Positions 1-64,000 of a DNA stretch of 64,000 nucleotides are shown in pieces. The stretch is from NCBI RefSeq assembly GCF_005222915.1, contig NZ_STFX01000024.1, forward strand, positions 62,001 to 126,000. Direction: 5' to 3'. Source of the stretch: Rhizobium sp. FKL33 (GTDB lineage Bacteria > Pseudomonadota > Alphaproteobacteria > Rhizobiales > Rhizobiaceae). The position numbers and the translations under genes are program-made. Position 1 is the first letter of the stretch; each line of letters starts with the position of its first letter. The notes below the pieces were generated by a model. It saw only the letters and a list, made by a program, of their open reading frames with translations, was not told where the DNA came from and ran no database searches.

Positions 1-1
1 G

Positions 2-220
2 CTGCTCGCCGAACTCATGCCGGAGGGCTATCGCGCCAGACCGGAGCAGGCCATCCTGTTCGACGTCGAGGCCTGGGATGTGAACTGCCCGCAGTATATT
101 CCGCAGAAAATCGACGCCGCCGATGTCGCTGCGGCGCTGAAGCGGCTCGAAAGCCGCATCAGCGAGCTCGAAACCGAAAACGCCTCTTTGAAACATGCGC
201 TCGAAAGGAGCCAGACATGA
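2..220 (+). CDS. Pyridoxamine 5'-phosphate oxidase-related FMN-binding protein, C-terminal fragment
   Basis: Only the last 72 codons are visible; the frame is open at the left edge. The fragment contains [16 protein letters not shown], which matches the conserved C-terminal end of the COG3576 (PNPOx-like split-barrel, FMN-binding) proteins, and finishes in a short Leu/Glu-rich coiled-coil tail ([15 protein letters not shown]). Family members bind flavin; their substrate is generally unknown and they are not the true PdxH. The stop overlaps the next start as ATGA, so the following NTF2-like gene is probably translationally coupled. The FMN-binding part lies outside the window, so the call rests on the tail alone. 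Confidence 0.7.
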
Positions 221-681
221 CCCGTCCCCCGCTTCCGCCCTTCACCCGTGACAGCGCCGCAGAGAAAGTCCGATTGGCCGAAGACGCCTGGAACAGCCGC
301 GATCCCCACCGCGTCGCCCCGGCCTACACGCCTCAGAGCCAATGGCGCAATCGCGCCGAATTCATCACCGGACACGAGGCCATCATCGCCTTTCTCAGCC
401 GCAAATGGGCGCGCGAACTGGACTACAGACTGATCAAGGAATTATGGGCGCATGCGGAGGCGCGGATCGCGGTGCGCTTCGCTTATGAATATCGTGACGA
501 CAGCGGCCACTGGTTTCGCGCCTATGGCAACGAAAACTGGCAGTTCGACGCCGACGGCCTGATGGAGCGTCGCATCGCCAGCATCAACGAACAGCCGATC
601 GCCGAAACGAACCGGCTGTTTCGCTGGGCGCTCGGCCGGCGACCCGACGATCACCCCGGACTGTCCGACTTGGGTCTGTGA
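217..681 (+). CDS. DUF1348 / NTF2-like (SnoaL-fold) protein
   Basis: A 154-residue soluble protein of the usual length for DUF1348. Recognisable family features are the N-terminal [10 protein letters not shown] helix, the WRNRAEF segment, FLSRKW, and the central [22 protein letters not shown] strand pair, all typical of this cone-shaped NTF2-like fold. The biochemical role of the family is not established; related folds are small-molecule isomerases, hydrolases or ligand binders. It starts four bases inside the upstream FMN-binding gene (ATGA overlap), so the two form one transcription unit. No signal peptide or membrane segment is seen. Confidence 0.8.
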
Positions 682-930
682 GATCTTGGGCCTGTGAGAT
701 GCGGCTATTGTTCTGACGAAGCGTGGGACGCCACGTTCATCTTTCCAGTCACGCCGTATTCGCTTCCCTGAAGGCAAAGAACGAAGCGAGCTTAAACAAG
801 GATCATTTGACTGCTCCAGTCTTGACAGGCCACCCTGTAACGATCAGTTTCTCGCGCAAGCCCGGAAAAAGGTCAGCGGATTGTCCCCTAACCCGATCAG
901 CGTGCGGAAAATCAGGTTCAGGAGTTTGAG

Positions 931-1263
931 ATGAAAATACGCGCGTTTTTGGCGATTTGCGCCGTTGTCGGGGCGGCTTCGGCGGCGCAGGCCGATCAGG
1001 CTGAAGATTTCAATGCGTTCGTTCAGGTGCTGGCGATCCCGGTCTACGCGCATAGCTGCGGGATCATGATGGACAAGGACGTGATGGACACGATCAACGC
1101 CGACGTCGTCAGCAAGATGAACACGGCCGGCGTGTCCGAGGAAAAAGGCGTCGAGATTCAGGGGCAGATGGTCGAACAGTTCAAAGCCAATGCCGATTGC
1201 ACGGAAGGCTCCGACGACCGAAACAATTTCGAAGCCGCGCTTAAGGCTTACGAGGGGAATTAG
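931..1263 (+). CDS. Small exported protein of unknown function
   Basis: A 110-residue protein with a clear Sec signal peptide (charged MKIR, hydrophobic core, cleavage after AAQA at about residue 22). The mature part is short, acidic and largely helical, with two cysteines (near residues 43 and 90) that could form one periplasmic disulfide. An AGGAG ribosome binding site lies 7 bases before the ATG, which supports the start. I do not recognise a named domain. It stands alone: 250 bases of non-coding DNA lie upstream, and its stop overlaps the end of a convergent small gene. Confidence 0.7.
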   Translation: MKIRAFLAICAVVGAASAAQADQAEDFNAFVQVLAIPVYAHSCGIMMDKDVMDTINADVVSKMNTAGVSEEKGVEIQGQMVEQFKANADCTEGSDDRNNFEAALKAYEGN

Positions 1264-1487
1264 TCTCGTTCATCGAACGCGAACCAGAGCCACTTTATGA
1301 AAATGTAGAGGCCGCTATACTGTAGCGCTATAGCATTCTTGCGACCAAGCACCTCGGTTATAACAAAGCCGATAAAAACAACGGATGAAATGAACAATCC
1401 GTAGGGCCTCGTCGCCTCGAAATATAAACTGGAGGCAAAAAGCAAAAAAATCGTCGCGCGAACAGATATGAGAGCGATGAATTTCAT
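1260..1487 (-). CDS. Small AT-rich membrane protein of unknown function
   Basis: A 75-residue reading frame with two hydrophobic stretches (about residues 4-20 and 29-46) and a basic/aromatic tail. Codon use differs clearly from its neighbours (AAA, ATA and AAT are common where the rest of the window prefers G/C-ending codons). The stop overlaps that of the convergent exported protein. No homologue is recognised. The AT-rich tract around it lowers confidence, since chance open frames are commoner there; the two-helix membrane pattern argues it may be real. Confidence 0.4.
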   Translation of the reverse strand: MKFIALISVRATIFLLFASSLYFEATRPYGLFISSVVFIGFVITEVLGRKNAIALQYSGLYIFIKWLWFAFDERD

Positions 1488-1742
1488 GACTAATCACTAT
1501 ATCACAGATTACTTCGCCACCAATAGAGATCTCATAAAATAAAAAAGCTGATTTAAAAATCACGTTGAAATTATATTTTCAACGAGCGATCAAATCATTT
1601 TATGATAATACATTCGCTACCAACGATCCCAAACATTATAGACTTCTCGGAACAATCAATCTTTCGCCCGAAGCCTGTATGAACCTAGGCACCTTCAGAG
1701 GCACGAATCCTCGATTACGTCAGCGAATTTAAAAAACACAGT
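1488..1742. other. AT-rich non-coding stretch next to tRNA-Gln
   Basis: This block is visibly AT-rich against a GC-rich background and holds no supportable gene. A T-run on the minus strand directly after the tRNA CCA end (complement of the A-run at 1731-1736) probably terminates the tRNA transcript. Together with the AT-rich small gene beside it, the stretch looks like a remnant of foreign DNA abutting the tRNA 3' end, but no integrase or convincing attachment-site duplication is visible. Confidence 0.5.
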
Positions 1743-1817
1743 TGGCTGGGGCGCCAGGATTCGAACCTGGGAATGCCGGTACCAAAAACCGGTGCCTTAC
1801 CGCTTGGCGACGCCCCA
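1743..1817 (-). tRNA. tRNA-Gln, anticodon UUG
   Basis: On the minus strand the sequence folds as a complete cloverleaf. The 7-bp acceptor stem pairs TGGGGCG with CGCCCCA, the D-arm contains AAGCGGTAAGGCA, the anticodon stem CCGGT/ACCGG closes the loop TTTTGGT giving anticodon TTG (Gln), and the T-arm carries GGTTCGAATCC. The CCA end is encoded. The weak first U-A pair is typical of bacterial tRNA-Gln. Confidence 0.97.
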
Positions 1818-2169
1818 ACTGAGCCGGCCCATCTGTCGGGGCCGGCGAAGCGAGGCCTGATTAGCAAAGCGCAGGCCGCGCCGCAATCGGGTCCAGCGGA
1901 TTTTTTCGGGGAGTTTTCCGGGGCGACGCGTGGCGAGGTTTGGAGGGCGCGCGCGGATTTCTCAGCTTTTTGCGGAACGAAGCGGCGTCTGGCGACTTCT
2001 TCAAAGGCGAAGCCAAGGATGGCGTCGGCGGGCGTGACGTGCCCCGAGCAATCCTCGAGGCGGTTCCGAATCGGTCTGCCGGCTTTGCAGTTCATGGCGC
2101 CGAACAGCGCGCCGGGCGTCGAGATCGACGCCCTCGGATCAGACAGGTTTCAAGGAAAGGAAACAGCCC
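1818..2169. other. Intergenic region between tRNA-Gln and the PfpI-like gene
   Basis: No gene is supportable here; open frames in it run through the tRNA. The tRNA promoter (minus strand) and the promoter of the PfpI-like gene (plus strand) must lie in it. The one clear structure is a perfect 8-bp inverted repeat, GCCGGCCC/GGGCCGGC with a 7-base loop plus one extra G, at 1823-1846, without a T-tract. Confidence 0.6.
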
Positions 2170-2730
2170 ATGGCTTCGATCAATTCCGCACGCATTCTCA
2201 TTCTCGCCACCCATGGCTATGAGCGCTCCGAGCTGCGCACGCCGCTCGAACAGCTGAAGGCCCGGGGCGCCGACGTCAAGATCGCCTCGCTCGAGAAGGA
2301 GCCGATCAAGAGCTGGGACGACAAGAACTGGGGCGACACCGTCGATGTCGATCTCACGGTTTCGGAAGCCCGTGTCGAGGATTTCGACGCGCTCGTCATT
2401 CCCGGCGGCCAGATCAATCCGGATATCCTGCGCGCCGACGAAAAGTCGGTGAGACTGGTGAAAGACTTCGTCGCCTCCGGCAAGGTGGTCGCCGCCGTCT
2501 GCCACGGTCCCTGGCTGCTGGTCGAGGCCGATGCGGTCGAAGGCCGTCGCGTGACCTCCTACCAGTCGATCAAGACCGATGTGATCAATGCCGGCGGCCG
2601 ATGGGAAGACAGCCAGGTCGTCACCGACCAGGGCATCATCACCTCGCGCAATCCCGGCGATCTCGACGCTTTCGTGGCCAAGATCGTCGAGGAAGTCGAG
2701 GAAGGCAAGCATCAGCGCCGTGCGGCGTGA
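2170..2730 (+). CDS. DJ-1/PfpI family protein (type 1 glutamine amidotransferase-like)
   Basis: A 186-residue protein of normal PfpI length. The nucleophile-elbow motif AVCHGPWLL carries the conserved cysteine, after the VIPGGQINPD segment, and is followed by RRVTSYQSIKTDV and the TSRNPGD motif shared by PfpI-like proteins such as YhbO. Family members act as glyoxalase/deglycase-type or stress-protective enzymes; protease activity is known mainly from archaeal PfpI oligomers. An AGGAAAGGAA tract before the ATG is a good ribosome binding site. A strong terminator follows, so it is probably monocistronic. Confidence 0.88.
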   Translation: MASINSARILILATHGYERSELRTPLEQLKARGADVKIASLEKEPIKSWDDKNWGDTVDVDLTVSEARVEDFDALVIPGGQINPDILRADEKSVRLVKDFVASGKVVAAVCHGPWLLVEADAVEGRRVTSYQSIKTDVINAGGRWEDSQVVTDQGIITSRNPGDLDAFVAKIVEEVEEGKHQRRAA

Positions 2731-2752
2731 GGGAAGAGGCGGTAGGCAGTAG

Positions 2753-2787
2753 CCAATAGCCAATAGCCAATAGCCAATAGCCAATAG
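2753..2787. repeat. Tandem array of five CCAATAG heptamers
   Basis: Five exact 7-bp copies in a row directly after the PfpI-like gene. A degenerate array of the complementary unit (CTATTGG/CTATTGC) lies on the other side of the terminator, so the two arrays face each other as an imperfect inverted repeat. There are no unique spacers, so this is a slippage-type repeat and not a CRISPR. Confidence 0.9.
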
Positions 2788-2798
2788 CGACTAGGCCG

Positions 2799-2837
2799 GC
2801 AGGCGATGGGGAGGCAATCTCCATCGCCTGCTTTTTT
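2799..2837 (+). terminator. Rho-independent terminator of the PfpI-like gene
   Basis: A perfect 11-bp stem (GCAGGCGATGG with CCATCGCCTGC) closes an 11-base loop and is followed by six T residues. This is the cleanest intrinsic terminator in the window. Confidence 0.93.
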
Positions 2838-2844
2838 GTGTGTC

Positions 2845-2899
2845 TTGCCTCTTGCCTATTGGCTACTGCCTATTGCCTATTGCCTACTTGCTATTCGCC
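2845..2899. repeat. Degenerate CTATTGS heptamer array
   Basis: Several 7-8 bp units of the CTATTGG/CTATTGC/CTACTTG type occur in succession. They are the reverse complement of the heptamers on the other side of the terminator. The array runs into the leader of the cupin gene; an open frame extends through it but the gene starts downstream, at the ATG after an AGGAG box. Confidence 0.8.
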
Positions 2900-2920
2900 T
2901 CATCCCTTCAGGAGCCACAG

Positions 2921-3217
2921 ATGTCGACCTTCAGAGCCCGTCCGCCCGCCGAACCCACCGTGCTGCTCGACGACGCGGTGGTTCGCGTGACGCGCTGGGA
3001 TTTCGTGCCCGGCGCAGACACCGGCCATCATGTGCACGGCATGGGCTATGTGGTGGTGCCGATGACCGACTGCCATTTCCTGATCGAGGACAAGGACGGC
3101 GCCCGCGAGGTCGACGCCGCCAGGGGGCAGGTCTATCGCCGCGAGGCCGGCGTCGAGCACAATGTCGTCAATCGCGGCGACAGTTTCATGAGCTTCATCG
3201 AAATCGAGTATAAGTGA
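2921..3217 (+). CDS. Small single-domain cupin-like protein
   Basis: A 98-residue protein covering one cupin barrel. TGHHVHGMGYVVVPM matches cupin motif 1 (HxH with a following Gly) and the later YRREAGVEHNVVN supplies the motif 2 histidine, so a bound metal is likely. The start was placed at the ATG after CAGGAGCC; an upstream extension would only translate the heptamer repeat array. The last codon overlaps a GTG of the next gene (GTGA), which suggests coupling to the metallo-hydrolase. The substrate is unknown. Confidence 0.78.
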   Translation: MSTFRARPPAEPTVLLDDAVVRVTRWDFVPGADTGHHVHGMGYVVVPMTDCHFLIEDKDGAREVDAARGQVYRREAGVEHNVVNRGDSFMSFIEIEYK

Positions 3218-3219
3218 CG

Positions 3220-4128
3220 ATGGACACGGCGGAATTCGACCGCGCTTTCGAGCCGCGCCACGGCGAAGCCGTGGCTGTCGCGCCCGGCGTCGAGCGGGTG
3301 ACGGTCAACAATCCCTCGCCCTTCACCTTCCATGGCACCAACAGCTATATCGTCGGCGACAGGTCGGTGGCGGTCGTGGATCCCGGCCCGGAGAACGAAG
3401 CGCATTTTCAGGCCTTGATGACGGCGCTCCGGGGCCGCGAGGTCAGCCATATCCTGTGCACGCATACGCATCGCGATCATTCGCCTCTCGCCCGGCGGCT
3501 GAAAGAGGCGACCGGGGCGCTGATCGTGGCGGAAGGACCGCATCGGCCGGCGCGGCCGCTGCATGACGGCGAGACCAATCCGTTCGCCGAAAGCTCGGAC
3601 GTGGATTTCGCGCCCGACATCGCGCTCGGTGATGGCGAGACGATCGAGGGCGACGGATGGCGGCTCAGCGGCGTCCTGACGCCGGGGCATACCGCCAACC
3701 ACATGGCGTTTGCGCTGGAGAATGAAGGCGTCCTTTTCTCCGGCGATCACGTGATGGCCTGGGCGACCTCCATCGTCGCGCCGCCGGATGGGGCCATGGC
3801 CGATTACATGGCCTCGCTCGACCGGCTGCTCATGCGCGACGACCGGATCTATCTGCCCGGCCATGGCGGGCCCGTGCGCGATCCCCTCGCCTTCTGCCGC
3901 GGCCTTCGCACCCACCGGCGCATGCGCGAACGGGCGGTGCTGGAGCGCATTCGCGCCGGCGACCGGCTGATCCCCGACATGGTGACGGCGATCTATCGCG
4001 ACACCGATCCGCGCCTGCATGGGGCGGCGGCGCTGTCGGTGCTCGCCCATATCGAGGATCTCGTCGAAAAGGGCGCCGTCGTCACCGATGGGCCGCCGCT
4101 GTTGAGGGGCGCCTATCGCCCCGCCTGA
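3220..4128 (+). CDS. MBL-fold metallo-hydrolase, LACTB2-like
   Basis: About 302 residues. HTHRDHSP is the HxHxDH zinc-binding motif of the metallo-beta-lactamase fold; a later GHTANHMAF and FSGDHVM supply the remaining His and Asp ligands, and LPGHGGPV the last His. The C-terminal 80 residues (RTHRRMRER through LAHIEDLVEKGAV) look like the winged-helix tail of LACTB2-type hydrolases, whose better-known members are nucleases or thioesterase-like. A GTG six bases upstream, overlapping the cupin stop, is an alternative start. It forms a two-gene unit with the cupin. Confidence 0.85.
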   Translation: MDTAEFDRAFEPRHGEAVAVAPGVERVTVNNPSPFTFHGTNSYIVGDRSVAVVDPGPENEAHFQALMTALRGREVSHILCTHTHRDHSPLARRLKEATGALIVAEGPHRPARPLHDGETNPFAESSDVDFAPDIALGDGETIEGDGWRLSGVLTPGHTANHMAFALENEGVLFSGDHVMAWATSIVAPPDGAMADYMASLDRLLMRDDRIYLPGHGGPVRDPLAFCRGLRTHRRMRERAVLERIRAGDRLIPDMVTAIYRDTDPRLHGAAALSVLAHIEDLVEKGAVVTDGPPLLRGAYRPA

Positions 4129-4194
4129 CGGCATCAAGGCTCGGGAAAGGCCTGCGGGCTAGACCCGGGCGGAAGACCGGATCCGGAGCCAGGC

Positions 4195-5421
4195 TTGCCC
4201 ACGCCCTATTTGTCCATCTGCGTTCCCTCGCGGAACCGGCAGCGCTATTTCAAGGAGTTGATCGCTTCGCTCCTCGCCTCTCCGCGCGCCGATGTGCACT
4301 TCGTGTTCGCCGACAATTCCGACGACGCCGGCGAGATGGCGGGGTTTCTGGCGGCAAGGCCCGATCCGCGCGTGACCTTTCTGCCCTCGCAGCCGCGCGT
4401 GCTCTCCATGCAGGAAAACTGGGAGCGGGCAGTGGATGCCGCTTCGGGCGACTGGGTCAGCGTCATCGGCGACGACGACCAGATCGACCCCGAACTCGTC
4501 GAGGCTTTGAGGCTCGCCGAGGCCCTGAAGCCGGGACTGGACGCCTTCGCCTGGAGCAATCTGCATTACGGCTGGCGGACGGCGGAGACGCCGCGGCGCA
4601 ATGTGCGGCTGCCGGTCAAGGCGACGTTTCACGACATGCCCGCCTGGTTCGTGCGTCGGCGCGCCTTTGGCTGGGCCGACGCTTCGGCCACCATCGTCAG
4701 CGGCTTTTCGATCTATCACGCGGCGCTGTCGCGGCGGCTGCTGCGGCGCATCCGCAAACGGTTCGGCGACGTCTGGTTCGGCCATCCGATCGTCGATTAC
4801 GACGCGGCGCTGAAAACGGCGGCCGAAGGCGAGGCCTTTGTCTATTGCACGCGGCCCTTCTCCACTTTCGGCGCCTGTCCCGAGGCCAATTCGGCGGCGC
4901 TCTACGATCTCAAACGGCTGCGCGAGGCGCATGACCGCTTCGACCGCGAGACCGGTCGCGAGACCGACCGCGACCCCTGGCTCGCCGACTTTCCCTTTCC
5001 CACCACGCTCGGCCTGCCGGCGGCGGTGGGCCAGGTGCAGATGTGGCTTGTCCATACGCATGGCGTGGCGATGGAGCCGGGCTGGGAGGCCAATTTCGCC
5101 CGCGCCTCAGCCGCCTATTGCCGGGGCTTTACCGACAAGGCGGATTTCGAGACGATTTCGACGGAATTGCGCAAGGTGTTTTCGCGCTGGCGCGGCGGCG
5201 CCTTCGCCTCCGCCTTCCAGCCGGAGTTCCAGCCGCCGCTCAAGGGTGACATCTTCACCGGGTTGAGCGGCGACGGGCTCTATGTGGCGGACGATATCGG
5301 CGGCGCGAGGTCGCCGACGGAGTTCTACGCAGTAATGAACGGTCTGCTCGAACGTCCCGCGGAACTGAAGCCGGAACTGCGTTCGGCCGGCAAGGAATTC
5401 GCGCTTCTCAACGCGCTCTGA
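4195..5421 (+). CDS. Family 2 glycosyltransferase
   Basis: A 408-residue GT-A-type protein. The N-terminus YLSICVPSRNRQRYFKELI is the classic GT2 nucleotide-sugar entry strand, and VIGDDDQIDPE holds the DxD-like metal and nucleotide-binding motif. No membrane segments are visible, so it is probably cytoplasmic or peripheral. The acceptor and donor cannot be read from sequence, and no polysaccharide cluster surrounds it. The start is a TTG preceded by GGAG at good spacing; no ATG is available before the conserved first strand. Confidence 0.83.
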   Translation: MPTPYLSICVPSRNRQRYFKELIASLLASPRADVHFVFADNSDDAGEMAGFLAARPDPRVTFLPSQPRVLSMQENWERAVDAASGDWVSVIGDDDQIDPELVEALRLAEALKPGLDAFAWSNLHYGWRTAETPRRNVRLPVKATFHDMPAWFVRRRAFGWADASATIVSGFSIYHAALSRRLLRRIRKRFGDVWFGHPIVDYDAALKTAAEGEAFVYCTRPFSTFGACPEANSAALYDLKRLREAHDRFDRETGRETDRDPWLADFPFPTTLGLPAAVGQVQMWLVHTHGVAMEPGWEANFARASAAYCRGFTDKADFETISTELRKVFSRWRGGAFASAFQPEFQPPLKGDIFTGLSGDGLYVADDIGGARSPTEFYAVMNGLLERPAELKPELRSAGKEFALLNAL

Positions 5422-5431
5422 CACGTGCGCG

Positions 5432-6325
5432 TCAGCCGCCGGCGAGGCCGAGCAGCGCGGCGTCGAGCGCCTTGAGATAGGCGGCGATCAGCGCGGCGCC
5501 GCCGCCGAGATCGTGGCGGCCGTAACGGGCGGCGACGCGGACATCGACCAGCGTCGTCTCTTCTTCCTCATGCAGTCGGATGACGATGTCCTGGCGGAAG
5601 CCGAACACGAGGGTGCGATGGGCGCCCTGGATGAAGGCGTCCTGCGGCTGGGCGGCGGCGAGGAAGGCCTCGATGTCGGGCCGAGGCTCCGGCACGGGCA
5701 CGACATCGGGAGCGTCGGCGGCGGGCCCGCTGGTCTGGCCCGAGGGCAAGGCCCGGAGGTCGTCGCTCGGCCCGCCTCTTTCGGCGGTGATCCGGACGCC
5801 CATATCGAGCGCCACCTGCCGGGCGGCGGCATAGACGCGGTCGAGGCCGCCCTCGTAGCGCCGGCCGGTGAGGCCCGGATAGGCCGCCTGCTGCAGCAGC
5901 CGGTCCGCTTCGCCCGGCGGCAGGCGCGGCCCGAGCCAGGATTGATCGACCTTGCTTTCTTCCAGCCATTGCGGCGGCCGCGCCAGATCGGTGGCGACGT
6001 CATAGATCGGCGGCGTTTCCAGATAGTCCCGCGCCATCCAGCCGGTTGCGCCCAAGATGGGCAGCGACACGAGAATGGCCTGGGCCGAGGCCGCCCCGCC
6101 CCGCGCGCCATAGCGCCAGAGCATGGAGAGGCCGACACAGGCCATCAGCGTCGCCACCACTGTGACGGCGGCGGCGACAGCGGCAACGGCCAGAAACAGC
6201 GGCGTCTCGAAACTGCCGAACCGGTGCAGCACCGACGCGACGACGAAAAACAGCAGGGAATAGAGGGCGAGACGGCGAGACGAATAGGCCGATTGGGAAA
6301 CAGGGCGTTCATACCGGACCGGCAT
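5432..6325 (-). CDS. DUF1499 family membrane protein
   Basis: A 297-residue protein with two to three N-terminal membrane segments (about residues 16-35, 42-65 and 80-95) followed by a DUF1499 domain, recognised by PPIYDVATD near residue 120 and a later VYAAARQVALDMG segment. The function of DUF1499 is unknown. The start was set at the ATG preceded by GAGGAG; a longer frame upstream lacks such a site. It converges on the glycosyltransferase with 10 bases between stops. A short inverted repeat (CTGAC/GTCAG) spans that junction and is too weak to call as a terminator. Confidence 0.78.
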   Translation of the reverse strand: MPVRYERPVSQSAYSSRRLALYSLLFFVVASVLHRFGSFETPLFLAVAAVAAAVTVVATLMACVGLSMLWRYGARGGAASAQAILVSLPILGATGWMARDYLETPPIYDVATDLARPPQWLEESKVDQSWLGPRLPPGEADRLLQQAAYPGLTGRRYEGGLDRVYAAARQVALDMGVRITAERGGPSDDLRALPSGQTSGPAADAPDVVPVPEPRPDIEAFLAAAQPQDAFIQGAHRTLVFGFRQDIVIRLHEEEETTLVDVRVAARYGRHDLGGGAALIAAYLKALDAALLGLAGG

Positions 6326-6505
6326 TCGGGCTCCTCGACAGCAATGTGCAAGCCGACATTTCAGACCTCCGACATAGGCCGTTTCACGCAACGGAGCAAT
6401 GGCGACGCCCAAGCGCTCCCCATGTTCTGGCGGGGCGCCGCCTCAAATCCGCCCAGCTTTGCCGGGAGTGTGGCGAATGGCGGGGACGACGAACAGGAGA
6501 TCATC

Positions 6506-6901
6506 ATGCAAACCTCTTCCCAGGCCGCCCTGCCGGCGCCCTTGTCGATCAATGGTCCGAGCTCGCGGACGCCCGAACCGATCGAATTCACCGAACTCTC
6601 GCTGACCGTCGACCTCCTGCTCGAAAGCCATCCGGTGTTCGCAGACGCGGTCAAGGCGGCGCTCTTGCCGCTCGATGGGGAATTCCTGTTCGATCTGCCG
6701 CATGCGGGCAAGCCCGGCGGCAAGGGCCGCGTGGCTGCGGTGCGCATCCGCTATGCCGGCTCCTACGAGGCCAAGCTCGCCTTCGTCTTTCTCTCCGACG
6801 ACGCCATGGACGCCCGCGTCGCGCCGCCCGACAGCGAACTCGCGCATCTCAAGAGCTTCGCTGAGAGTTTCGTCGGCGTTCTGGAGAAATTCGCCGACTG
6901 A
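6506..6901 (+). CDS. Hypothetical protein
   Basis: A 131-residue soluble protein that I do not recognise. A Pro/Ser-rich N-terminus of about 25 residues precedes a compact alpha/beta region containing DGEFLFDLPHAG and VRIRYAGSYEAKLAFVF, and a helical end. The start is the ATG after AGGAG; the same frame stays open far upstream but only as antisense to the DUF1499 gene. It lies divergent from DUF1499 and 75 bases before the EamA transporter, with which it could share a transcript. Confidence 0.6.
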   Translation: MQTSSQAALPAPLSINGPSSRTPEPIEFTELSLTVDLLLESHPVFADAVKAALLPLDGEFLFDLPHAGKPGGKGRVAAVRIRYAGSYEAKLAFVFLSDDAMDARVAPPDSELAHLKSFAESFVGVLEKFAD

Positions 6902-6976
6902 TCCGCGCTTGCGCCCCGGGCTGCGTCGCGATAGAGGCTGGCCATTCCCGCCCTCTCGCGCCAGAAGCGATGCCCG

Positions 6977-7873
6977 ATGACCTCGATTTCCGCTGATCCC
7001 AACCGCCGCCGCGCGGATTTTTCCATCGGCCTCACCGCCATGATCGCCGCGGCGCTCGCCATGAGCATTTCGCCGAGCCTGGTGCGCTTTGCCGATGTCG
7101 GGCCGCTCGCCAGCGCCTTCTGGCGCGTCTTCCTGGCGCTGCCGGTGCTCTATGCCTGGATGAAGGCCGAGGAAAGAAGCGCTCCGGGCGGCAAAGGCAA
7201 GAGCTGGTCGCTGCCGATCCTGCTGTCGGGCCTGGCTTTCGCCGGCGATCTCCTGATGTGGCATCTCGCCATCATGAAGACCACCATCGCCAACGCCACC
7301 TTCTTCGCCACGATGGCGCCGCTCTGGGTGGTGATCTTCGGCTGGCTGCTGTTCCGCCACCGGGCGGAGAAGACGACGCTGATCGGGCTGGCGCTCTGCC
7401 TGTTCGGCGGCGGGGCGCTGGTCTATCAGAGCCTGTCGATCAATCCCGCCCATATGCTGGGCGATGCGCTGGGCATCGGCACCGGCGTGTTTTTCGGCCT
7501 CTATTTCCTCGCCGTCGGCGCGGCCCGCAAAGGGTCCGGCGCGGCGCGGGTGACGTTCGAGATGAGCATCGTCACCATCGTGGTGCTGCTCGCCGCGGCG
7601 CTTGTTATCGAAGGCGACATTCTTCCGAAGACCGGCTTCGGCTGGGGCGTGCTGTTGGCGCTCGCCTTTGTGAGCCATGCCGGCGGCCAGGGATTGCTAT
7701 CGGTGGCGCTGGGGCGTCTGCCGACCGTGTTTTCCTCGCTGGTGATCCTGCTCGAAGCCGTGGTGGCGGCGGGCTTCGCCTGGCTGTTGCAGGGCGAGCC
7801 GGTCTCGCCGCTGCAAGCGGTGGGCGGCGCGATCATCCTCGCCGGCATCTGGGTGGCGCGTCCGCGAGGATAA
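6977..7873 (+). CDS. EamA/DMT family transporter
   Basis: A 298-residue integral membrane protein with ten predicted helices arranged as two EamA repeats, the standard drug/metabolite transporter layout. The second repeat carries the usual signature near residues 245-290 (SSLVILLEAVVAAGFAW followed by GEPVSPLQAVGGAIILAG). Substrates of this superfamily are amino acids, nucleosides, cofactors or drugs and cannot be predicted here. It converges with the chemoreceptor gene downstream. Confidence 0.88.
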   Translation: MTSISADPNRRRADFSIGLTAMIAAALAMSISPSLVRFADVGPLASAFWRVFLALPVLYAWMKAEERSAPGGKGKSWSLPILLSGLAFAGDLLMWHLAIMKTTIANATFFATMAPLWVVIFGWLLFRHRAEKTTLIGLALCLFGGGALVYQSLSINPAHMLGDALGIGTGVFFGLYFLAVGAARKGSGAARVTFEMSIVTIVVLLAAALVIEGDILPKTGFGWGVLLALAFVSHAGGQGLLSVALGRLPTVFSSLVILLEAVVAAGFAWLLQGEPVSPLQAVGGAIILAGIWVARPRG

Positions 7874-7894
7874 CGCCCTGCCATTCGGCTCCGC

Positions 7895-10087
7895 TCAGGC
7901 CGCCAGTCTTGCGGCTGCGGCGCCCTCTTCCACCTGGAAATGGGCGAGAAGTTCGCTCAGACGGGCGCTTTCGAGCGCAAGCGCCGTGCCCGCCTCACGC
8001 ATCTGCTCGACCATGGCGGCGTTCTGCTGCGTGCCCTGATCCATGTGATTGACCGCCTCATTGACTTCCGACACGCCGGTCGACTGTTCCCGCGACGCAA
8101 CCGCGATCGCTTCCATATGGCCATTGGCGGAGATGACGAGATCGGCGATTTCTGCCAGGCAGCCGCCGGTGTCGCCCACCAGCTTGACGCCTTCCTCGAC
8201 CGCAGACGCCGACTGCGCGACGAGCGCGCGGATTTCGCGCGCGGCTTCCGATGAACGCTGGGCGAGGCCGCGCACTTCCTGGGCGACGACGGCGAAGCCC
8301 TTGCCGGCATCGCCCGCCCGCGCCGCCTCGACGCCGGCGTTCAGCGCCAGCAGATTGGTCTGGAAGGAGATGTCGCCGATCACGTCGATGATCTGGCCGA
8401 TCTGCTGCGAGGAGTTTTCGATGCGCTCCATGGCGCGGATCGTGTCGTCGACGACCTTGCAGGACTGATCGGCCTTGGCGCGCGCGCCATGCACGGTGCC
8501 GCGAGCCTCGCCGGTGCGCTCGGCCGTGGATTTGACATTGGCGGTGATCTCTTCGAGCGCGGCTGCGGTTTCTTCGAGCGAGGCGGCCTGCTGTTCGGTG
8601 CGACGGGCGAGATCGTCGGACGCAGCCGACACTTCGCGCGCGCCGCGGGTGACGATGCCGACAGACGTTGCGACATTCGCGAGCACGCCGCGCAACTGCC
8701 GGACCGAACTGTTGAAATCCTGCCGCAGGGGTTCGAGCTGCGACGAAAACGGCGTGGCGATCTCGCAGAGCATGTCGCCCGACGACAGGCGTCGCAAACC
8801 GTGGCCGAGCGCCGCCGTCGCCTGGTTCAGCCGCTCCTCCGCCTGCGCTTCGGCGAGGCGCTGGAGGTCGAGCCGCTCCCTCTCGGCGCGTTCGCGGCTC
8901 GCCGCAGCGTCCTCTTCGAGGTCGCGATTGCGGATGGCGGCCTTGCGGAAAACTTCGACCGAGCGCGCCATGCCGCCGATCTCGTCGCGTCTGCCCACGA
9001 AGGGAACGGTGATGGCGAAATCGCTGTCGGCGAGGCGGCGCATGACGGCGGTGATCTGTTCGATGGGCCGCACGAACCGGGTCGCGGCGACGAAGGCGGC
9101 GACCAGCGCGACCGCCAGAATGCCGAAGGCGATCAGCAGCATCTGATTGCGGGCCGAGGTAGCCCCTTCCACCATGGCGCTTTCCGGCGCGGAGAGAACG
9201 AGAAGCCAGGTTTCCTTGACGCCCGGAAACACCACGGGGATGGCGGCCTGATAAAGGCCATTGTCGAGCACGCGTTCGGCGAGGCCGTTCCGCCGGGCGA
9301 CCTCGCCCAACTGGACCACGGAGGGATCGTCGGCCTTCTTGCCCAGAAGCGCTTTGTCGGGATTGGCGAGCCACTGGCCGCTGCCATCGATCAGCGACAC
9401 CGCGCCTGTTTCGAAGGGCTTCAGCGCGCCGATCATCGAGGAAATATGGGCGAGCGCGAAATCGACGCCGGTCGCGCCGATGACTTTGCCGTCGCGCTTG
9501 ATCGGAGTGGCGACAGTGGTCAGCAACGTGTCGACCCCGCCGACATTGTCGCTGTAGGACGGGGTCAGCAGCGTGCGGGCGGCGTCACGCGGGCCGACAT
9601 ACCAGACCTGGGCCGCCGGATCGGTCATGTCAAGCTTTTCGACGGCGATGTCATGCTTGTCGTCGCGATAGACATAGGTGGCGAAGCGGCCGCTATTGGC
9701 TTCCGCATAGGGGTGGCCGACGAAATCCGCGTCGCGACCGTCCAGCGCATCGGGCTCGAACACGAGCGTGATGCCGAGGAGATCGGGATTGTCGTTCACC
9801 AGGCCCGTCACCACGCCGCCGAGATCGTCGCGGCTCTTCGTCTTGGACGCGGCGAGCGCTTGCGCCGTGGTCGCCAATTGTTTGGCCAGCCCTGCAGCGC
9901 GGATGATGTCGCCTCGAATGGCGTTGGCGTATTCCCGCAACAAGCCCTGCGCGGCGGCGGCCGCGTCGGCCCGGCTCGACGCCGCCATCAACGCGGAACC
10001 AGTCAACGTGACCGCGACGAGACCGACGGTGAAGCCGACCGCCGTGAGAATGAGCAGGCGGCTGCGCAGGGAATGGAACAGGGTCAT
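7895..10087 (-). CDS. Methyl-accepting chemotaxis protein with periplasmic dCache-type sensor
   Basis: A 730-residue transmembrane chemoreceptor. Domains in order: N-terminal membrane helix (about 10-33), a large periplasmic region (35-310) with dCache features such as [18 protein letters not shown] and TTVATPI, a second membrane helix (about 318-338), HAMP, and the cytoplasmic methyl-accepting domain. The hairpin tip [21 protein letters not shown] is nearly canonical (Gly replaces the usual second Ala), so it should engage CheA/CheW. No pentapeptide CheR tether is seen at the C-terminus. It is a single gene without che genes nearby, as is common for dispersed rhizobial receptors. Confidence 0.92.
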
Positions 10088-10535
10088 GAAATCTACCAGG
10101 GGAAACGCCGGACGTCAGACGAACTTCGGGCCGGCAAGGGATAATGAAAAAGGGATTTGGCGTATGGGGCGGATCAGAAAATCAGCAATGCGACGACATC
10201 AGGCGACTCCAGGGGATGCCGAGGGTAGACGCCCTTCGCATCCATCACACACCGCCCGGCGTCATCCCGAGCGCGCAACGACCGTCACAAGCGTTAACGC
10301 GTCACGCTAACACTTTGAGGTTAAAGCGGTTAATTTTCCGGAAAAATGCGGGCGGGTCGGAGATTTTCTGAATCATCGGCTGGGAACGCCGGACGCCCAA
10401 GACGTCGCTTAACACGTCAGCCGTGTGCTGATCGAGAGCGATCCCGACGGAATGGCGCGCGCTGGAGAATCTGCACTCGTGACGTTTCGCGCGGCCTACC
10501 TTCGGCGAGGAGCGCACGCGACGCCGGATCTGAGT
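10088..10535. other. Non-coding region upstream of the chemoreceptor
   Basis: No convincing gene; short open frames lack family features or coding bias. The promoter of the chemoreceptor (minus strand) must lie at its left end. TTAA-containing motifs occur near 10290-10340, but their spacing does not match the CtrA consensus. Confidence 0.5.
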
Positions 10536-10889
10536 TTATGCCACCGCGCTGACATCGGCAGTCGGTTTTTCAATCTTCTCCTCCACCGCCGTCTGAATCC
10601 ATCCGTTCAAGGACAGACCGTTCTCAGCCGCTCGCATCGCCGCCTTTCGATGAAGCTCCGGCGGTATGCGGACATTGAAACTTCCCTTGAAGGGCTTGGA
10701 CGGCTCGCGGCCAGCCTTGGCGCAATCGGCCAGATAGGCTTCCACCAGATCATCGAACACTTTCGGCGCATCGCTGGCGGCGTCGCATTCGCCGATCAGG
10801 AGGTCGTCAAGATGCAGGATCTTGACGAACAGCGTCCCGTCGTCGAATTCGACCGAGGCCTGATATTCCTTGTAGCTCAAAGTGTTCAC
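10536..10889 (-). CDS. hicB: HicB-family antitoxin-like protein (orphan)
   Basis: A 117-residue protein with the HicB layout: an N-terminal RNase-H-like fold (YQASVEFDDGTLFVKI, ending LVEAYLADC) and a C-terminal ribbon-helix-helix (FNVRIPPELHRKAAMRAAENGLSLNGWI would be read as two segments of that motif). Such proteins repress their own operon and neutralise a HicA mRNA interferase. No HicA-sized gene is adjacent. The start is a GTG with GGAAAGAGG upstream; a tiny frame of 18 codons ends across it (GTGA). The gene follows ppdK on the same strand, so it may be co-transcribed with it. Confidence 0.8.
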   Translation of the reverse strand: MNTLSYKEYQASVEFDDGTLFVKILHLDDLLIGECDAASDAPKVFDDLVEAYLADCAKAGREPSKPFKGSFNVRIPPELHRKAAMRAAENGLSLNGWIQTAVEEKIEKPTADVSAVA

Positions 10890-10942
10890 AGCATGCCTCT
10901 TTCCAGGAGGATGGCGCGGATCTTTCGCAGGAGTGCAGTCAT
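10886..10942 (-). other. Tiny open frame overlapping the hicB start
   Basis: Nineteen codons including the stop (ATG to TGA) end across the hicB GTG. The same frame continues upstream without a stop back to the ppdK stop codon. It may be only a leader that couples translation, or the last trace of a lost partner gene. There is no strong ribosome binding site and no recognisable domain. Confidence 0.25.
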
Positions 10943-10984
10943 CCTGTCGTGAGCTTGCAGTGTAGCCTCAAATTTCAGTCGCGC

Positions 10985-13657
10985 CTACCGCTTCTTCCCG
11001 TTCCTGATCGTCGCCTGCGCCGCCGCAAGCTTGGCGATCGGCACGCGGAAGGGGGAGCAGGAGACGTAGTCCAGGCCCCATTGCTCGCAGAAATTGATCG
11101 AGACGGGGTCGCCGCCATGTTCGCCGCAGATGCCGAGTTTCAGGCCCGGTCGGGTGCGGCGGCCGCGTTCGGCGGCGATCTGGATCAGTTCGCCGACGCC
11201 GTCGAAATCCAGATTGACGAAGGGGTCGCGCTCGATGATGCCCTTCTGCATATAGGTCGGCAAAAAGGAAGAGGCGTCGTCGCGCGACATGCCGAAGGTG
11301 GTCTGGGTCAGGTCGTTGGTGCCGTAGGAGAAGAACTCCGCCACCTCCGCGATGACATGGGCGCGGAGTGCAGCGCGCGGCAATTCGATCATCGTGCCGA
11401 CGAGATAGGCGATTTTGAGGCCGCTTTCGGCGATCACCGAGCGGGCCACCTCGTCGATGCGGGCCTTGACGTAATCGAGCTCCGATTTCAGCCCCACCAC
11501 GGGGACCATGATCTCGGGCTCGACGGCTTCGCCGGTCTTACGGGCGGCCTCGACGGCGGCCTCGAAAATGGCGCGGGCCTGCATTTCGACGATTTCCGGA
11601 TGCGAGATGTGCAGCCGGCAGCCGCGATGGCCGAGCATGGGATTGAATTCGTGCAGCGCCTCGATGCGCTCGCGGAAATGGATCGGCTCCATGCCGAGCG
11701 TGGCTGCGACTTCGTCGATCTCCTCCTCGCTTTTCGGCAGGAATTCATGCAGTGGCGGATCGAGCAGGCGGATGGTGACCGGCAGACCATGCATGATCTC
11801 GAACAGCTCGACGAAATCGGCCTTCTGCATCGGCAGAAGCTTGTTGAGCGCGGCGCGGCGCTTGTCGACCGTCTCGGCGATGATCATTTCGCGCATGGCG
11901 GCGATGCGGTCGCCTTCGAAGAACATGTGCTCGGTGCGGCAGAGACCGATGCCTTCGGCGCCGAAGGCGCGGGCAGCCCGGGCGTCGGCGGGCGTCTCCG
12001 CGTTGGTGCGCACCCGCATACGCCTGATACGATCGGCCCATGCCATGATGCGCTCGAAATCGCCGGAGAGTTCCGGCTGCAGCATGGGCTGATAGCCCTT
12101 GAGCACATGGCCCGAGGAGCCGTCGATGGAGATGATATCGCCTTCGCGGAGCTTGACGCCGGGCGCGATCAGCTCGCGATTGCGCATATCGACACGCAAC
12201 GAACCAACGCCGCAGACGCAGGGCAGGCCCATGCCGCGCGCCACCACCGCCGCATGGCTGGTCATGCCGCCGCGGGTGGTGAGAATGCCCTGGGCGGCAT
12301 GCATGCCGTGAATATCCTCGGGGCTGGTTTCGGTGCGCACCAGGATGACCTTGCGGCCTTCCTTCTCGGCGGCGACCGCGCCTTCGGAGGTGAAGACGAT
12401 TTCGCCGGAGGCCGCGCCCGGCGAGGCCGGCAGGCCCGAGCCGATGACGTCGCGGCGAGCGGCAGGATCGATGGTCGGATGGAGAAGCTGATCGAGGCTG
12501 GCGGGATCGATGCGGTCGACCGCGTCTTCGGCGGAGATCAGCCCCTCCTCCACCATATCGACGGCGATCTTCAGCGCGGCCTTGGCCGTGCGCTTGCCCG
12601 AGCGGACCTGCAGCATCCACAATTTGCCGCGCTCGATGGTGAATTCGAGATCGAGCATGTCGCGGTAATGCGCTTCCAGCCGGTGGCAGACCGAGACGAA
12701 GTCGCGATAGGCCTCCGGCATCAGCTTTTCGAGCGACGGCTTTTCCGAGCCGGTGTCGATGCGGGATTTTTCGGTGATCGATTGCGGCGTGCGGATGCCC
12801 GCCACCACATCCTCTCCCTGGGCATTGACCAGGAATTCGCCATACAGCGCGTTCTCGCCGGTGGAAGGATTGCGGGTGAAGGCGACGCCGGTGGCCGAGG
12901 AATTGCCGAGATTGCCGAACACCATGGCCTGGATATTGACGGCCGTGCCCCAATCGGAAGGAATATTGTGCATCAGCCGGTAGGTGATGGCGCGCGGATT
13001 CATCCAGCTCGAAAAGATCGCGCCGATCGCGCCCCAGAGCTGGGCCATCGGATCTTCCGGAAAGCTTTCGCCGAGTTCCTCGTCCATCATCTCCTTGTAG
13101 CGGGCGACCACGCCGCGCCATTCCGGGGCCGTGACGTCGGTGTCGAGCGCGCGGCCGAGCCGGGCCTTTTCGTCTTCGAGGATCTCTTCGAAAATGTCGT
13201 GCCCCAGCCCCAGGACGACGCCGCCATACATTTCGATGAAGCGGCGATAGCTGTCCCAGGCGAAGCGCGGATCGCCGGAGTCCTCGGCCAGCGCCTCGAC
13301 GGTTTCATCATTGAGGCCGAGATTGAGCACGGTGTCCATCATGCCCGGCATGGAGACGCGGCTGCCGGAACGCACGGCGAGCAAGAGCGGGCGCTTGGCG
13401 GCGGCGAACTTACGGTCCGTCAGTCGCTCGACGACCTGCAAGCCTTCGACCACTGCGGCCTTGAGGCCATCAGGAAAAGCGCGTCCGTTGGAATAGTAAA
13501 AGGCGCAGGCTTCCGACACGATCGTCAGCCCCGGCGGCACAGGCAGGCCGATGGCGCTCATCTCCGCGAGATTGGCGCCCTTGCCGCCGAGTTTCTCCAC
13601 CATGTCGGCGCGGCCATCGGCACGGCCGCCGCCAAACGCATAGACCCATCTGGTCAT
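10985..13657 (-). CDS. ppdK: Pyruvate, phosphate dikinase
   Basis: An 890-residue cytoplasmic enzyme interconverting pyruvate + ATP + Pi and phosphoenolpyruvate + AMP + PPi. The N-terminal ATP-grasp domain starts with FGGGRADG and LGGKGANLAEM; the central swivelling domain carries the phosphohistidine in GGMTSHAAVVARG (His468); the C-terminal PEP/pyruvate TIM barrel includes GICGEHGGDP, with the catalytic cysteine. Length is normal for bacterial PPDK. GGGAGGGG before the ATG supports the start. Rhizobia use PPDK in gluconeogenesis and carbon balancing. A long antisense open frame across the gene is a GC-bias artefact. Confidence 0.96.
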   Translation of the reverse strand: MTRWVYAFGGGRADGRADMVEKLGGKGANLAEMSAIGLPVPPGLTIVSEACAFYYSNGRAFPDGLKAAVVEGLQVVERLTDRKFAAAKRPLLLAVRSGSRVSMPGMMDTVLNLGLNDETVEALAEDSGDPRFAWDSYRRFIEMYGGVVLGLGHDIFEEILEDEKARLGRALDTDVTAPEWRGVVARYKEMMDEELGESFPEDPMAQLWGAIGAIFSSWMNPRAITYRLMHNIPSDWGTAVNIQAMVFGNLGNSSATGVAFTRNPSTGENALYGEFLVNAQGEDVVAGIRTPQSITEKSRIDTGSEKPSLEKLMPEAYRDFVSVCHRLEAHYRDMLDLEFTIERGKLWMLQVRSGKRTAKAALKIAVDMVEEGLISAEDAVDRIDPASLDQLLHPTIDPAARRDVIGSGLPASPGAASGEIVFTSEGAVAAEKEGRKVILVRTETSPEDIHGMHAAQGILTTRGGMTSHAAVVARGMGLPCVCGVGSLRVDMRNRELIAPGVKLREGDIISIDGSSGHVLKGYQPMLQPELSGDFERIMAWADRIRRMRVRTNAETPADARAARAFGAEGIGLCRTEHMFFEGDRIAAMREMIIAETVDKRRAALNKLLPMQKADFVELFEIMHGLPVTIRLLDPPLHEFLPKSEEEIDEVAATLGMEPIHFRERIEALHEFNPMLGHRGCRLHISHPEIVEMQARAIFEAAVEAARKTGEAVEPEIMVPVVGLKSELDYVKARIDEVARSVIAESGLKIAYLVGTMIELPRAALRAHVIAEVAEFFSYGTNDLTQTTFGMSRDDASSFLPTYMQKGIIERDPFVNLDFDGVGELIQIAAERGRRTRPGLKLGICGEHGGDPVSINFCEQWGLDYVSCSPFRVPIAKLAAAQATIRNGKKR

Positions 13658-13800
13658 TCCGACCCCTCCCGGCGGAATTCACAATCTTGTTATGGTGATA
13701 GCTATCTCATTCGAACCGCTTTGGAAATGGGGGCGGAGGAGATTGCTGCTGCAACGCAGCATGCGGTGACGCGGCTTTGCGACGGGGGATAGCGGTGTCG

Positions 13801-13925
13801 CCCCTCATCCCCCTGACGGGACCTTCTCTCCGCAGGCGGGGAGAAGGCGGATGCGGCACGGACGACGCTCCATCATTCTTTGCCCCGCAGGCGCGGGGAG
13901 AAGATGGCGACAGCCGGATGAGGGG
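13801..13925. repeat. RIME-like palindromic intergenic element, copy A
   Basis: A 125-bp element bounded by CCCCTCATCC and its inverse GGATGAGGGG, with internal hairpin arms of the type CTCCGCAGGCGGGGAG and GCCCCGCAGGCGCGGGG. It lies between ppdK and smc, both on the minus strand. Two further copies of nearly identical length occur in this window. The 13658-13964 gap holds nothing else. Confidence 0.85.
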
Positions 13926-13964
13926 CCGTGCACGCCGTCACCCGCAAAAGCGTCAGGTTTCGGC

Positions 13965-16900
13965 TCACGCCACATCCACCAGCCGTTCGGCCGTCTGCAA
14001 GTCGACGCTGACCAACTGGCTGACGCCCTGTTCGGCCATGGTGACGCCGTAGAGGCGGTTCATGCGGGCCATGGTGATGGGATTGTGGGTGATGACCAGG
14101 AAGCGGGTCTTGGTGGTCTTGGTCATCTCGTCGAGCAGGTTGCAATAGCGCTCGACATTGTGGTCGTCGAGGGGCGCGTCGACTTCGTCCAGCACGCAGA
14201 TCGGCGCCGGATTGGTGAGGAAGACCGCGAAGATCAGCGCCATCGCCGTCAGAGCCTGTTCGCCGCCCGACAGAAGCGTCATGGTCTGCGGCTTCTTGCC
14301 CGGCGGTCGCGCCAGGATTTCGAGGCCGGCTTCGAGCGGATCGTCGCTTTCGATCAGCTGCAATTCCGCCTCGCCGCCATTGAAGAGATGGGTGAAGAGC
14401 CGCTTGAACTGCTGATTGACCGCGTCGAAGGCCACCATCAGCCGGTCGCGGCCCTCGCGATTGAGGTTCTGGATCGCCGAGCGCAATTTGCGGATGGCGT
14501 CGATGACGTCGTCGCGTTCGCGGATCAGGTTGGTGAGCTTTTCGGTCAGTTCGGCCTGTTCTTCCTCGGCGCGCAGATTGACGGCGCCCAGCCGCTCGCG
14601 CTCCATCTTCAGCCGCTCGACCTCGATTTCGATGCCGCGGATCTCGGGCAGCTTGTCGCCGCTCGCAAGCCCGGTCAGCCGGAAGACCTCATGCGGGGCG
14701 ACGTTCAGCGTTTCGCGGATGCGGGTCTCCTGCGCGATCCGCATCTCGCGGGTCGACAGCAGTCGTTCCTCGGCGCGGCCGCGCTTTTCGCGCGCTTCGG
14801 CGAGGGCCGCGAGCGCCTGGCTTGCGGCGCGGTCGGCGTCGCGTTCGCGGTTTTCCTGCGCCTGAAGCTGATCGGCGGCGGCCTTGCGCGCGCCTTCGGC
14901 CTTCTGCAATTCGCTGAGCAGCGCCCGCCGGCGATCCTCGAATTCCTCGGGCGCCTGCAAGAGATCCTCGAGCTCGATCCGCGCCTCCTCTTCGCGCGTC
15001 TCCAGCGTCTCGATCTGGGCGGCGGCGCTCTGTTCGCGGTCGCGCCACAGGCGGCGCTCGCCTGATATGGCAGTCAGACGGCGGGCGCGGGCCTCGTTGT
15101 CGCGGGCTTCGCCGTCATGGGCGGCGCGGGCCTCCGCGAGCCGGGCGCGATGTTCGGCAACGAGGGCGGTCTGTTCGCGGAGCGCGAGATCGAGCGCGGA
15201 AAGGTCAGGCGTTTCGGCGAGCGTCAGTCGCGCCTCTTCCTCCTGGACGGCGAGATCCTCGATCTGGGTCTCGTAGCCGGCGATCTGTTCGGCGCCGAGA
15301 TCGCGGAGGCGGGCGAGATCGGCGCTGGCCTTTTCCGCCGCCATCAGCGCATCCCGGGCCTCGGTCAGCTTACGGGCGAGAAGGCGAGCCATGTCGCGGG
15401 CCTGCTGCAGGCGTGTTTCGGCCGTTTGCAAAGCCTCGCGCGCCGCCTCATGCGCCGCCTCGCAATCGTCCAGCCGGAAGCGGGCTTCCTCGATTTCGTT
15501 CTCGATGGCAGCGAGCCGGTTCTTCTGGGTCAGGCGCAGCGCCGCCGCACTCGGCGCGCCGGCTTCCGTCACATGCCCGTCCCAGCGCCAGAGCGCGCCC
15601 GAGCGCGAGACCAGCCGCTGGCCGGCGGCGAGCGACGGCATCAGCCTGGGGCCATCGGCATCGGACACGACGCCGATCTGGGCGAGGCGACGGGCGAGTT
15701 CCGCCGGCGCAGTGACATGCCGCGACAAGGGCTCGACGCCGGGGGGAAGTATTGGATCGCCCTGGCCGGGATTGAGCCGCCAGTATTTGGCCGCTGCCGC
15801 ATCGAGCGGGGAATCGAGATCGTCGCCGAGGGCTGCACCCAGCGCAGTTTCCCAGCCCGAGGCGGCTTCGATCAGTTCGGACACTGGCGTGGCGGCGCTT
15901 TCGCCGCCGGCGGCCAGCATCTTGCGGATGGTGCGCGCCTCGGTCTCCAGCATTTGCAGCGCCGAGCGCGCCTCTTCGAGCGGCCGGCGGCTGGCGCTTT
16001 CCTGCAGACGCGCGTCGGCGAGACGTTTCTCAGCCGTCACAGCCGCCTGCTCGCCATCCTCATGGGCGATTTCCGCCGCCTCGAGCGCCTCGCGCTTTTC
16101 ATCGGGATCGGGGAGTGCGGCGAGTTTGGCTTCGATGGTTTCGAGATCGCGTCGGGCGTCCGCCGCCTGACGTTCGAGCCTCAGACGGCGCTGGGCGATA
16201 TCGGCGAGGAATCGCTCGGTCTGCTGGCGGCCGGCGGCGGCCTCGGCGCGTTCGGCGGTCAGCGCCTGCATGCGCCGCTCGGCGTCGGCGACGTTTTCCG
16301 CAGCTTCCGCCAACTGCTCTTTCAGCTCCTGGGCGCGGATCGCAGCGTCCTCGGCATGAGCCCGCAACTCTTCTTCTTCCTCGTCGAGACGACCGAGGAT
16401 TTCGGCATTGCCGGCGATCATCTGCTTTTCGCGGGCGATGTCTGCGGAAAGCTGGGCGATGCGGCGTTCGAGCTCCTGCCGGCGCTGGTCGAGCCGGCGG
16501 AAATCCTCGTCGAGCTGGCTGCGGGCGATGGTGAGACGCTGCAGCGCCGCCGCCGCCTGCGCTTCGGCCTCACGCAGTTCCGGCATGCGCAGACCTTCGA
16601 TCGCATGGGTCTTGGCCGCTTCCATCTGCGCCTGCGCGCGTTCGGCGACCAGATTGGTGGTCTGGTTGAGCTGGCTATCGGCCTCGGCCTCCGCCGCCTT
16701 GGCTTCGGCCCAGCGGATATGCAGGAGCTTGGCCTCTTCGGCGCGGATCGAGGCCGAGAGCTGCTTGAAGCGATTGGCCTGGCGCGCCTGGCGCTTGAGG
16801 CTTTCGATCTGGCTGGTCAGCTGGGCGGTCACATCCTCCAGCCGTTCGAGATTGGTCTCGGCGGCCTTGAGCCTGAGTTCGGCCTCGTGGCGGCGCGAAT

Positions 16901-17420
16901 GCAGGCCGGAAATGCCGGCCGCCTCTTCGAGCAATTGCCGGCGCGCCTGGGGTTTCGCCTGGATGAGTTCGCCGATACGGCCCTGGCCGACCATGGCGGG
17001 TGAACGCGCGCCGGTCGAGGCGTCGGCGAACAAAAGCTGCACGTCGCGGGCGCGGGCTTCCTTGCCGTTGATGCGGTAGACCGAGCCCTGTTCGCGCTCG
17101 ATGCGGCGGCTGACCTGCAATTCGTCGGCGTCGTTGAAGGCGGCCGGCGCGGTGCGATCTGTATTGTCGATGAACAGGCCGACTTCGGCGGAGTTGCGCG
17201 CTGGGCGCTGGCCGGACCCCGAGAAGATCACGTCGTCCATGCCCGAAGCGCGCATGTTCTTATAGGAGTTCTCGCCCATCACCCAGCGGAGAGATTCCAC
17301 CAGATTGGACTTGCCGCAGCCATTGGGCCCGACAACGCCGGTGAGCCCCGGCTCGATGAGAAACTCCGAAGGCTCGACGAAGGATTTGAAGCCGGTGATG
17401 CGCAGCTTGGTGAATTTCAT
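13965..17420 (-). CDS. smc: Chromosome segregation protein SMC
   Basis: An 1151-residue ATPase of the condensin family that organises the chromosome. Walker A GPNGCGKS lies at residues 31-38, after the N-terminal FTKLRITGFKSF; two long coiled-coil arms flank a hinge region; the C-terminal head carries the signature LLSGGEQALTAMAL and Walker B ICVLDEVDAPLDD. Length matches alphaproteobacterial SMC proteins. ScpA and ScpB are not in the window. The DsbA-like gene directly upstream on the same strand is a conserved neighbour in this order, separated here by a strong hairpin. Confidence 0.96.
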   Translation of the reverse strand: MKFTKLRITGFKSFVEPSEFLIEPGLTGVVGPNGCGKSNLVESLRWVMGENSYKNMRASGMDDVIFSGSGQRPARNSAEVGLFIDNTDRTAPAAFNDADELQVSRRIEREQGSVYRINGKEARARDVQLLFADASTGARSPAMVGQGRIGELIQAKPQARRQLLEEAAGISGLHSRRHEAELRLKAAETNLERLEDVTAQLTSQIESLKRQARQANRFKQLSASIRAEEAKLLHIRWAEAKAAEAEADSQLNQTTNLVAERAQAQMEAAKTHAIEGLRMPELREAEAQAAAALQRLTIARSQLDEDFRRLDQRRQELERRIAQLSADIAREKQMIAGNAEILGRLDEEEEELRAHAEDAAIRAQELKEQLAEAAENVADAERRMQALTAERAEAAAGRQQTERFLADIAQRRLRLERQAADARRDLETIEAKLAALPDPDEKREALEAAEIAHEDGEQAAVTAEKRLADARLQESASRRPLEEARSALQMLETEARTIRKMLAAGGESAATPVSELIEAASGWETALGAALGDDLDSPLDAAAAKYWRLNPGQGDPILPPGVEPLSRHVTAPAELARRLAQIGVVSDADGPRLMPSLAAGQRLVSRSGALWRWDGHVTEAGAPSAAALRLTQKNRLAAIENEIEEARFRLDDCEAAHEAAREALQTAETRLQQARDMARLLARKLTEARDALMAAEKASADLARLRDLGAEQIAGYETQIEDLAVQEEEARLTLAETPDLSALDLALREQTALVAEHRARLAEARAAHDGEARDNEARARRLTAISGERRLWRDREQSAAAQIETLETREEEARIELEDLLQAPEEFEDRRRALLSELQKAEGARKAAADQLQAQENRERDADRAASQALAALAEAREKRGRAEERLLSTREMRIAQETRIRETLNVAPHEVFRLTGLASGDKLPEIRGIEIEVERLKMERERLGAVNLRAEEEQAELTEKLTNLIRERDDVIDAIRKLRSAIQNLNREGRDRLMVAFDAVNQQFKRLFTHLFNGGEAELQLIESDDPLEAGLEILARPPGKKPQTMTLLSGGEQALTAMALIFAVFLTNPAPICVLDEVDAPLDDHNVERYCNLLDEMTKTTKTRFLVITHNPITMARMNRLYGVTMAEQGVSQLVSVDLQTAERLVDVA

Positions 17421-17459
17421 CGCGCGGTCCCCAGCGCCGACGACAGGACGCCAAACGCC

Positions 17460-17494
17460 GAAACGGGCGGCAGCGCGAAGCTGTCGCCCGTTTC
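17460..17494 (-). terminator. Long hairpin between the dsbA-like gene and smc
   Basis: GAAACGGGCGGCAGC pairs with GCTGTCGCCCGTTTC over 15 positions (one mismatch) around a GCGAA loop, just after the dsbA-like stop. No T-run follows on the minus strand, so it may be an attenuator or mRNA 3'-end stabiliser and not a strict intrinsic terminator. Confidence 0.6.
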
Positions 17495-17513
17495 GATGAA
17501 CGGTCGTGTCTGG

Positions 17514-18293
17514 TTATTCAGCGGCGTCAATGAGAGCCGACATTTCCGCAACGCTCATTTCCCCGGCGTAACGCTTGCCATTGATGAAGAAGGTCGGGGT
17601 GGAATCCACGCCGAAATCCTTGGACGCCTTTTCGCGCGTGGCGTTCACTTCATCCAGAAGTTTCTGGTTCGTCAAGCAGGCTTCGAAGCTCTGCTCGGAG
17701 AAACCGGCGAGTTTCGCCATCTGCAGGAGCGCCGCGCGGCCGTCTTCGGCGGTCGCCCAGGTCATCTGGCTCTTGAACAGCGCCGACACCATCGGGAAAT
17801 ACTGTTCCTTCGGCGCGCAGCGCGCCAGCATGATGGCGGCGGCGGCGCGGTTGTCGAGCGGGAATTCGCGCAGCACGAAGCGCGCCTTGCCGCTGTCGAT
17901 ATATTTCTGCTTGATCTCTTCGAAGACCGAATTGTGGAAGCGGGCGCAATGCGGGCAGGTCATCGACATATATTCGACGATCGTCACCTTGGCGTCGTCC
18001 TTGCCGAGCGACACATCCGGCAGCGGACCGGGCGCCATCAGCGCGGCGACATCGACTTCGCCTTCGGGCTGGGGCAGTTCGACCGGCGTCGTGGACGCCG
18101 TGGTTTCCGTGCTCACGGCGGGCGTCGCCGGGGTCGTCGCGGCGGGCTGAGACTGCGCGGTCTCCGTCTTGGCGGCAGGCGCGGCCGTCTCGGCCTTCTT
18201 CTCGTCGCTGCAGGCGGCGAGCGCCAGGCTCACGGCGGTCAGAAGCGCGACGGACATCAAGCGCGGCGACGCGCTCTTGAACAGGTAGGACAT
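17514..18293 (-). CDS. DsbA-family thiol-disulfide oxidoreductase, predicted lipoprotein
   Basis: A 259-residue envelope protein. Residues 1-28 form a signal peptide ending in the lipobox LAAC, so Cys28 is probably lipidated and the protein tethered to a membrane. A 60-residue Ala/Thr/Pro linker follows, then a thioredoxin fold with the active site CPHC (Cys113, Cys116) and the cis-Pro segment DSTPTFFING. This is the DsbA/BdbD-like (Thioredoxin_4) branch. GAGGAG precedes the ATG; the longer open frame upstream is unlikely to be used. It lies upstream of smc, as in many Hyphomicrobiales. Confidence 0.88.
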   Translation of the reverse strand: MSYLFKSASPRLMSVALLTAVSLALAACSDEKKAETAAPAAKTETAQSQPAATTPATPAVSTETTASTTPVELPQPEGEVDVAALMAPGPLPDVSLGKDDAKVTIVEYMSMTCPHCARFHNSVFEEIKQKYIDSGKARFVLREFPLDNRAAAAIMLARCAPKEQYFPMVSALFKSQMTWATAEDGRAALLQMAKLAGFSEQSFEACLTNQKLLDEVNATREKASKDFGVDSTPTFFINGKRYAGEMSVAEMSALIDAAE

Positions 18294-18488
18294 GAGTGCT
18301 CCTCGAAAAGGCCAATGTGGTATTGTCGATATACCGCAGCCTCTTACGCCGCAAGTATGACGGAGGGTCCGGCGTTCAAACAAATGTGAGGCGCGGAATA
18401 GCCGTAACGCCGCCTCAAGAAGGGTTTGAAAGGCCTTGGGCGCTCGCGGGGAGAATGGTATAAGGCTGTTAGCACGAGGACAGATCCC

Positions 18489-18779
18489 ATGGCAGCCAGA
18501 CAATCGCTTACTGTTAGTCTCCCCGCCGGCATGGCGGAAATGATCCGCGAGAAAGTCGCCTCTGGTGAATACGACAGTGAGAGCGCCGTGGTCGAAGAGG
18601 GACTTTTGACCTTGAGTGAACGCGACGCTGAGCTTGAGACATGGCTGCAGGAGGAAGTCGCGCCGACAATCAGGGCGCTCGATGAAGGCGAAATCGGCAC
18701 GATGACGCTGGAGGAAGCAAGTCGGCGACTTCACGCTCACCTCGACGCCATGAGCAAAAAGCTACCCACGCGGTCATGA
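18489..18779 (+). CDS. parD: ParD/CopG-type ribbon-helix-helix antitoxin
   Basis: A 96-residue protein with the ParD pattern: QSLTVSLPAGMAEMIREKV begins the N-terminal ribbon-helix-helix, and the ESAVVEEGLLTLSER helix follows; the C-terminal half is the flexible toxin-binding part. It should neutralise the downstream ParE and repress its own promoter. The start is the internal ATG before AARQSLTV; the extra 21 upstream codons of the open frame do not resemble the family. Its stop overlaps the toxin start (ATGA). Confidence 0.85.
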   Translation: MAARQSLTVSLPAGMAEMIREKVASGEYDSESAVVEEGLLTLSERDAELETWLQEEVAPTIRALDEGEIGTMTLEEASRRLHAHLDAMSKKLPTRS

Positions 18780-19084
18780 GCAACCCTGTCCTTTTCAGTG
18801 ATACGGCGGAAAGGGACATGCGCGACCTACTGGATTATCTCGCGCCTCGGGCTGGCCTACCCGTTGCGCGGGCTTACGTCGACAGGCTGATTGCTTTCTG
18901 CGCTTCACTCGCGACATTTCCAAAACGTGGCAAAAGCCGTGACGACATCAGCGTAGGCCTTCGCCTTGTTGGATACAGACGCAAGGCGACTATCATCTTC
19001 CGCGTTCGCGATAACGTGGTGATCATCCTGCGGGTTTATCATGGCGGCAAGAATGTGAACGTCGAGGATTTCATCGACACCTGA
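18776..19084 (+). CDS. parE: ParE/RelE-superfamily toxin
   Basis: A 102-residue protein of typical ParE length. Family marks are the first strand VLFSDTAERDMRDLLDYLAP, the SLATFPKRGKSRDDI segment, LRLVGYRRKATIIFRV, and the terminal VVIILRVYHGGKN strand. ParE toxins poison DNA gyrase; RelE relatives cut ribosome-bound mRNA, and the sequence does not decide between these, though pairing with ParD favours ParE. Translation is coupled to the antitoxin through ATGA. The pair sits between two conserved housekeeping genes and looks inserted. Confidence 0.87.
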   Translation: MSNPVLFSDTAERDMRDLLDYLAPRAGLPVARAYVDRLIAFCASLATFPKRGKSRDDISVGLRLVGYRRKATIIFRVRDNVVIILRVYHGGKNVNVEDFIDT

Positions 19085-19140
19085 AGAACACGTCGAATGC
19101 TCACGGCTTCAGTGTGTTGGACGCTCTTTGGCTCCGTTAC

Positions 19141-19647
19141 TCACTTCTCCTTCCTTCCCATCACGCCGCGCCCCAGACGCTCCAGCGCCGCCTTGAGCTT
19201 CTCATTGTCGATGTCGGCGGTCATGTCGGTCAGTTTGGCCTGCTGGTCGCGGGTCAGCGGCCGGGGTTTGGGGCGATGCTTGTGGCCCATATTCACCGGC
19301 TTCTGGACGATGCGCACCTGGCGGATGGCGGGGTAGCCGAAGAAGCCATTGATGCGCTGGATGAGTTCGCCCTGGACATGGGCGAGGAACAGCGCGCGCG
19401 CTCCTTCGCAGGCGATGGTCAGCACGCCGGGCTCGACCCCGCCGGCGTCGCCATAGCGATCGGCATTGGCGCGCGGCCAGGTGATCTTTTCCGGCCGGGT
19501 GCATTCGGCGAAATCGGCGCCGACGATTTCGTCCCACGAGCCGATCAAAGCCGTGTTGATACCCGCCTTGCGGGCGAGCACCGGGTCGATCAGCCGGTTG
19601 GCGGCTTCGGCGATCTGAAGCGCGCCTTTTCTCTGGAAGGAAGACAT
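19141..19647 (-). CDS. DUF721 (DciA-like) protein
   Basis: A 168-residue protein with the DUF721 core: LIGSWDEIVGADFAECTRPEKI, the VLTIACEGARALFLAHVQGELIQRIN strand-helix, and AIRQVRIVQ. DciA, in the same family, loads the replicative helicase DnaB in bacteria lacking DnaC; the KH-like DUF721 fold binds nucleic acid. A replication role is therefore plausible but is an inference from family. It is divergent from mutY, sharing a 136-base promoter region. Confidence 0.82.
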   Translation of the reverse strand: MSSFQRKGALQIAEAANRLIDPVLARKAGINTALIGSWDEIVGADFAECTRPEKITWPRANADRYGDAGGVEPGVLTIACEGARALFLAHVQGELIQRINGFFGYPAIRQVRIVQKPVNMGHKHRPKPRPLTRDQQAKLTDMTADIDNEKLKAALERLGRGVMGRKEK

Positions 19648-19783
19648 CGTCTCTTCGGGCCCGTGCGAATAAGTGTTAGAGAATCATAGCTTTCATCGGC
19701 CGCGGCGGCAACCGCCGGGGTCCGTGTATAACGGCTGGCGCGGCAAAGCGTTGCCGCCGCGACAATGGGATCGACAGACACAC

Positions 19784-20875
19784 ATGCCGGAACAGCCTGA
19801 CGCGGCAAGCCTTCTCGCCTGGTATGACCGGCATCATCGCGATCTGCCCTGGCGGGTCTCGCCGCCGATGCGACAAAGGGGCGTGATGCCCGATCCCTAC
19901 CGGATCTGGCTGTCCGAGGTGATGCTGCAGCAGACCACGGTGCAGGCCGTGCGCGCCTATTTCCTGAAATTCCTCGACTTATGGCCCACGGTGAGTAATC
20001 TCGCCCGCGCCGACAATGAGGATGTGATGAAAGCCTGGGCGGGGCTCGGCTATTACGCCCGCGCCCGCAATCTCAAGAAATGCGCCGAGGCGGTGGCGTT
20101 CGAGCATGGCGGCGTGTTTCCCGATACGGTGGACGGCCTGCGCGCGCTGCCGGGCATCGGCGATTACACTTCCGCCGCCGTCGCGGCCATCGCCTTTGAC
20201 AGGCGCGCTTTGGTGATGGACGGCAATGTCGAGCGGGTGCTGACCCGCCTCTTTACGGTGGAGGATCCGCTGCCGGGGGCGAAGCCGAAACTCAAAGCGC
20301 TGCTCGACACGCTGACGCCGAATGAGAGACCCGGCGATTTCGCCCAGGCGATGATGGATCTCGGCGCCACCATCTGCACGCCGCGCCGGCCGGCCTGTTC
20401 GCTCTGTCCCTGGCGCGACGCCTGCCGCGCCTTCGAAAGCCACGATCCCGAGACCTTCCCTGTCAAAGCCGCCAAGAAGGCCAAGCCGGCGCGCAAGGGC
20501 GCGGCCTTCGTGGCCGTGGATCCCGAGGGGCGCGTGCTGCTGCGCAAGCGGGTCGACAGCGGCCTGCTCGGCGGCATGAGCGAGCCGCCCGGCACCGGCT
20601 GGACCGCATCTCGCGACGGCGAGGATACGCCTGAGGCCGCGCCTTTCGCCGCCGACTGGCGTCTCTCAGGCGTCGTCACCCATGTCTTCACCCATTTCGA
20701 ATTGCGGCTCAGCGTCTACAGGGCCGATCTCGACGCCGCGCCTGATACGGCCGAAGGCTGGTGGGAGCCGATCGAGACGCTTGCCGATCAAGCCTTGCCG
20801 ACTGTCATGAAAAAGGCGATCGCCGCCGCTATACCGGACGCCTTCAAGCCCAAGAGGAAACCGCATGCCCGCTGA
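19784..20875 (+). CDS. mutY: A/G-specific adenine glycosylase MutY
   Basis: A 363-residue base-excision enzyme removing adenine mispaired with 8-oxoguanine. The N-terminal DLPWR and SEVMLQQT segments, the helix-hairpin-helix LPGIGDYTSAAV with VMDGNVERV (catalytic Asp), and the 4Fe-4S cluster ligands in CTPRRPACSLCPWRDAC (C-x6-C-x2-C-x5-C) are all intact. The C-terminal NUDIX-like 8-oxoG recognition domain begins near residue 235. The start at MPEQPDAAS fits the family better than the 37-codon upstream extension. It overlaps the following HAD gene by 11 bases. Confidence 0.95.
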   Translation: MPEQPDAASLLAWYDRHHRDLPWRVSPPMRQRGVMPDPYRIWLSEVMLQQTTVQAVRAYFLKFLDLWPTVSNLARADNEDVMKAWAGLGYYARARNLKKCAEAVAFEHGGVFPDTVDGLRALPGIGDYTSAAVAAIAFDRRALVMDGNVERVLTRLFTVEDPLPGAKPKLKALLDTLTPNERPGDFAQAMMDLGATICTPRRPACSLCPWRDACRAFESHDPETFPVKAAKKAKPARKGAAFVAVDPEGRVLLRKRVDSGLLGGMSEPPGTGWTASRDGEDTPEAAPFAADWRLSGVVTHVFTHFELRLSVYRADLDAAPDTAEGWWEPIETLADQALPTVMKKAIAAAIPDAFKPKRKPHAR

Positions 20876-21494
20876 AACCGCCACGCCCGAGATCCGCCAC
20901 ATCGTCTTCGACATCGGCAAGGTGCTGATCCATTACGATCCCAACCTGCCCTATGCGCGGCTGATCCCGGACGAGGAAGAGCGCAAATGGTTCTTCGAGC
21001 ATGTCTGCACCCATGACTGGAATGTCGAGCAGGATCGCGGCCGCACCTGGCTGGAGGCGGAGGAACTGCTTCTGGAGAAATTTCCCGATCGCGAAGAGCA
21101 TATCCGCGCCTTCCGCCAATACTGGCATGAAATGGTTCCGCACGCCTATGAGCGCTCCGTCGCCCATCTCGAGCGCTTCATCGCCGAGGGCCGCGACGTG
21201 ACGCTGCTCACCAATTTCTCCGACGACACATTCGATCAGGCGCAGGAGATTTTCCCCTTCCTCAAGGCCCCGCGCGGCGTCACCGTGTCGGCGCGGGTGA
21301 AACTGATCAAGCCCGATCCGCGGATTTATGAAAGCCACACCAGAACCTTCAACCTTGATCCCGCCGCGACGCTGTTCATCGACGACGCGCTTGCCAATGT
21401 GGAAGCCGCCCGCGCCTATGGCTGGAACGCGATCCACTATGTGGGGGCTGATGAGCTGGATGCGGAACTCGGGCGCTACGGATTGATGAACTGA
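20865..21494 (+). CDS. HAD-superfamily hydrolase (class IA, YihX-like)
   Basis: A 209-residue phosphatase-like protein. Motif I is FDIGKVLIHYD, with the nucleophile Asp but Gly at the acid/base position, as in the YihX / epoxide-hydrolase N-terminal branch; motif II is LLTNFSD; Lys in RVKLIKPDPRIY is motif III; LFIDDALANVEAA is motif IV. The substrate is probably a small phosphate ester, unknown in detail. It starts inside the mutY 3' end, so the two are co-transcribed. Confidence 0.87.
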   Translation: MPAETATPEIRHIVFDIGKVLIHYDPNLPYARLIPDEEERKWFFEHVCTHDWNVEQDRGRTWLEAEELLLEKFPDREEHIRAFRQYWHEMVPHAYERSVAHLERFIAEGRDVTLLTNFSDDTFDQAQEIFPFLKAPRGVTVSARVKLIKPDPRIYESHTRTFNLDPAATLFIDDALANVEAARAYGWNAIHYVGADELDAELGRYGLMN

Positions 21495-21523
21495 ACAAAA
21501 AGCAGGACTGTCTTTACGAATAC

Positions 21524-21554
21524 CCCCTATACTTCCCGCCGAAATGTATAGGGG
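21524..21554 (+). promoter_or_regulatory. Hairpin occluding the PAP2 gene ribosome binding site
   Basis: CCCCTATAC pairs perfectly with GTATAGGGG across a 13-base loop, with a further TA/TA pair possible beyond a one-base bulge. The right arm holds AGGGG, placed six bases before the ATG, and is the only Shine-Dalgarno candidate. Folding would hide it, which suggests translational control. Confidence 0.55.
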
Positions 21555-21560
21555 TAATTG

Positions 21561-22661
21561 ATGGATTTTTCTTCACGAACGACTCCGAAGGCGTCATCCG
21601 TAGCAAGATTTTCATTGGAGACCTGCCTTTCTGGTGCGAAAAGTCTCGCGAAAGATGAAAATTTTGTCGCCGTCATGACGTTTTCGCTGGCCGCGCTTCT
21701 ATGGAATCCTTCCACCTATTTGCAACTTGCCGCTCATTACCTGAAGGTTTTTCCGGCGCTAAACCTTCTCGTCCTTTTCATCCTGATCATCAGAGGTGTC
21801 CTGCTGTTCCCCCGCGCCCCGCTCGCTGGTCTGGTGGATGGCGCGCGGCGGCTCAGGTTCAAACATTTCGGGATGATGGCGCTGATCATTGGCTTTCTCT
21901 CCGCTTTCACCACGTTCAAATTGAGCATTCCCAGCGTCGCACCATTTTTTGCGGACCCATACATTGCCGCCTTCGATCTGTGGTTGCACGGAGACGACCC
22001 GTGGAAATACGCCAGAATGTTGCCTGCGGGGACAAGCATTATTATGGACTTCATCTACTCGAAGCTTTGGTTCGGCGTCGCGCTTTGTTCACTCATTCAC
22101 GCCGCCCTCCTGCGCCCTGCACCTGAGTTCAAACGTCTGATCATGGCCACCCTTCTCACCTATATTGTGCTGGGGGTCATTCTTGCGACAGCGTTCTCTT
22201 CCGTTGGCCCGATATTCTACGACCGCTTTTACGCCGAGCCCCGCTTCGCGGAATTCACCGCAATGCTTGCGGCAGATCCCTATGCGACGCAGCAGAAGTT
22301 CTACATGGAGTATCTCTATTCGGCGGCAACGACCAATACGGCTTTGATTGGCTCGGGCATTTCGGCGATGCCGAGCATCCATGTGGGCGTGGCGGTGACC
22401 GTCGCATGGTATATGACGTCACAGGGCCGCCTGAGCATGATCGCCGGTTGGACTTTTGCCGGAACAATCTTGTTTGGTTCAGTCTATACCGGATGGCATT
22501 ACGCCGCCGATGGATATCTGTCTGCGATTGCGGCGACGCTGTTCTGGTGGATCGCTTCGCGTCGATACACTCTGGGATTGATGCTCTGGAGGCGAGGACC
22601 GAAGCAGATCGGTGACGGGGTGAAAATCGACGCTGCAATCCATCGCGGTCGTACGGCGTAA
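21561..22661 (+). CDS. PAP2-superfamily membrane phosphatase (Aur1/Ipt1-like)
   Basis: A 366-residue multipass membrane protein (about seven hydrophobic segments). The PAP2 catalytic signature is present as SAMPSIHV (Ser and His) and GWHYAADGYLS (nucleophile His with its Asp partner), the spacing seen in the PAP2_3 group that includes inositol-phosphorylceramide synthases. It probably acts on a lipid phosphate or transfers a phospho-head group at the membrane face. Base composition is lower in GC than its neighbours, especially in the first 100 codons. A TTG three bases before the ATG is an alternative start. Confidence 0.8.
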   Translation: MDFSSRTTPKASSVARFSLETCLSGAKSLAKDENFVAVMTFSLAALLWNPSTYLQLAAHYLKVFPALNLLVLFILIIRGVLLFPRAPLAGLVDGARRLRFKHFGMMALIIGFLSAFTTFKLSIPSVAPFFADPYIAAFDLWLHGDDPWKYARMLPAGTSIIMDFIYSKLWFGVALCSLIHAALLRPAPEFKRLIMATLLTYIVLGVILATAFSSVGPIFYDRFYAEPRFAEFTAMLAADPYATQQKFYMEYLYSAATTNTALIGSGISAMPSIHVGVAVTVAWYMTSQGRLSMIAGWTFAGTILFGSVYTGWHYAADGYLSAIAATLFWWIASRRYTLGLMLWRRGPKQIGDGVKIDAAIHRGRTA

Positions 22662-22664
22662 CGG

Positions 22665-23081
22665 CTACAAGGTTTCCATCACGCCAAGAAAGCCGCACAG
22701 CCTTTCCACCAACACAGCTTTGTCCTTCAACTCGCATTCCCAGACGGTCAACACCTGCCATCCGGCTGATGTCAGGGCATCCAGATTCGCCGCGTCGCGG
22801 GCGCGGTTGCGGGCAATCTTTGCTTGCCAGTAGTCGGCATTGCTCTTGGGCGCGCGGGCGCCGCGGGGGCAGTCATGGCCGTGCCAGAAGCAGCCATGGA
22901 CGAAGATCAGCTTGCGGCGGCCGGGAAAGACGAGATCGGGCTTGCCGGGCAGGTCGGCGCGGTGGAGGCGGTAGCGATAGCCGAGGGATGTCAGGAGCTT
23001 GCGCAGCTTGAGTTCGGGCGCGGTGTTCTTGGATTTCACCCGCCGCATCACCGCGCTGCGCTGTTCCGGCGTCTCCGTCAC
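22665..23081 (-). CDS. vsr: Very short patch repair endonuclease Vsr
   Basis: A 138-residue endonuclease of normal Vsr length. RSAVMRRVKSKNTAPE near the N-terminus, LPGKPDLVFPGRRKLIFVHG (catalytic Asp), FWHGHDC and the DYWQAKIARN segment are diagnostic. Vsr nicks next to T:G mismatches produced by deamination of 5-methylcytosine in the partner methylase's site. Its GTG start overlaps the methyltransferase stop (GTGA), so the two are co-translated. No restriction endonuclease follows; the next gene is a convergent PAP2 protein three bases away. Confidence 0.93.
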   Translation of the reverse strand: MTETPEQRSAVMRRVKSKNTAPELKLRKLLTSLGYRYRLHRADLPGKPDLVFPGRRKLIFVHGCFWHGHDCPRGARAPKSNADYWQAKIARNRARDAANLDALTSAGWQVLTVWECELKDKAVLVERLCGFLGVMETL

Positions 23082-24235
23082 GCCGCCCGTCTCCCGATCT
23101 TGGAGGCAGCCAGCAGCGGCTCGAAGAGATGCCGGGCGAGATGGCCGACCACAGGCGTGGCGACGCCGTCGCCGGTCAGATGATAGGCTTCAGTATAGGA
23201 GCCGGGCAGGAGATAACTGTCGGGCAGGCCCATTAGTCGCGCCGTTTCGCGGGCTGTCAGGAGGCGGGCGGCGAGTTTTCCGCCCTCGACGATCAGGATC
23301 GATTGCCGGCTGGAGCCGCCGGCGGGCGTACGCAGGCAACCGGCGAGGCCGTCGAAACGGATTTCGGCCCGCTGGATCTTGCCGCCCTGGCCATCAGGCC
23401 GCGTACGCTTGTAGAGCGCCCCGACCCGGGGCTGGCCATCGGCTCTGGCGGCATCGAGTTTGGCGCGGTTGTTGGCGTCCATCATCGCGATGAGTGCGTC
23501 GAGCCGGTCGTCTGACAGCCAGCGGACGCCGGCGGGATCGGTTTCGACGATGTCGATCAGCGCGACGTTGCGCCGGGCGGGGGCCGGCAAGCGCCACCAG
23601 AGCCAATCCTCTGCGGCCATGTCAGAAAGGCGGGCATGAGCCGCGATCAAAGCGGGCGGATGCCAGTCTGCGGACGGTTCGGACGAAACGCAGTCTTCAG
23701 GCAGGTGGCGATCCTTGCTGACGGCGACGATGAACAGGCGCGGCCGCGATTGCGGCAGGAAGCGCGCCGCATCGATGACCATGGCGCCGAAGCGATAGCC
23801 GCCGGACGACAGGGCTTCGCCGATGGCGGCGAAATCGCGGCCGCCATGCGAGGTGAGCGCGCCGCAGACATTTTCGAGCGCGATGATCGCGGGCGCCCGC
23901 CCCTCGGCCTTCAATGCCTGCATCAGCCGCCAGAAAGTCCAGAACGTGCCCGAGCGCGCGCCGCCGAGACCGGCGCCCGCGCCGGCCAGCGACAGGTCCT
24001 GGCAGGGAAAGGAGGCCCAGGCGAGATCGGCGCGTCCGGGGATATCGGCTGCTGCAAGGCGACCGATATCTTCCAGCTTCAGCCAGTCGCCGCCCCAATT
24101 GGCGCGGTAGGCGCGGGCCTTGCCGGCGTCGAGATCATTGGCGAACAGGCAGGACCAGCTTTCGCCCAGTCCGGCGCGGACCATGCCGCCGCCGGCGAAG
24201 AATTCATAATAGCCAGGTGATTCCGTCTTCTGCAT
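23078..24235 (-). CDS. DNA (cytosine-5-)-methyltransferase, solitary
   Basis: A 385-residue C5 methyltransferase. Motif I is YYEFFAGGGMVRAGLG, motif IV ASFPCQDLS carries the catalytic cysteine (Cys78), motif VI is ENVCG (Glu121), motif VIII lies in FLPQSRPRLFIVAV, and a target-recognition region precedes motif IX/X near residues 230-340 (TARETARLMGLPDSY). All catalytic parts look intact. The recognition sequence cannot be inferred. Only Vsr accompanies it, so it is either an orphan dcm-like enzyme or the survivor of a restriction-modification system. Confidence 0.92.
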   Translation of the reverse strand: MQKTESPGYYEFFAGGGMVRAGLGESWSCLFANDLDAGKARAYRANWGGDWLKLEDIGRLAAADIPGRADLAWASFPCQDLSLAGAGAGLGGARSGTFWTFWRLMQALKAEGRAPAIIALENVCGALTSHGGRDFAAIGEALSSGGYRFGAMVIDAARFLPQSRPRLFIVAVSKDRHLPEDCVSSEPSADWHPPALIAAHARLSDMAAEDWLWWRLPAPARRNVALIDIVETDPAGVRWLSDDRLDALIAMMDANNRAKLDAARADGQPRVGALYKRTRPDGQGGKIQRAEIRFDGLAGCLRTPAGGSSRQSILIVEGGKLAARLLTARETARLMGLPDSYLLPGSYTEAYHLTGDGVATPVVGHLARHLFEPLLAASKIGRRAA

Positions 24236-24412
24236 GCGCCATCCTAATCCATGTCGCGGCGGATGCGCAGCGCTTTCGGGCGAAGAGAGCGTGCGGCCAT
24301 CTATACGGAAACTATACGCGACTTTATGCGGATTTTACGCCGGCCTTATGCGCCCTGGCCTATAGGCTTCAGGCCGCCTTGTGCGGCCAGAACCAGCAAA
24401 GGCGCCCGCATC

Positions 24413-26314
24413 ATGCATGCTCCCCAATCTCAAACCGGTCCGAAAACCTCGGTGGGCCGGCTTCTCGCCCTCTCCCTCGGCTCGATCGGCGTGGTCTATG
24501 GCGATATCGGCACATCGCCCCTTTATGCGTTTCGTGAAGCGCTGCGCCCCGTGGCGAAGGACGGCGTCACGCCCGACGAGGTGATCGGCATCATCTCGCT
24601 GATGCTGTGGACGCTCACCATCATCGTCACCGTCAAATATGTTGTCTTCCTGCTGCGCGCCGACAACAAGGGCGAAGGCGGCACGCTGTCCCTGCTCGCG
24701 CTGCTGTCGAGCAAACTCGAGGGCCGGCATGGCCGCGTTCTGGTGCTGCTCGGGCTGATCGGCGCGGCGCTGTTCATCGGCGACGCCATGATCACGCCGG
24801 CGCTGTCGGTGATGTCGGCGGTCGAGGGCATGAAATTCGTTGCCCCCGATCTCACCCGCTTCGTGCTGCCGGTCAGCGTGGTGATCCTGATCGCGCTGTT
24901 TGCGGTGCAATCGCGTGGCACCGGCGCGGTGTCCAAGGCTTTCGGCCCGATCACGCTGGTGTGGTTTGCGGCGCTTGCCGCAGCCGGCATTGCGCATATC
25001 GCCGACGACCCGCGCATCTTTGCAGCGCTCAATCCGCTGAACGCCGTGACATTTCTCGTCCATGGCGGTTTTTCGGCGCTGATCGTGCTTGGCGCGGTGT
25101 TCCTTACCGTCACGGGCGCGGAAGCGCTTTACGCCGATCTCGGACATTTCGGCCGCAAACCGATCCAGCTCGCCTGGCTGGCGGTGGTCTATCCGGCGCT
25201 GACGCTGAATTATCTCGGCCAAGGCGCCTTCGTGCTGAGCGATGCGCGCGCCATTGAGGATCCGTTCTATCTGATGTTTCCGGAATGGTCGCTGATCCCG
25301 GTGATCCTGCTCGCCACCGCCGCCACCATCATCGCCAGCCAGGCTGTCATCACCGGCGCCTTTTCGCTGGTCAGCCAGGCGATCCATCTCGGCTTCCTGC
25401 CGCGCATGGACATCCACCACACCTCGCATACCGACACCGGCCAGATCTATCTGCCGATGGTCAACACCTTCCTGTTGTTCGGCGTGATGATGCTGGTGCT
25501 GATCTTCCAGACCTCGGAATCGCTCGCCACCGCCTATGGCATTTCGGTGACAGGAGCGATGGTGGTGACCACGATCATGTTCTTCGACTTCCTGCGCATC
25601 GAATGGAAATGGTCGCTCGCCGCGGCGCTGTCGCTGATCCTGCCGCTCGCCACGCTCGAACTGGTGTTTCTGGGCGCCAATCTGATCAAGATCCATGACG
25701 GCGGCTATGTGCCGATCGGCATTGCGGGTCTGGTCGTGCTGGTGATGTGGACCTGGCGGCGCGGCGCGGCGATCGTGTCGGAAAAATCCCGCCGCAGCCA
25801 TGTCGCGCTCCGGGCCTTCGTGAAATCGATCGAAAAGGAAAGCGCGCATGGGCCGCATCCCATTCCCGGCTGCGGCATCTTCCTGACCTCGGAGCCGGAC
25901 GCGACGCCATCGGCGCTGCTGCACAACATCAAGCATAACCGTGTGCTGCATCAGCAGAACATCATCCTGACCATCCGCACGGACGCCGCGCCGACGGTGC
26001 CGCCCGCCGAGCGGGGCAAGATCGAGCGGATCTCGGACCGCTTCTCGCTGTTGACGCTGACCTTTGGCTTCATGGATACGCCGAATGTCTCGCAGGCGCT
26101 GGCGCAGATGCGCAAGGAAGGGCTGAAATTCGACATCATGTCGACCACTTTCTTCGTCGGCCGCCGCAAGCTGGTCTCCGATCCCAATTCCGGCATGCCC
26201 GCCTGGCAGGACCGGCTGTTCATCGGGCTCGCCAGCATGGGCACCGATCCATCGGACTACTTCCGTCTGCCGGCGAACCGGGTTATCGAACTGGGATCGC
26301 ATGTCAGCGTGTGA
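24413..26314 (+). CDS. kup: Kup-type potassium uptake protein
   Basis: A 633-residue K+/H+ symporter of the KUP/HAK/KT family. The signature [13 protein letters not shown] occurs near residue 27; about twelve membrane segments follow, then a cytoplasmic C-terminal region beginning near residue 450. Kup supports constitutive potassium uptake, notably at low pH or high osmolarity. The start at MHAPQSQTG is preferred to a 54-codon extension unlike the family. The next gene begins three bases after the stop, placing kup at the head of a three-gene operon with a KdpD-like kinase and KdpE. Confidence 0.93.
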
Positions 26315-26317
26315 GTC

Positions 26318-27829
26318 ATGACCGAAAGCAACCGTCGCATCATCGCCGCGAAGACCGGCCGCCCCGAAACATCGGGGCGGGCCATGGTCTGGGCGATGGC
26401 GATGGTGGCAGGGGCGACGCTGATCGCCCTGCCCTTCCGGTCGCTGACCGATCCCGACACGCTGACGCTGGTCTATATGACGGCTGTGGTGGCGACCGCG
26501 CTCCGGCACGGGTTCGGGCCGTCAATCGTCGCTTCCGTTCTGTCGGTGGCGGCGTTCAACTTCGTTTTCGTCGAGCCCTATTACACGTTCGACGCCTTCA
26601 GCGCGGAGGCCTATTTCACCTTCGCGATCATGTTCGCGACCTCATTGATCGTGGCGGGCATGACATCCGGACTGTCGCGGCGCATGTCGCATGCCGGGCG
26701 CGAACAGGCGCGCACGCGCAGGCTGCTCGACTTCTCCCGCGATCTGTCGCGCGCCACGAGCCCGGCGGAAATTCACGCCGCGGCGGTGGCGCATCTCGCC
26801 CCAGTTTATGAGGGAAACGTCAGCCTGCATCTCGCCGACGCGCAGGAGACGCGCTTCTGGCAGGGGCCGGAGCGCGACAGGGCGCGCATCATCGAAGCGA
26901 TCCGCATGAACGCGGCCGCAAATCTCGCCGTCGAGGAGGAGATCTGGATCGCCAGGCTGGAAGCGGCGGGGGAAACCGCCGGATGGCTGGCGCTGGTGCG
27001 GATGGAGCCGGGTTCGCCATCTGGCGAAGCGTCACTGGAACTCGAGACGCTGGCCGCGCTGCTGGCGGGCGCGGTGGCGCGGGCGGAAAAGACCGAAGAA
27101 GCAGCCCGTGCGGAGGCCGCGCGCGAGGCAGAAACACTGCGCAATGTGCTGCTGTCGTCATTGTCGCATGATCTGAGGACGCCGCTCACCGTGCTCGGCG
27201 GGACAATCGCGGCGCTCGTGCGCATGCGGCGCAAGCTGCCGCGCGAGGCGATGGATGAAGTCCAGAGCCTGTCGCGCCAGATCGCCTATCTGCAGAAATT
27301 CACCGGCAATCTCCTGAAGATCTCGGCGATATCCTCCGGCGATCTCAAGCTCAACCGGCAGGTCTATACGATCCAGGAAATTGTCGGGGCGGCGCTGGCG
27401 CGCATGTCCGAGCGCAAGGGCGGGCGCAGGATCCGCACCGCCATTTCCGGCGACATACCGCTGGTGGAGATCGACGGCGCGCTGATCGAACAGGTGGTCG
27501 CCAATCTCGTGGAAAACGCCATCGAACACACCGGCGACGAGGGCGAGATCGCGGTCGAGCTTGCCACGCGCGGCGCCTTCGTTCAGATCTCGATCTCCGA
27601 CAACGGACCGGGCCTTTCGCCAGGAGACGAAGAATTGGTGTTCGAACGCTTCCGCACCGGCAGCCATATCGGTTCAGACCGCAAGTCGCCGGGCGCATCG
27701 GGCCTCGGCCTCGCCATCTGCCGGGGCGTGGTGGAGGCGCATGGCGGCCGCATCGACGCGGGCAACAATCCCGGCGGCGGGGCGCGATTCTATTTCACCC
27801 TGCCCGCGCTTGCACAGGAGACGGCGTGA
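26318..27829 (+). CDS. kdpD: KdpD-like sensor histidine kinase lacking the N-terminal KdpD/USP domains
   Basis: A 503-residue membrane kinase. Residues 20-110 form the DUF4118 membrane bundle (YMTAVVATALRHGFGPSI and FNFVFVEPYYTF are KdpD-like), 125-260 a GAF-like region, then the H-box SSLSHDLRTPLT with His284, the N-box NLVENAIEH, and DNGPGL / GLGLAICRG ATP-binding motifs. Full-length KdpD is about 890 residues; the nucleotide-binding KdpD domain and universal-stress domain are missing entirely, without sign of a frameshift. It directly follows kup and overlaps kdpE by one base. It presumably reports potassium or osmotic state, by inference from homology and context. Confidence 0.9.
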   Translation: MTESNRRIIAAKTGRPETSGRAMVWAMAMVAGATLIALPFRSLTDPDTLTLVYMTAVVATALRHGFGPSIVASVLSVAAFNFVFVEPYYTFDAFSAEAYFTFAIMFATSLIVAGMTSGLSRRMSHAGREQARTRRLLDFSRDLSRATSPAEIHAAAVAHLAPVYEGNVSLHLADAQETRFWQGPERDRARIIEAIRMNAAANLAVEEEIWIARLEAAGETAGWLALVRMEPGSPSGEASLELETLAALLAGAVARAEKTEEAARAEAAREAETLRNVLLSSLSHDLRTPLTVLGGTIAALVRMRRKLPREAMDEVQSLSRQIAYLQKFTGNLLKISAISSGDLKLNRQVYTIQEIVGAALARMSERKGGRRIRTAISGDIPLVEIDGALIEQVVANLVENAIEHTGDEGEIAVELATRGAFVQISISDNGPGLSPGDEELVFERFRTGSHIGSDRKSPGASGLGLAICRGVVEAHGGRIDAGNNPGGGARFYFTLPALAQETA

Positions 27830-28512
27830 TGGGCGCTTCGGTGCTGATCGTGGAGGACGAACGCGAGATTCGCCGGCTGGTGGCGACGGCGCTGACGCTC
27901 GCGGATTTCGAGGCGATCGAAGCCGAAACCGGCAAGGCCGGCCAGCAGGCGCTGATCGGTCGGCGGCCTGATCTCGTGCTCCTCGATCTCGGCCTGCCCG
28001 ACATGGACGGCCAGGACTGGATCCTGAGCGTCCGCGAATGGTCGAAAACGCCGATCATCGTGCTTTCGGCCCGCGACCAGGAGGCGGAGAAGATCGAGGC
28101 GCTGGAAAACGGCGCTGATGATTACCTCACCAAGCCCTTTTCATCAGGCGAACTCATCGCCCGCATCCGGGTGGCGCTCCGGCATGCGCATGCGACAGAA
28201 GGCGCGATCGAGCCGACCTTGCGCTTCGAGGATTTGGAAATCGACCTCGCCGCCCGTCGTGTCCTTCTCGGCGAAGACGAGGTGCGGCTGACGCCGATCG
28301 AATACAAGCTGCTGGTCACGCTTGCGCGGCACGCCGGCAAGGTGCTGACCCATGGGCAATTGATGAAGGAAATCTGGGGCAAGCGGGCCGCCGACAATAA
28401 TCAGGGGCTCCGCATCCATACCCAGCATCTGCGCGAAAAGCTGAAGGACGACCCGCTTTCGCCGCGCTTCATCATCACCGAACCGGGGATCGGCTACCGG
28501 TTCAAGGGATGA
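27829..28512 (+). CDS. kdpE: KdpE-like OmpR-family response regulator
   Basis: A 227-residue regulator. The receiver domain has acidic pocket residues in VEDERE and the phospho-acceptor Asp53 in LVLLDLGLPDMDG, followed by the conserved Thr/Ser and Lys (SARDQ, DYLTKPF). The C-terminal winged helix (ARRVLLGEDEVRLTPIEYKLL, RIHTQHLREKL, GIGYRFKG) is OmpR/KdpE type. An AGGAG box precedes the ATG that overlaps the kinase stop (TGATG); a GTG three bases earlier is possible. No kdpFABC target genes are in the window, so the regulon may include kup itself. Confidence 0.92.
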   Translation: MGASVLIVEDEREIRRLVATALTLADFEAIEAETGKAGQQALIGRRPDLVLLDLGLPDMDGQDWILSVREWSKTPIIVLSARDQEAEKIEALENGADDYLTKPFSSGELIARIRVALRHAHATEGAIEPTLRFEDLEIDLAARRVLLGEDEVRLTPIEYKLLVTLARHAGKVLTHGQLMKEIWGKRAADNNQGLRIHTQHLREKLKDDPLSPRFIITEPGIGYRFKG

Positions 28513-28515
28513 CGG

Positions 28516-29481
28516 CTACTTCCTGGGATGCAGGATGCCGGCGCTGTGAATGGAGCGGTTGAGCGCCGCTTCCAGCATCATCAGTTTGGCGACCTGATAG
28601 CTGAGATATTCGTCGAAAAAATTCTGCGAGATCCACAAGGGCGAGCGGCCAGGGCGGCCGGTCCAGCCGATGCTCTCCATGCGCATGGCCTGAGCGAATT
28701 TGCGGCTCAAATGGGTGACCGACAGACCGGCGAGCTTGGCGAGGCTGGCGATGGAATGACCGCCGCTGGTGCGCCAGCGCGAATCGGCGGCGTCCGGCGG
28801 AACGATTTCGGAGAATATCCGGTCGAGAATAACGCTGCCGTCGTCGATCCAGACGAAGAGCGAGAAGGTGGGCGCGGCCTGGCTGATCCCAATCGACTTC
28901 ATCAGCGTTTCGCAGACCAGAGGCTGCACCTCGTCGAACAGGCGGGGATCGGCGCGGAAACGGGCGGCGCGCTCACCTCCATCCAGAGCATCCAGCGTCT
29001 CCAAATGCACGGTGTGCCAGTAGCAGGCGAGATCCATCGTCTCCTGGGTCGGCGCAACAGGCTTCAGGCGCTTGTCGGTGGGCGACACCCTGCGCTCGAT
29101 GATGCGATAATGCTCCATCTCCTTCAGGAAGGCGTCGGCGGTATTGCGCGAAACGATGCCGTGCTGCTCGACCGCGTCGAGAAAGGCGGCGACATGGATG
29201 CCGGTGCGTCCGGAGCGAACATACATCGTCAGGGCCAGATGGGCCATCAGATAGCGCTGATGCGTCGCCATGATCGACGCGGCGCGCGGGGACGCCTCCG
29301 CGACGGCGAGCAGCTTGCCGGCTTGCGCGCGCAAAGCGTCGATCAGCCCGGGATGGCTGGCCAGGTTGGAAAACAGTGTGTTCTTGGCGAAATCCGCCTC
29401 ATGTGCGGAAACAATCTTGTGCACGGCGACGATCCCGGTTTTCCCGCGCGAAGCGGTTCGATCACAAGCCACATGGCTCAT
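28516..29481 (-). CDS. Putative two-HTH transcriptional regulator
   Basis: A 321-residue soluble protein that I cannot assign to a named family. Residues 85-165 look like a MarR-type winged helix: a helical region, HGIVSRNTADAFLKEMEHYRIIERR as recognition part, and a wing RRVSPTDKRLKPVAPT. Near residues 240-275 a second helix-turn-helix is visible (HSIASLAKLAGLSVTHLSRKF). The intervening region is of unknown fold and could bind a ligand. It converges on kdpE with only three bases between stops. A GTG six bases upstream is an alternative start. Confidence 0.6.
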   Translation of the reverse strand: MSHVACDRTASRGKTGIVAVHKIVSAHEADFAKNTLFSNLASHPGLIDALRAQAGKLLAVAEASPRAASIMATHQRYLMAHLALTMYVRSGRTGIHVAAFLDAVEQHGIVSRNTADAFLKEMEHYRIIERRVSPTDKRLKPVAPTQETMDLACYWHTVHLETLDALDGGERAARFRADPRLFDEVQPLVCETLMKSIGISQAAPTFSLFVWIDDGSVILDRIFSEIVPPDAADSRWRTSGGHSIASLAKLAGLSVTHLSRKFAQAMRMESIGWTGRPGRSPLWISQNFFDEYLSYQVAKLMMLEAALNRSIHSAGILHPRK

Positions 29482-29529
29482 GGTCACAACGGGCGTAGTT
29501 TAGAAAATATTCTCAGCTTTTACAACAAA

Positions 29530-29557
29530 TCGAAAGGCGGGCGCTCACGCGCCCGCC
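29530..29557 (-). terminator. Intrinsic terminator downstream of ccrM
   Basis: GGCGGGCGC pairs perfectly with GCGCCCGCC (9 bp, 4-base loop). Reading the minus strand, the hairpin is followed by TTTCGATTTGTTG, a broken T-tract. It lies about 50 bases after the ccrM stop. Confidence 0.75.
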
Positions 29558-29603
29558 GGCAACTTTGCGGGGAGAAGATGGAGGCGCGGTCGGCTGCTGG
29601 AGG

Positions 29604-31137
<1,534 letters not shown>

Positions 31138-31908
31138 ATGTGCCTGGATTGTCTGCCGACGCGGCTGAGCCGCCGCAACATGATGAAATTCGCGGGCCTC
31201 AGCCTCGCCGCAGCCAGCATGCCGATCACCGCTTCCGCGTCGGAAAGCAAACATGCCGCCCCGAACGAGGAGAAACCGGCGGATGCGCATAAAGCCGAAG
31301 CCGCGCCGGCAATCTCGCCCGAAGAAGCTCTCGCCCGGCTCAAAGAGGGCAATGCCCGTTTCGTGAACGACGCCGACGCCTGCGCCGCCAATCTCGCCAG
31401 CCGCCGCGAGGAACTGGTCGCCGGCCAGCACCCCTGGGCGATCATCCTCACCTGTTCCGACAGCCGCGTGACGCCCGAACTGGTGTTCGGCGGCGTAACG
31501 CTCGGCGAACTTTTCGTGATCCGCAACGCGGGCAATGTGCTGGACACCAGCGCGCTCGGCACGATCGAATATGGCGCGGAACATCTGCATGCGCCGTTGA
31601 TCGTGGTGATGGGCCACAAGAAATGCGGCGCGGTGGCGGCGGCCTGCGACGTGGTGCAAAAGGGAACACAGCTCGAAGGTTCGATCGGCAAGATGGTGCA
31701 GCCGATCCTTCCTGTTGCGCTTCACACGCTGTTCAAGTCGCCTGATTTCGTCGCTGAGACCGTGGCCAACAACGCCATCAGCGGCGCTCACCGGATTCCG
31801 GACGAAAGCCATATCGTGTCCCATCTGGTCGAATCGGGCAAAGTGAAAATCGTGTCGGCGGTCTATGACATCGAAAGCGGCAAGGTGGATTTCCTCGAAG
31901 GCGCCTGA
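31138..31908 (+). CDS. Beta-carbonic anhydrase with Tat signal
   Basis: A 256-residue zinc enzyme for CO2 hydration. The ligand set of beta-class enzymes is present: CSDSR (Cys106, Asp108, Arg110) and GHKKCG (His160, Cys163). The N-terminus contains a twin-arginine motif SRRNMMKFAG followed by a hydrophobic stretch and ASA, predicting export of the folded protein to the periplasm. A 25-residue Ala/Glu/Lys linker precedes the catalytic domain. The start ATG follows GGAGGG. It is a single gene with a divergent neighbour. Confidence 0.9.
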   Translation: MCLDCLPTRLSRRNMMKFAGLSLAAASMPITASASESKHAAPNEEKPADAHKAEAAPAISPEEALARLKEGNARFVNDADACAANLASRREELVAGQHPWAIILTCSDSRVTPELVFGGVTLGELFVIRNAGNVLDTSALGTIEYGAEHLHAPLIVVMGHKKCGAVAAACDVVQKGTQLEGSIGKMVQPILPVALHTLFKSPDFVAETVANNAISGAHRIPDESHIVSHLVESGKVKIVSAVYDIESGKVDFLEGA

Positions 31909-32028
31909 GGCCTTTTTCGGGAAACATTTCGCCGTCGATCAAAAAGGCTGATGTCGGACTTCGCCGTTTTTCATTGGACCCATCCTGTCGCGCCGTGCTG
32001 AATGGCGCGACATAGGGAGTCCGACCGC

Positions 32029-32685
32029 ATGCTGACGATCTACGGCGTCTATCAATCCCGCGCATCGCGCGTCTACTGGACCGCGCTCGAACTCGGGCTC
32101 GAATTCGAGAGCGTGCCGGTGCTTCAGGGCTGGCGCGTTCCGGAGCCGACGGCGGCGGACGCGCCGGTCAACACCCAATCCGCCGACTTCCTCGCCATCC
32201 ATCCCAACGGCCATATCCCGAGCATCGTCGATGACGGCCTGGCGATCGACGAATCCCTCGCCATCACCCTCTATCTCGCCCGCAAGCATGGCGGGCCGCT
32301 CTCGGCGCAGACGGTGACGGAGGAGGGCGAAATCCTGTCCTGGAGCTTCTGGGGCGCAACTGAAGTCGAGCCGCATACGGTGAAGGTCGTGCTGACCTAC
32401 GACAACGGACTGGAAGCGACCGACGGCGGCCGCGAGACGATCACGGTGGCTCGGCGCATGCTCCGGCGCCCGCTGAAGCGGCTGAACGAGCATCTCGGAA
32501 AACAGGACTATCTCGTCGGCGACCGTTTCACCGTGGCCGATCTCAACGTGGTGGAGATCATCCGCTATGTGCTGAGCGAAACCGACTTCATGGCCGATAA
32601 TCCCCACATCCTCGCCTGGGTCGACCGCTGCCACGACCGGCCGGCCTTCCGCGAGATGATGGCGCGGCGCAAGGCCGAGGGCTGA
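32029..32685 (+). CDS. Glutathione S-transferase family protein
   Basis: A 218-residue GST-fold protein. The N-terminal thioredoxin-like domain has LTIYGVYQSRASRVYWTALELGLEFE, NPNGHIPSI-like NGHIPSIVDDG (cis-Pro) and the DESLAITLYLAR glutathione-binding motif. The C-terminal helical domain ends with YLVGDRFTVADLNV, the conserved N-capping box. The substrate class is not determined. GGGAG lies nine bases before the chosen ATG, nine codons inside the longer open frame. Confidence 0.88.
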   Translation: MLTIYGVYQSRASRVYWTALELGLEFESVPVLQGWRVPEPTAADAPVNTQSADFLAIHPNGHIPSIVDDGLAIDESLAITLYLARKHGGPLSAQTVTEEGEILSWSFWGATEVEPHTVKVVLTYDNGLEATDGGRETITVARRMLRRPLKRLNEHLGKQDYLVGDRFTVADLNVVEIIRYVLSETDFMADNPHILAWVDRCHDRPAFREMMARRKAEG

Positions 32686-32736
32686 GACCACGGCAAACCT
32701 GGGAGCCCGGGCCGGTCCGCCCCCTGCCCGCTTTCA

Positions 32737-32774
32737 GAAAAACGGCCGCGCGGCGCCTCGCCCGCGGCCGTTTG
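32737..32774. terminator. Bidirectional terminator between GST and RidA genes
   Basis: AAACGGCCGCG pairs with CGCGGCCGTTT around a 12-base loop, flanked by A residues on the left and T residues on the right. It can stop transcription from either convergent gene. Confidence 0.85.
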
Positions 32775-32783
32775 TATTTCCGA

Positions 32784-33128
32784 TCAGAGAGCGACGATCG
32801 CCGTCATCTCGACCTTGTAGTTCGGGGTCGCCAGACGGGCTTCGACCGTGGCGCGGGCCGGCGGATTGGCCTTGTCGACCCACTGGTCATAGACGCTGTT
32901 CATGGCGGCGAAATCGCCGATCGAGGCGAGATAGACGTTGATCGACAGGATCTTGGCCTTTTCCGTGCCGGCTTCGGCGAGAATGGCGTCGATGGCCGAC
33001 AGCACTTCCTTGGTCTGCTGCTCGATCGAGCCCTTCTCGTCGTCGGCGACCTGGCCTGCGACATAGAGGACGCCATTGTGGGCGACGGCGGCGCTCATGC
33101 GCGGGCCGGGCTGGTAACGCTTGATCAT
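32784..33128 (-). CDS. RidA/YjgF family protein
   Basis: A 114-residue Rid-family protein. VAHNGVLYVAGQVADD, VLSAIDAILAEAGTEKAKILSINVYL and the final PPARATVEARLATPNYKVEM segment are typical; the Arg in PPARAT corresponds to the residue that contacts the substrate carboxylate in RidA enamine/imine deaminases. Canonical RidA detoxifies 2-aminoacrylate, but several Rid subgroups have other roles and the subgroup is not certain here. GGAG precedes the ATG. Confidence 0.87.
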   Translation of the reverse strand: MIKRYQPGPRMSAAVAHNGVLYVAGQVADDEKGSIEQQTKEVLSAIDAILAEAGTEKAKILSINVYLASIGDFAAMNSVYDQWVDKANPPARATVEARLATPNYKVEMTAIVAL

Positions 33129-33254
33129 GGGGGTCTCCTTCAGAACATCTTGGCGAATGGGCCGGGTGTTTTCGTAGAGATTTGGGCGGGGGGAGCAAGC
33201 AGATTCGCAGCTTTCTTCGCCCTCCCGCGCCGGTTTTCCCCGCTTCGCGCCGGC

Positions 33255-33611
33255 TCAGGCGACGCCGGGAACCTCCTTGAGGTCGAACCAGACCGGAATG
33301 CCGCGTTCGCGGGCGATCCGCACGTCATTGTCTGCGCCCTTGGAAGCGCCGGGCAGCCGAAGAACGCCGTCGCACAGCGCGAGCAGGCGATGGGCGACGG
33401 GATGGAAAATCTCCTCATAGAGATCGTCGCCGACCGTCCCTCCCCCGGCCGCCGCCCAGACCGGCAGGGCCACCCATTCGCCGATCATCGGCACATGGCC
33501 GGCCTTGAACAGCGCATAGGACGGCGCTTCGAGCGCCCTGAGATTGGCCGCCATTTTCGCGGGGTCGTCGTTTGTGCCGGAGCGATAGGGGCCGGCGATC
33601 AGGATGAGCAT
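33255..33611 (-). CDS. DUF4406 / nucleoside 2-deoxyribosyltransferase-like protein
   Basis: A 118-residue single-domain protein. LILIAGPYRSGTNDDP at the N-terminus and LALCDGVLRLPGASKGADNDV in the second half match the nucleoside 2-deoxyribosyltransferase-like fold of DUF4406. The family generally lacks a proven reaction. The start is taken at MLILIAG because the conserved first strand begins there; the much longer open frame upstream is antisense to the next gene's leader. Confidence 0.75.
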   Translation of the reverse strand: MLILIAGPYRSGTNDDPAKMAANLRALEAPSYALFKAGHVPMIGEWVALPVWAAAGGGTVGDDLYEEIFHPVAHRLLALCDGVLRLPGASKGADNDVRIARERGIPVWFDLKEVPGVA

Positions 33612-33807
33612 GCAATGTCCTCTCGATGCGAACTTTCGCCACTCAGGCGATGTCGTGCAATATCGTGCATTTTCTCGCAGAGTCAAGTGAGAACGAAAGG
33701 GATCAGCTCTGATCGCTCGCGACCAACAAAGACAAACAAGTATGACTGGCGCGCGCCAAACCGCGCTGTTATGGAAAGGCGAGACCGAAACCAACTGCGA
33801 GAATGAC

Positions 33808-34938
33808 ATGGCGACGCGCGATTTCCGGCCCTTTTCCCCGAGAGCCGTCATTGTCTTTGCGTTCGCCGCGCTGGCGCTGACGGGATGCGGATCGCGCCCC
33901 TCGCCGGAAACGCTGGCGGATGTGGATACGCGCGGCCTGCCCCAACTCGCCACTGAACAGGTTTTCGCAGTGACGACGCGCGGCCGCATCAAGCCCGACG
34001 TCAATATGTTCGACAATTCCAAGGCTAAAGAAGCCTCCTACGCCGAGTTCACGGTGTCGATCCCTCCCAATCACAAGATGTCGAACGTGGAATGGCCGGG
34101 CGCGAAGGCGGATCCGAAAAAGACATTCGCCGTGGTGGGCCAGAAGAGCCTGGACCAGAAGGAATTCATCGACGCGATCGATCACGCCGATCCCAAAAGC
34201 CGCGATATCGGCATTTTCGTGCACGGCTATAACAACAGCTATCAGGAAGCGCTGTTCCGGATGGCGCAGATGGCGCATGACGCCAACATTCCCGGCGCCA
34301 AGATCGTCTTCTCCTGGCCCTCGCAGGCGGAACTGGCCGGCTATGTGGCCGACAAGGAGGGCGCAACCTATTCCCGCGATTATCTCGCCCAACTGCTGAT
34401 CGAGGCGACCAAGCGGCGCAAGACCGGCGAAGTCTATGTCTTCGCTCATTCCATGGGCGGCTGGCTGACGGTGGAAACACTGCGGCAATTGAGGCTCGCC
34501 GGCCGCGACGACGTGCTCGACCGGCTGAAAGTGGTGCTGGCCTCTCCCGACATCGACGCCGACGTCTTCCGCACGCAGATGCTGGTGATCGGTCGGATGA
34601 AACTGCCGATGACGATCCTGGTCTCTCCGGACGACCGGGCGCTGGAAGTGTCAAAATTCCTCTCCGCCAGCAGCCAGCGGGTTGGCGCGCTCGACGTCAA
34701 GAACCCGCAGATCATGGCCGCCGCCCAGAAGGTGGGTATCCAGTTCATCGACATTTCCAGCGTCGAACCGCTCGATTCCACCAATCACAACCGCTTCGCC
34801 GATGTGGCGGTGCTGGCTCCGGCCCTGCGCGACGAGAAGAAAGCCGGCATCAAGGACGCCGGCGCCTTCGTCTTCAACGCCGCCGCCGCAACGGTGTCGA
34901 GCCCGTTCCGGATCGTGTCGGGGGCGTTGAGCCAGTGA
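33808..34938 (+). CDS. Alpha/beta-hydrolase lipoprotein (DUF900 family)
   Basis: A 376-residue envelope protein. A lipoprotein signal ends in LTGC at about residue 27. The hydrolase core is recognisable: VFAVTTRG, IGIFVHGYNNSYQEALFR, IVFSWPSQAELAGYVADKEG and the nucleophile elbow FAHSMGGW, all DUF900 marks. It is probably an esterase-like enzyme or a catalytically modest structural protein at the membrane. An ATG 66 bases upstream in frame is less likely because the signal peptide would be displaced. Confidence 0.86.
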   Translation: MATRDFRPFSPRAVIVFAFAALALTGCGSRPSPETLADVDTRGLPQLATEQVFAVTTRGRIKPDVNMFDNSKAKEASYAEFTVSIPPNHKMSNVEWPGAKADPKKTFAVVGQKSLDQKEFIDAIDHADPKSRDIGIFVHGYNNSYQEALFRMAQMAHDANIPGAKIVFSWPSQAELAGYVADKEGATYSRDYLAQLLIEATKRRKTGEVYVFAHSMGGWLTVETLRQLRLAGRDDVLDRLKVVLASPDIDADVFRTQMLVIGRMKLPMTILVSPDDRALEVSKFLSASSQRVGALDVKNPQIMAAAQKVGIQFIDISSVEPLDSTNHNRFADVAVLAPALRDEKKAGIKDAGAFVFNAAAATVSSPFRIVSGALSQ

Positions 34939-34958
34939 GGGGTTAGAGGGAACCGAGA

Positions 34959-34978
34959 CCGAAGCGATACCGCTTCGG
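34959..34978. terminator. Hairpin between convergent DUF900 and Sel1 genes
   Basis: CCGAAGCG and CGCTTCGG form a perfect 8-bp stem with an ATAC loop midway between the two stop codons. A T-tract is absent, so termination efficiency is doubtful. Confidence 0.5.
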
Positions 34979-35011
34979 CCCGAGCGCTCCCTATGCGCCG
35001 GCGGTTTCAGG

Positions 35012-36823
35012 TTACAGCTCGCCGCCGCCCTTGAGGTAGAGCTTGATGAAGGCTTTGCGCGTCGGCAAGAGCGGACGCCCGTCCGCAGGACCGTCATACA
35101 GGCCGCGACGAGCAAGCGCTTCCTGCAATTGCTTCCATACGGGGCTCGGCCAGAGCCTGGCGTCATTCGTCAGCGATTTGAAGGCTCGCGAACTACCTCC
35201 TTCGAGAGCGGCGATCAGATGCTGCGCCGCCTTGCTGGGACTGGGCTCGACGCCTGCCCCATCTCGATAGACCTCGGCGATGTTGAAATGCGCGAGCGGA
35301 GAACCATTCGCCTGTATGGCCTTCGCATACCACTCAATCCCGACCCGCGGATTTTTCGGCACGCCTTCACCGGTGACATACATGACGCCGAGATTGTTCA
35401 TCGCGTTGGCATCTCCCTTCAAGGCGGCTTCCCGATACCAGGAGAACGCCTTGCTTTTGTCGGATGGCACTCCGAGGCCGACGTCATAGGCCCAGCCGAG
35501 ATTGACCATGCCGTCCTTGTTGCCGGCCTCGGCGGCGCGTCGGTTCCAAAGGAACGCAAGAGCGACATCAGAATAGCCGTACTCGTCATTGAGGTAGATC
35601 TGGCCCAGCCGAGCCATGGCGGCGACGTTACCCGCAAAAGCGGCGCGCTGATACCACAGCACGATCTTGTGCGGCTCATGCGGCGCGACGGCCTCGTCTT
35701 CGAGCCGGGCGCCGAGATTCAGCATCGAGACCTCATTGCCGAGAGCGGCGGCCCGCTCATACAGAGGCAGACCCATTTCCCGATTTGAGGTCTTTCCATC
35801 CGGACTCAGCGCTCCTTCCAGATAGAGCACACCGAGATTGTTCATCGCCTGAGGATTGTTGTTGGCGATGGCGCGCTCGAACCAATCCTTGGCGAGACGC
35901 GCGTCCTTCGGCACGCCGCGCCCTTCGCTATAGGCGTTTCCAAGTCCCAATTGCCCGGCGTCCAGCGACGCCTCGGCTGCAGCCCGATAGTTTCGAACGG
36001 CTTCCGTGGCGTCGTCCTCGCCGCCGTTGGACATCAGCAAATTGGCGAGATGCAGGCGCCCCCAAGCGCTGCCCAGCTTGGCGGCGCGTTCATACCATTT
36101 TCTGGCTTCCTTCAGGTCCGCGTCGACGCCCCATCCGTTCTCATAGGCGAGACCAACGCCGTCAGCGCCGTCCGCTTCGCCCGCAGCGTCCGCTTCGCGA
36201 AAGAATTCAAGCGCCTTGACGGGATCACGACGCACGCCATACCCCATGGCGTAGGCGTCGCCGAGTTGAACCGTCGCCTCGGCGACGCCGCCGGCCCGGG
36301 CTTTCTCGAAGGCTTTTGCCGACGCCTCGTAATCTTCATCGGGGCCGTCATCCAGCCGAAAGAGATAGCCCAGACCCAGATCTCCCTTGGGATCGCCGAG
36401 ACGGCTCGCTTCCTGCAGGAGTTCGTAAGCGCGCTGGCGGTCCTTCCGCACGCCGTCTCCGCGTCGATAGGCTTCGCCAAGGGCCGCAAAGGCGGCGACG
36501 TATTTTTCCTCGACGAGTTTTTCGAGCAGCGGCGCGGCCTCTGCACTCTGCCGGGCCCAGATCAGAACCCGAGCATATTGGAAGCGATATCGGGCAATGC
36601 GGGGTTCATGGGCCTGCGCCTTGCGACAGGCGTCGAGCGCGGCGAAGCCTTCGATGTCGCCGCCGGTGACGACGCCCGGAAAAATGGGAGACCGGGCGGG
36701 ATCATTGGGCGCGCCCGCGAGCCGATCGCAGATCGCGCCGGCATCCCCACCATCGCCGACCGGCGGAAACTGGCCGGACGTGGAGGCGATAACAACGGAG
36801 GCTAACAGAGCAAGGATCGACAC
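35012..36823 (-). CDS. Exported Sel1-repeat protein
   Basis: A 603-residue protein with a short signal peptide (MSILALLASVVIASTSG) and about a dozen Sel1-like TPR repeats from about residue 105 to 540, each with the pattern A...LG..Y..G.GV..D...A..W...A (for example LGLGYLF, LGDAYAMGYGVRRD, LGNAYSEGRGVPKD, LGVMYVTGEGVPKN). Such solenoids mediate protein-protein contacts, often in envelope signalling or biogenesis. The C-terminal 60 residues include a segment like peptidoglycan-binding or pore-forming tails (RRGLYDGPADGRPLLPTRKA). The start is GTG without a strong ribosome binding site. Confidence 0.83.
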   Translation of the reverse strand: MSILALLASVVIASTSGQFPPVGDGGDAGAICDRLAGAPNDPARSPIFPGVVTGGDIEGFAALDACRKAQAHEPRIARYRFQYARVLIWARQSAEAAPLLEKLVEEKYVAAFAALGEAYRRGDGVRKDRQRAYELLQEASRLGDPKGDLGLGYLFRLDDGPDEDYEASAKAFEKARAGGVAEATVQLGDAYAMGYGVRRDPVKALEFFREADAAGEADGADGVGLAYENGWGVDADLKEARKWYERAAKLGSAWGRLHLANLLMSNGGEDDATEAVRNYRAAAEASLDAGQLGLGNAYSEGRGVPKDARLAKDWFERAIANNNPQAMNNLGVLYLEGALSPDGKTSNREMGLPLYERAAALGNEVSMLNLGARLEDEAVAPHEPHKIVLWYQRAAFAGNVAAMARLGQIYLNDEYGYSDVALAFLWNRRAAEAGNKDGMVNLGWAYDVGLGVPSDKSKAFSWYREAALKGDANAMNNLGVMYVTGEGVPKNPRVGIEWYAKAIQANGSPLAHFNIAEVYRDGAGVEPSPSKAAQHLIAALEGGSSRAFKSLTNDARLWPSPVWKQLQEALARRGLYDGPADGRPLLPTRKAFIKLYLKGGGEL

Positions 36824-37039
36824 ACCGCACCAAAATCGTTTCGAGGCAACATCAAGACCTGGACCGATCTATTCTTGATTGCGTTTCCGGCCGGCACAAG
36901 CGGAAAATCATCATGAGCGCGCTTTTCTAGCACTGTTTCCCGCGAGCGGAGATGTGCGGACGGGAGGCCCGAACGACTTGCGATTTTTGATTGAAGCACT
37001 AAGATTTCCGACATTAAGCATTTGATTTCGAGTTTTGAG

Positions 37040-38470
37040 ATGCCGCCCAGCTTTCGCCGACGCTCTGCCGCTCTTTCATTCGCCGGCCTGATCGCAATCC
37101 TTTCTTCGACTGCCGCCAGCGCGGACGCCGACGGCATCGAGCGCCATATGGCGCAGTTGTTGAACGCCACAGACCGCTCCGCCGTTTCCGTCATCCAGAC
37201 GAAGCGGAACGCCTACCGGATGCAAGTCGACAGCCGGCTGCTTCTCGACGCCTTCCACATGCAGACGCTCGGCGCGATCAATCCTCCTCAAAGCGTCTTC
37301 AACCTCGTCCGCGACCCCAATGGTTCCTGGAGTTTCGACGCGAACCAGTCCTTCGCCGCGAAATACTGGGAGAAAATCGACGGCGAGGGCCTGAGCAACG
37401 AGATCGAAGTCGGGCACAGCGCGATCATTGGCCATGTCGATCCTGTCGGCGAGAGCAGGATTTCAGTCTCGCTCTTGGACGGGAAGCTGACGACGGACAA
37501 TCATGGCAAAAAATCACGACAAAACTGGGCCAACAGAGAATTTGAACTGATCGACAGACCGGAGGCGCGCAGCTTATCGACCAACCAACTGACCGAGAGG
37601 CTCGACAATTTTCGGCTCGAAGAGGATGTCTCTCTGACGGAGCGCCTGGTGATGGCGATCAGGTCGCTGGAGACGTCAACCCGTTTGAACGGGGTGCACT
37701 CCGCCCCGCTGAAAACAATCCTGGCGATGGGCGATCCGCTCACCATCCCGCTGGACCAGAACGACGCCGCATTTCCCGACAATACGGTGATCGGGGCCAC
37801 GCGAATCGACATGGCGTTCAGGGCCGATGGCCTCGCCCTTCGATCTCATGGCGACCATGCCTCCTGGAGTGTCTGGGTCAAATCCTGGGCCGGGCGGCTA
37901 AAAGCCGAAGCCCCGGATGAGAAGGCGGAAAACCGCATCACCACGACGATCGACGGCATGACTTTCGCGACAAACGCCGCCTGGCGCGAGTTGGCTTCGC
38001 TCTTCCCCTCGACATTGTCTTTCACGGGATCGGTCGCAGGCATAGACGGACGATTGATCTATCTGCTTCAGAACCCAGCGGCGCGTCTGGGCGCAGACAA
38101 CACGCTGAACTACTTTTCCTATCAATTGTCGCCGAACAACAGGTTGAAGATCACCGACATGGACCTGCAAGTCGCCGCGAGGGACTACAGCGTCGAGGCA
38201 ACCGGGTCGATGGATCTGGACCTGCTGCAGCAGAATCGGAGCGAGGCGTCCCTTACGTTTCGCAGCAAGGATCTCGACCGCCTGATCGCTGCATTCGGTC
38301 CGGCGGGATCATTGTCGCGCGAGACCAGTTCCCTGCTGTTTCTGTTCTATTTTCTCAAAGGCGCGGGACAGGAGACCGACGACGGCGCACTGCAATGGGC
38401 GCTTGTGGTGAGGAACGGCAAAGCGGAAGTCAACGGCACGCCGTTTCCTCTTTTCAGGAAGCCCCTCTAG
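37040..38470 (+). CDS. Exported protein of unknown function
   Basis: A 476-residue protein with a Sec signal peptide (basic RRR, hydrophobic core, cleavage after STAASA at about residue 30). The mature protein is rich in beta-strand-like segments with repeated amphipathic patterns, reminiscent of the DUF945/DUF2125 group of periplasmic proteins, but I cannot confirm a domain. It is divergent from the Sel1-repeat gene. A TTG 18 bases upstream would add six codons. The stop lies 76 bases before the end of the convergent betA. Confidence 0.6.
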   Translation: MPPSFRRRSAALSFAGLIAILSSTAASADADGIERHMAQLLNATDRSAVSVIQTKRNAYRMQVDSRLLLDAFHMQTLGAINPPQSVFNLVRDPNGSWSFDANQSFAAKYWEKIDGEGLSNEIEVGHSAIIGHVDPVGESRISVSLLDGKLTTDNHGKKSRQNWANREFELIDRPEARSLSTNQLTERLDNFRLEEDVSLTERLVMAIRSLETSTRLNGVHSAPLKTILAMGDPLTIPLDQNDAAFPDNTVIGATRIDMAFRADGLALRSHGDHASWSVWVKSWAGRLKAEAPDEKAENRITTTIDGMTFATNAAWRELASLFPSTLSFTGSVAGIDGRLIYLLQNPAARLGADNTLNYFSYQLSPNNRLKITDMDLQVAARDYSVEATGSMDLDLLQQNRSEASLTFRSKDLDRLIAAFGPAGSLSRETSSLLFLFYFLKGAGQETDDGALQWALVVRNGKAEVNGTPFPLFRKPL

Positions 38471-38546
38471 AAAAAGCGGGGCCCGGCGAGAGCATCCGCA
38501 CTATCGCCATGATTTCGAAAGCCGCCGACTATCTTTTCCGATCTCC

Positions 38547-40196
38547 TCACCGATCGCTGACTTCCCAGCGCGGATTGATCCACGGCTCCTGGTTGGAGCG
38601 GGCGAGCGGCTGCTTTCCGAGGATATGGTCGGCGGCCTTTTCGCCAGTCATGATCGACGGCGCGTTGAGATTGCCGTTGGTGATGTGCGGGAAGATCGAG
38701 CTATCGACCACGCGCAGCGCGTCGACGCCGATGACGCGGGTTTCGGGGTCGACCACCGCCATCGGATCATTCTTGTCGCCCATCTTGCAGGTGCCGCAGG
38801 GGTGATAAGCGCTTTCGAGATGTTCGCGCAGGAACTCGTCGATCTCGGCGTCGGTCTGGGCTGAGGGGCCCGGCTGGATCTCGCGGCCGCGGAATTTGTC
38901 GAACGCCTGCTGGCCGACGATCTCGCGGGTGATGCGCACGCAATGGCGGAACTTCACCCAGTCTTCTTCGTGGCTCATATAGTTGAAGCGGATCACCGGA
39001 TCGGCCTTGGGATCGGACGAGCGCAACGTCACCGCCCCGCGCGACTTCGAAAGGTTGTAGCCGACATGGCACTGGAAGCTGTGGCTGGGAACCGCCGACT
39101 TGCCGTCGTAACGCACCGCCACCGGCAGGAAGTGATACTGGATGTCGGGCTGCTTGACGCCGGGCGCCGAGCGGATGAAGGCGCAGGATTCGAATTGGTT
39201 GGACGTGCCCAGGCCCTTCTTGAAGAACAGCCATTGCGCGCCGGCAAGGCCCTGCATGTACCAGGGCAGCCAGCTGTAGAGCGACACCGGCTGCTTGCAT
39301 TCCTGCTGGAAATAGAACTCCATATGGTCCTGCAGGTTCTGGCCTACGCCGGGACGGTCGACCTTCACCTCGACGCCGAGCTGGCGCAGATGCTCGGCCG
39401 GGCCGACGCCCGAGAGCATCAAGAGTTTCGGCGAATTGAAGGACGAGGCGGAGACGATGACTTCGCGATTGGCCCTGACGACCTCGATCTGGCCGTTGCG
39501 CTCGATCTCGACGCCCACGGCGCGGCCATTCTCGATCACGATCCTGCGGGCGAGGCAGCGGATCAACTCGACATTCGGGCGCTTCAGCGCCGGCTTCAGA
39601 TAGGCGGTGGCGGCGGACCAGCGGCGGCCCTGCCAGCTCGTCTGCTCCATCTCGCCGAAGCCTTCCTGCTTCTCGCCGTTGTAATCCTTGGTCACCTCGA
39701 AACCCGCCTCGCGGCCGGCGTCGATAAAGGCCTTGTAGAGCGGATTGGGCGAGCCGCCGCGACGGACATGCAGGGGGCCATCGGTTCCGCGCCAGCCCTC
39801 TTCGCCGCCATGGGAATTTTCCTGGCGCTTGAAATAGGGCAGCACGTCGGCATAGGCCCAGCCGCGCGCGCCGAGCGCTTCCCAGCGGTTGAAGTCTTCG
39901 GAATGGCCGCGCACATAGACCATGCCGTTGATGGACGAGGAGCCGCCGATGACCTTGCCGCGCGGGGCGGTGATGCGGCGATTGTTGAGGTTCGGCTCGG
40001 GCTCCGAGAGATAGCCCCAGTTATACTGCTTCATATTGAGCGGCCAGGCGAGCGCGGCCGGCATCTGGATGAAGGGGCCGATATCGGTGCCGCCGAATTC
40101 CAGCACGATAACGCTGTTCTTGCCGTCTTCGGAGAGACGCGCAGTCAGCGCAGAGCCGGCCGATCCGGAACCGATAATGACGAAATCAGCTTGCAT
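38547..40196 (-). CDS. betA: Choline dehydrogenase
   Basis: A 549-residue GMC-family FAD enzyme oxidising choline to betaine aldehyde. The dinucleotide motif VIIGSGSAG begins at residue 6, [18 protein letters not shown] is GMC signature 1, and [16 protein letters not shown] signature 2; [11 protein letters not shown] and [10 protein letters not shown] near the C-terminus contain the active-site His and Asn. The start was placed at MQADFVIIG after AGGGGA; an open frame continues 157 codons upstream, but only through the palindromic element and the antisense of betB. Peripheral inner-membrane location is usual. Confidence 0.93.
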
Positions 40197-40224
40197 GGAA
40201 ATCCCCTGATCGCTTGTGTTTAAA

Positions 40225-40383
40225 GACCCCTCCCAACCCTCCCCACAAGGGGGAGGGCTTAGTCTGTGGCGGCGTTTGCACTTCTTCCGCCACCGCCGCA
40301 TCTGGCGCGCCGTCGCATTCGGACGGTGGCGGCGCGGCGGCTTAAGCCCCTCCCCCTTGTGGGGAGGGGTTTGGGGCGGGGTC
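40225..40383. repeat. Long inverted-repeat element between betB and betA
   Basis: About 159 bp. The left arm (GACCCCTCCCAACCCTCCCC followed by ACAAGGGGGAGGGCTTA) is repeated inverted at the right end (TAAGCCCCTCCCCCTTGTGG, then GGAGGGG...GGGGTC). The centre holds a smaller inverted TGGCGGCG/CGCCGCCA-type palindrome. It fills nearly all of the spacer within the bet locus. Confidence 0.85.
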
Positions 40384-40386
40384 TGC

Positions 40387-41850
40387 TCAATACGGCGCCT
40401 CGCATTTGCCCATCGCCACATAGACCGTCTTGAGTTCGGAATAGTGGTTGATGGCGGCGAGCGAATTTTCGCGACCGAAGCCGGATTGCTTGACGCCGCC
40501 GAAGGGGATTTCCACCGGGCAGAGATTATAGGTGTTGATCCAGAAGGTGCCGGCCTCGATCGTGTCGGCCATGCGGTGGGCGCGGGCCATATCGGCGGTG
40601 AAGACGCCACCGGCGAGGCCGAATTCGGAGGCGTTGGCGCGGGCCACAACCTCTTCCTCGCCGTCAAAATCCAGCACGCACATGACAGGACCGAAGATTT
40701 CCTCGCGGGCGATGGTCATGTCGTCGGTGACGTCGGCGAAGACGGTCGGCTGGATGTAGTTGCCTTCAGCCGGCACGTCGTTGGGGATCGCGCCGCCGGT
40801 GATCAGGCGGGCGCCCTCGGCCTTGCCCTTTTCGATATAGGACAGGATCTTCTCGCGCTGGGCGCGGTTGATGACCGGGCCCATCTGGGTCGCCTCATCC
40901 ATGGGGTCGCCAAGCTGGATGGCTTCGGTGCGGGTCTTGAGGCGGGCGAGGAACTCGTCCTTCACGCCCTTCTGTACGAAGACGCGGGTGCCGTTGGAGC
41001 AGACCTGGCCGGTCGAGTAAAAATTGCCGAGCATGGCGCCTGAGATGGCGGAATCGATATCGGCGTCGTCGAAGACGATCATCGGCGACTTGCCGCCGAG
41101 TTCCATGGTCACATGCTTGAGATGGCCGGCGGCGGCTTCGGCCACCTTGCGGCCGGTCGGCACCGAACCGGTCAGCGAAACCTTGGCGACATCGGGATGA
41201 TTGACGAGCTGCGGACCGGTGGCGCGATCGCCCTGGATGACATTGTAGAGGCCGGCGGGCAGACCGGCTTCGATCAGGATCTCGGCGATCTTCAGCGCGC
41301 CGAGCGGGGTGTTTTCCGACGGCTTGAACACCATGGCGTTGCCGCAGATCAGCGCCGGGGCGCCCTTCCAGCAGGCGATCTGCTGGGGATAGTTCCAGGC
41401 GCCGATGCCGACGCAGACGCCGAGCGGAATGCGCTTGGTGTAGGCCCAGTCGCCGCCCAGCGGAATATGCTCGCCGTTGAGCGCCGCGGCTGCGACGCCG
41501 CCGAAGAATTCAAACGCGTCGGCGCCCGAGGTCGAGTCGGCGACGATGGTTTCCTGGATCGGCTTGCCGGTATCGAGCGTTTCGAGCTCGGAGAGTTCGC
41601 GGTTTTTGGCGCGAATGATGTCGGCGGCGCGCTTCAGGATGCGGCCGCGCGCGGTCGGGCTCAGCTTGGCCCATTCCACCTGCGCCTTCTTGGCGGAAGC
41701 GATGGCGCGTTCGATGATGGCGGGCGTGGCGGCATGCAGCCGGGCGATCACTTCGCCGGTGGCCGGATAGACGCAGTCGAAGGCCGCGCCGGCCGGATCC
41801 TCGATATATTCGCCGTCGATGAAATGGCTGGCGGGCGGTTGTGCGCGCAT
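40387..41850 (-). CDS. betB: Betaine aldehyde dehydrogenase
   Basis: A 487-residue NAD(P)-dependent aldehyde dehydrogenase completing glycine betaine synthesis. The catalytic pair is Glu250 in [10 protein letters not shown] and Cys284 in [12 protein letters not shown]; the cofactor-binding segment is [16 protein letters not shown] and [11 protein letters not shown]. The BetB-type [12 protein letters not shown] signature separates it from other ALDHs. The start at MRAQPPASH has AAGGGGA upstream; 16 codons of open frame before it are not conserved. It precedes betA, with a palindromic element in the 190-base spacer. Confidence 0.94.
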
Positions 41851-41997
41851 GATTTTCCCCTTGCCGGCAGAAGCCCCGGACATGCTGTAATTACACAAGC
41901 ATATAACGGGCCTGCGACAAAGCGACCTTGCTGGCGTCTCCTATTTTTATCCCGATTGCGACATTTCCACTTCGCAGGCGCGCCGTTCCGGACCAAA

Positions 41998-42027
41998 ACG
42001 AAAAAGGCGTCCGGTGGTGCGGACGCC
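41998..42027 (-). terminator. Intrinsic terminator downstream of the DUF1344 gene
   Basis: Reading the minus strand, GGCGTCCG-CACCAC-CGGACGCC is a perfect 8-bp hairpin followed by TTTTTCGTTTT. It separates the DUF1344 transcript from betB, which must therefore have its own promoter in 41851-41997. Confidence 0.85.
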
Positions 42028-42059
42028 AAAGGAGCGGCGAAAACGTCCAAAACGCGATT

Positions 42060-42097
42060 GGCCGGCGCTGCTGGAGAGGGGGGTGGGCGCGCCGGCC
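42060..42097. repeat. GC-rich inverted repeat after the DUF1344 gene
   Basis: GGCCGGCGC and GCGCCGGCC form a 9-bp stem with a 20-base loop, between the DUF1344 stop and its terminator. No T-run follows, so it probably acts with the adjacent terminator hairpin or is incidental. Confidence 0.45.
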
Positions 42098-42111
42098 GAT
42101 GGCAGGTCAGG

Positions 42112-42372
42112 TCAATCCTCGACCGTGACCATTTCAGCTTCGAGCTTCTTGCCCGCCTTCTGGTAGGAAACCTTCACCTTGGCGCCGACCTTGATGTCTT
42201 TGGCGTTGAAATTCTTGGGGAGCATGAACGTGTCGCCATTGGCGAGCGTCAGTTCATGATGTGACGCGTTGATGGCCTTGACCGTGCCGGTCACGGTTTC
42301 GCTTGCGGCGAAAGCGAGCGGCGCCATGGCGATCGAGGAAGCAACGAGAGCAGAAGCGAACAGAATACGCAT
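42112..42372 (-). CDS. Small exported DUF1344 protein
   Basis: An 86-residue protein with a signal peptide (MRILFASALVASSIAMAPLA, cleaved after AFA). The mature 60 residues form a compact beta-barrel-like DUF1344 domain (VTGTVKAINASHHELTLANG, then VGAKVKVSYQK), similar to small OB-like stress-associated periplasmic proteins. Function is unknown. GGAGG precedes the ATG. It lies between betC and betB on the same strand but has its own terminator and a 280-base leader, so it is an inserted independent unit and not a pathway gene. Confidence 0.82.
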   Translation of the reverse strand: MRILFASALVASSIAMAPLAFAASETVTGTVKAINASHHELTLANGDTFMLPKNFNAKDIKVGAKVKVSYQKAGKKLEAEMVTVED

Positions 42373-42616
42373 TGTATAACCTCCATGTAAAACGGGCATA
42401 TCCATCTCTTGACGCCCGACTTACCAACGGATCGTCCGGATTTGTCGCGTCGCGCTTTCCGTTTTATTGAAGCGCCGGCAAATTCCCGATCCGCGAGGCC
42501 AATTAATATTCCGATCCCGCAGAAACTCAAATTAAATGAAGGACATGATTTCCAACATCACCGTGTCGCGAATTTAATCCGGCTTGTAAGGATGAAGCCA
42601 CGATTCTGCCCGGATT

Positions 42617-42646
42617 GGGGGCGGCTGCGCCGAAGCAGCCGCCCCC
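42617..42646. terminator. Strong hairpin downstream of betC
   Basis: GGGGGCGGCTGC pairs perfectly with GCAGCCGCCCCC (12 bp, GCCGAA loop) directly after the betC stop. On the minus strand no T-run follows; on the plus strand GGTTTCGTT does. It probably still marks the betC 3' end. Confidence 0.65.
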
Positions 42647-42653
42647 GGTTTCG

Positions 42654-44183
42654 TTATTCCCCGCGCGGATAGCGCTTGTCGCCTTCGAGATTGTCGAGGT
42701 TCATGTGGTTGCGCATATAGCGCTCCGAGGCCTTCTGCAGCGGCTGGTGATCCCAGGGATAATAGGCGCCGTTGCGCAGCGCCTCATAGACCACCCAGCG
42801 CCGCGCCTGGCTTTCGCGCACCTCCTTGTCGAAAGCGTCCATATCCCAGCGGGCGGCGACGCGGGCGCGGAAATCGGCGACGACATCGGCGTAAGCGGGA
42901 TCGGCGGCGAGGTTGCGGAGCTCCTTTGGATCGGCGTCGAGATCATAGAGCTGGTCAGGATCGAGCGGGCAGTGGATGAACTTCCACTTGCCCTCACGGA
43001 TGCCGACCAGCGGCGCATAAGAGGCTTCAGCGGCGTATTCCATCAGCACGGGGGAGACGCGCGGGGCGCCGTTGATCACGGGGACGAGGCTTTCGCCATC
43101 GGTCCAGGGCAGGATTTCCTCGATCGACAGACCGGCGAGATCGGCGATCGTCGGGGTGATGTCGAGGTTGGAGACCGGCGCATCGTGGCGGCCGGCGGAG
43201 ACCCCGGGGCCGGCGATCATCAGCGGCACGCGGGCCGAACCTTCGAAGAAGTTCATCTTGAACCACAGACCGCGCTCGCCGAGCATGTCGCCGTGATCCG
43301 AGCAGAACAGGATCATGGTGTCATCGAGCTGGCGCGTCCGGGTCAGCGTGTCGATCAGTTCGCCGACTTTTTCATCGAGATAGGAGATGTTGGCGAAATA
43401 GGCGCGACGGGAACGGCGGACATTGTCCTCGGTCAAATCGAAATTGGTGTAGTCGCAGGACATCATGATGCGCTGGGAATGCGGATCCTGCTCGTCGAAC
43501 GGAATGGGCGCGACTTCCGGCGCCAGATGGGCGCAATCCTCATAGAGATCCCAGAATTTGCGGCGCGCAACATAAGGATCATGCGGATGGGTGAAGGAGG
43601 CCGTGATGCACCAGGGACGGCGGTCGGCGTCGTCGTTCTCCCGCGCCAGCTGATAGATTTTCTGGTTGGCGAAGAAAGCGACTTCGTCGTCATATTCCAT
43701 CTGGTTGGTGATTTCGGCCACGCCCGCGCCGGTGACAGAACCGAGATTGTGATACCACCAGTCGATGCGCTCGCCGGGTTTGCGGTAATCCGGCGTCCAG
43801 CCGAAATCGGCGGGATAGATATCGGTTGTCAGGCGCTCCTCGAAACCATGCAGCTGGTCGGGACCGACGAAATGCATCTTGCCCGACAGGCAGGTGTAAT
43901 AGCCGGCTCGGCGGAGATGATGCGCGAAAGTGGGGATCGATGAGACGTATTCGGCGGCGTTGTCATAGACCCGGGTGCGGCGCGGCAGCTGCCCTGCCAT
44001 GAACGAGGCGCGGGCCGGCGCGCAGAGCGGCGAAGACGTGTAGTTGTTGACGAAGCGGGCCGAGCGCGCGGCGAGCGCCTTCAGGTTCGGCGCATGGAGG
44101 AAATCCGCCGGGCCATCCGGGAAGAAGGTCCCGTTCAACTGGTCGACCATGATGATGAGGATATTGGGCTTCTTGGCGGACAT
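42654..44183 (-). CDS. betC: Choline-sulfatase
   Basis: A 509-residue type I sulfatase hydrolysing choline-O-sulfate to choline. The formylglycine site is Cys54 in SPLCAPARASFMAG (C-x-P-x-R). Metal ligands sit in IIMVDQLNG and LFCSDHGDMLGE; the C-terminal tail (SERYMRNHMNLDNLEGDKRYPR) is the extension typical of choline-sulfatases that closes the tetramer active site. The start is the ATG before SAKKPNILI. In Sinorhizobium the order is betICBA; here betC heads a split locus without a betI regulator in view. Confidence 0.93.
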   Translation of the reverse strand: MSAKKPNILIIMVDQLNGTFFPDGPADFLHAPNLKALAARSARFVNNYTSSPLCAPARASFMAGQLPRRTRVYDNAAEYVSSIPTFAHHLRRAGYYTCLSGKMHFVGPDQLHGFEERLTTDIYPADFGWTPDYRKPGERIDWWYHNLGSVTGAGVAEITNQMEYDDEVAFFANQKIYQLARENDDADRRPWCITASFTHPHDPYVARRKFWDLYEDCAHLAPEVAPIPFDEQDPHSQRIMMSCDYTNFDLTEDNVRRSRRAYFANISYLDEKVGELIDTLTRTRQLDDTMILFCSDHGDMLGERGLWFKMNFFEGSARVPLMIAGPGVSAGRHDAPVSNLDITPTIADLAGLSIEEILPWTDGESLVPVINGAPRVSPVLMEYAAEASYAPLVGIREGKWKFIHCPLDPDQLYDLDADPKELRNLAADPAYADVVADFRARVAARWDMDAFDKEVRESQARRWVVYEALRNGAYYPWDHQPLQKASERYMRNHMNLDNLEGDKRYPRGE

Positions 44184-44442
44184 GGACCCCTCTTGGGCGC
44201 TGGTTATTCGATGATCGCGAACGTTAAGACGAAGCATTGGAAACGAGCGGCGCAGGAACCGCGTTTTCTATTCAGGTTGCGACAGAAACGCGACGCGCCA
44301 TGCATCGATCGCTCATGGCGGCAACCACGGATTTTATGAGGAAAATTTCATTCTCGACAGTCACAAAACTATCATTCTCGACAAAGGAATTCTTCAATAA
44401 TTTCAGACAGCTTATGCACGACTTCAATTGCTGGAGCCGCGC

Positions 44443-46254
44443 ATGGCCGCCCTGACCAAAGAGATTGCCGCCTTTCCGCAGACCTATGCGGGGGAAAAAC
44501 TGCTATCGATCGCCAAACTCGTTCTCGATCCTGCGTTCCAGCCCGTGGTCGAGACTGCAACCGGCGCGGTGTTCGGCTACGAATCCCTGATGCGCGGCCA
44601 TGATCAGATGGGCTTTTCCTCGCCGATCGACCTCATCGACCGTATGGCCGAAACCGGACAACTGAGCGCGCTCGACCAGATGATGGCGGGCCGGGCGCTG
44701 GCGAAGTTTTCGACGCTGCCCGATTTCCGCTCGTCGACGCTGTTCATCAATCTAGACTTCCGGCTGATCGCCGACAGCGGTCCAATGCTCGATGCGCTGA
44801 TCCGCCATCTGAAGACGCATATGGTGCCGCCGTCGTCGATCTGCTTCGAATTGTCCGAACGCTTCGACAACACGACGGCTGCCGAATTCGGGCCGCTGAT
44901 GGCGCGCCTGAGGCGGTCGGGCTTCAAGGTCGCCATCGACGATTTCGGCGTCGGGCGCGGTGAGTACAAACTGCTTGCCGACTATCCGATCGATTACCTC
45001 AAGATCGACCAGTATTTCATTCGCGGCGTCGGCGACAGCGCCAAGAAACAGCATCTCGTTCGCAACATCGTCGGCATGGCGCACACGCTCGGCACGCGCG
45101 TCATCGCCGAGGGCGTCGAGACCGAAGAGGAATTTCTCGCCTGTCGGGAGTTCGGGGTGGATATGGTGCAGGGCTATTACATCGCGCGTCCCTCGGTGAA
45201 TGTGGACGACCAGAAACGCAGCTACCCGCATCTGCGCGACAAATCCAAAAGCCGCGCCGCCGGCCGCTCGCTCGACGAACTGCTGATCCGCAAGCAGGTC
45301 GAGAGCATTCCGACGGTCTACGAGAACGATTCGGTCGAAACCGTCTTCGAGATGTTCCGGCAGAACCCGGACCAGAGCTATTTCCCGGTGCTGAACGTCA
45401 ACAACGAGCCGCGCGGCATCATCCAGGAAAAAGAGCTGAAGGAGTATATCTATCACCCCTTCGGCCGCGACCTGTTGAAAAACCGCGACTATCTCCGTTC
45501 GATCTCCTATTTCGCCAAGGCCGCGCCGATCGTCAGCCTCGATTCCGGCACCGACGATCTCGTCACCGCATTCGCCAATATGGAAGGCTGCCACTGCGTG
45601 CTGCTGACCGAAAACATGCGCTATTCCGGCGCGATCTCGGCGGCGTCGCTGATCAAGATCCTCAACGAGAAGCAGCTCAAGACCGCACAGGACCAGAACC
45701 CGCTGACCGGCCTGCCGGGCAATCTCGCCATTCTCGATTTCCTGCGCCACACCTCCAAGGACGGCGACGAGCGGCGCTATTACTGCTATTGCGACTTCGA
45801 CAATTTCAAACCCTTCAACGACCGCTACGGCTTCCATGCCGGCGACCACGCCATCTCGCTGTTCGCCGCGCTGATGCGCCGCTACTTCTTCCATGAGAGC
45901 GAATTCATCGGCCATGTCGGCGGCGACGATTTCTTCATCGGGCTGACCGGCTATTCGGAAGAAGAAATGATCCATCCGCTCGGCCGTCTTCTCAATGACT
46001 TCGCCTCCGACGTCGCCGAACTCTATTCCGACGAGGAACGCGCCCAGGGCTATATCATGGGCCATGACCGCCAGGGACTCGAGCGCAAGATCGGGCTGAT
46101 GCGCTGCTCGATCGGCGTGTTGGAAATCCCCGAAGGCGCCGTCATCAGCGATATCGACCGGATCAGCGCCGAGATCGCGCATGTGAAGGCCGGCGCCAAG
46201 ATCAGCGACACCGGCCTGTGCATCGCCCGGCTCGGAGACATCGAGCGGGGGTGA
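44443..46254 (+). CDS. EAL-CBS-GGDEF c-di-GMP signalling protein
   Basis: A 603-residue cytoplasmic protein. The N-terminal EAL domain (about 25-255) reads ESL in place of EAL but keeps the catalytic Glu and later DDFGVG, KIDQYFI and AEGVETEEE residues, so phosphodiesterase activity is possible. A CBS pair follows (about 280-400: IPTVYENDSVETVFEMF, then a second copy), then a GGDEF-type domain (about 420-585) whose motif is GGDDF, with CDFDNFKPFND before it. The Glu-to-Asp change may weaken cyclase activity. GGAG precedes the ATG; a TTG 15 bases upstream is possible. Confidence 0.87.
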   Translation: MAALTKEIAAFPQTYAGEKLLSIAKLVLDPAFQPVVETATGAVFGYESLMRGHDQMGFSSPIDLIDRMAETGQLSALDQMMAGRALAKFSTLPDFRSSTLFINLDFRLIADSGPMLDALIRHLKTHMVPPSSICFELSERFDNTTAAEFGPLMARLRRSGFKVAIDDFGVGRGEYKLLADYPIDYLKIDQYFIRGVGDSAKKQHLVRNIVGMAHTLGTRVIAEGVETEEEFLACREFGVDMVQGYYIARPSVNVDDQKRSYPHLRDKSKSRAAGRSLDELLIRKQVESIPTVYENDSVETVFEMFRQNPDQSYFPVLNVNNEPRGIIQEKELKEYIYHPFGRDLLKNRDYLRSISYFAKAAPIVSLDSGTDDLVTAFANMEGCHCVLLTENMRYSGAISAASLIKILNEKQLKTAQDQNPLTGLPGNLAILDFLRHTSKDGDERRYYCYCDFDNFKPFNDRYGFHAGDHAISLFAALMRRYFFHESEFIGHVGGDDFFIGLTGYSEEEMIHPLGRLLNDFASDVAELYSDEERAQGYIMGHDRQGLERKIGLMRCSIGVLEIPEGAVISDIDRISAEIAHVKAGAKISDTGLCIARLGDIERG

Positions 46255-46270
46255 ACCGACTTTCCCCTGA

Positions 46271-46313
46271 CGGCGTTCTCCGGTAACACTCGCCGCAAAC
46301 ACGGAGAACGCCG
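46271..46313 (+). promoter_or_regulatory. Perfect inverted repeat burying the ribosome binding site of the quinone oxidoreductase gene
   Basis: CGGCGTTCTCCG and CGGAGAACGCCG form a perfect 12-bp stem around 19 bases and end directly against the ATG. GGAGAA in the right arm is the only Shine-Dalgarno candidate and would be paired. It could alternatively be a dimeric repressor operator or an upstream terminator. Confidence 0.6.
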
Positions 46314-47318
46314 ATGACCGCTTCCCTGCCCGCCTCCATGCGCTATGTCGACCTGCCTGCGCCCGGCGCGCCCGAGGCCATGACAATCGCCGAGGGGCCC
46401 CTGCCCCAGCTGCGCGACGGAGAAATTCTGATCCGCGTCGAAGCCGCCGGCGTCAACAGGCCGGATGTGGCGCAGCGTCAGGGCGCCTATCCGCCACCGC
46501 CTGGCGCCAGCCCGGTGTTGGGCCTGGAAGTCGCCGGCGAAGTCGCCGCAATCGGCCCGGGCGTCAGCGCATATTCGGTTGGGGACAAGGTGACCGCGCT
46601 TGCCAATGGCGGCGGCTATGCGGAATATTGCGCCGTTCCGGCCACGCAGGCGCTATCCTGGCCGCAAGGCTATGACGCGATCCGCGCCGCGGCGCTGCCC
46701 GAGACCTTCTTCACCGTCTGGGCCAACCTGTTCATGATGGCCGGCTTGAAGGCGGGCGAAAGCGTGCTCATCCATGGCGGTTCTTCGGGCATCGGCACCA
46801 CGGCGATCCAGCTCGCCTCGGCGATCGGCGCGAAAGTGTTCGTGACGGTGGGCTCCGAAGACAAGGCCGAGGCCTGCGTGAAACTCGGCGCAGCCAGGGC
46901 CATCAACTACAAGAGCGAGGACTTCGCCGAGGTCATCCGCGCGGAAACCGGCAAGGCCGGGGTGGACGTGATCCTCGACATGATCGGCGCGGCCTATTTC
47001 GACAAAAACCTGCAGAGCCTCGCCAGGGACGGCCGCCTGTCGATCATCGCCTTTCTCGGCGGCGCGGTGGCGGAGAAAGCCAATCTCACCCCGATCATGA
47101 TCAAGCGCCTGCGGGTGATGGGCTCCACGATGCGTCCACGCACAGCGGTGGAAAAAGCGGAGATCCGCGATCAGTTGCAGGCCCGCGTCTGGCCTCTGCT
47201 CGAAGCCGGCAAGGCCGCGCCCGTGATCCATGAAGTCTTCGACTTCGCCCAGGTCGTGGAAGCGCACCGGCTGATGGAATCGAGCGCGCATATCGGCAAG
47301 ATCATGCTGAAGATGTGA
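46314..47318 (+). CDS. NAD(P)H quinone oxidoreductase, zinc-independent MDR family (PIG3-like)
   Basis: A 334-residue medium-chain reductase. It has the GroES-like N-terminal half ([33 protein letters not shown]) and the Rossmann part with [21 protein letters not shown]. Catalytic zinc ligands are absent, as expected for the quinone reductase branch; PIG3/TP53I3-like segments such as [19 protein letters not shown] are clear. It would reduce quinones or related enones with NADPH. Its translation start is embedded in a perfect hairpin. Confidence 0.9.
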
Positions 47319-47447
47319 CAGCTGACGTGAGCCGCCGCATTTCCCGCAGCGAATGACTGGGCAAGGCAGCCATGCGCCTCCGCGCATTGCCTGACAAAGG
47401 CCAATCGTGTAGGCCGGGCCATCCCCAGACCAACATAGAGACCCCAA

Positions 47448-48137
47448 ATGTCCGGCTTCGACCTCATCCTGTTTGACTGCGACGGCGTGCTCGTCGATTC
47501 CGAAATCATCGCGGCGGAAGTCGAGTCCAAGCTGTTGCGCGACCATGGTTTCGAGATCACCGCCGAAGAGATGTGCATCCGGTTTGCCGGTCTCGATTGG
47601 AAGAACATTCTGCTGACGGTGGAGAAGGAAGCGGACCTGCCGCTGTCGGCCTCGCTGATCGACAAGTCGGAAGCGCTGCTCGACCGCGCTTTGTCGATCC
47701 GGGTGAAGATGATCGACGGCGTGCGCACCGCGCTGTCGCGGCTGACCGAGCAGCGTTGCATCTGCTCGAATTCCTCGTCCAAGCGGCTCGATATGATGCT
47801 GACCAAGGTCGGGTTGAAGCCCTATTTCGAGGGCCATGTCTATTCTGCCAAGGATCTCGGCCCCGACCGCACCAAGCCGAAGCCCGACATCTATCTGCAT
47901 GGCGCCAAACAGTTCAACGCCGATCCGGCGCGCTGCCTGGTGATCGAGGACTCCGTGCATGGCGTGCATGCCGCCCGCGCCGCCGGCATGCGGGTGATCG
48001 GCTTCACCGGCGGCTCGCACACCTATCCCACCCATGCCGACCGGCTGACCGACGCCGGCGCCGAAACGGTGATCTCCCGTATGACGGAACTGCCGCAGAT
48101 GGTGGACGCGCTGAAGAACTGGTCGGAACTGGCTTGA
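47448..48137 (+). CDS. HAD-superfamily phosphatase (beta-phosphoglucomutase-like, class IA)
   Basis: A 229-residue HAD protein. Motif I FDCDGVLVDSE is complete (both Asp), motif II is the Ser in ICSNSSSKRLD, the motif III Lys lies in RTKPKPDIYL, and motif IV is LVIEDSVHGVHAA. The cap domain occupies about residues 18-85. This set matches sugar phosphatases and phosphoglycolate phosphatase-like enzymes; the exact substrate is unknown. It is a single gene followed by a palindromic repeat element. Confidence 0.88.
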   Translation: MSGFDLILFDCDGVLVDSEIIAAEVESKLLRDHGFEITAEEMCIRFAGLDWKNILLTVEKEADLPLSASLIDKSEALLDRALSIRVKMIDGVRTALSRLTEQRCICSNSSSKRLDMMLTKVGLKPYFEGHVYSAKDLGPDRTKPKPDIYLHGAKQFNADPARCLVIEDSVHGVHAARAAGMRVIGFTGGSHTYPTHADRLTDAGAETVISRMTELPQMVDALKNWSELA

Positions 48138-48208
48138 GGGTTAAGGAGGCGTCTGTCGCCGCTCGGTGGGCTGTGGCGGTTATCTTCTGAGTTGACGGGT
48201 GTGCGCCG

Positions 48209-48334
48209 CCCCTCATCCGGCTGCCGCCACCTTTTCCCCGTAGAACGGGGAGAAGGGCGATTGGGGCAATGTCGCCACTCAACCCGCCTTCGCCCCGCAA
48301 TGCGGGGAGAAGGTCTCGGCAGGGGGATGAGGGG
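48209..48334. repeat. RIME-like palindromic intergenic element, copy B
   Basis: A 126-bp element with the same boundaries (CCCCTCATCC ... GGATGAGGGG), a left hairpin CCCCGTAGAACGGGG and a right hairpin CCCCGCAATGCGGGG. It lies between the HAD gene and a convergent lipoprotein gene, where its hairpins could serve as a transcription stop. Confidence 0.87.
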
Positions 48335-48411
48335 CGCGCCGCGACGTCACATTATTGTGCAGTCAACAAGCCTTAGAGGCGGCGATACGAACACCACCCC
48401 CCCCAAAAATC

Positions 48412-49002
48412 TCACTTGGTATTATACGGACCTTCGTCGATGCCGGCGAACAGGCGGGTCAGGCCGGTGGCGCCCTGGCTGAGCACTACGTCTTCCTTGG
48501 TGAACAGGAACTGGGTGGCGCCGAGATTGTCGGGCACAGTCACCGGGAACTTGGTCAGCTCCGAATAGAGCGTCGCATCGCCATCGGTGGCGGCCACGCG
48601 GATCGGCAGCGTGTAGGTTCCCGCCTTGCCGGCCGGTCCGGGAATGATGCGGCCCTGGACAACGACGGTCATTCTCAGGCCCTGGGCGGTCTGGAAGCAC
48701 TGGCGCGTCGTGCGCTCGAGCGTCGCCTGGAACACCAACTTGTTGGGATCAGCCGTGCCGTCAGGGCCCTTCTTGACGCCGCGCTCATATTCGCGGAACA
48801 CCGCGGTGCCTTCCCGGAGATAGATCTGCGGGCACTGGCCCTGCACGACGACCTGGGCCGGGGTGGCGTTGGCCGGCGCGGGCTCGGCCTTCACGGTCGG
48901 CTTGAAGCCGCGATTGCTGTCGGGATAGGACGGAGCCGTGCAGCTCGCGAGGACCGCGAGAGCGGCGAAGGAAGAGATAAGTCCGAGAAGTCTCCGAGAC
49001 AC
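48412..49002 (-). CDS. Predicted lipoprotein of unknown function
   Basis: A 196-residue protein with lipobox LASC at about residue 20 (MSRRLLGLISSFAALAVLASC). Positions 55-190 form a beta-rich domain (QCPQIYLREGTAVFREYERG, then a repeat-like LRMTVVVQGRIIPGPAGKAG). I recognise it as a conserved rhizobial lipoprotein type but not by a function. The start is GTG, with GGTGGGG upstream. It is divergent from thrC and shares a 245-base promoter region with it. Confidence 0.72.
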   Translation of the reverse strand: MSRRLLGLISSFAALAVLASCTAPSYPDSNRGFKPTVKAEPAPANATPAQVVVQGQCPQIYLREGTAVFREYERGVKKGPDGTADPNKLVFQATLERTTRQCFQTAQGLRMTVVVQGRIIPGPAGKAGTYTLPIRVAATDGDATLYSELTKFPVTVPDNLGATQFLFTKEDVVLSQGATGLTRLFAGIDEGPYNTK

Positions 49003-49247
49003 GTGCTACGCCCCACCCTGATGTGACCACGCCGCGCGATGCGGACGATTCACCACTGTTTTCTTTCTCTTTCGGACCTTTTCATGGCCCGGCGATGTGG
49101 TCTATACCAGCGGCCAAACAAAAAATCGATTGGCCGAGATAAAGATTCAGCCATTTTCCGGGGCTTTCCGGACGCAAAATGGACAATCGCGCGGAGCCCG
49201 CGCTGATAGGTTTCACCCGGCTCAAGCGACATCAGGAGAGGCAGCAC

Positions 49248-50645
49248 GTGCGCTATATTTCCACCCGGGGCGAAGCCCCCAAGCTCGGTTTCTCGGACGC
49301 CCTGTTGACGGGCCTGGCGCGTGACGGCGGCCTCTACATTCCCGAGGAATGGCCGCATTTCTCCAAAAAAGAGATCCGCTCCTGGCGCGGCCTTTCCTAC
49401 CAGGACATTGCCTTCAACGTGCTCTCCCCCTTCGTCGGCGGCGAGATCGACGACGCGGATCTGAAGCGGATGATCGAGGAGGCCTATGCGACCTTCAAGC
49501 ATCCCGCCGTGGCGCCTCTTGTGCAGTCCGGGCCGAACGCCTTCATTCTCGAACTCTTCCACGGCACCACGCTCGCCTTCAAGGATGTGGCGATGCAGCT
49601 CCTGGGGCGGCTGATGGACCATGCGCTGGCTGTCCGCGGCGAACGCGCCACCATCGTCGGCGCCACCTCGGGCGACACGGGCGGCGCTGCGATCGATGCC
49701 TTCGGCGGCCGGGACCGCACCGACATCTTCATCCTCTTCCCGCATGGCAAGGTGTCGCCGGTGCAGCAGCGCCAGATGACCACGACCAGCCACGCCAATG
49801 TGCACGCCATCGCCATCGAGGGCGATTTCGACGACTGCCAGAATCTCGTCAAAGCGATGTTCAACGACATCAAATTCCGTGATTCCATGGCGCTCGCCGG
49901 CGTCAATTCGATCAACTGGGCCCGCATCATGGCCCAGATCGTCTATTATTTCACGAGCGCGATCGCGCTCGGCGGCCCCGACCGCAAGATCTCCTTCACC
50001 GTGCCGACCGGCAATTTCGGCGATATTTTCGCCGGTTACGCCGCCAAACGCATGGGCCTGCCCGTGGGCAGACTGGTGATCGCCACCAATGACAACGACA
50101 TTCTCACCCGCACGCTGAAGACCGGCCGCTACGAGATGAAGGGCGTCAAGGCGACGACCTCGCCGTCGATGGACATCCAGATCTCCTCGAATTTCGAGCG
50201 ATTGCTGTTCGAAGCCTATGACCGCAAGCCGGAAAAGGTCCGCCGCGCCATGGAAAGCCTCAAGCAATCGGGCGCTTTCGAGATCGAGGCCGAGGCGCTC
50301 GCCTTCATCCGCAAGGACTTCAAGGCGGGCCGCGCCACCGAGAAGCAGGTGGCCGAAACCATCAAGACCCATCTTGCGGAAACCGGCTATCTTCTCGATC
50401 CCCATACGGCGATCGGCGTGCATGTGGCGGCGAAATACGAGAAATCCAACGCCCCCATGGTGACGCTGGCCACGGCGCATCCGGCAAAATTCCCCTTGGC
50501 GGTCGAAACCGCTTGCGGTATTAATCCTGCGCTGCCATCGTGGCTTGCAGGTCTGATGCAAAGGGAGGAGCGCTTCGAAGTGCTGAGTGCGGACATCGAG
50601 ACGGTGGAGAATTTCATCGCCAAACATGCCCGGATCAGGTCCTGA
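49248..50645 (+). CDS. thrC: Threonine synthase
   Basis: A 465-residue PLP enzyme converting O-phosphohomoserine to threonine. The N-terminus MRYISTRGEAPKLGFSDALL and ARDGGLYIPE are family hallmarks; the PLP lysine is Lys112 in GTTLAFKDVAM; the phosphate-binding loop is GATSGDTGGAA. The start is a GTG with AGGAGAGG nine bases upstream; a 23-codon extension from an earlier ATG would precede the invariant N-terminus and is rejected. It heads a run of four genes on the same strand (peptidase, acetyltransferase, c-di-GMP protein). Confidence 0.95.
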   Translation: MRYISTRGEAPKLGFSDALLTGLARDGGLYIPEEWPHFSKKEIRSWRGLSYQDIAFNVLSPFVGGEIDDADLKRMIEEAYATFKHPAVAPLVQSGPNAFILELFHGTTLAFKDVAMQLLGRLMDHALAVRGERATIVGATSGDTGGAAIDAFGGRDRTDIFILFPHGKVSPVQQRQMTTTSHANVHAIAIEGDFDDCQNLVKAMFNDIKFRDSMALAGVNSINWARIMAQIVYYFTSAIALGGPDRKISFTVPTGNFGDIFAGYAAKRMGLPVGRLVIATNDNDILTRTLKTGRYEMKGVKATTSPSMDIQISSNFERLLFEAYDRKPEKVRRAMESLKQSGAFEIEAEALAFIRKDFKAGRATEKQVAETIKTHLAETGYLLDPHTAIGVHVAAKYEKSNAPMVTLATAHPAKFPLAVETACGINPALPSWLAGLMQREERFEVLSADIETVENFIAKHARIRS

Positions 50646-50668
50646 CCGAGGCGACTTGAATATTGGTC

Positions 50669-51970
50669 ATGAAAGTTGAGTCCACCAGACTTCCTTCGGG
50701 ATTGACTGTCGTTACCGAGGATATGCCGCATCTGGAGAGCGCCGCTCTCGGCGTGTGGGTGAAGTCGGGGTCGCGTAACGAAGCCGCCGATGAGCATGGC
50801 ATCGCCCATCTTCTCGAGCACATGGCCTTCAAGGGCACGGCGCGCCGGACGGCGCGCCAGATCGCCGAGGAGATCGAAAATGTCGGCGGCGAGGTCAACG
50901 CCGCGACATCCACCGAATCCACCTCTTACTACGCCCGCGTGCTCAAGAACGACGTGCCCTTGGCTGTCGACATCCTCGCCGACATCCTGACCGAGTCGGC
51001 TTTTGAGGAAGAAGAGCTCGAGCGCGAGAAGAACGTCATCCTGCAGGAAATCGGCGCGGCCAACGATACGCCCGACGACGTGATCTTCGACAAGTTTTCA
51101 GAGCGCGCCTATTTCGGACAGACGATCGGCCGGCCGATCCTCGGCACGTCCGAGACGGTGATGACGTTCACGCCTGACCAGATCCGCCGCTATCTCTCGC
51201 GCAATTACGTGGCCGATCGCATGTTCGTGGTCGCCGCTGGAGCGATCAAGCACGACGAGTTCGTCGAGCAGGTGGAGCGCCGCTTCTCCTCTCTTCCGAC
51301 ATCGCCGTCGGCGCCGATCATCATGGATCCCGCCCGCTATATCGGCGGCGACATCCGCGAAGGGCGCGACCTCATGGACGCGCAGGTGTTGCTGGGCTTC
51401 GAGGGCAAGGCCTATCACGCCCGCGATTTCTACTGTTCGCAGATCCTCGCCAATGTTCTCGGCGGCGGCATGTCTTCACGACTGTTTCAGGAAGTGCGCG
51501 AGCATCGCGGCCTGTGCTATTCGATCTACGCCTTCCATTGGGGCTTCTCGGACACTGGCATTTTCGGCGTGCATGCAGCCACCGGCGGCGAAAACCTGCC
51601 GGAACTGATGCCGGTGGTGATCGAGGAACTTCGCCGCGCCTCCGAAAAGATCAACCAGCAGGAAATCGACCGCGCCCGCGCCCAGATCCGCGCGCAACTG
51701 CTGATGGGCCAGGAAAGCCCGGCCGCGCGCGCCGGCCAGATCGCCCGGCAGGTCATGCTCTACGGCCGTCCCATTCCCAATGACGAACTGATGCAGCGGC
51801 TGAACGACATCACCACGGACCGCCTGACTGATCTCGCCGGTCGACTGTTCTTCGACACGACGCCGACGCTGTCCGCCATCGGACCCGTGGAGCAGCTCGC
51901 GCCGATGGAAGACATCCTGCAATCGCTCGGCAGCGCGCGAGCAGCGGAACACAAATCCGCCGCCGAATGA
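50669..51970 (+). CDS. M16-family zinc peptidase
   Basis: A 433-residue peptidase of the mitochondrial-processing-peptidase-like class. The inverted zinc motif HLLEH lies at residues 47-51, in GIAHLLEHMAFKGT, with the distal Glu in the ELEREKNVILQEI helix. Two M16 halves are present (N-terminal active, C-terminal from about residue 170). In rhizobia this gene regularly follows thrC; its physiological substrate is unknown. The ATG at the third codon of the open frame is preferred to TTG. It is 23 bases after thrC. Confidence 0.9.
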   Translation: MKVESTRLPSGLTVVTEDMPHLESAALGVWVKSGSRNEAADEHGIAHLLEHMAFKGTARRTARQIAEEIENVGGEVNAATSTESTSYYARVLKNDVPLAVDILADILTESAFEEEELEREKNVILQEIGAANDTPDDVIFDKFSERAYFGQTIGRPILGTSETVMTFTPDQIRRYLSRNYVADRMFVVAAGAIKHDEFVEQVERRFSSLPTSPSAPIIMDPARYIGGDIREGRDLMDAQVLLGFEGKAYHARDFYCSQILANVLGGGMSSRLFQEVREHRGLCYSIYAFHWGFSDTGIFGVHAATGGENLPELMPVVIEELRRASEKINQQEIDRARAQIRAQLLMGQESPAARAGQIARQVMLYGRPIPNDELMQRLNDITTDRLTDLAGRLFFDTTPTLSAIGPVEQLAPMEDILQSLGSARAAEHKSAAE

Positions 51971-51997
51971 CGGCGGGCTTCTTCCGGGGCGCGTCGC

Positions 51998-52609
51998 ATG
52001 GCAAGATCAGTGTTCGGCTTCTTGTCGCGTCAGGGTTCCGGGGAAGAAATCTCTGGCCCGGATCATTATCTCCGGCTTCCGCGCAACAGCGATTACAAGG
52101 CCTGGTATAAATTGCGCAGCGAAAGCCGGGCCTTTCTCGAGAAATGGGAACCCGCCTGGGATCCGGACGCGCTGACCGAAGGCTCGTTCCGCACGCGCGT
52201 TATTCGCGCAAACCAAGAGTTCGCCTCCGGCGTGGCGGCACCTCTCCTGCTTTTCCACCGCGACACGGAAGATCTTCTTGGCGGCGTCACCATCGGCCAT
52301 ATCCGCCGCGGAGCCTCGCAAAGCTGCATGATCGGCTATTGGATGGGCGAGAAACATGCGGGAAAAGGCCATATGAGTCAGGCCATAGACCCCGTCATCA
52401 GCTACATCTTCATCCGCATGAACTTGCACCGCATCGAGGCAGCCTGTATTCCGGACAACGACCGCTCCATTCGCTTACTTGAAAAAGCCGGATTCGAGCG
52501 CGAAGGCTATATGAAGTCGTATTTGAAAATTCGGGGCGAATGGCGTGATCACCTTCTCTATGCGCTCGTCCCCAATAAGAACAACAGGTACGGGGCGTTA
52601 GGCATTTGA
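51998..52609 (+). CDS. GNAT N-acetyltransferase, RimJ/RimL-like
   Basis: A 203-residue acetyltransferase. GPDHYLRLPRNSDYKAWYKLRSES opens the fold, IGYWMGEKHAGKGHMSQA contains the acetyl-CoA pyrophosphate-binding loop (G-x-G-x-M variant), and LHRIEAACIPDNDRSIRLLEKAGF is the RimJ-type signature. It probably acetylates a protein N-terminus or an amino group on a small molecule. The TGA overlaps the TTG start of the following c-di-GMP gene, so expression of the two is linked. Confidence 0.88.
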   Translation: MARSVFGFLSRQGSGEEISGPDHYLRLPRNSDYKAWYKLRSESRAFLEKWEPAWDPDALTEGSFRTRVIRANQEFASGVAAPLLLFHRDTEDLLGGVTIGHIRRGASQSCMIGYWMGEKHAGKGHMSQAIDPVISYIFIRMNLHRIEAACIPDNDRSIRLLEKAGFEREGYMKSYLKIRGEWRDHLLYALVPNKNNRYGALGI

Positions 52610-55512
52610 CCCTTCTGATTGGAAAGCCGGTTGCCGGCGGCCGGGCACTGTTGTTTTGCCTGCTGACGCTCATGGCGCTCGCGGTCTCGACCCTGTCGGC
52701 GCTGGCGCTGGAGCCGGTGAAGATTTCCCGCGAGGACAAGGCGCTCGATCTCACCAAGATCGCCGAAATCTACGCCAACCAGGGCGAGGCCTTCCAGGTG
52801 TCGACCGCGGCGGGCACAGACGGCATCGTCCGCCGCATCGAAGTGCGCGCCTCCTCACCCGGCCATAATGGCGACTGGGCGGTGTTCGCGCTCGCCAATG
52901 TCTCGGACGAACAGCTCGAACGACTGATCGTCGCGCCGCATTACCGGCTGGTCAATTCGCATGTGTTCTGGCCGGATCTCGGCTCCGACCGCATTCTCTC
53001 GATCACGCCGTCCGAAGGTTTCGCGCTCGATCGCGTGCCGTCGAACGACGCCGATGTCTTCGCGATCACGCTCAACCCGGGCGCCGTCATCACCTTCGTG
53101 GCCGAGATCACCTCGCCGCAGCTGCCGCAGCTCTATCTCTGGGAGCCGGAGGCCTACAAGGACACGGTCAACGCGTTTACGCTTTATCGCGGCATCGTGC
53201 TCGGCATCGCCGGCCTACTCGCCGTCTTTCTCACCAATCTCTTCGTGATCAAGGGCACCTCGATGCTGCCGGCCACCGCGGCGCTCGCCTGGGCGGTGCT
53301 CGGCTATGTCTGCGTCGATTTCGGCTTTCTCGAACAATTGTTCGGCGACAACACGCTCGACGAGAGGATATGGCGCGCCGGCGCGGAAGTGGCGCTCGCG
53401 TCAGGACTGGTGATCTTCCTGTTCACCTATCTCAATCTCAGCCGATGGCACGCCAATCTCGCTTATGCGACGCTCGCCTGGGTGTTGGGTCTGGGCACGC
53501 TGTTCGGGGTGGCGATCTATGACCCCTCCATCGCCTCGGGCATCGCGCGGCTGTCCTTCGGCCTGACGGCGGTCGTCGGCGTGGCGCTGATCATCTTCCT
53601 CGGCTTCCGCCGCTATGACCGCGCCATTCTCTTGATTCCCTCCTGGCTGACCATCATCGCCTGGCTGTTCGGCGGCTGGCTGGCGGTGACGGGAGAGCTC
53701 GACAACGACATAGTGCAGCCGGCGCTCGCCTTCGGCCTGGTGCTGATCGTGCTGCTCATCGGCTTCACCGTGATCCAGCACGCCTTTGCCGGCGGCGCCT
53801 ATCAGCAGGGGCTGTTCTCCGATCTCGAGCGCCAGTCGCTCGCTCTGACCGGCTCGGGCGAGACGATCTGGGACTGGGATGTCAGCCGCGACCGCGTGAC
53901 CACCATTCCCGACATCGCGCTCAGGCTTGGCGCCACTCCCGGCGCCCTCCATGGACCGGCGCGCAACTGGCTGCCGCGCCTGCATCCCGACGACCGCGAT
54001 CGTTTCCGCGCCACGCTCGACATTCTGCTCGCTCAGAAAAAGGGCCGGCTCTGCCATGATTTCCGCGTCCGCGCCGAGGACGGCCAATATCACTGGCTGT
54101 CGATCAAGGCCCGGCCGGTACTGGCCGGAAACGGCGAAATCGCCCGCTGCGTCGGCGTTGTCCAGGACGTGACCGAGCAGAAGAACATCGTCGACCGGCT
54201 GTTGTCGGACGCGCTCAACGACAATCTCACCGGCCTGCCGAACAGGCAGCTGTTCCTCGACCGCCTGCAATCGATCCTGGCGCTGACCGGGCAGGAAGAG
54301 AAGCTGCTGCCGACCGTGCTCACCATCGACATCGACCGCTACAAGCAGGTCAACGATTCCCTCGGCATCGCCGCCGGCGACAATATCCTGATCGCGCTCA
54401 CCCGCCGGCTTCGCCGCCTGCTCAAGCCGCAGGACACGCTCGGACGTCTTGCGGGCGACGAGTTCGGCGTGGTGCTGGTCTCGGAAAGCGATCCCAAGCG
54501 CATCGCCGATTTCGCCGATGCGGTGGTGAAGGCGGTGTCGGCGCCGATCAATTTCGCCAATCAGGAGATCATCCTCACCGCCTCGATCGGCGTGGCCTCC
54601 TGGACCGATCCGTCGATCTCCGCCGAGGGTCTGCTCAACGACGCCGAGCTTGCGATGTATCGCGCCAAAAAATCCGGCGGCGACCGGGTCGAACCCTTCC
54701 AGCCGGCCTTCCGCATGGCGGTGTCGGACCGGCTGCAGCTCGAAAGCGACCTGCGCCGCGCCATCGAGCGCAAGGAATTGTCGATGGTCTATCAACCGAT
54801 CGTCAGGCTCAACGACGCCGAGATCGTCGGCTTCGAGGCGCTGATGCGCTGGGACCATCCCAAACGGGGCAATGTGCCGCCAGGCGAATTCATTCCGCTG
54901 GCCGAAAACGCCAATTTCATCGGCGACCTCGGCCAGTTCGCCATCGAGCGCGCCACGAGCGACCTGTCGGGCTGGCTGGCGCAGACCGGCGACGTGCCCT
55001 ATTTCGTCTCCGTCAATCTCTCCAGCGCGCAACTGATCAACAGCGCGCTGACCGACGACATCAGGCGCGCGCTCAACCGCGCCGGCTGCCCGCCGGAACG
55101 GCTGAAGCTGGAGCTCACCGAAACCGTGGTGATGGAAAATCCGGAGCAATCGCGCCTCGTGCTCGAAAAGATCCGCGATTCCGGCATCGGCCTGTCACTC
55201 GACGATTTCGGCGCGGGCTTCTCGTCGCTCGGCTACATCACCCGCTTCCCCTTCGACACGATCAAGATCGACCAGGCGCTGGTGCGCGACCAGAGCGACA
55301 AGCGCGACGTGCTGTTGCGCTCGATCGTCTCCATGGGCGTCGAACTCGGCATGACGCTGGTGGCCGAGGGCATCGAGAGCGAGGAAGACGCGATCAAACT
55401 CGGGCAGATGGGCTGCCATTACGGCCAGAGCTTCCATTTCGGCCCACCGATCGGCGCCGACGCGGTGGCTCGGCTTCTGAAGGAGCGCTTTCCGCTGACG
55501 CGGAAGGGGTAA
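52606..55512 (+). CDS. Membrane-bound PAS-GGDEF-EAL protein
   Basis: A 968-residue c-di-GMP signalling protein. An N-terminal signal-like helix and periplasmic sensory region (about 30-195) precede seven or so membrane helices (200-395), then PAS (about 415-540; LHPDDRDRFRATLD), GGDEF (540-705) and EAL (720-965). The cyclase motif reads AGDEF and the inhibitory-site position KPQD, so feedback control may be altered. The EAL domain is intact: FEALMRW, LTETVVMEN, DDFGAGFSSL, KIDQALV, AEGIESEED. It starts with TTG overlapping the acetyltransferase stop; an internal ATG about 22 codons on is possible. Confidence 0.88.
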   Translation: MTLLIGKPVAGGRALLFCLLTLMALAVSTLSALALEPVKISREDKALDLTKIAEIYANQGEAFQVSTAAGTDGIVRRIEVRASSPGHNGDWAVFALANVSDEQLERLIVAPHYRLVNSHVFWPDLGSDRILSITPSEGFALDRVPSNDADVFAITLNPGAVITFVAEITSPQLPQLYLWEPEAYKDTVNAFTLYRGIVLGIAGLLAVFLTNLFVIKGTSMLPATAALAWAVLGYVCVDFGFLEQLFGDNTLDERIWRAGAEVALASGLVIFLFTYLNLSRWHANLAYATLAWVLGLGTLFGVAIYDPSIASGIARLSFGLTAVVGVALIIFLGFRRYDRAILLIPSWLTIIAWLFGGWLAVTGELDNDIVQPALAFGLVLIVLLIGFTVIQHAFAGGAYQQGLFSDLERQSLALTGSGETIWDWDVSRDRVTTIPDIALRLGATPGALHGPARNWLPRLHPDDRDRFRATLDILLAQKKGRLCHDFRVRAEDGQYHWLSIKARPVLAGNGEIARCVGVVQDVTEQKNIVDRLLSDALNDNLTGLPNRQLFLDRLQSILALTGQEEKLLPTVLTIDIDRYKQVNDSLGIAAGDNILIALTRRLRRLLKPQDTLGRLAGDEFGVVLVSESDPKRIADFADAVVKAVSAPINFANQEIILTASIGVASWTDPSISAEGLLNDAELAMYRAKKSGGDRVEPFQPAFRMAVSDRLQLESDLRRAIERKELSMVYQPIVRLNDAEIVGFEALMRWDHPKRGNVPPGEFIPLAENANFIGDLGQFAIERATSDLSGWLAQTGDVPYFVSVNLSSAQLINSALTDDIRRALNRAGCPPERLKLELTETVVMENPEQSRLVLEKIRDSGIGLSLDDFGAGFSSLGYITRFPFDTIKIDQALVRDQSDKRDVLLRSIVSMGVELGMTLVAEGIESEEDAIKLGQMGCHYGQSFHFGPPIGADAVARLLKERFPLTRKG

Positions 55513-55555
55513 TATCGCTGCGAATTCATGGGGTTGACGCCAAGGGCGTGCACGG

Positions 55556-55680
55556 CCCCTCATCCGGCTGCCGCCACCTTCTCCCCGTAGAACGGGGCGA
55601 AGGGCGAAGTGGCACGGTCAGCGCTCCATCCTCCTTCGCCCCGTTCTACGGGGAGAAGGTCCCGGCAGGGGGATGAGGGG
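55556..55680. repeat. RIME-like palindromic intergenic element, copy C
   Basis: A 125-bp element, the best preserved copy: it starts CCCCTCATCCGGCTGCCGCC, has the hairpin CCCCGTAGAACGGGG and its mirror CCCCGTTCTACGGGG, and ends GGCAGGGGGATGAGGGG. It lies between the GGDEF-EAL and YqgE genes, which are convergent. Confidence 0.9.
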
Positions 55681-55735
55681 CAGCGCACGACGATTACTAG
55701 AATGCAGCTACAAAAGCCTTCACTGAGGCAACAGA

Positions 55736-56344
55736 TTACCCATGCCCGGCTTCCATCGACAGCATGGCCGGATTGACGCCCATCAGCGCCAGAGCGCGGT
55801 TGTATTTGTCGTCCAGCATGCGGTCGAAGATCAAGGTTTCGTCGGCCGGGCAGTTCAGCCAGCCATTGTTGGCGATCTCGTTTTCGAGCTGGCCGGCGCC
55901 CCAGCCGGCGTAACCGAGCATCAGCGCGGCCTTGGTCGGCCCCTTGCCGCGCGACATGGCGCGGATGATGTCGACGGTGGCGGTAAGGCAGATCTCGTCG
56001 CTGACGGGGATGGAGGATTGCGTGAGGTAATCGTCGCTGTGCAGCACGAAGCCGCGGCCGGTTTCGACGGGGCCGCCGCGCTGGATCGGCATACTGCGGG
56101 CGGCGTCGGGCAGAAGAATGGCGTCTTCGTCGCCGATCACCTTGAGATGCAGGAGAATGTCGACGAAGGTCATCTGCTGCGGCTGATTGATCACAAAACC
56201 CATGGCGCCTTCGGCGGAATGAGCGCAGATATAGACCACCGCGCGGGCAAAATTGCTGTCAGCCATACCCGGCATGGCGATCAGGAAGTGACCGTCAAGA
56301 AAACCGCGTTCGCCTTTGCTCTTGAGCGTCTTAATATCGACCAT
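55736..56344 (-). CDS. yqgE: YqgE/AlgH family protein
   Basis: A 202-residue protein of normal YqgE/AlgH length (UPF0301). Diagnostic segments are [38 protein letters not shown], read as the N-terminal half, and [22 protein letters not shown]. The fold is a cradle-like alpha/beta domain without known enzymatic activity; AlgH was first linked to alginate regulation in Pseudomonas. It is divergent from the DsbD-N-like gene, an arrangement shared with other Hyphomicrobiales. Confidence 0.92.
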
Positions 56345-56446
56345 GATCCCAGCCTATCAACTCATGGTGAAATTGAAAGGTCGAAGATGCGTTCCATCGG
56401 TTTTTTTCGTAATCCGCTAAAAGACGCAAAAGCGAGGCGCGACAGG

Positions 56447-57265
56447 ATGACAAGAATAAGACCGATGGGATTGAAGACAGCGCTTTGGGCCCTGCTGCTC
56501 TCCGCGCTCACGGCGCCTGTCGCGCATGCCGCGGCGAGCGACTGGGCGGTTTCGGATGGCGGCCGCATGCGCCTGGTGGCGCTGCCCAACCAGCAAGGCG
56601 GCTATGACGCAGCGCTGCAGATCGAGCCCGCGCCCGGCTGGAAGACCTATTGGCGTCATCCCGGCGAGGCGGGACTGCCGCCGCTGATCGACCTCGCGGG
56701 CTCGGACAATCTGGCGCTCGCCTCGACGGGCTTTCCCGCCCCCGAAATCGGACATGACGAGGGCGGATTGTTCTATGGCTATCACCGGTCGGTCAGCGTG
56801 ATGCTGACGCTGAAGAGCGCTGCGACTTCGGGCCCCTCGCGGCTGAAGGCGGCGACGATGATCGGGCTCTGCAAGGAAATCTGCCTGCCGTTTCAGGCCG
56901 CGTTCGATTTGCCGCTCAACCCGGACGCCCGGCCTGAGGGCGATGAATTCATGGCGCTGGCGATGGGCCGTTCGGCGCTGCCCGAGACGTCCTCGGAGGA
57001 GTTCGGCGTCAGCGGCCGCCGCATGAGCGCGGATGGCAAGACCCTTCAGCTGACGCTTCGTCTGCCCTCGGACCAGACGCCGGAAATCGCGCTGGCGCCC
57101 TCGCCGGGACTGTCGTTCGGACCGATGCGCTTTGCGCCCACGGGGCCGAAGCAAGCCACGCTCGAACTCCCGATCGCGCGGCGACCCGAGACCGGGGCCG
57201 CGCATGTGACGATCCTGATCAAATCGGGATCGCGGGCGATGGAAACCACGCTTGCGGCTGAGTGA
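56447..57265 (+). CDS. DsbD N-terminal-like periplasmic thiol protein (COG4233)
   Basis: A 272-residue exported protein. A signal peptide (LKTALWALLLSALTAPVAHA) precedes a DsbD-alpha-like domain; the motif GWKTYWRHPGEAG and the redox pair in GLCKEICLPFQA (C-x3-C, as in DsbD-alpha) support a periplasmic disulfide-relay role. Unlike DsbD there is no transmembrane or thioredoxin part, so electrons must come from another membrane protein. An ATG 60 bases upstream with an AAAGG box is an alternative start, giving a longer basic N-terminus. The peroxiredoxin gene follows. Confidence 0.83.
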   Translation: MTRIRPMGLKTALWALLLSALTAPVAHAAASDWAVSDGGRMRLVALPNQQGGYDAALQIEPAPGWKTYWRHPGEAGLPPLIDLAGSDNLALASTGFPAPEIGHDEGGLFYGYHRSVSVMLTLKSAATSGPSRLKAATMIGLCKEICLPFQAAFDLPLNPDARPEGDEFMALAMGRSALPETSSEEFGVSGRRMSADGKTLQLTLRLPSDQTPEIALAPSPGLSFGPMRFAPTGPKQATLELPIARRPETGAAHVTILIKSGSRAMETTLAAE

Positions 57266-57318
57266 GAGCGCCCTATAGTGGCGCGCGAAGAATCCCGCAT
57301 AACAATGGAGAGACGTTC

Positions 57319-57804
57319 ATGACCATCGCCATCGGAGACAAGATCCCCTCCGTCAAGCTCAAGGAAAAGACCGCCGACGGCGCAGCCGACATCGACAGCG
57401 CCGAATTCGCCAAGGATCGCACCGTGGTGATCTTCGCCGTGCCCGGCGCTTTCACACCCACCTGCTCGCTCAACCATCTGCCGGGCTTTCTCGACAAGCG
57501 CGACGAAATCCTCGCAAAGGGCGTCGATGAAATCGCCGTCGTCTCGGTCAACGACCATTTCGTGATGGGAACCTGGGCGAAGAGCTCGGGCGGCGAAGGC
57601 AAGATCCGCTTCTTCGCCGACGGCAACGGCGATTTCGCCAAGGCCGTAGGCCTCGACATCGACCTCTCCGGCGGCGGCCTCGGCCTGCGCTCCAAGCGTT
57701 ATTCCATGCTGGTGAAGGATGGCGTGGTGACGCAGCTCAACGTCGAAGCCACCCCCGGCACGGCCGACACATCGGGCGCCGAAACGCTGCTCGGCCAGCT
57801 CTGA
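57319..57804 (+). CDS. Peroxiredoxin, Prx5-like
   Basis: A 161-residue peroxidase. The peroxidatic Cys49 lies in VPGAFTPTCSLNHLPGF, the hallmark of the Prx5/PMP20 group; VVSVNDHFVMGTWAK and RSKRYSMLVKDGVV are further family segments. It reduces hydrogen peroxide and organic hydroperoxides, using glutaredoxin, glutathione or thioredoxin. GGAGAG precedes the ATG. It lies 53 bases behind the DsbD-N-like gene, and the two may form a thiol-redox operon. Confidence 0.93.
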   Translation: MTIAIGDKIPSVKLKEKTADGAADIDSAEFAKDRTVVIFAVPGAFTPTCSLNHLPGFLDKRDEILAKGVDEIAVVSVNDHFVMGTWAKSSGGEGKIRFFADGNGDFAKAVGLDIDLSGGGLGLRSKRYSMLVKDGVVTQLNVEATPGTADTSGAETLLGQL

Positions 57805-57813
57805 GATCTGGCG

Positions 57814-57840
57814 CGGCGTTTCCGGTGTTCGGAAGCGCCG
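57814..57840. terminator. Hairpin between convergent peroxiredoxin and acetyltransferase genes
   Basis: CGGCGTTTCCG pairs with CGGAAGCGCCG (11 bp with one G-T wobble, GTGTT loop) midway between the two stops. It lacks a T-run, so termination strength is uncertain. Confidence 0.55.
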
Positions 57841-57850
57841 CTGTCGCCCG

Positions 57851-58390
57851 TCACGCCTGCGGCCCGCGCCGGGATGCGCGGGTGGCTTCATACCAGACTT
57901 CGCCATGCTCGGCGCCTGCGATCGCATAGGGCCAGTGCGGATGCTCCGTGCGGCAGTAGCGAAGCCCTATCTTCTCCATGACCCGGCGCGAGGCGTGGTT
58001 GACCGCCATGGTCGAGGCGGTGATCCTGTCATAGCCGGCCTCGGAGAACCCCCAATCGACCAGCGCCATCGCCCCTTCCGAAGCGAACCCCTTGCCCCAG
58101 GCGTCGCGCCGCAAGCGATAGCCGAGCTCCGCCTCGCTTTCCGTATCGGGCCACAGGCAGAACCATCCGACGAAGCTGTCATCGGCGTTGGGCCGCGCCG
58201 TCCAGACATGCGGCTCGCTGCCGCGCGGCATCAGATAATCGGCGTCGAGATCAGTCCGCTCGGGATCGAGATCCCGCCCGCCATTGAGAAAACGCATGAC
58301 CTCGGGATCGCGCTCCAGTGCGATGAAGTCGGCGCGATCCTGCGGCTGGCAGGGCGATAGCGTCAGGCGCTGGGTGTGAAGTCGGGTCAT
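57851..58390 (-). CDS. GNAT acetyltransferase
   Basis: A 179-residue protein of the RimJ-like Acetyltransf_3 type. LHTQRLTLSPCQPQDRADF opens the fold, ELGYRLRRDAWGKGFASEGAMAL carries the acetyl-CoA loop (R-x-x-x-x-G-K-G-F-A variant), and ITASTMAVNHASRRVMEKIGLRYC is the typical last signature. The substrate is unknown. It is a stand-alone gene converging with peroxiredoxin. Confidence 0.86.
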   Translation of the reverse strand: MTRLHTQRLTLSPCQPQDRADFIALERDPEVMRFLNGGRDLDPERTDLDADYLMPRGSEPHVWTARPNADDSFVGWFCLWPDTESEAELGYRLRRDAWGKGFASEGAMALVDWGFSEAGYDRITASTMAVNHASRRVMEKIGLRYCRTEHPHWPYAIAGAEHGEVWYEATRASRRGPQA

Positions 58391-58461
58391 GAGGGGCTCA
58401 CGCGTCAGTGGATTGCCCCACTATGGCCTGCGGAGCGCCCGTCGCAAGCCCTGAGACGACG

Positions 58462-58677
58462 TTACCTGTCCCAGGTGATCAGGATCAGCGCCACGAACAT
58501 CGCCGGCACGGCTGTAAGCGCCGGGATGATGATGGCGGGATAGCCGAAGGCCAGGATGGCGAGCAGCCAGCAGGCGAGAAGATTGACGATGAACAACAGC
58601 TTCGTCGCCGCCGGCCCCTCGGCCGCCTCGCGCAGCGCCCAGCCAAAAACCGGAATGTTGTACACCAGCGTCGTCAT
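58462..58677 (-). CDS. Small inner-membrane protein
   Basis: A 71-residue protein with two strongly hydrophobic helices (about 26-45 and 48-67) and a short amphipathic N-terminus. AAGGAGAG lies just before the ATG and is an excellent ribosome binding site, which fixes the start; the same frame is open for longer upstream but without such a signal. No family is recognised. It is a single gene. Confidence 0.72.
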   Translation of the reverse strand: MTTLVYNIPVFGWALREAAEGPAATKLLFIVNLLACWLLAILAFGYPAIIIPALTAVPAMFVALILITWDR

Positions 58678-58834
58678 CTCTCTCTCCTTTTGTCCTTTGA
58701 GGTTGCGAGAGTTGATAAATGACAGATCGGCGCGCACGGAGAGGACGCGGCGCCGCAGGGCGGATTGACGCAGGGCGGGCCGATCGTCGACGCCTCGATC
58801 TGGTCCGATCGTCCTTCCCTGCCCGGCCGAGCGG

Positions 58835-59626
58835 CTAGACGCGGTCGTCACCCAGAATATCCTCGAGCGCCTCGAGGAAGGCCTCGGGATTTTCCACCTG
58901 CGGCAGATGCCCGGCGCCTGGGATAGTGACCATCCGCGAAGCCGGATACGCCGCGCACAATCTGCGCCCATCGGCGAGGCTCAATTCAGGCAGGCCGTCT
59001 CGCTCGCCCCAGATGAAATCCAGTTTGGTCTTCGGCGGCCCGGCGTTTTCGGTGACGCTGGAGAGAAGCCGAAACATCACCGCCGCCATTTCGGGACCTT
59101 TGCTGGTGAGATTTGCCCTGACATCCAGGGGAATGTTGGTCGGGTCGAAGAATGCGGTCCTGAACACTTGAGGACTGTAGAAATTGGTCGTGAGGCTGTT
59201 GAGGGCCAGACGCCGGAGCGGCGGTCTGGTCAGGATCGCTCGCATCGGCAAGGGTCGCGGCGGAAAGCCGTTGACCATGATCAGCCGCCGCACGATCTCG
59301 GGGCGATCCAGCGCGAGCCGCCAGCCAATGCTCGCTCCGAGGGAATTGCCGATCACCACGACGTCCCTGACGTCGAGCGCCGCAAGAAGCTCGGCGCATG
59401 CGCGGGCATGGTCGTAATAGTTCCGCGTCGGCGCGTCGAATTCCGTCCACAACCCCTTGAGTTCGATCGCGATTACGTCGCGCCGCTCGGCGAGATCGTT
59501 CCAGACGGGGCCCCAATGCGCCTCCGCGCCAGCCCATCCGCCATGCAGCAGGAGCACGGGCGCGCCACGGCCGCCACGCCAATAGTCGCAGGGGCCGGAT
59601 GCGATCGTCGTGTTACTCAGACGCAT
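58835..59626 (-). CDS. Alpha/beta-fold hydrolase
   Basis: A 263-residue hydrolase. VLLLHGGWAGAEAHW forms the oxyanion region, VVVIGNSLGASIGW is the nucleophile elbow (Ser), WGERDGL carries the Asp, and GAGHLPQVENPEAF the catalytic His. This is the generic epoxide-hydrolase/esterase-like set; the substrate is unknown. It starts 14 bases inside the upstream MarR gene, so it is the likely target of that regulator. Confidence 0.9.
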   Translation of the reverse strand: MRLSNTTIASGPCDYWRGGRGAPVLLLHGGWAGAEAHWGPVWNDLAERRDVIAIELKGLWTEFDAPTRNYYDHARACAELLAALDVRDVVVIGNSLGASIGWRLALDRPEIVRRLIMVNGFPPRPLPMRAILTRPPLRRLALNSLTTNFYSPQVFRTAFFDPTNIPLDVRANLTSKGPEMAAVMFRLLSSVTENAGPPKTKLDFIWGERDGLPELSLADGRRLCAAYPASRMVTIPGAGHLPQVENPEAFLEALEDILGDDRV

Positions 59627-60065
59627 CCCTGCTCTCCACGCCGAAATAGGCCCCGAACGCCGTGAGAACTCTCACGGCTGCGCCGATATCCTCGTCTTGC
59701 ATCTGGGCCAATGCGAGAGCGGAGACGCTGGCTTCGCTCGCAAGAACTTCCGTGATCATGCGAGAGCCCGGCTCCGTCAGGCCGAACCGGTGGGATCGCT
59801 TGTGCGCCGGGTTGGGCTCCCGTGCGACCAGTTGCTTTGCCTCGAGTTCATTCACCAGGCGCAGCGCGAACTGCCGTCGAACGAGCAAGCGCCGCGCCAG
59901 CATCGGAACCGTCTGCGCGCCGTGCTCCAGAAGGCATTGCAGCATGCCGCGCTGAGGCACGGAGATCGAGAGGCCGCGCAGGTTCGCCTCCGACGCCGCA
60001 TAGAGCCCGTGAAACACCGGTCTGATCAGATCGATGATCGCCTTGATGTCCTGTTCTCGCGCCAT
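59613..60065 (-). CDS. MarR-family transcriptional regulator
   Basis: A 150-residue winged-helix protein. The pattern GMLQCLLEHGAQTVPMLARRLLVRRQFALRLVNELEAKQLVARE covers the DNA-recognition helices in several segments, followed by the wing NPAHKRSHRFGLTEPG. GGAGG precedes the chosen ATG; a longer frame starting 30 bases upstream would begin inside the operator and is less likely. Two inverted repeats lie directly upstream, as expected for an autoregulated MarR repressor controlling itself and the hydrolase. Confidence 0.9.
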   Translation of the reverse strand: MAREQDIKAIIDLIRPVFHGLYAASEANLRGLSISVPQRGMLQCLLEHGAQTVPMLARRLLVRRQFALRLVNELEAKQLVAREPNPAHKRSHRFGLTEPGSRMITEVLASEASVSALALAQMQDEDIGAAVRVLTAFGAYFGVESRDASE

Positions 60066-60405
60066 TCGAACCTCCATGGACAACCAGATTGTCATATTGA
60101 CAATTCGGTTGTCAATATTGCCGGAGGGCGAGCGTTGCGCTCGGGTCTGACCGTGCTCCTGGGGCCGCAGCCACGCCTGCGCCGCATTGCCGTGGCATTC
60201 CGATGGCCGGCCGAAGTCGGCTGCGCATCCCGATATTCTCCAGAGATCGAGGCGACGTTTAGAATTTGCTTACCATATTTGTTCATTCTTATCCCGTTCG
60301 GTCGGGTTGCGGCGGCTTTCGCCCCGCATGCTCCGGCCCTTGTAGCGACGTTGGGACGGCTGAGTTTTGTCCGCGTCGGGTAACGAGTATCGGGTAACTG
60401 GTGTC
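60066..60405. other. Divergent promoter region of the MarR unit and the L,D-transpeptidase gene
   Basis: No gene is supportable. The left end contains the MarR operators. An AT-rich stretch near 60255-60295 is a plausible promoter for the transpeptidase gene, but no clear -35/-10 pair can be assigned. Confidence 0.5.
60079..60115 (-). promoter_or_regulatory. Tandem inverted-repeat operator of the MarR-hydrolase operon
   Basis: Two related palindromes lie side by side: GACAA-ccaga-TTGTC at 60079-60093 and TTGACAA-ttcgg-TTGTCAA at 60097-60115. Their centres are 20 bases apart, two helical turns, so two dimers would bind the same DNA face. Position directly upstream of the MarR start suits autorepression. 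Confidence 0.75.
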
Positions 60406-61593
60406 ATGGCGTCTGTGTTGAAGTCTCAGCGTTCTCCGGCGAAGTCCGGTGGCGGTCGTCCGCTGGTCATCGCTCTCGGGGCGGCCCTCGTCCTCGGCGT
60501 GGCGGGCGGCTCCGTCTGGGGGCTGGCCTCCATGCTCGGCGCCATGCATGAGGCGCGACAGGCGCTGGCGGAAGGGCCGCACACGTTCCTGCCCTCGCCT
60601 CGCCCGCTCCAGGTCGCGGCCGTCGACGCATCCGCCCGTGAACGCCGGGTGAAGATCGCCAAATTCTCGAGCCTTTCGACATTCGCCGGCCTGCCGCTCG
60701 ACCGGACGCAGATCGCCTCGGCCGCCGACAGGCTCGCGCATCAGCGCCAGATCGACATTCAGCTCGCGCTCGCCGAGCAGAAGAAAAAGGCCGAGCAGAC
60801 CAGGATCGCCGCGGCCGAGGCGGCCGAGGCTGCCAAGGTCGTCGCGCAGGCGCCTGTCGCCACCGATGCGCCCTCCATGGCGACGGCGATGTTGGAAAAC
60901 GATGCGAAGACCGACCTCCAGCCGTTCAACCTGGTGCTGGCGAAACCCGAAACGGAAGAAGAATTGGCGCTTCCGACCGTGGTTCCGTTGCCGGAAGCCA
61001 AGCCGCTGGTCGAAACCGCCTCGCTCGAACGCGAGCCGGCCGAGGACAAGCCCGCCGCGCCGAGAACGATGGGCGACCGGCAAGACAGCGCGCGGGAAAA
61101 ACCGAAACGCTCGCTGTTCAGCGATCTCTTCGGCGGCGACGACAATGGTCGCGGCTGGCCGGGCAAGAACACCAAAGTGGCGATCTACGACGTCTCCAAC
61201 GCCACCGTCTACATGCCTGACGGCACGAAGCTGCGCGCCCATTCCGGCATCGGCCGCATGCGCGACAATCCGCGCTTCGAGCATGTGAAGATGACGGGCC
61301 CGACGCCTGCGGGCATCTATCGACTGTCGATGCGCGAAAAGCGCTTCTATGGCGTCGAAGCCATCCGCATGACCTCGATCGACGGCCGCCACCCGAAGAA
61401 CCGCACCGGCCTTCTCACCCACACCAATCTGCTGCGCGGCCAGATCGGCTCGCATGGCTGCGTCGCCTTCCAGAATTACGAGCCCTTCCTGCGCGCCTTC
61501 AAGCGCGGCCATATCACCATGATGGTCGTCGTGCCGGAACTGCCGTCGTCGCGCAACCAGCTGGCGGCGCTCTATCGCAAAGCGGGGGCGTGA
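60406..61593 (+). CDS. Membrane-anchored DUF2778 (Tlde1-like L,D-transpeptidase) protein
   Basis: A 395-residue protein. A single membrane helix at about residues 21-42 leaves a long Ala/Glu-rich periplasmic linker (45-255), then the DUF2778 catalytic domain with AHSGIGRMRDNP, TPAGIYRLSMREKRF and the active site GQIGSHGCVAF containing the catalytic His and Cys. DUF2778 proteins include the Tlde1 effectors of type VI systems; chromosomal anchored forms in Hyphomicrobiales probably modify peptidoglycan cross-links. No T6SS gene or immunity-type gene is adjacent, so a housekeeping role is likelier. The start is the ATG before ASVLKSQRS. Confidence 0.82.
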   Translation: MASVLKSQRSPAKSGGGRPLVIALGAALVLGVAGGSVWGLASMLGAMHEARQALAEGPHTFLPSPRPLQVAAVDASARERRVKIAKFSSLSTFAGLPLDRTQIASAADRLAHQRQIDIQLALAEQKKKAEQTRIAAAEAAEAAKVVAQAPVATDAPSMATAMLENDAKTDLQPFNLVLAKPETEEELALPTVVPLPEAKPLVETASLEREPAEDKPAAPRTMGDRQDSAREKPKRSLFSDLFGGDDNGRGWPGKNTKVAIYDVSNATVYMPDGTKLRAHSGIGRMRDNPRFEHVKMTGPTPAGIYRLSMREKRFYGVEAIRMTSIDGRHPKNRTGLLTHTNLLRGQIGSHGCVAFQNYEPFLRAFKRGHITMMVVVPELPSSRNQLAALYRKAGA

Positions 61594-61657
61594 GGGCTCT
61601 GAATTTTGCGCTGTGCGCCCGATCTTCTCAAACTTTGCAGAATGGAAGGATATTTCA

Positions 61658-61963
61658 TTGATTACATGCCATGTCCGGTATGTCATCGATCCCTACAAGG
61701 TCGGTGAGTTTGAAGAATATGCGCGTCTCTGGCTGCCGATCGTCGCCCGCATGGGCGGAACCCATCACGGCTATTTTCTGCCTGCCGAGGGCGCCAACAA
61801 TATTGCGATCGCGCTTTTCAGCTTCCCTAGCCTCAGCGCCTATGAAGATTACCGTCAGCTGATGGTGAACGACCCCGAATGCATCGAAGCGTTCGAACTG
61901 GAAAAGCTCAACCGCAGCATCCTCAGCTATGAACGGAGCTTCATGAGACCGGTTCTGCCCTGA
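61658..61963 (+). CDS. NIPSNAP family protein
   Basis: A 101-residue dimeric alpha/beta-barrel protein. ITCHVRYVIDPYKVGEFEEY begins the domain, GGTHHGYFLPAEGANNIAIALFSFPSLSAYEDYR is recognisable as its central part in two pieces, and RSILSYERSFMRPV ends it. Small NIPSNAP proteins are mostly of unknown role. The start is taken as TTG, preceded by GGAAGGA, because the conserved domain begins immediately after it; a GTG 45 bases upstream would add 15 unconserved codons. Confidence 0.8.
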   Translation: MITCHVRYVIDPYKVGEFEEYARLWLPIVARMGGTHHGYFLPAEGANNIAIALFSFPSLSAYEDYRQLMVNDPECIEAFELEKLNRSILSYERSFMRPVLP

Positions 61964-62159
61964 AGGCAGGGCCTGCTACCCCTCAGGATCGAGGCGCATC
62001 ACAGATGGGAAATATCCTCCGCCCGGTTAGCCGACGCTCACGATGACTGATGATTTTCTCGCTCTCAAAGCTCCGCCGACGTCGACAGCCATTGCCCTCC
62101 TGCATTAACTTGTCATTTGAGCGCCCCCAGCGGCGGCGCCGGAGCGAATGGGAGGACGC

Positions 62160-62561
62160 ATGCTGATCGGATCCTGTCATTGCCGCAAAACCGGCTTCAC
62201 GCTGACAGGCGATCCCGGCTCGATCACCGCCTGCAACTGCACGCTCTGCCGCCGCTATGGCGCGCTCTGGGCCTATGACTACGAGGGCGAGCGGATTGCC
62301 ATCACCGGCGAGACGGCGTCTTATACGCGCGTGGACCGCACTGAACCCAGCCTCGAAATCCTGTTCTGCCCATCTTGCGCATGCGTGGTGAGCTGGCGGG
62401 GTCTCAGAAACCAGGCTGACGGACGCAGGCGCATCGCCGTCAATGTCAGGCTCGCGCCGCCGGAGGCGGTCGCTCATCTGGCGATCGATCATTTCGACGG
62501 GCTGGAAACCTGGGAGGATCTGCCCTCGCAGGGCAAGTGCGTGCGGGATTTGTGGTTTTGA
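62160..62561 (+). CDS. GFA/CENP-V-type zinc-binding protein
   Basis: A 133-residue protein of the glutathione-dependent formaldehyde-activating enzyme fold. Zinc ligands are visible as GSCHC near the N-terminus, CNCTLC (residues about 29-34) and CPSCAC in the middle. Members bind two zinc ions; only some act in formaldehyde detoxification, so the reaction is not claimed. GGGAGG precedes the chosen ATG; an ATG 12 bases earlier is in frame. It is a single gene. Confidence 0.85.
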   Translation: MLIGSCHCRKTGFTLTGDPGSITACNCTLCRRYGALWAYDYEGERIAITGETASYTRVDRTEPSLEILFCPSCACVVSWRGLRNQADGRRRIAVNVRLAPPEAVAHLAIDHFDGLETWEDLPSQGKCVRDLWF

Positions 62562-62723
62562 AGCAGGGAGGCACATCCGCGCTTGACCTGTCAGTCGACG
62601 GCTGCGTAGCTGGTGGCGATTGCGGATCAAGAGGAGCCCGTTCGGCACTCAGTTCCTCCTGTTAGGGAGACGCGCTGTCTATGGTCTGAATCGCAATCCA
62701 TGTCTCGATCTTAGGTATTCCAT

Positions 62724-64000
62724 ATGTCGATATTTGATTGGCTCAAACATGACAGACCACGAAAGCAGGCACAACCAAAGCCAGAGCAAAGCGGCTATCA
62801 GGTCTATTGTACCGAATATGACCGCATCATTCCCGCCACAAAAATAAACGAAGTTCTCGGCCCGCTCTGGATTGGCGGGGAGACGTCGCTGAACGAAGCG
62901 TGGAATGCCATGCTATTCGGCATGGCTCCAATCAGAGAGCTGTGGCAATCACATTTCGTGACGGTATGCCAGAAGCTGCGCGGAGCGCTGTCCCCAGAAG
63001 ACCTAGAGGACTGCGTTGTCTGCATTCTCATCGATCACTCCGGATCGATGCGGGGCAGGTCAATAACCTTCGCCGCATTGGCCGCCGATGCCGTGCAAAA
63101 AGCTCTGCGTGATCTGGATTGCAAGGTGGAGGTGCTGGGCTTCACCACCTCGACCTGGCATGGAGGCCTCTCACGCTCTCGCTGGGCGCGAAAAGGAAAG
63201 CCTCGAAATCCGGGACGCCTGTGTGATCTGCTGCACATCGTATACCGTTCGGCGGATGACATGCGATCAGCACCAATCGGGCTTCCTCTAAAGGACATGC
63301 TGCGTGATGATCTTTTAAAAGAAAATGTTGACGGCGAAGCCCTCGAATGGGCTGCAGGAAGACTGAGGCTGCGTCCGGAAACGCATAAATTCCTGATCGT
63401 TATGTCGGATGGCGCCCCCGTCGATAATGCGACGCTGACTGAAAATCCCGGTTCCTACCTCTGGGATCATCTCAACGAGACCATCGGCAGCATTCGCGCG
63501 GCGGACGATATCGCTCTGATCGGCATAGGCTTGAGTTATGACGTCCAGACGCTTTACCCGAACTCTGTCATGGTGGAAGACTATGGGACGCTCGGCGCCG
63601 AGATGTTCGATGTTCTAGGGCGAACTATGCTCGCACGGATTCCGAACAACAGCGCCGAAAATCCTGACAGAACAGAGGCTGATACCTGGCTTCCAGGCCT
63701 ATGGAAAAAAGCGGAAGACGAGACAGATGAGGCCTATGCCCAGCGTCTCCGCGCGAATGGAGATATGCCCCTCGACATCATCAAGGCCCTGCGCAGCAAC
63801 ACCAAGATGGGTCTGGACGCAGCCCACAAACTCGTCGTGTCGGATCGCGAAATCGAGATATTCCTGAGGGCGAATAGGGAGCGCGGCGTCGAGAGGCGCG
63901 GCATGATCCGTCTGTTGCGCCGGGTCTATGGCTGCACAAATCAATCAGCCATCGCCCATATCGATCGAAGCGGGCTTTGGAGGGAGACCGAAAGCCTCCC
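62724..64000 (+). CDS. CobT-like VWA protein with an L7/L12-like segment, partial at right edge
   Basis: The frame runs from this ATG through the right edge without a stop; 425 complete codons are visible. An in-frame TAG just upstream fixes the start as the earliest ATG; the ribosome binding site (AGG) is weak. Residues 25-48 (YQVYCTEYDRIIPATK) and the VWA domain from about 96 to 300 match the C-terminal half of cobaltochelatase subunit CobT: MIDAS LIDHSGSMRGR (residues 103-108 DHSGS), VEVLGFTTSTWHGG, GKPRNPGRLCDL, LLKENVDGEAL and FLIVMSDGAPVDN. The long acidic N-terminal half of CobT is absent. Residues about 349-371 (PLDIIKALRSNTKMGLDAAH) resemble the L7/L12 C-terminal domain helix-turn. 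Codon use is less GC-biased than in the neighbours (ATA, CTA, TTA, AGA), suggesting transfer. Genuine CobT is unlikely without CobS/CobN in view. Confidence 0.82.
   Translation, partial: MSIFDWLKHDRPRKQAQPKPEQSGYQVYCTEYDRIIPATKINEVLGPLWIGGETSLNEAWNAMLFGMAPIRELWQSHFVTVCQKLRGALSPEDLEDCVVCILIDHSGSMRGRSITFAALAADAVQKALRDLDCKVEVLGFTTSTWHGGLSRSRWARKGKPRNPGRLCDLLHIVYRSADDMRSAPIGLPLKDMLRDDLLKENVDGEALEWAAGRLRLRPETHKFLIVMSDGAPVDNATLTENPGSYLWDHLNETIGSIRAADDIALIGIGLSYDVQTLYPNSVMVEDYGTLGAEMFDVLGRTMLARIPNNSAENPDRTEADTWLPGLWKKAEDETDEAYAQRLRANGDMPLDIIKALRSNTKMGLDAAHKLVVSDREIEIFLRANRERGVERRGMIRLLRRVYGCTNQSAIAHIDRSGLWRETESL

Follow-up and report, generated by a model that had tools for sequence, protein, structure and literature searches.

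A short CobT-type VWA gene as single-gene cargo in a variable chromosomal slot of Rhizobium sp. FKL33

What might a protein do that is built around the VWA domain of CobT, lacks the N-terminal region of CobT and carries a predicted helical module behind the domain? The question is raised by a gene at the right-hand end of a 64,000-nucleotide stretch of Rhizobium sp. FKL33 DNA (contig NZ_STFX01000024.1, positions 62,001 to 126,000; here called the window). An earlier note, made from the letters of this stretch, had described the gene as a shortened CobT-type VWA protein with a tail resembling ribosomal protein L7/L12, lying in atypical DNA, and had named no known system with this pairing. Among the literature matches listed, which covered few subscription journals, we likewise found no description of the pairing of a CobT-type VWA domain with such a tail, of short CobS-free CobT-VWA proteins or of TIR-CobT fusions. 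The features of the locus are collected in Table 1; in the extended contig, the last codon and the stop of the gene lie just beyond the window edge.

Table 1. Features of the short VWA gene and its slot, in window positions
Feature	Position	Strand	Basis or remark
Conserved GFA-family gene, left flank; its stop codon is the left slot edge	62148..62561	+	Sister-genome comparison
Variable cargo slot, up to shared right-hand sequence beginning at about 64007, outside the window	62562..64000	.	Sister-genome comparison
Short CobT-type VWA gene, 426 aa	62724..64000 (stop at equivalent of 64004)	+	ORF in extended contig
YQVYCTEYD motif, residues 25-33	62796..62822	+	Common to CobT and short relatives
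CobT_C / VWA domain, residues 95-302	63006..63629	+	Pfam CobT_C, E = 2.7e-54
MIDAS motif DHSGS, residues 104-108	63033..63047	+	Alignment with CobT rows
MIDAS aspartate D229 (SDG motif)	63408..63410	+	Alignment with CobT rows
C-terminal module, residues 331-416, six predicted helices	63714..63971	+	AlphaFold2; homologous to stand-alone R. alvei gene
Possible repeat 1, residues 331-372, holding most of the L7/L12-like hairpin	63714..63839	+	
Possible repeat 2, residues 373-414	63840..63965	+	Gapless self-shift of 42

The shortening is borne out by profile searches. Pfam CobT_C scores 184.6 bits on the window protein (cut-off, 21), and only about 95 residues stand ahead of the VWA domain and its MIDAS site, whereas the genome's own CobT is 632 aa long in total. 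These residues keep the YxVYxTEYD motif and little else of CobT. The two proteins are 50% identical over residues 94-299 of the window protein, and the TIGR01651 equivalog, which describes full-length CobT, reaches 213.9 bits and thus stays below its cut-off of 759.05. In a PDB sequence search, two matches reached E ≤ 1, the CobT chains 21vt (E = 3.5e-56) and 9uka (E = 8.9e-56). With CobT of CobNST (PF11775), the window protein therefore shares a VWA domain with the CobT-specific core and the MIDAS residues; it differs in the missing N-terminal region, in having neither CobS nor CobN nearby and in the added helical tail. Pfam recognised no TIR or other effector domain in it. The DNA is atypical as well: the gene has a GC content of 0.558, compared with 0.631 for the window, and its third-position GC (0.624) is the lowest, and its total GC the second lowest, among 33 ORFs of at least 250 aa, a set that was made with a crude picker, counts the short VWA gene in and probably contains some spurious frames.

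The MIDAS residues D104, S106, S108 and D229 are present. The window protein also has the consensus residue at 13 of 15 near-invariant CobT columns, in each of which 21 or more of the 23 reference CobT rows agree (CobS lies nearby in 19 of these rows; the other 4 are full-length rhizobial rows unscreened for CobS); the exceptions are K to R at residue 175 and R to H at residue 221. The full-length AlphaFold2 model, made from a six-row alignment, has a mean pLDDT of 71.0 and a pTM of 0.60 and predicts a VWA fold with a MIDAS site. It is of low quality over residues 1-50, a large part of 144-200 and the 309-330 linker; residues from about 144 to 200 are a CobT-specific insert, parts of which have low confidence, and helices are predicted for most of residues 38-95, although confidence is low ahead of residue 55. 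Among the 50 Foldseek matches to the PDB that were listed, the best are NorD (E = 2.3e-7) and the MIDAS domain of midasin (E = 4.8e-6), both of them VWA partners of MoxR-type AAA+ proteins. Since the MIDAS serves to capture a substrate peptide in VWA partners of MoxR-type ATPases (PMC7159879, in excerpt), and since the best structural matches are such partners, we infer that the window protein may capture a peptide or protein in the same way.

The AAA+ partner that the earlier note had thought possible just to the right of the gene was not found in the extended contig. A phytase-like gene, in convergent orientation, lies downstream. Over the surrounding 19.9 kb, tblastn found no CobS-like gene, and the one Walker A motif in the picked ORFs lies within the phytase-like ORF; on the strength of the contig extension and these two scans, an AAA+ gene to the right was rejected as the partner. 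An ordinary cobNST operon does not follow on the right either, as the note had left conceivable: the window gene is on contig C19, CobS and CobT are together on C11, and the sole CobN-family match is on C54, so that in this assembly the true CobT also lies apart from the CobN match. MoxR-VWA gene pairs are usually linked, which counts against reading the window protein as a VWA co-chaperone that serves a MoxR-type AAA+ ATPase, encoded elsewhere and distinct from CobS, in the assembly of some complex. We consider such a role improbable, even with NorD and the midasin VWA domain as the best structural neighbours and with MoxR-VWA coupling described as general (PMC7159879, in excerpt), in view of the lack of any recognised AAA+ gene around the window gene and of a patchy distribution ill-suited to a housekeeping chaperone. 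Compared with the MoxR-VWA systems as a whole (NorQ-NorD, midasin and the VWA ternary conflict systems of PMC7159879, in excerpt), the window protein shares the MIDAS residues and, by prediction, the VWA fold, and it differs in having no adjacent AAA+ gene.

CobS is missing from the surroundings of the relatives, too. In tblastn searches with two queries (the genome's own and a Photobacterium sequence; E ≤ 1e-3), a CobS-like gene was found near 0 of 11 short or fused loci, with flanks whose length varies among loci and which at L054 end at the end of the VWA gene. The corresponding count was 24 of 31 for the other viral CobT loci, some at only ∼1e-9 and perhaps representing other AAA+ genes, and 5 of 5 for full-length plasmid loci, whose selection was guided in part by the pair being known beforehand. 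At L055, a BCS1-like AAA+ ORF was recognised by eye a few genes downstream of the VWA gene. The 0 of 11 argues against a trans-acting modulator of the host cobaltochelatase, in which the short VWA protein would compete with CobT for CobN or ride the host CobS ring and thereby tune cobalamin synthesis. So does the patchiness of the short gene, the N-terminal profile of the short proteins being found in 3 of 297 family genomes, one of them the window's own, versus 290 of 297 for CobT-type VWA of any kind; nor was any link of the tail to B12 seen. Speaking for a modulator are the CobS, CobT and CobN-family genes on other contigs of the genome, the retention of 13 near-invariant columns with one of the two changes being K to R, and the proposal that viral CobST hijacks host CobN (PMC8651126, in excerpt). 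On balance we hold this explanation to be unlikely, though a serious contender. Our preferred reading, in which a VWA recognition module has come loose from the cobaltochelatase, is nevertheless weakened by the near-complete conservation of the CobT core, which could equally mean that CobN or CobS is still bound.

Comparison with sister genomes revealed how the gene is embedded. In one of them, G084, the left flank is matched at 90% as far as the GFA-family stop codon, and the match resumes, at 90% over 6.0 kb, where the VWA gene has its 3' end. A second, G297, matches at 91-92% beside the edges, which lie at most 8 bases from those of G084. The space between the edges is taken by a glycosyltransferase-61 gene in G084 and by ∼3.4 kb in G297, where the picked ORFs (350, 168, 307 and 281 aa) appear by eye to include ketoacyl-synthase-like, methyltransferase-like and transporter genes. 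Because two sister genomes hold unrelated genes between the same edges, we conclude that this chromosomal slot is swappable and that the short VWA gene is its sole cargo here. Directly behind the VWA stop, on the right edge common to the genomes, lies a perfect inverted repeat of 12 bases, apparently a terminator that the sister genomes share, and no target-site duplication was recognised at the slot edges. A third sister, G224, has the phytase-like gene with other neighbours and therefore gives no information on the slot; the phytase-like protein has no match in 4 of 9 genus genomes. The slot and the low GC together support the accessory origin that the earlier note had suggested, and both the architecture of the gene and its status as cargo are well supported.

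Such cargo might have been gained recently, have no selected function and be decaying. The low GC, the single-gene content, the failure to find a sigma-70-like promoter upstream of the gene and a Sinorhizobium fredii relative that is split over two frames would all fit decay. We find it quite improbable, however, since the window frame is intact over 426 codons with its MIDAS residues kept and 5 of 6 clade members have intact frames.

The C-terminal tail was modelled separately. AlphaFold2, applied to residues 331-425 with an alignment of two rows only, predicts six helices and no strand (mean pLDDT, 90.5; pTM, 0.76), and the full-length model agrees over residues 331-420 (block means, 73-92). 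The C-terminal domain of L7/L12 has an alpha/beta fold, and because the predicted fold of the tail has no strands, the reading as an L7/L12 domain fails; structure prediction of the tail had been set beforehand as a check on it. In Foldseek searches against the PDB, the tail had no match below E = 0.87, and L7/L12 was absent from the 37 rows. The Pfam L7/L12 profile (PF00542; cut-off, 25.9 bits) gave 12.2 bits (E = 0.24) with the full protein and 14.6 bits (E = 0.041) with the tail alone. We therefore rejected an L7/L12 fold for the tail. What survives of the earlier claim is the likeness of a single helical hairpin near residues 352-373, where 11 of 22 residues are identical to L7/L12 and 0 of 2000 shuffles did as well; the corresponding match of a Rhizobium alvei relative is weaker, being reached by 0.55% of 2000 shuffles. 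A PDB profile search also gave 6 sub-threshold rows, of which elongation factor 2 came first (E = 0.44) and L7/L12 chains filled ranks 2-6 (E = 0.61-0.96). Both the hairpin and these ranks would suit a module of L7/L12 type with translation factors or the ribosome as its binding partner; weighed against the fold, Foldseek and Pfam results and the weaker R. alvei hairpin, we regard such a module as very improbable.

The tail may contain an internal repeat. In a gapless self-comparison of the tail and its R. alvei relative, a shift of 42 residues stands out: its score was reached by 11 of 2000 shuffles of columns and by 12 of 2000 when the hydrophobic pattern was preserved. The helix starts of the AlphaFold2 tail roughly fit this period (5/44, 19/61 and 34/76). 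In pairwise repeat tests, short pieces were negative for the window protein and longer pieces gave weak signals. With evidence of moderate strength, the tail is thus perhaps made of two 42-residue repeats that would have arisen by duplication.

The module is rare. It was found in 2 of 394 family genomes, namely the window's own and that of Rhizobium alvei (G163), and among 297 order genomes in the window's own, apart from an adenylate-cyclase-like ORF in G128 (E = 8.8e-4; 1 of 297 genomes) whose match we ascribed to chance. It had no match in the plasmid collection (E ≤ 0.01), in the phage collection (E ≤ 1) or in the viral contigs; the GTDB and viral scans for the tail use short seed patterns, which divergent copies may escape. 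The R. alvei copy is a stand-alone 196-aa gene without a VWA domain (L052:5959-6549 / L049:1459-2049; GC, 0.486). In it, the helical module is followed by a further C-terminal part, which occurs in no other of 297 family genomes, and the protein matches no PADLOC model. The superinfection-exclusion protein Ltp (PDB 4eqq) was considered as a relative of the tail and dropped (Foldseek E = 5.5, TM 0.42; hhalign probability of 0.2% in a weak test against the single phage TP-J34 Ltp sequence). In this analysis, two proteins carry the tail module, an orphan domain of small size.

Where, then, does the VWA domain belong? We built a tree of 53 VWA rows from the 57 loci given, four being left out. The window protein falls in a clade with L010, L006, L005, L011 and the phage sequence L053 (ultrafast bootstrap/SH-aLRT, 90/97), nested in a 99/96 group that also holds full-length rhizobial CobT. 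Short copies also occur on megaplasmids of Sinorhizobium fredii and Pararhizobium, and the four best of 35 relatives from viral contigs (L053 to L056) are short or fused proteins. The remaining viral rows branch outside the 99/96 group. The phage CobST pairs (PMC8651126, in excerpt) thus resemble the window gene's relatives in having a CobT-type VWA on phage DNA, and they differ in this placement and in mostly having CobS at hand. The 11 short or fused rows do not form one clade, requiring 4 changes, and a single origin was recovered in 0% of 200 bootstrap trees; the short/fused label is clustered nonetheless, with 0 of 500 shuffles as low. End branches measure 0.11-0.58 in the window clade and 0.014-0.11 for rhizobial CobT rows; as the latter rows are densely sampled, the difference may reflect sampling rather than rate. 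In Sinorhizobium fredii pSF45436b (L005:8004-8914), the short VWA gene runs over two frames and is either broken or misread. The viral contig L056 encodes a 577-aa protein (positions 4945-6678), in which CobT_C stands behind ∼350 residues without a Pfam match over the cut-off.

Two settings brought phage-host conflict into view. L053 is a phage contig, in which the VWA gene stands alone on the opposite strand within a cluster of tail genes; five genes neighbouring it each match a PHROG tail family, although in two of the five the tail match ranks behind a family of unknown function. The second setting is that of the TIR-VWA fusions. One of them, L054 (IMGVR_UViG_2770939490_000001), is on a phage contig and lies behind phage tail and DNA-methylase genes, and the other is on Agrobacterium pAtCG920, where L007:1-9834 holds a ThsB-type TIR gene, a caspase gene, a DUF262 gene (HEC-05 model), the fusion and a further ThsB-like TIR gene. 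These neighbours (the two ThsB-type TIR, caspase and DUF262 genes) match PADLOC models, and both fusions match the PADLOC model PDC-S66 over their TIR parts (E = 2.1e-8 and 3e-7), which are 52% identical to each other. A search of 337 order genomes at E ≤ 1e-15 yielded no additional TIR-VWA fusion; a relative in G554 proved to be a TIR without a VWA. Like the window protein, the fusions have a CobT-type VWA with no CobS found nearby and a mobile or defence-like setting; unlike it, they carry an N-terminal TIR and no helical tail, and they pair on a branch of their own (99/95).

CobT-like genes occur elsewhere in other forms as well. Matches were obtained in 517 plasmid records, 323 of them from Klebsiella and 144 from Acinetobacter; the Acinetobacter records among the 40 matches listed are mostly ∼110 kb and look like phage-plasmids. 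CobS-CobT-like pairs are present on plasmids or megaplasmids of Photobacterium, Burkholderia, Paraburkholderia and Cupriavidus (L105, L106, L107 and L008), beside genes identified by eye as sulfoacetaldehyde acetyltransferase, phosphate acetyltransferase and a TauE-type transporter, as if a second CobST pair served in taurine or sulfonate use. Rhizobium leguminosarum pRlX5 has a diverged CobT-type VWA ORF of 320 aa with no CobS found nearby (L104:5761-6723), and in Methylorubrum extorquens AM1 a diverged CobT-type VWA lies at the end of an ORF (L103, near 6001-6612). Viral cobST clusters have been described and are thought to hijack host CobN (PMC8651126, in excerpt), and CRP-810 phages carry cobS and cobT (PMC11288001, in excerpt). 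CobNST, jumbo-phage MoxR-VWA, NAD-linked conflicts and VWA conflict systems are treated in PMC7689651, PMC7824862, PMC9503650 and PMC7159879, respectively, all in excerpt.

The reading that we tentatively prefer, with somewhat less than even confidence, is that of a VWA recognition module that has been decoupled from the cobaltochelatase and is perhaps used in phage-host conflict. The protein would consist of a CobT-derived VWA domain without the CobT N-terminal region, unlinked to CobS and CobN, plus the helical C-terminal module. Most likely, its MIDAS metal site would grip a peptide of a target protein, as in VWA co-chaperones, and the helical module may offer a second contact or effector surface. 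The protein would act as a recognition adaptor, either alone or with an unlinked AAA+ protein. Because the near relative L053 lies on phage DNA and because TIR fusions exist, phage-host conflict, either superinfection exclusion or defence, appears to be its most likely arena. Several observations weaken this part of the reading: the window protein has no TIR or effector domain, matches 0 families of PADLOC-DB (2023) at E ≤ 1 and has ordinary metabolic genes as its neighbours; the TIR fusions lie off the window clade, and the short or fused rows are of more than one clade; and L010 and L011 (loci L039 and L040) sit among ordinary chromosomal genes. The L053 VWA protein, for its part, has no PADLOC model match. 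The fold is predicted, and the function of the window protein is inferred at moderate strength.

A wider and more doubtful extension, which we offer as a conjecture, is that CobT-type VWA domains freed from the cobaltochelatase have become metal-dependent recognition modules of an undescribed phage-host conflict system, occurring as single genes in slots or phage DNA and having exchangeable parts, either a TIR in front or a helical module behind. CobT-like genes on phages and plasmids frequently carry annotations as vitamin B12 or porphyrin enzymes. That CobS-free proteins with the CobT metal site turn up in a cargo slot, on phage DNA and, in the form of TIR fusions, within a defence-like cluster suggests that such annotations may mislead in some cases, and the CobS-free CobT-VWA group points to a testable use of the domain other than in B12 synthesis.
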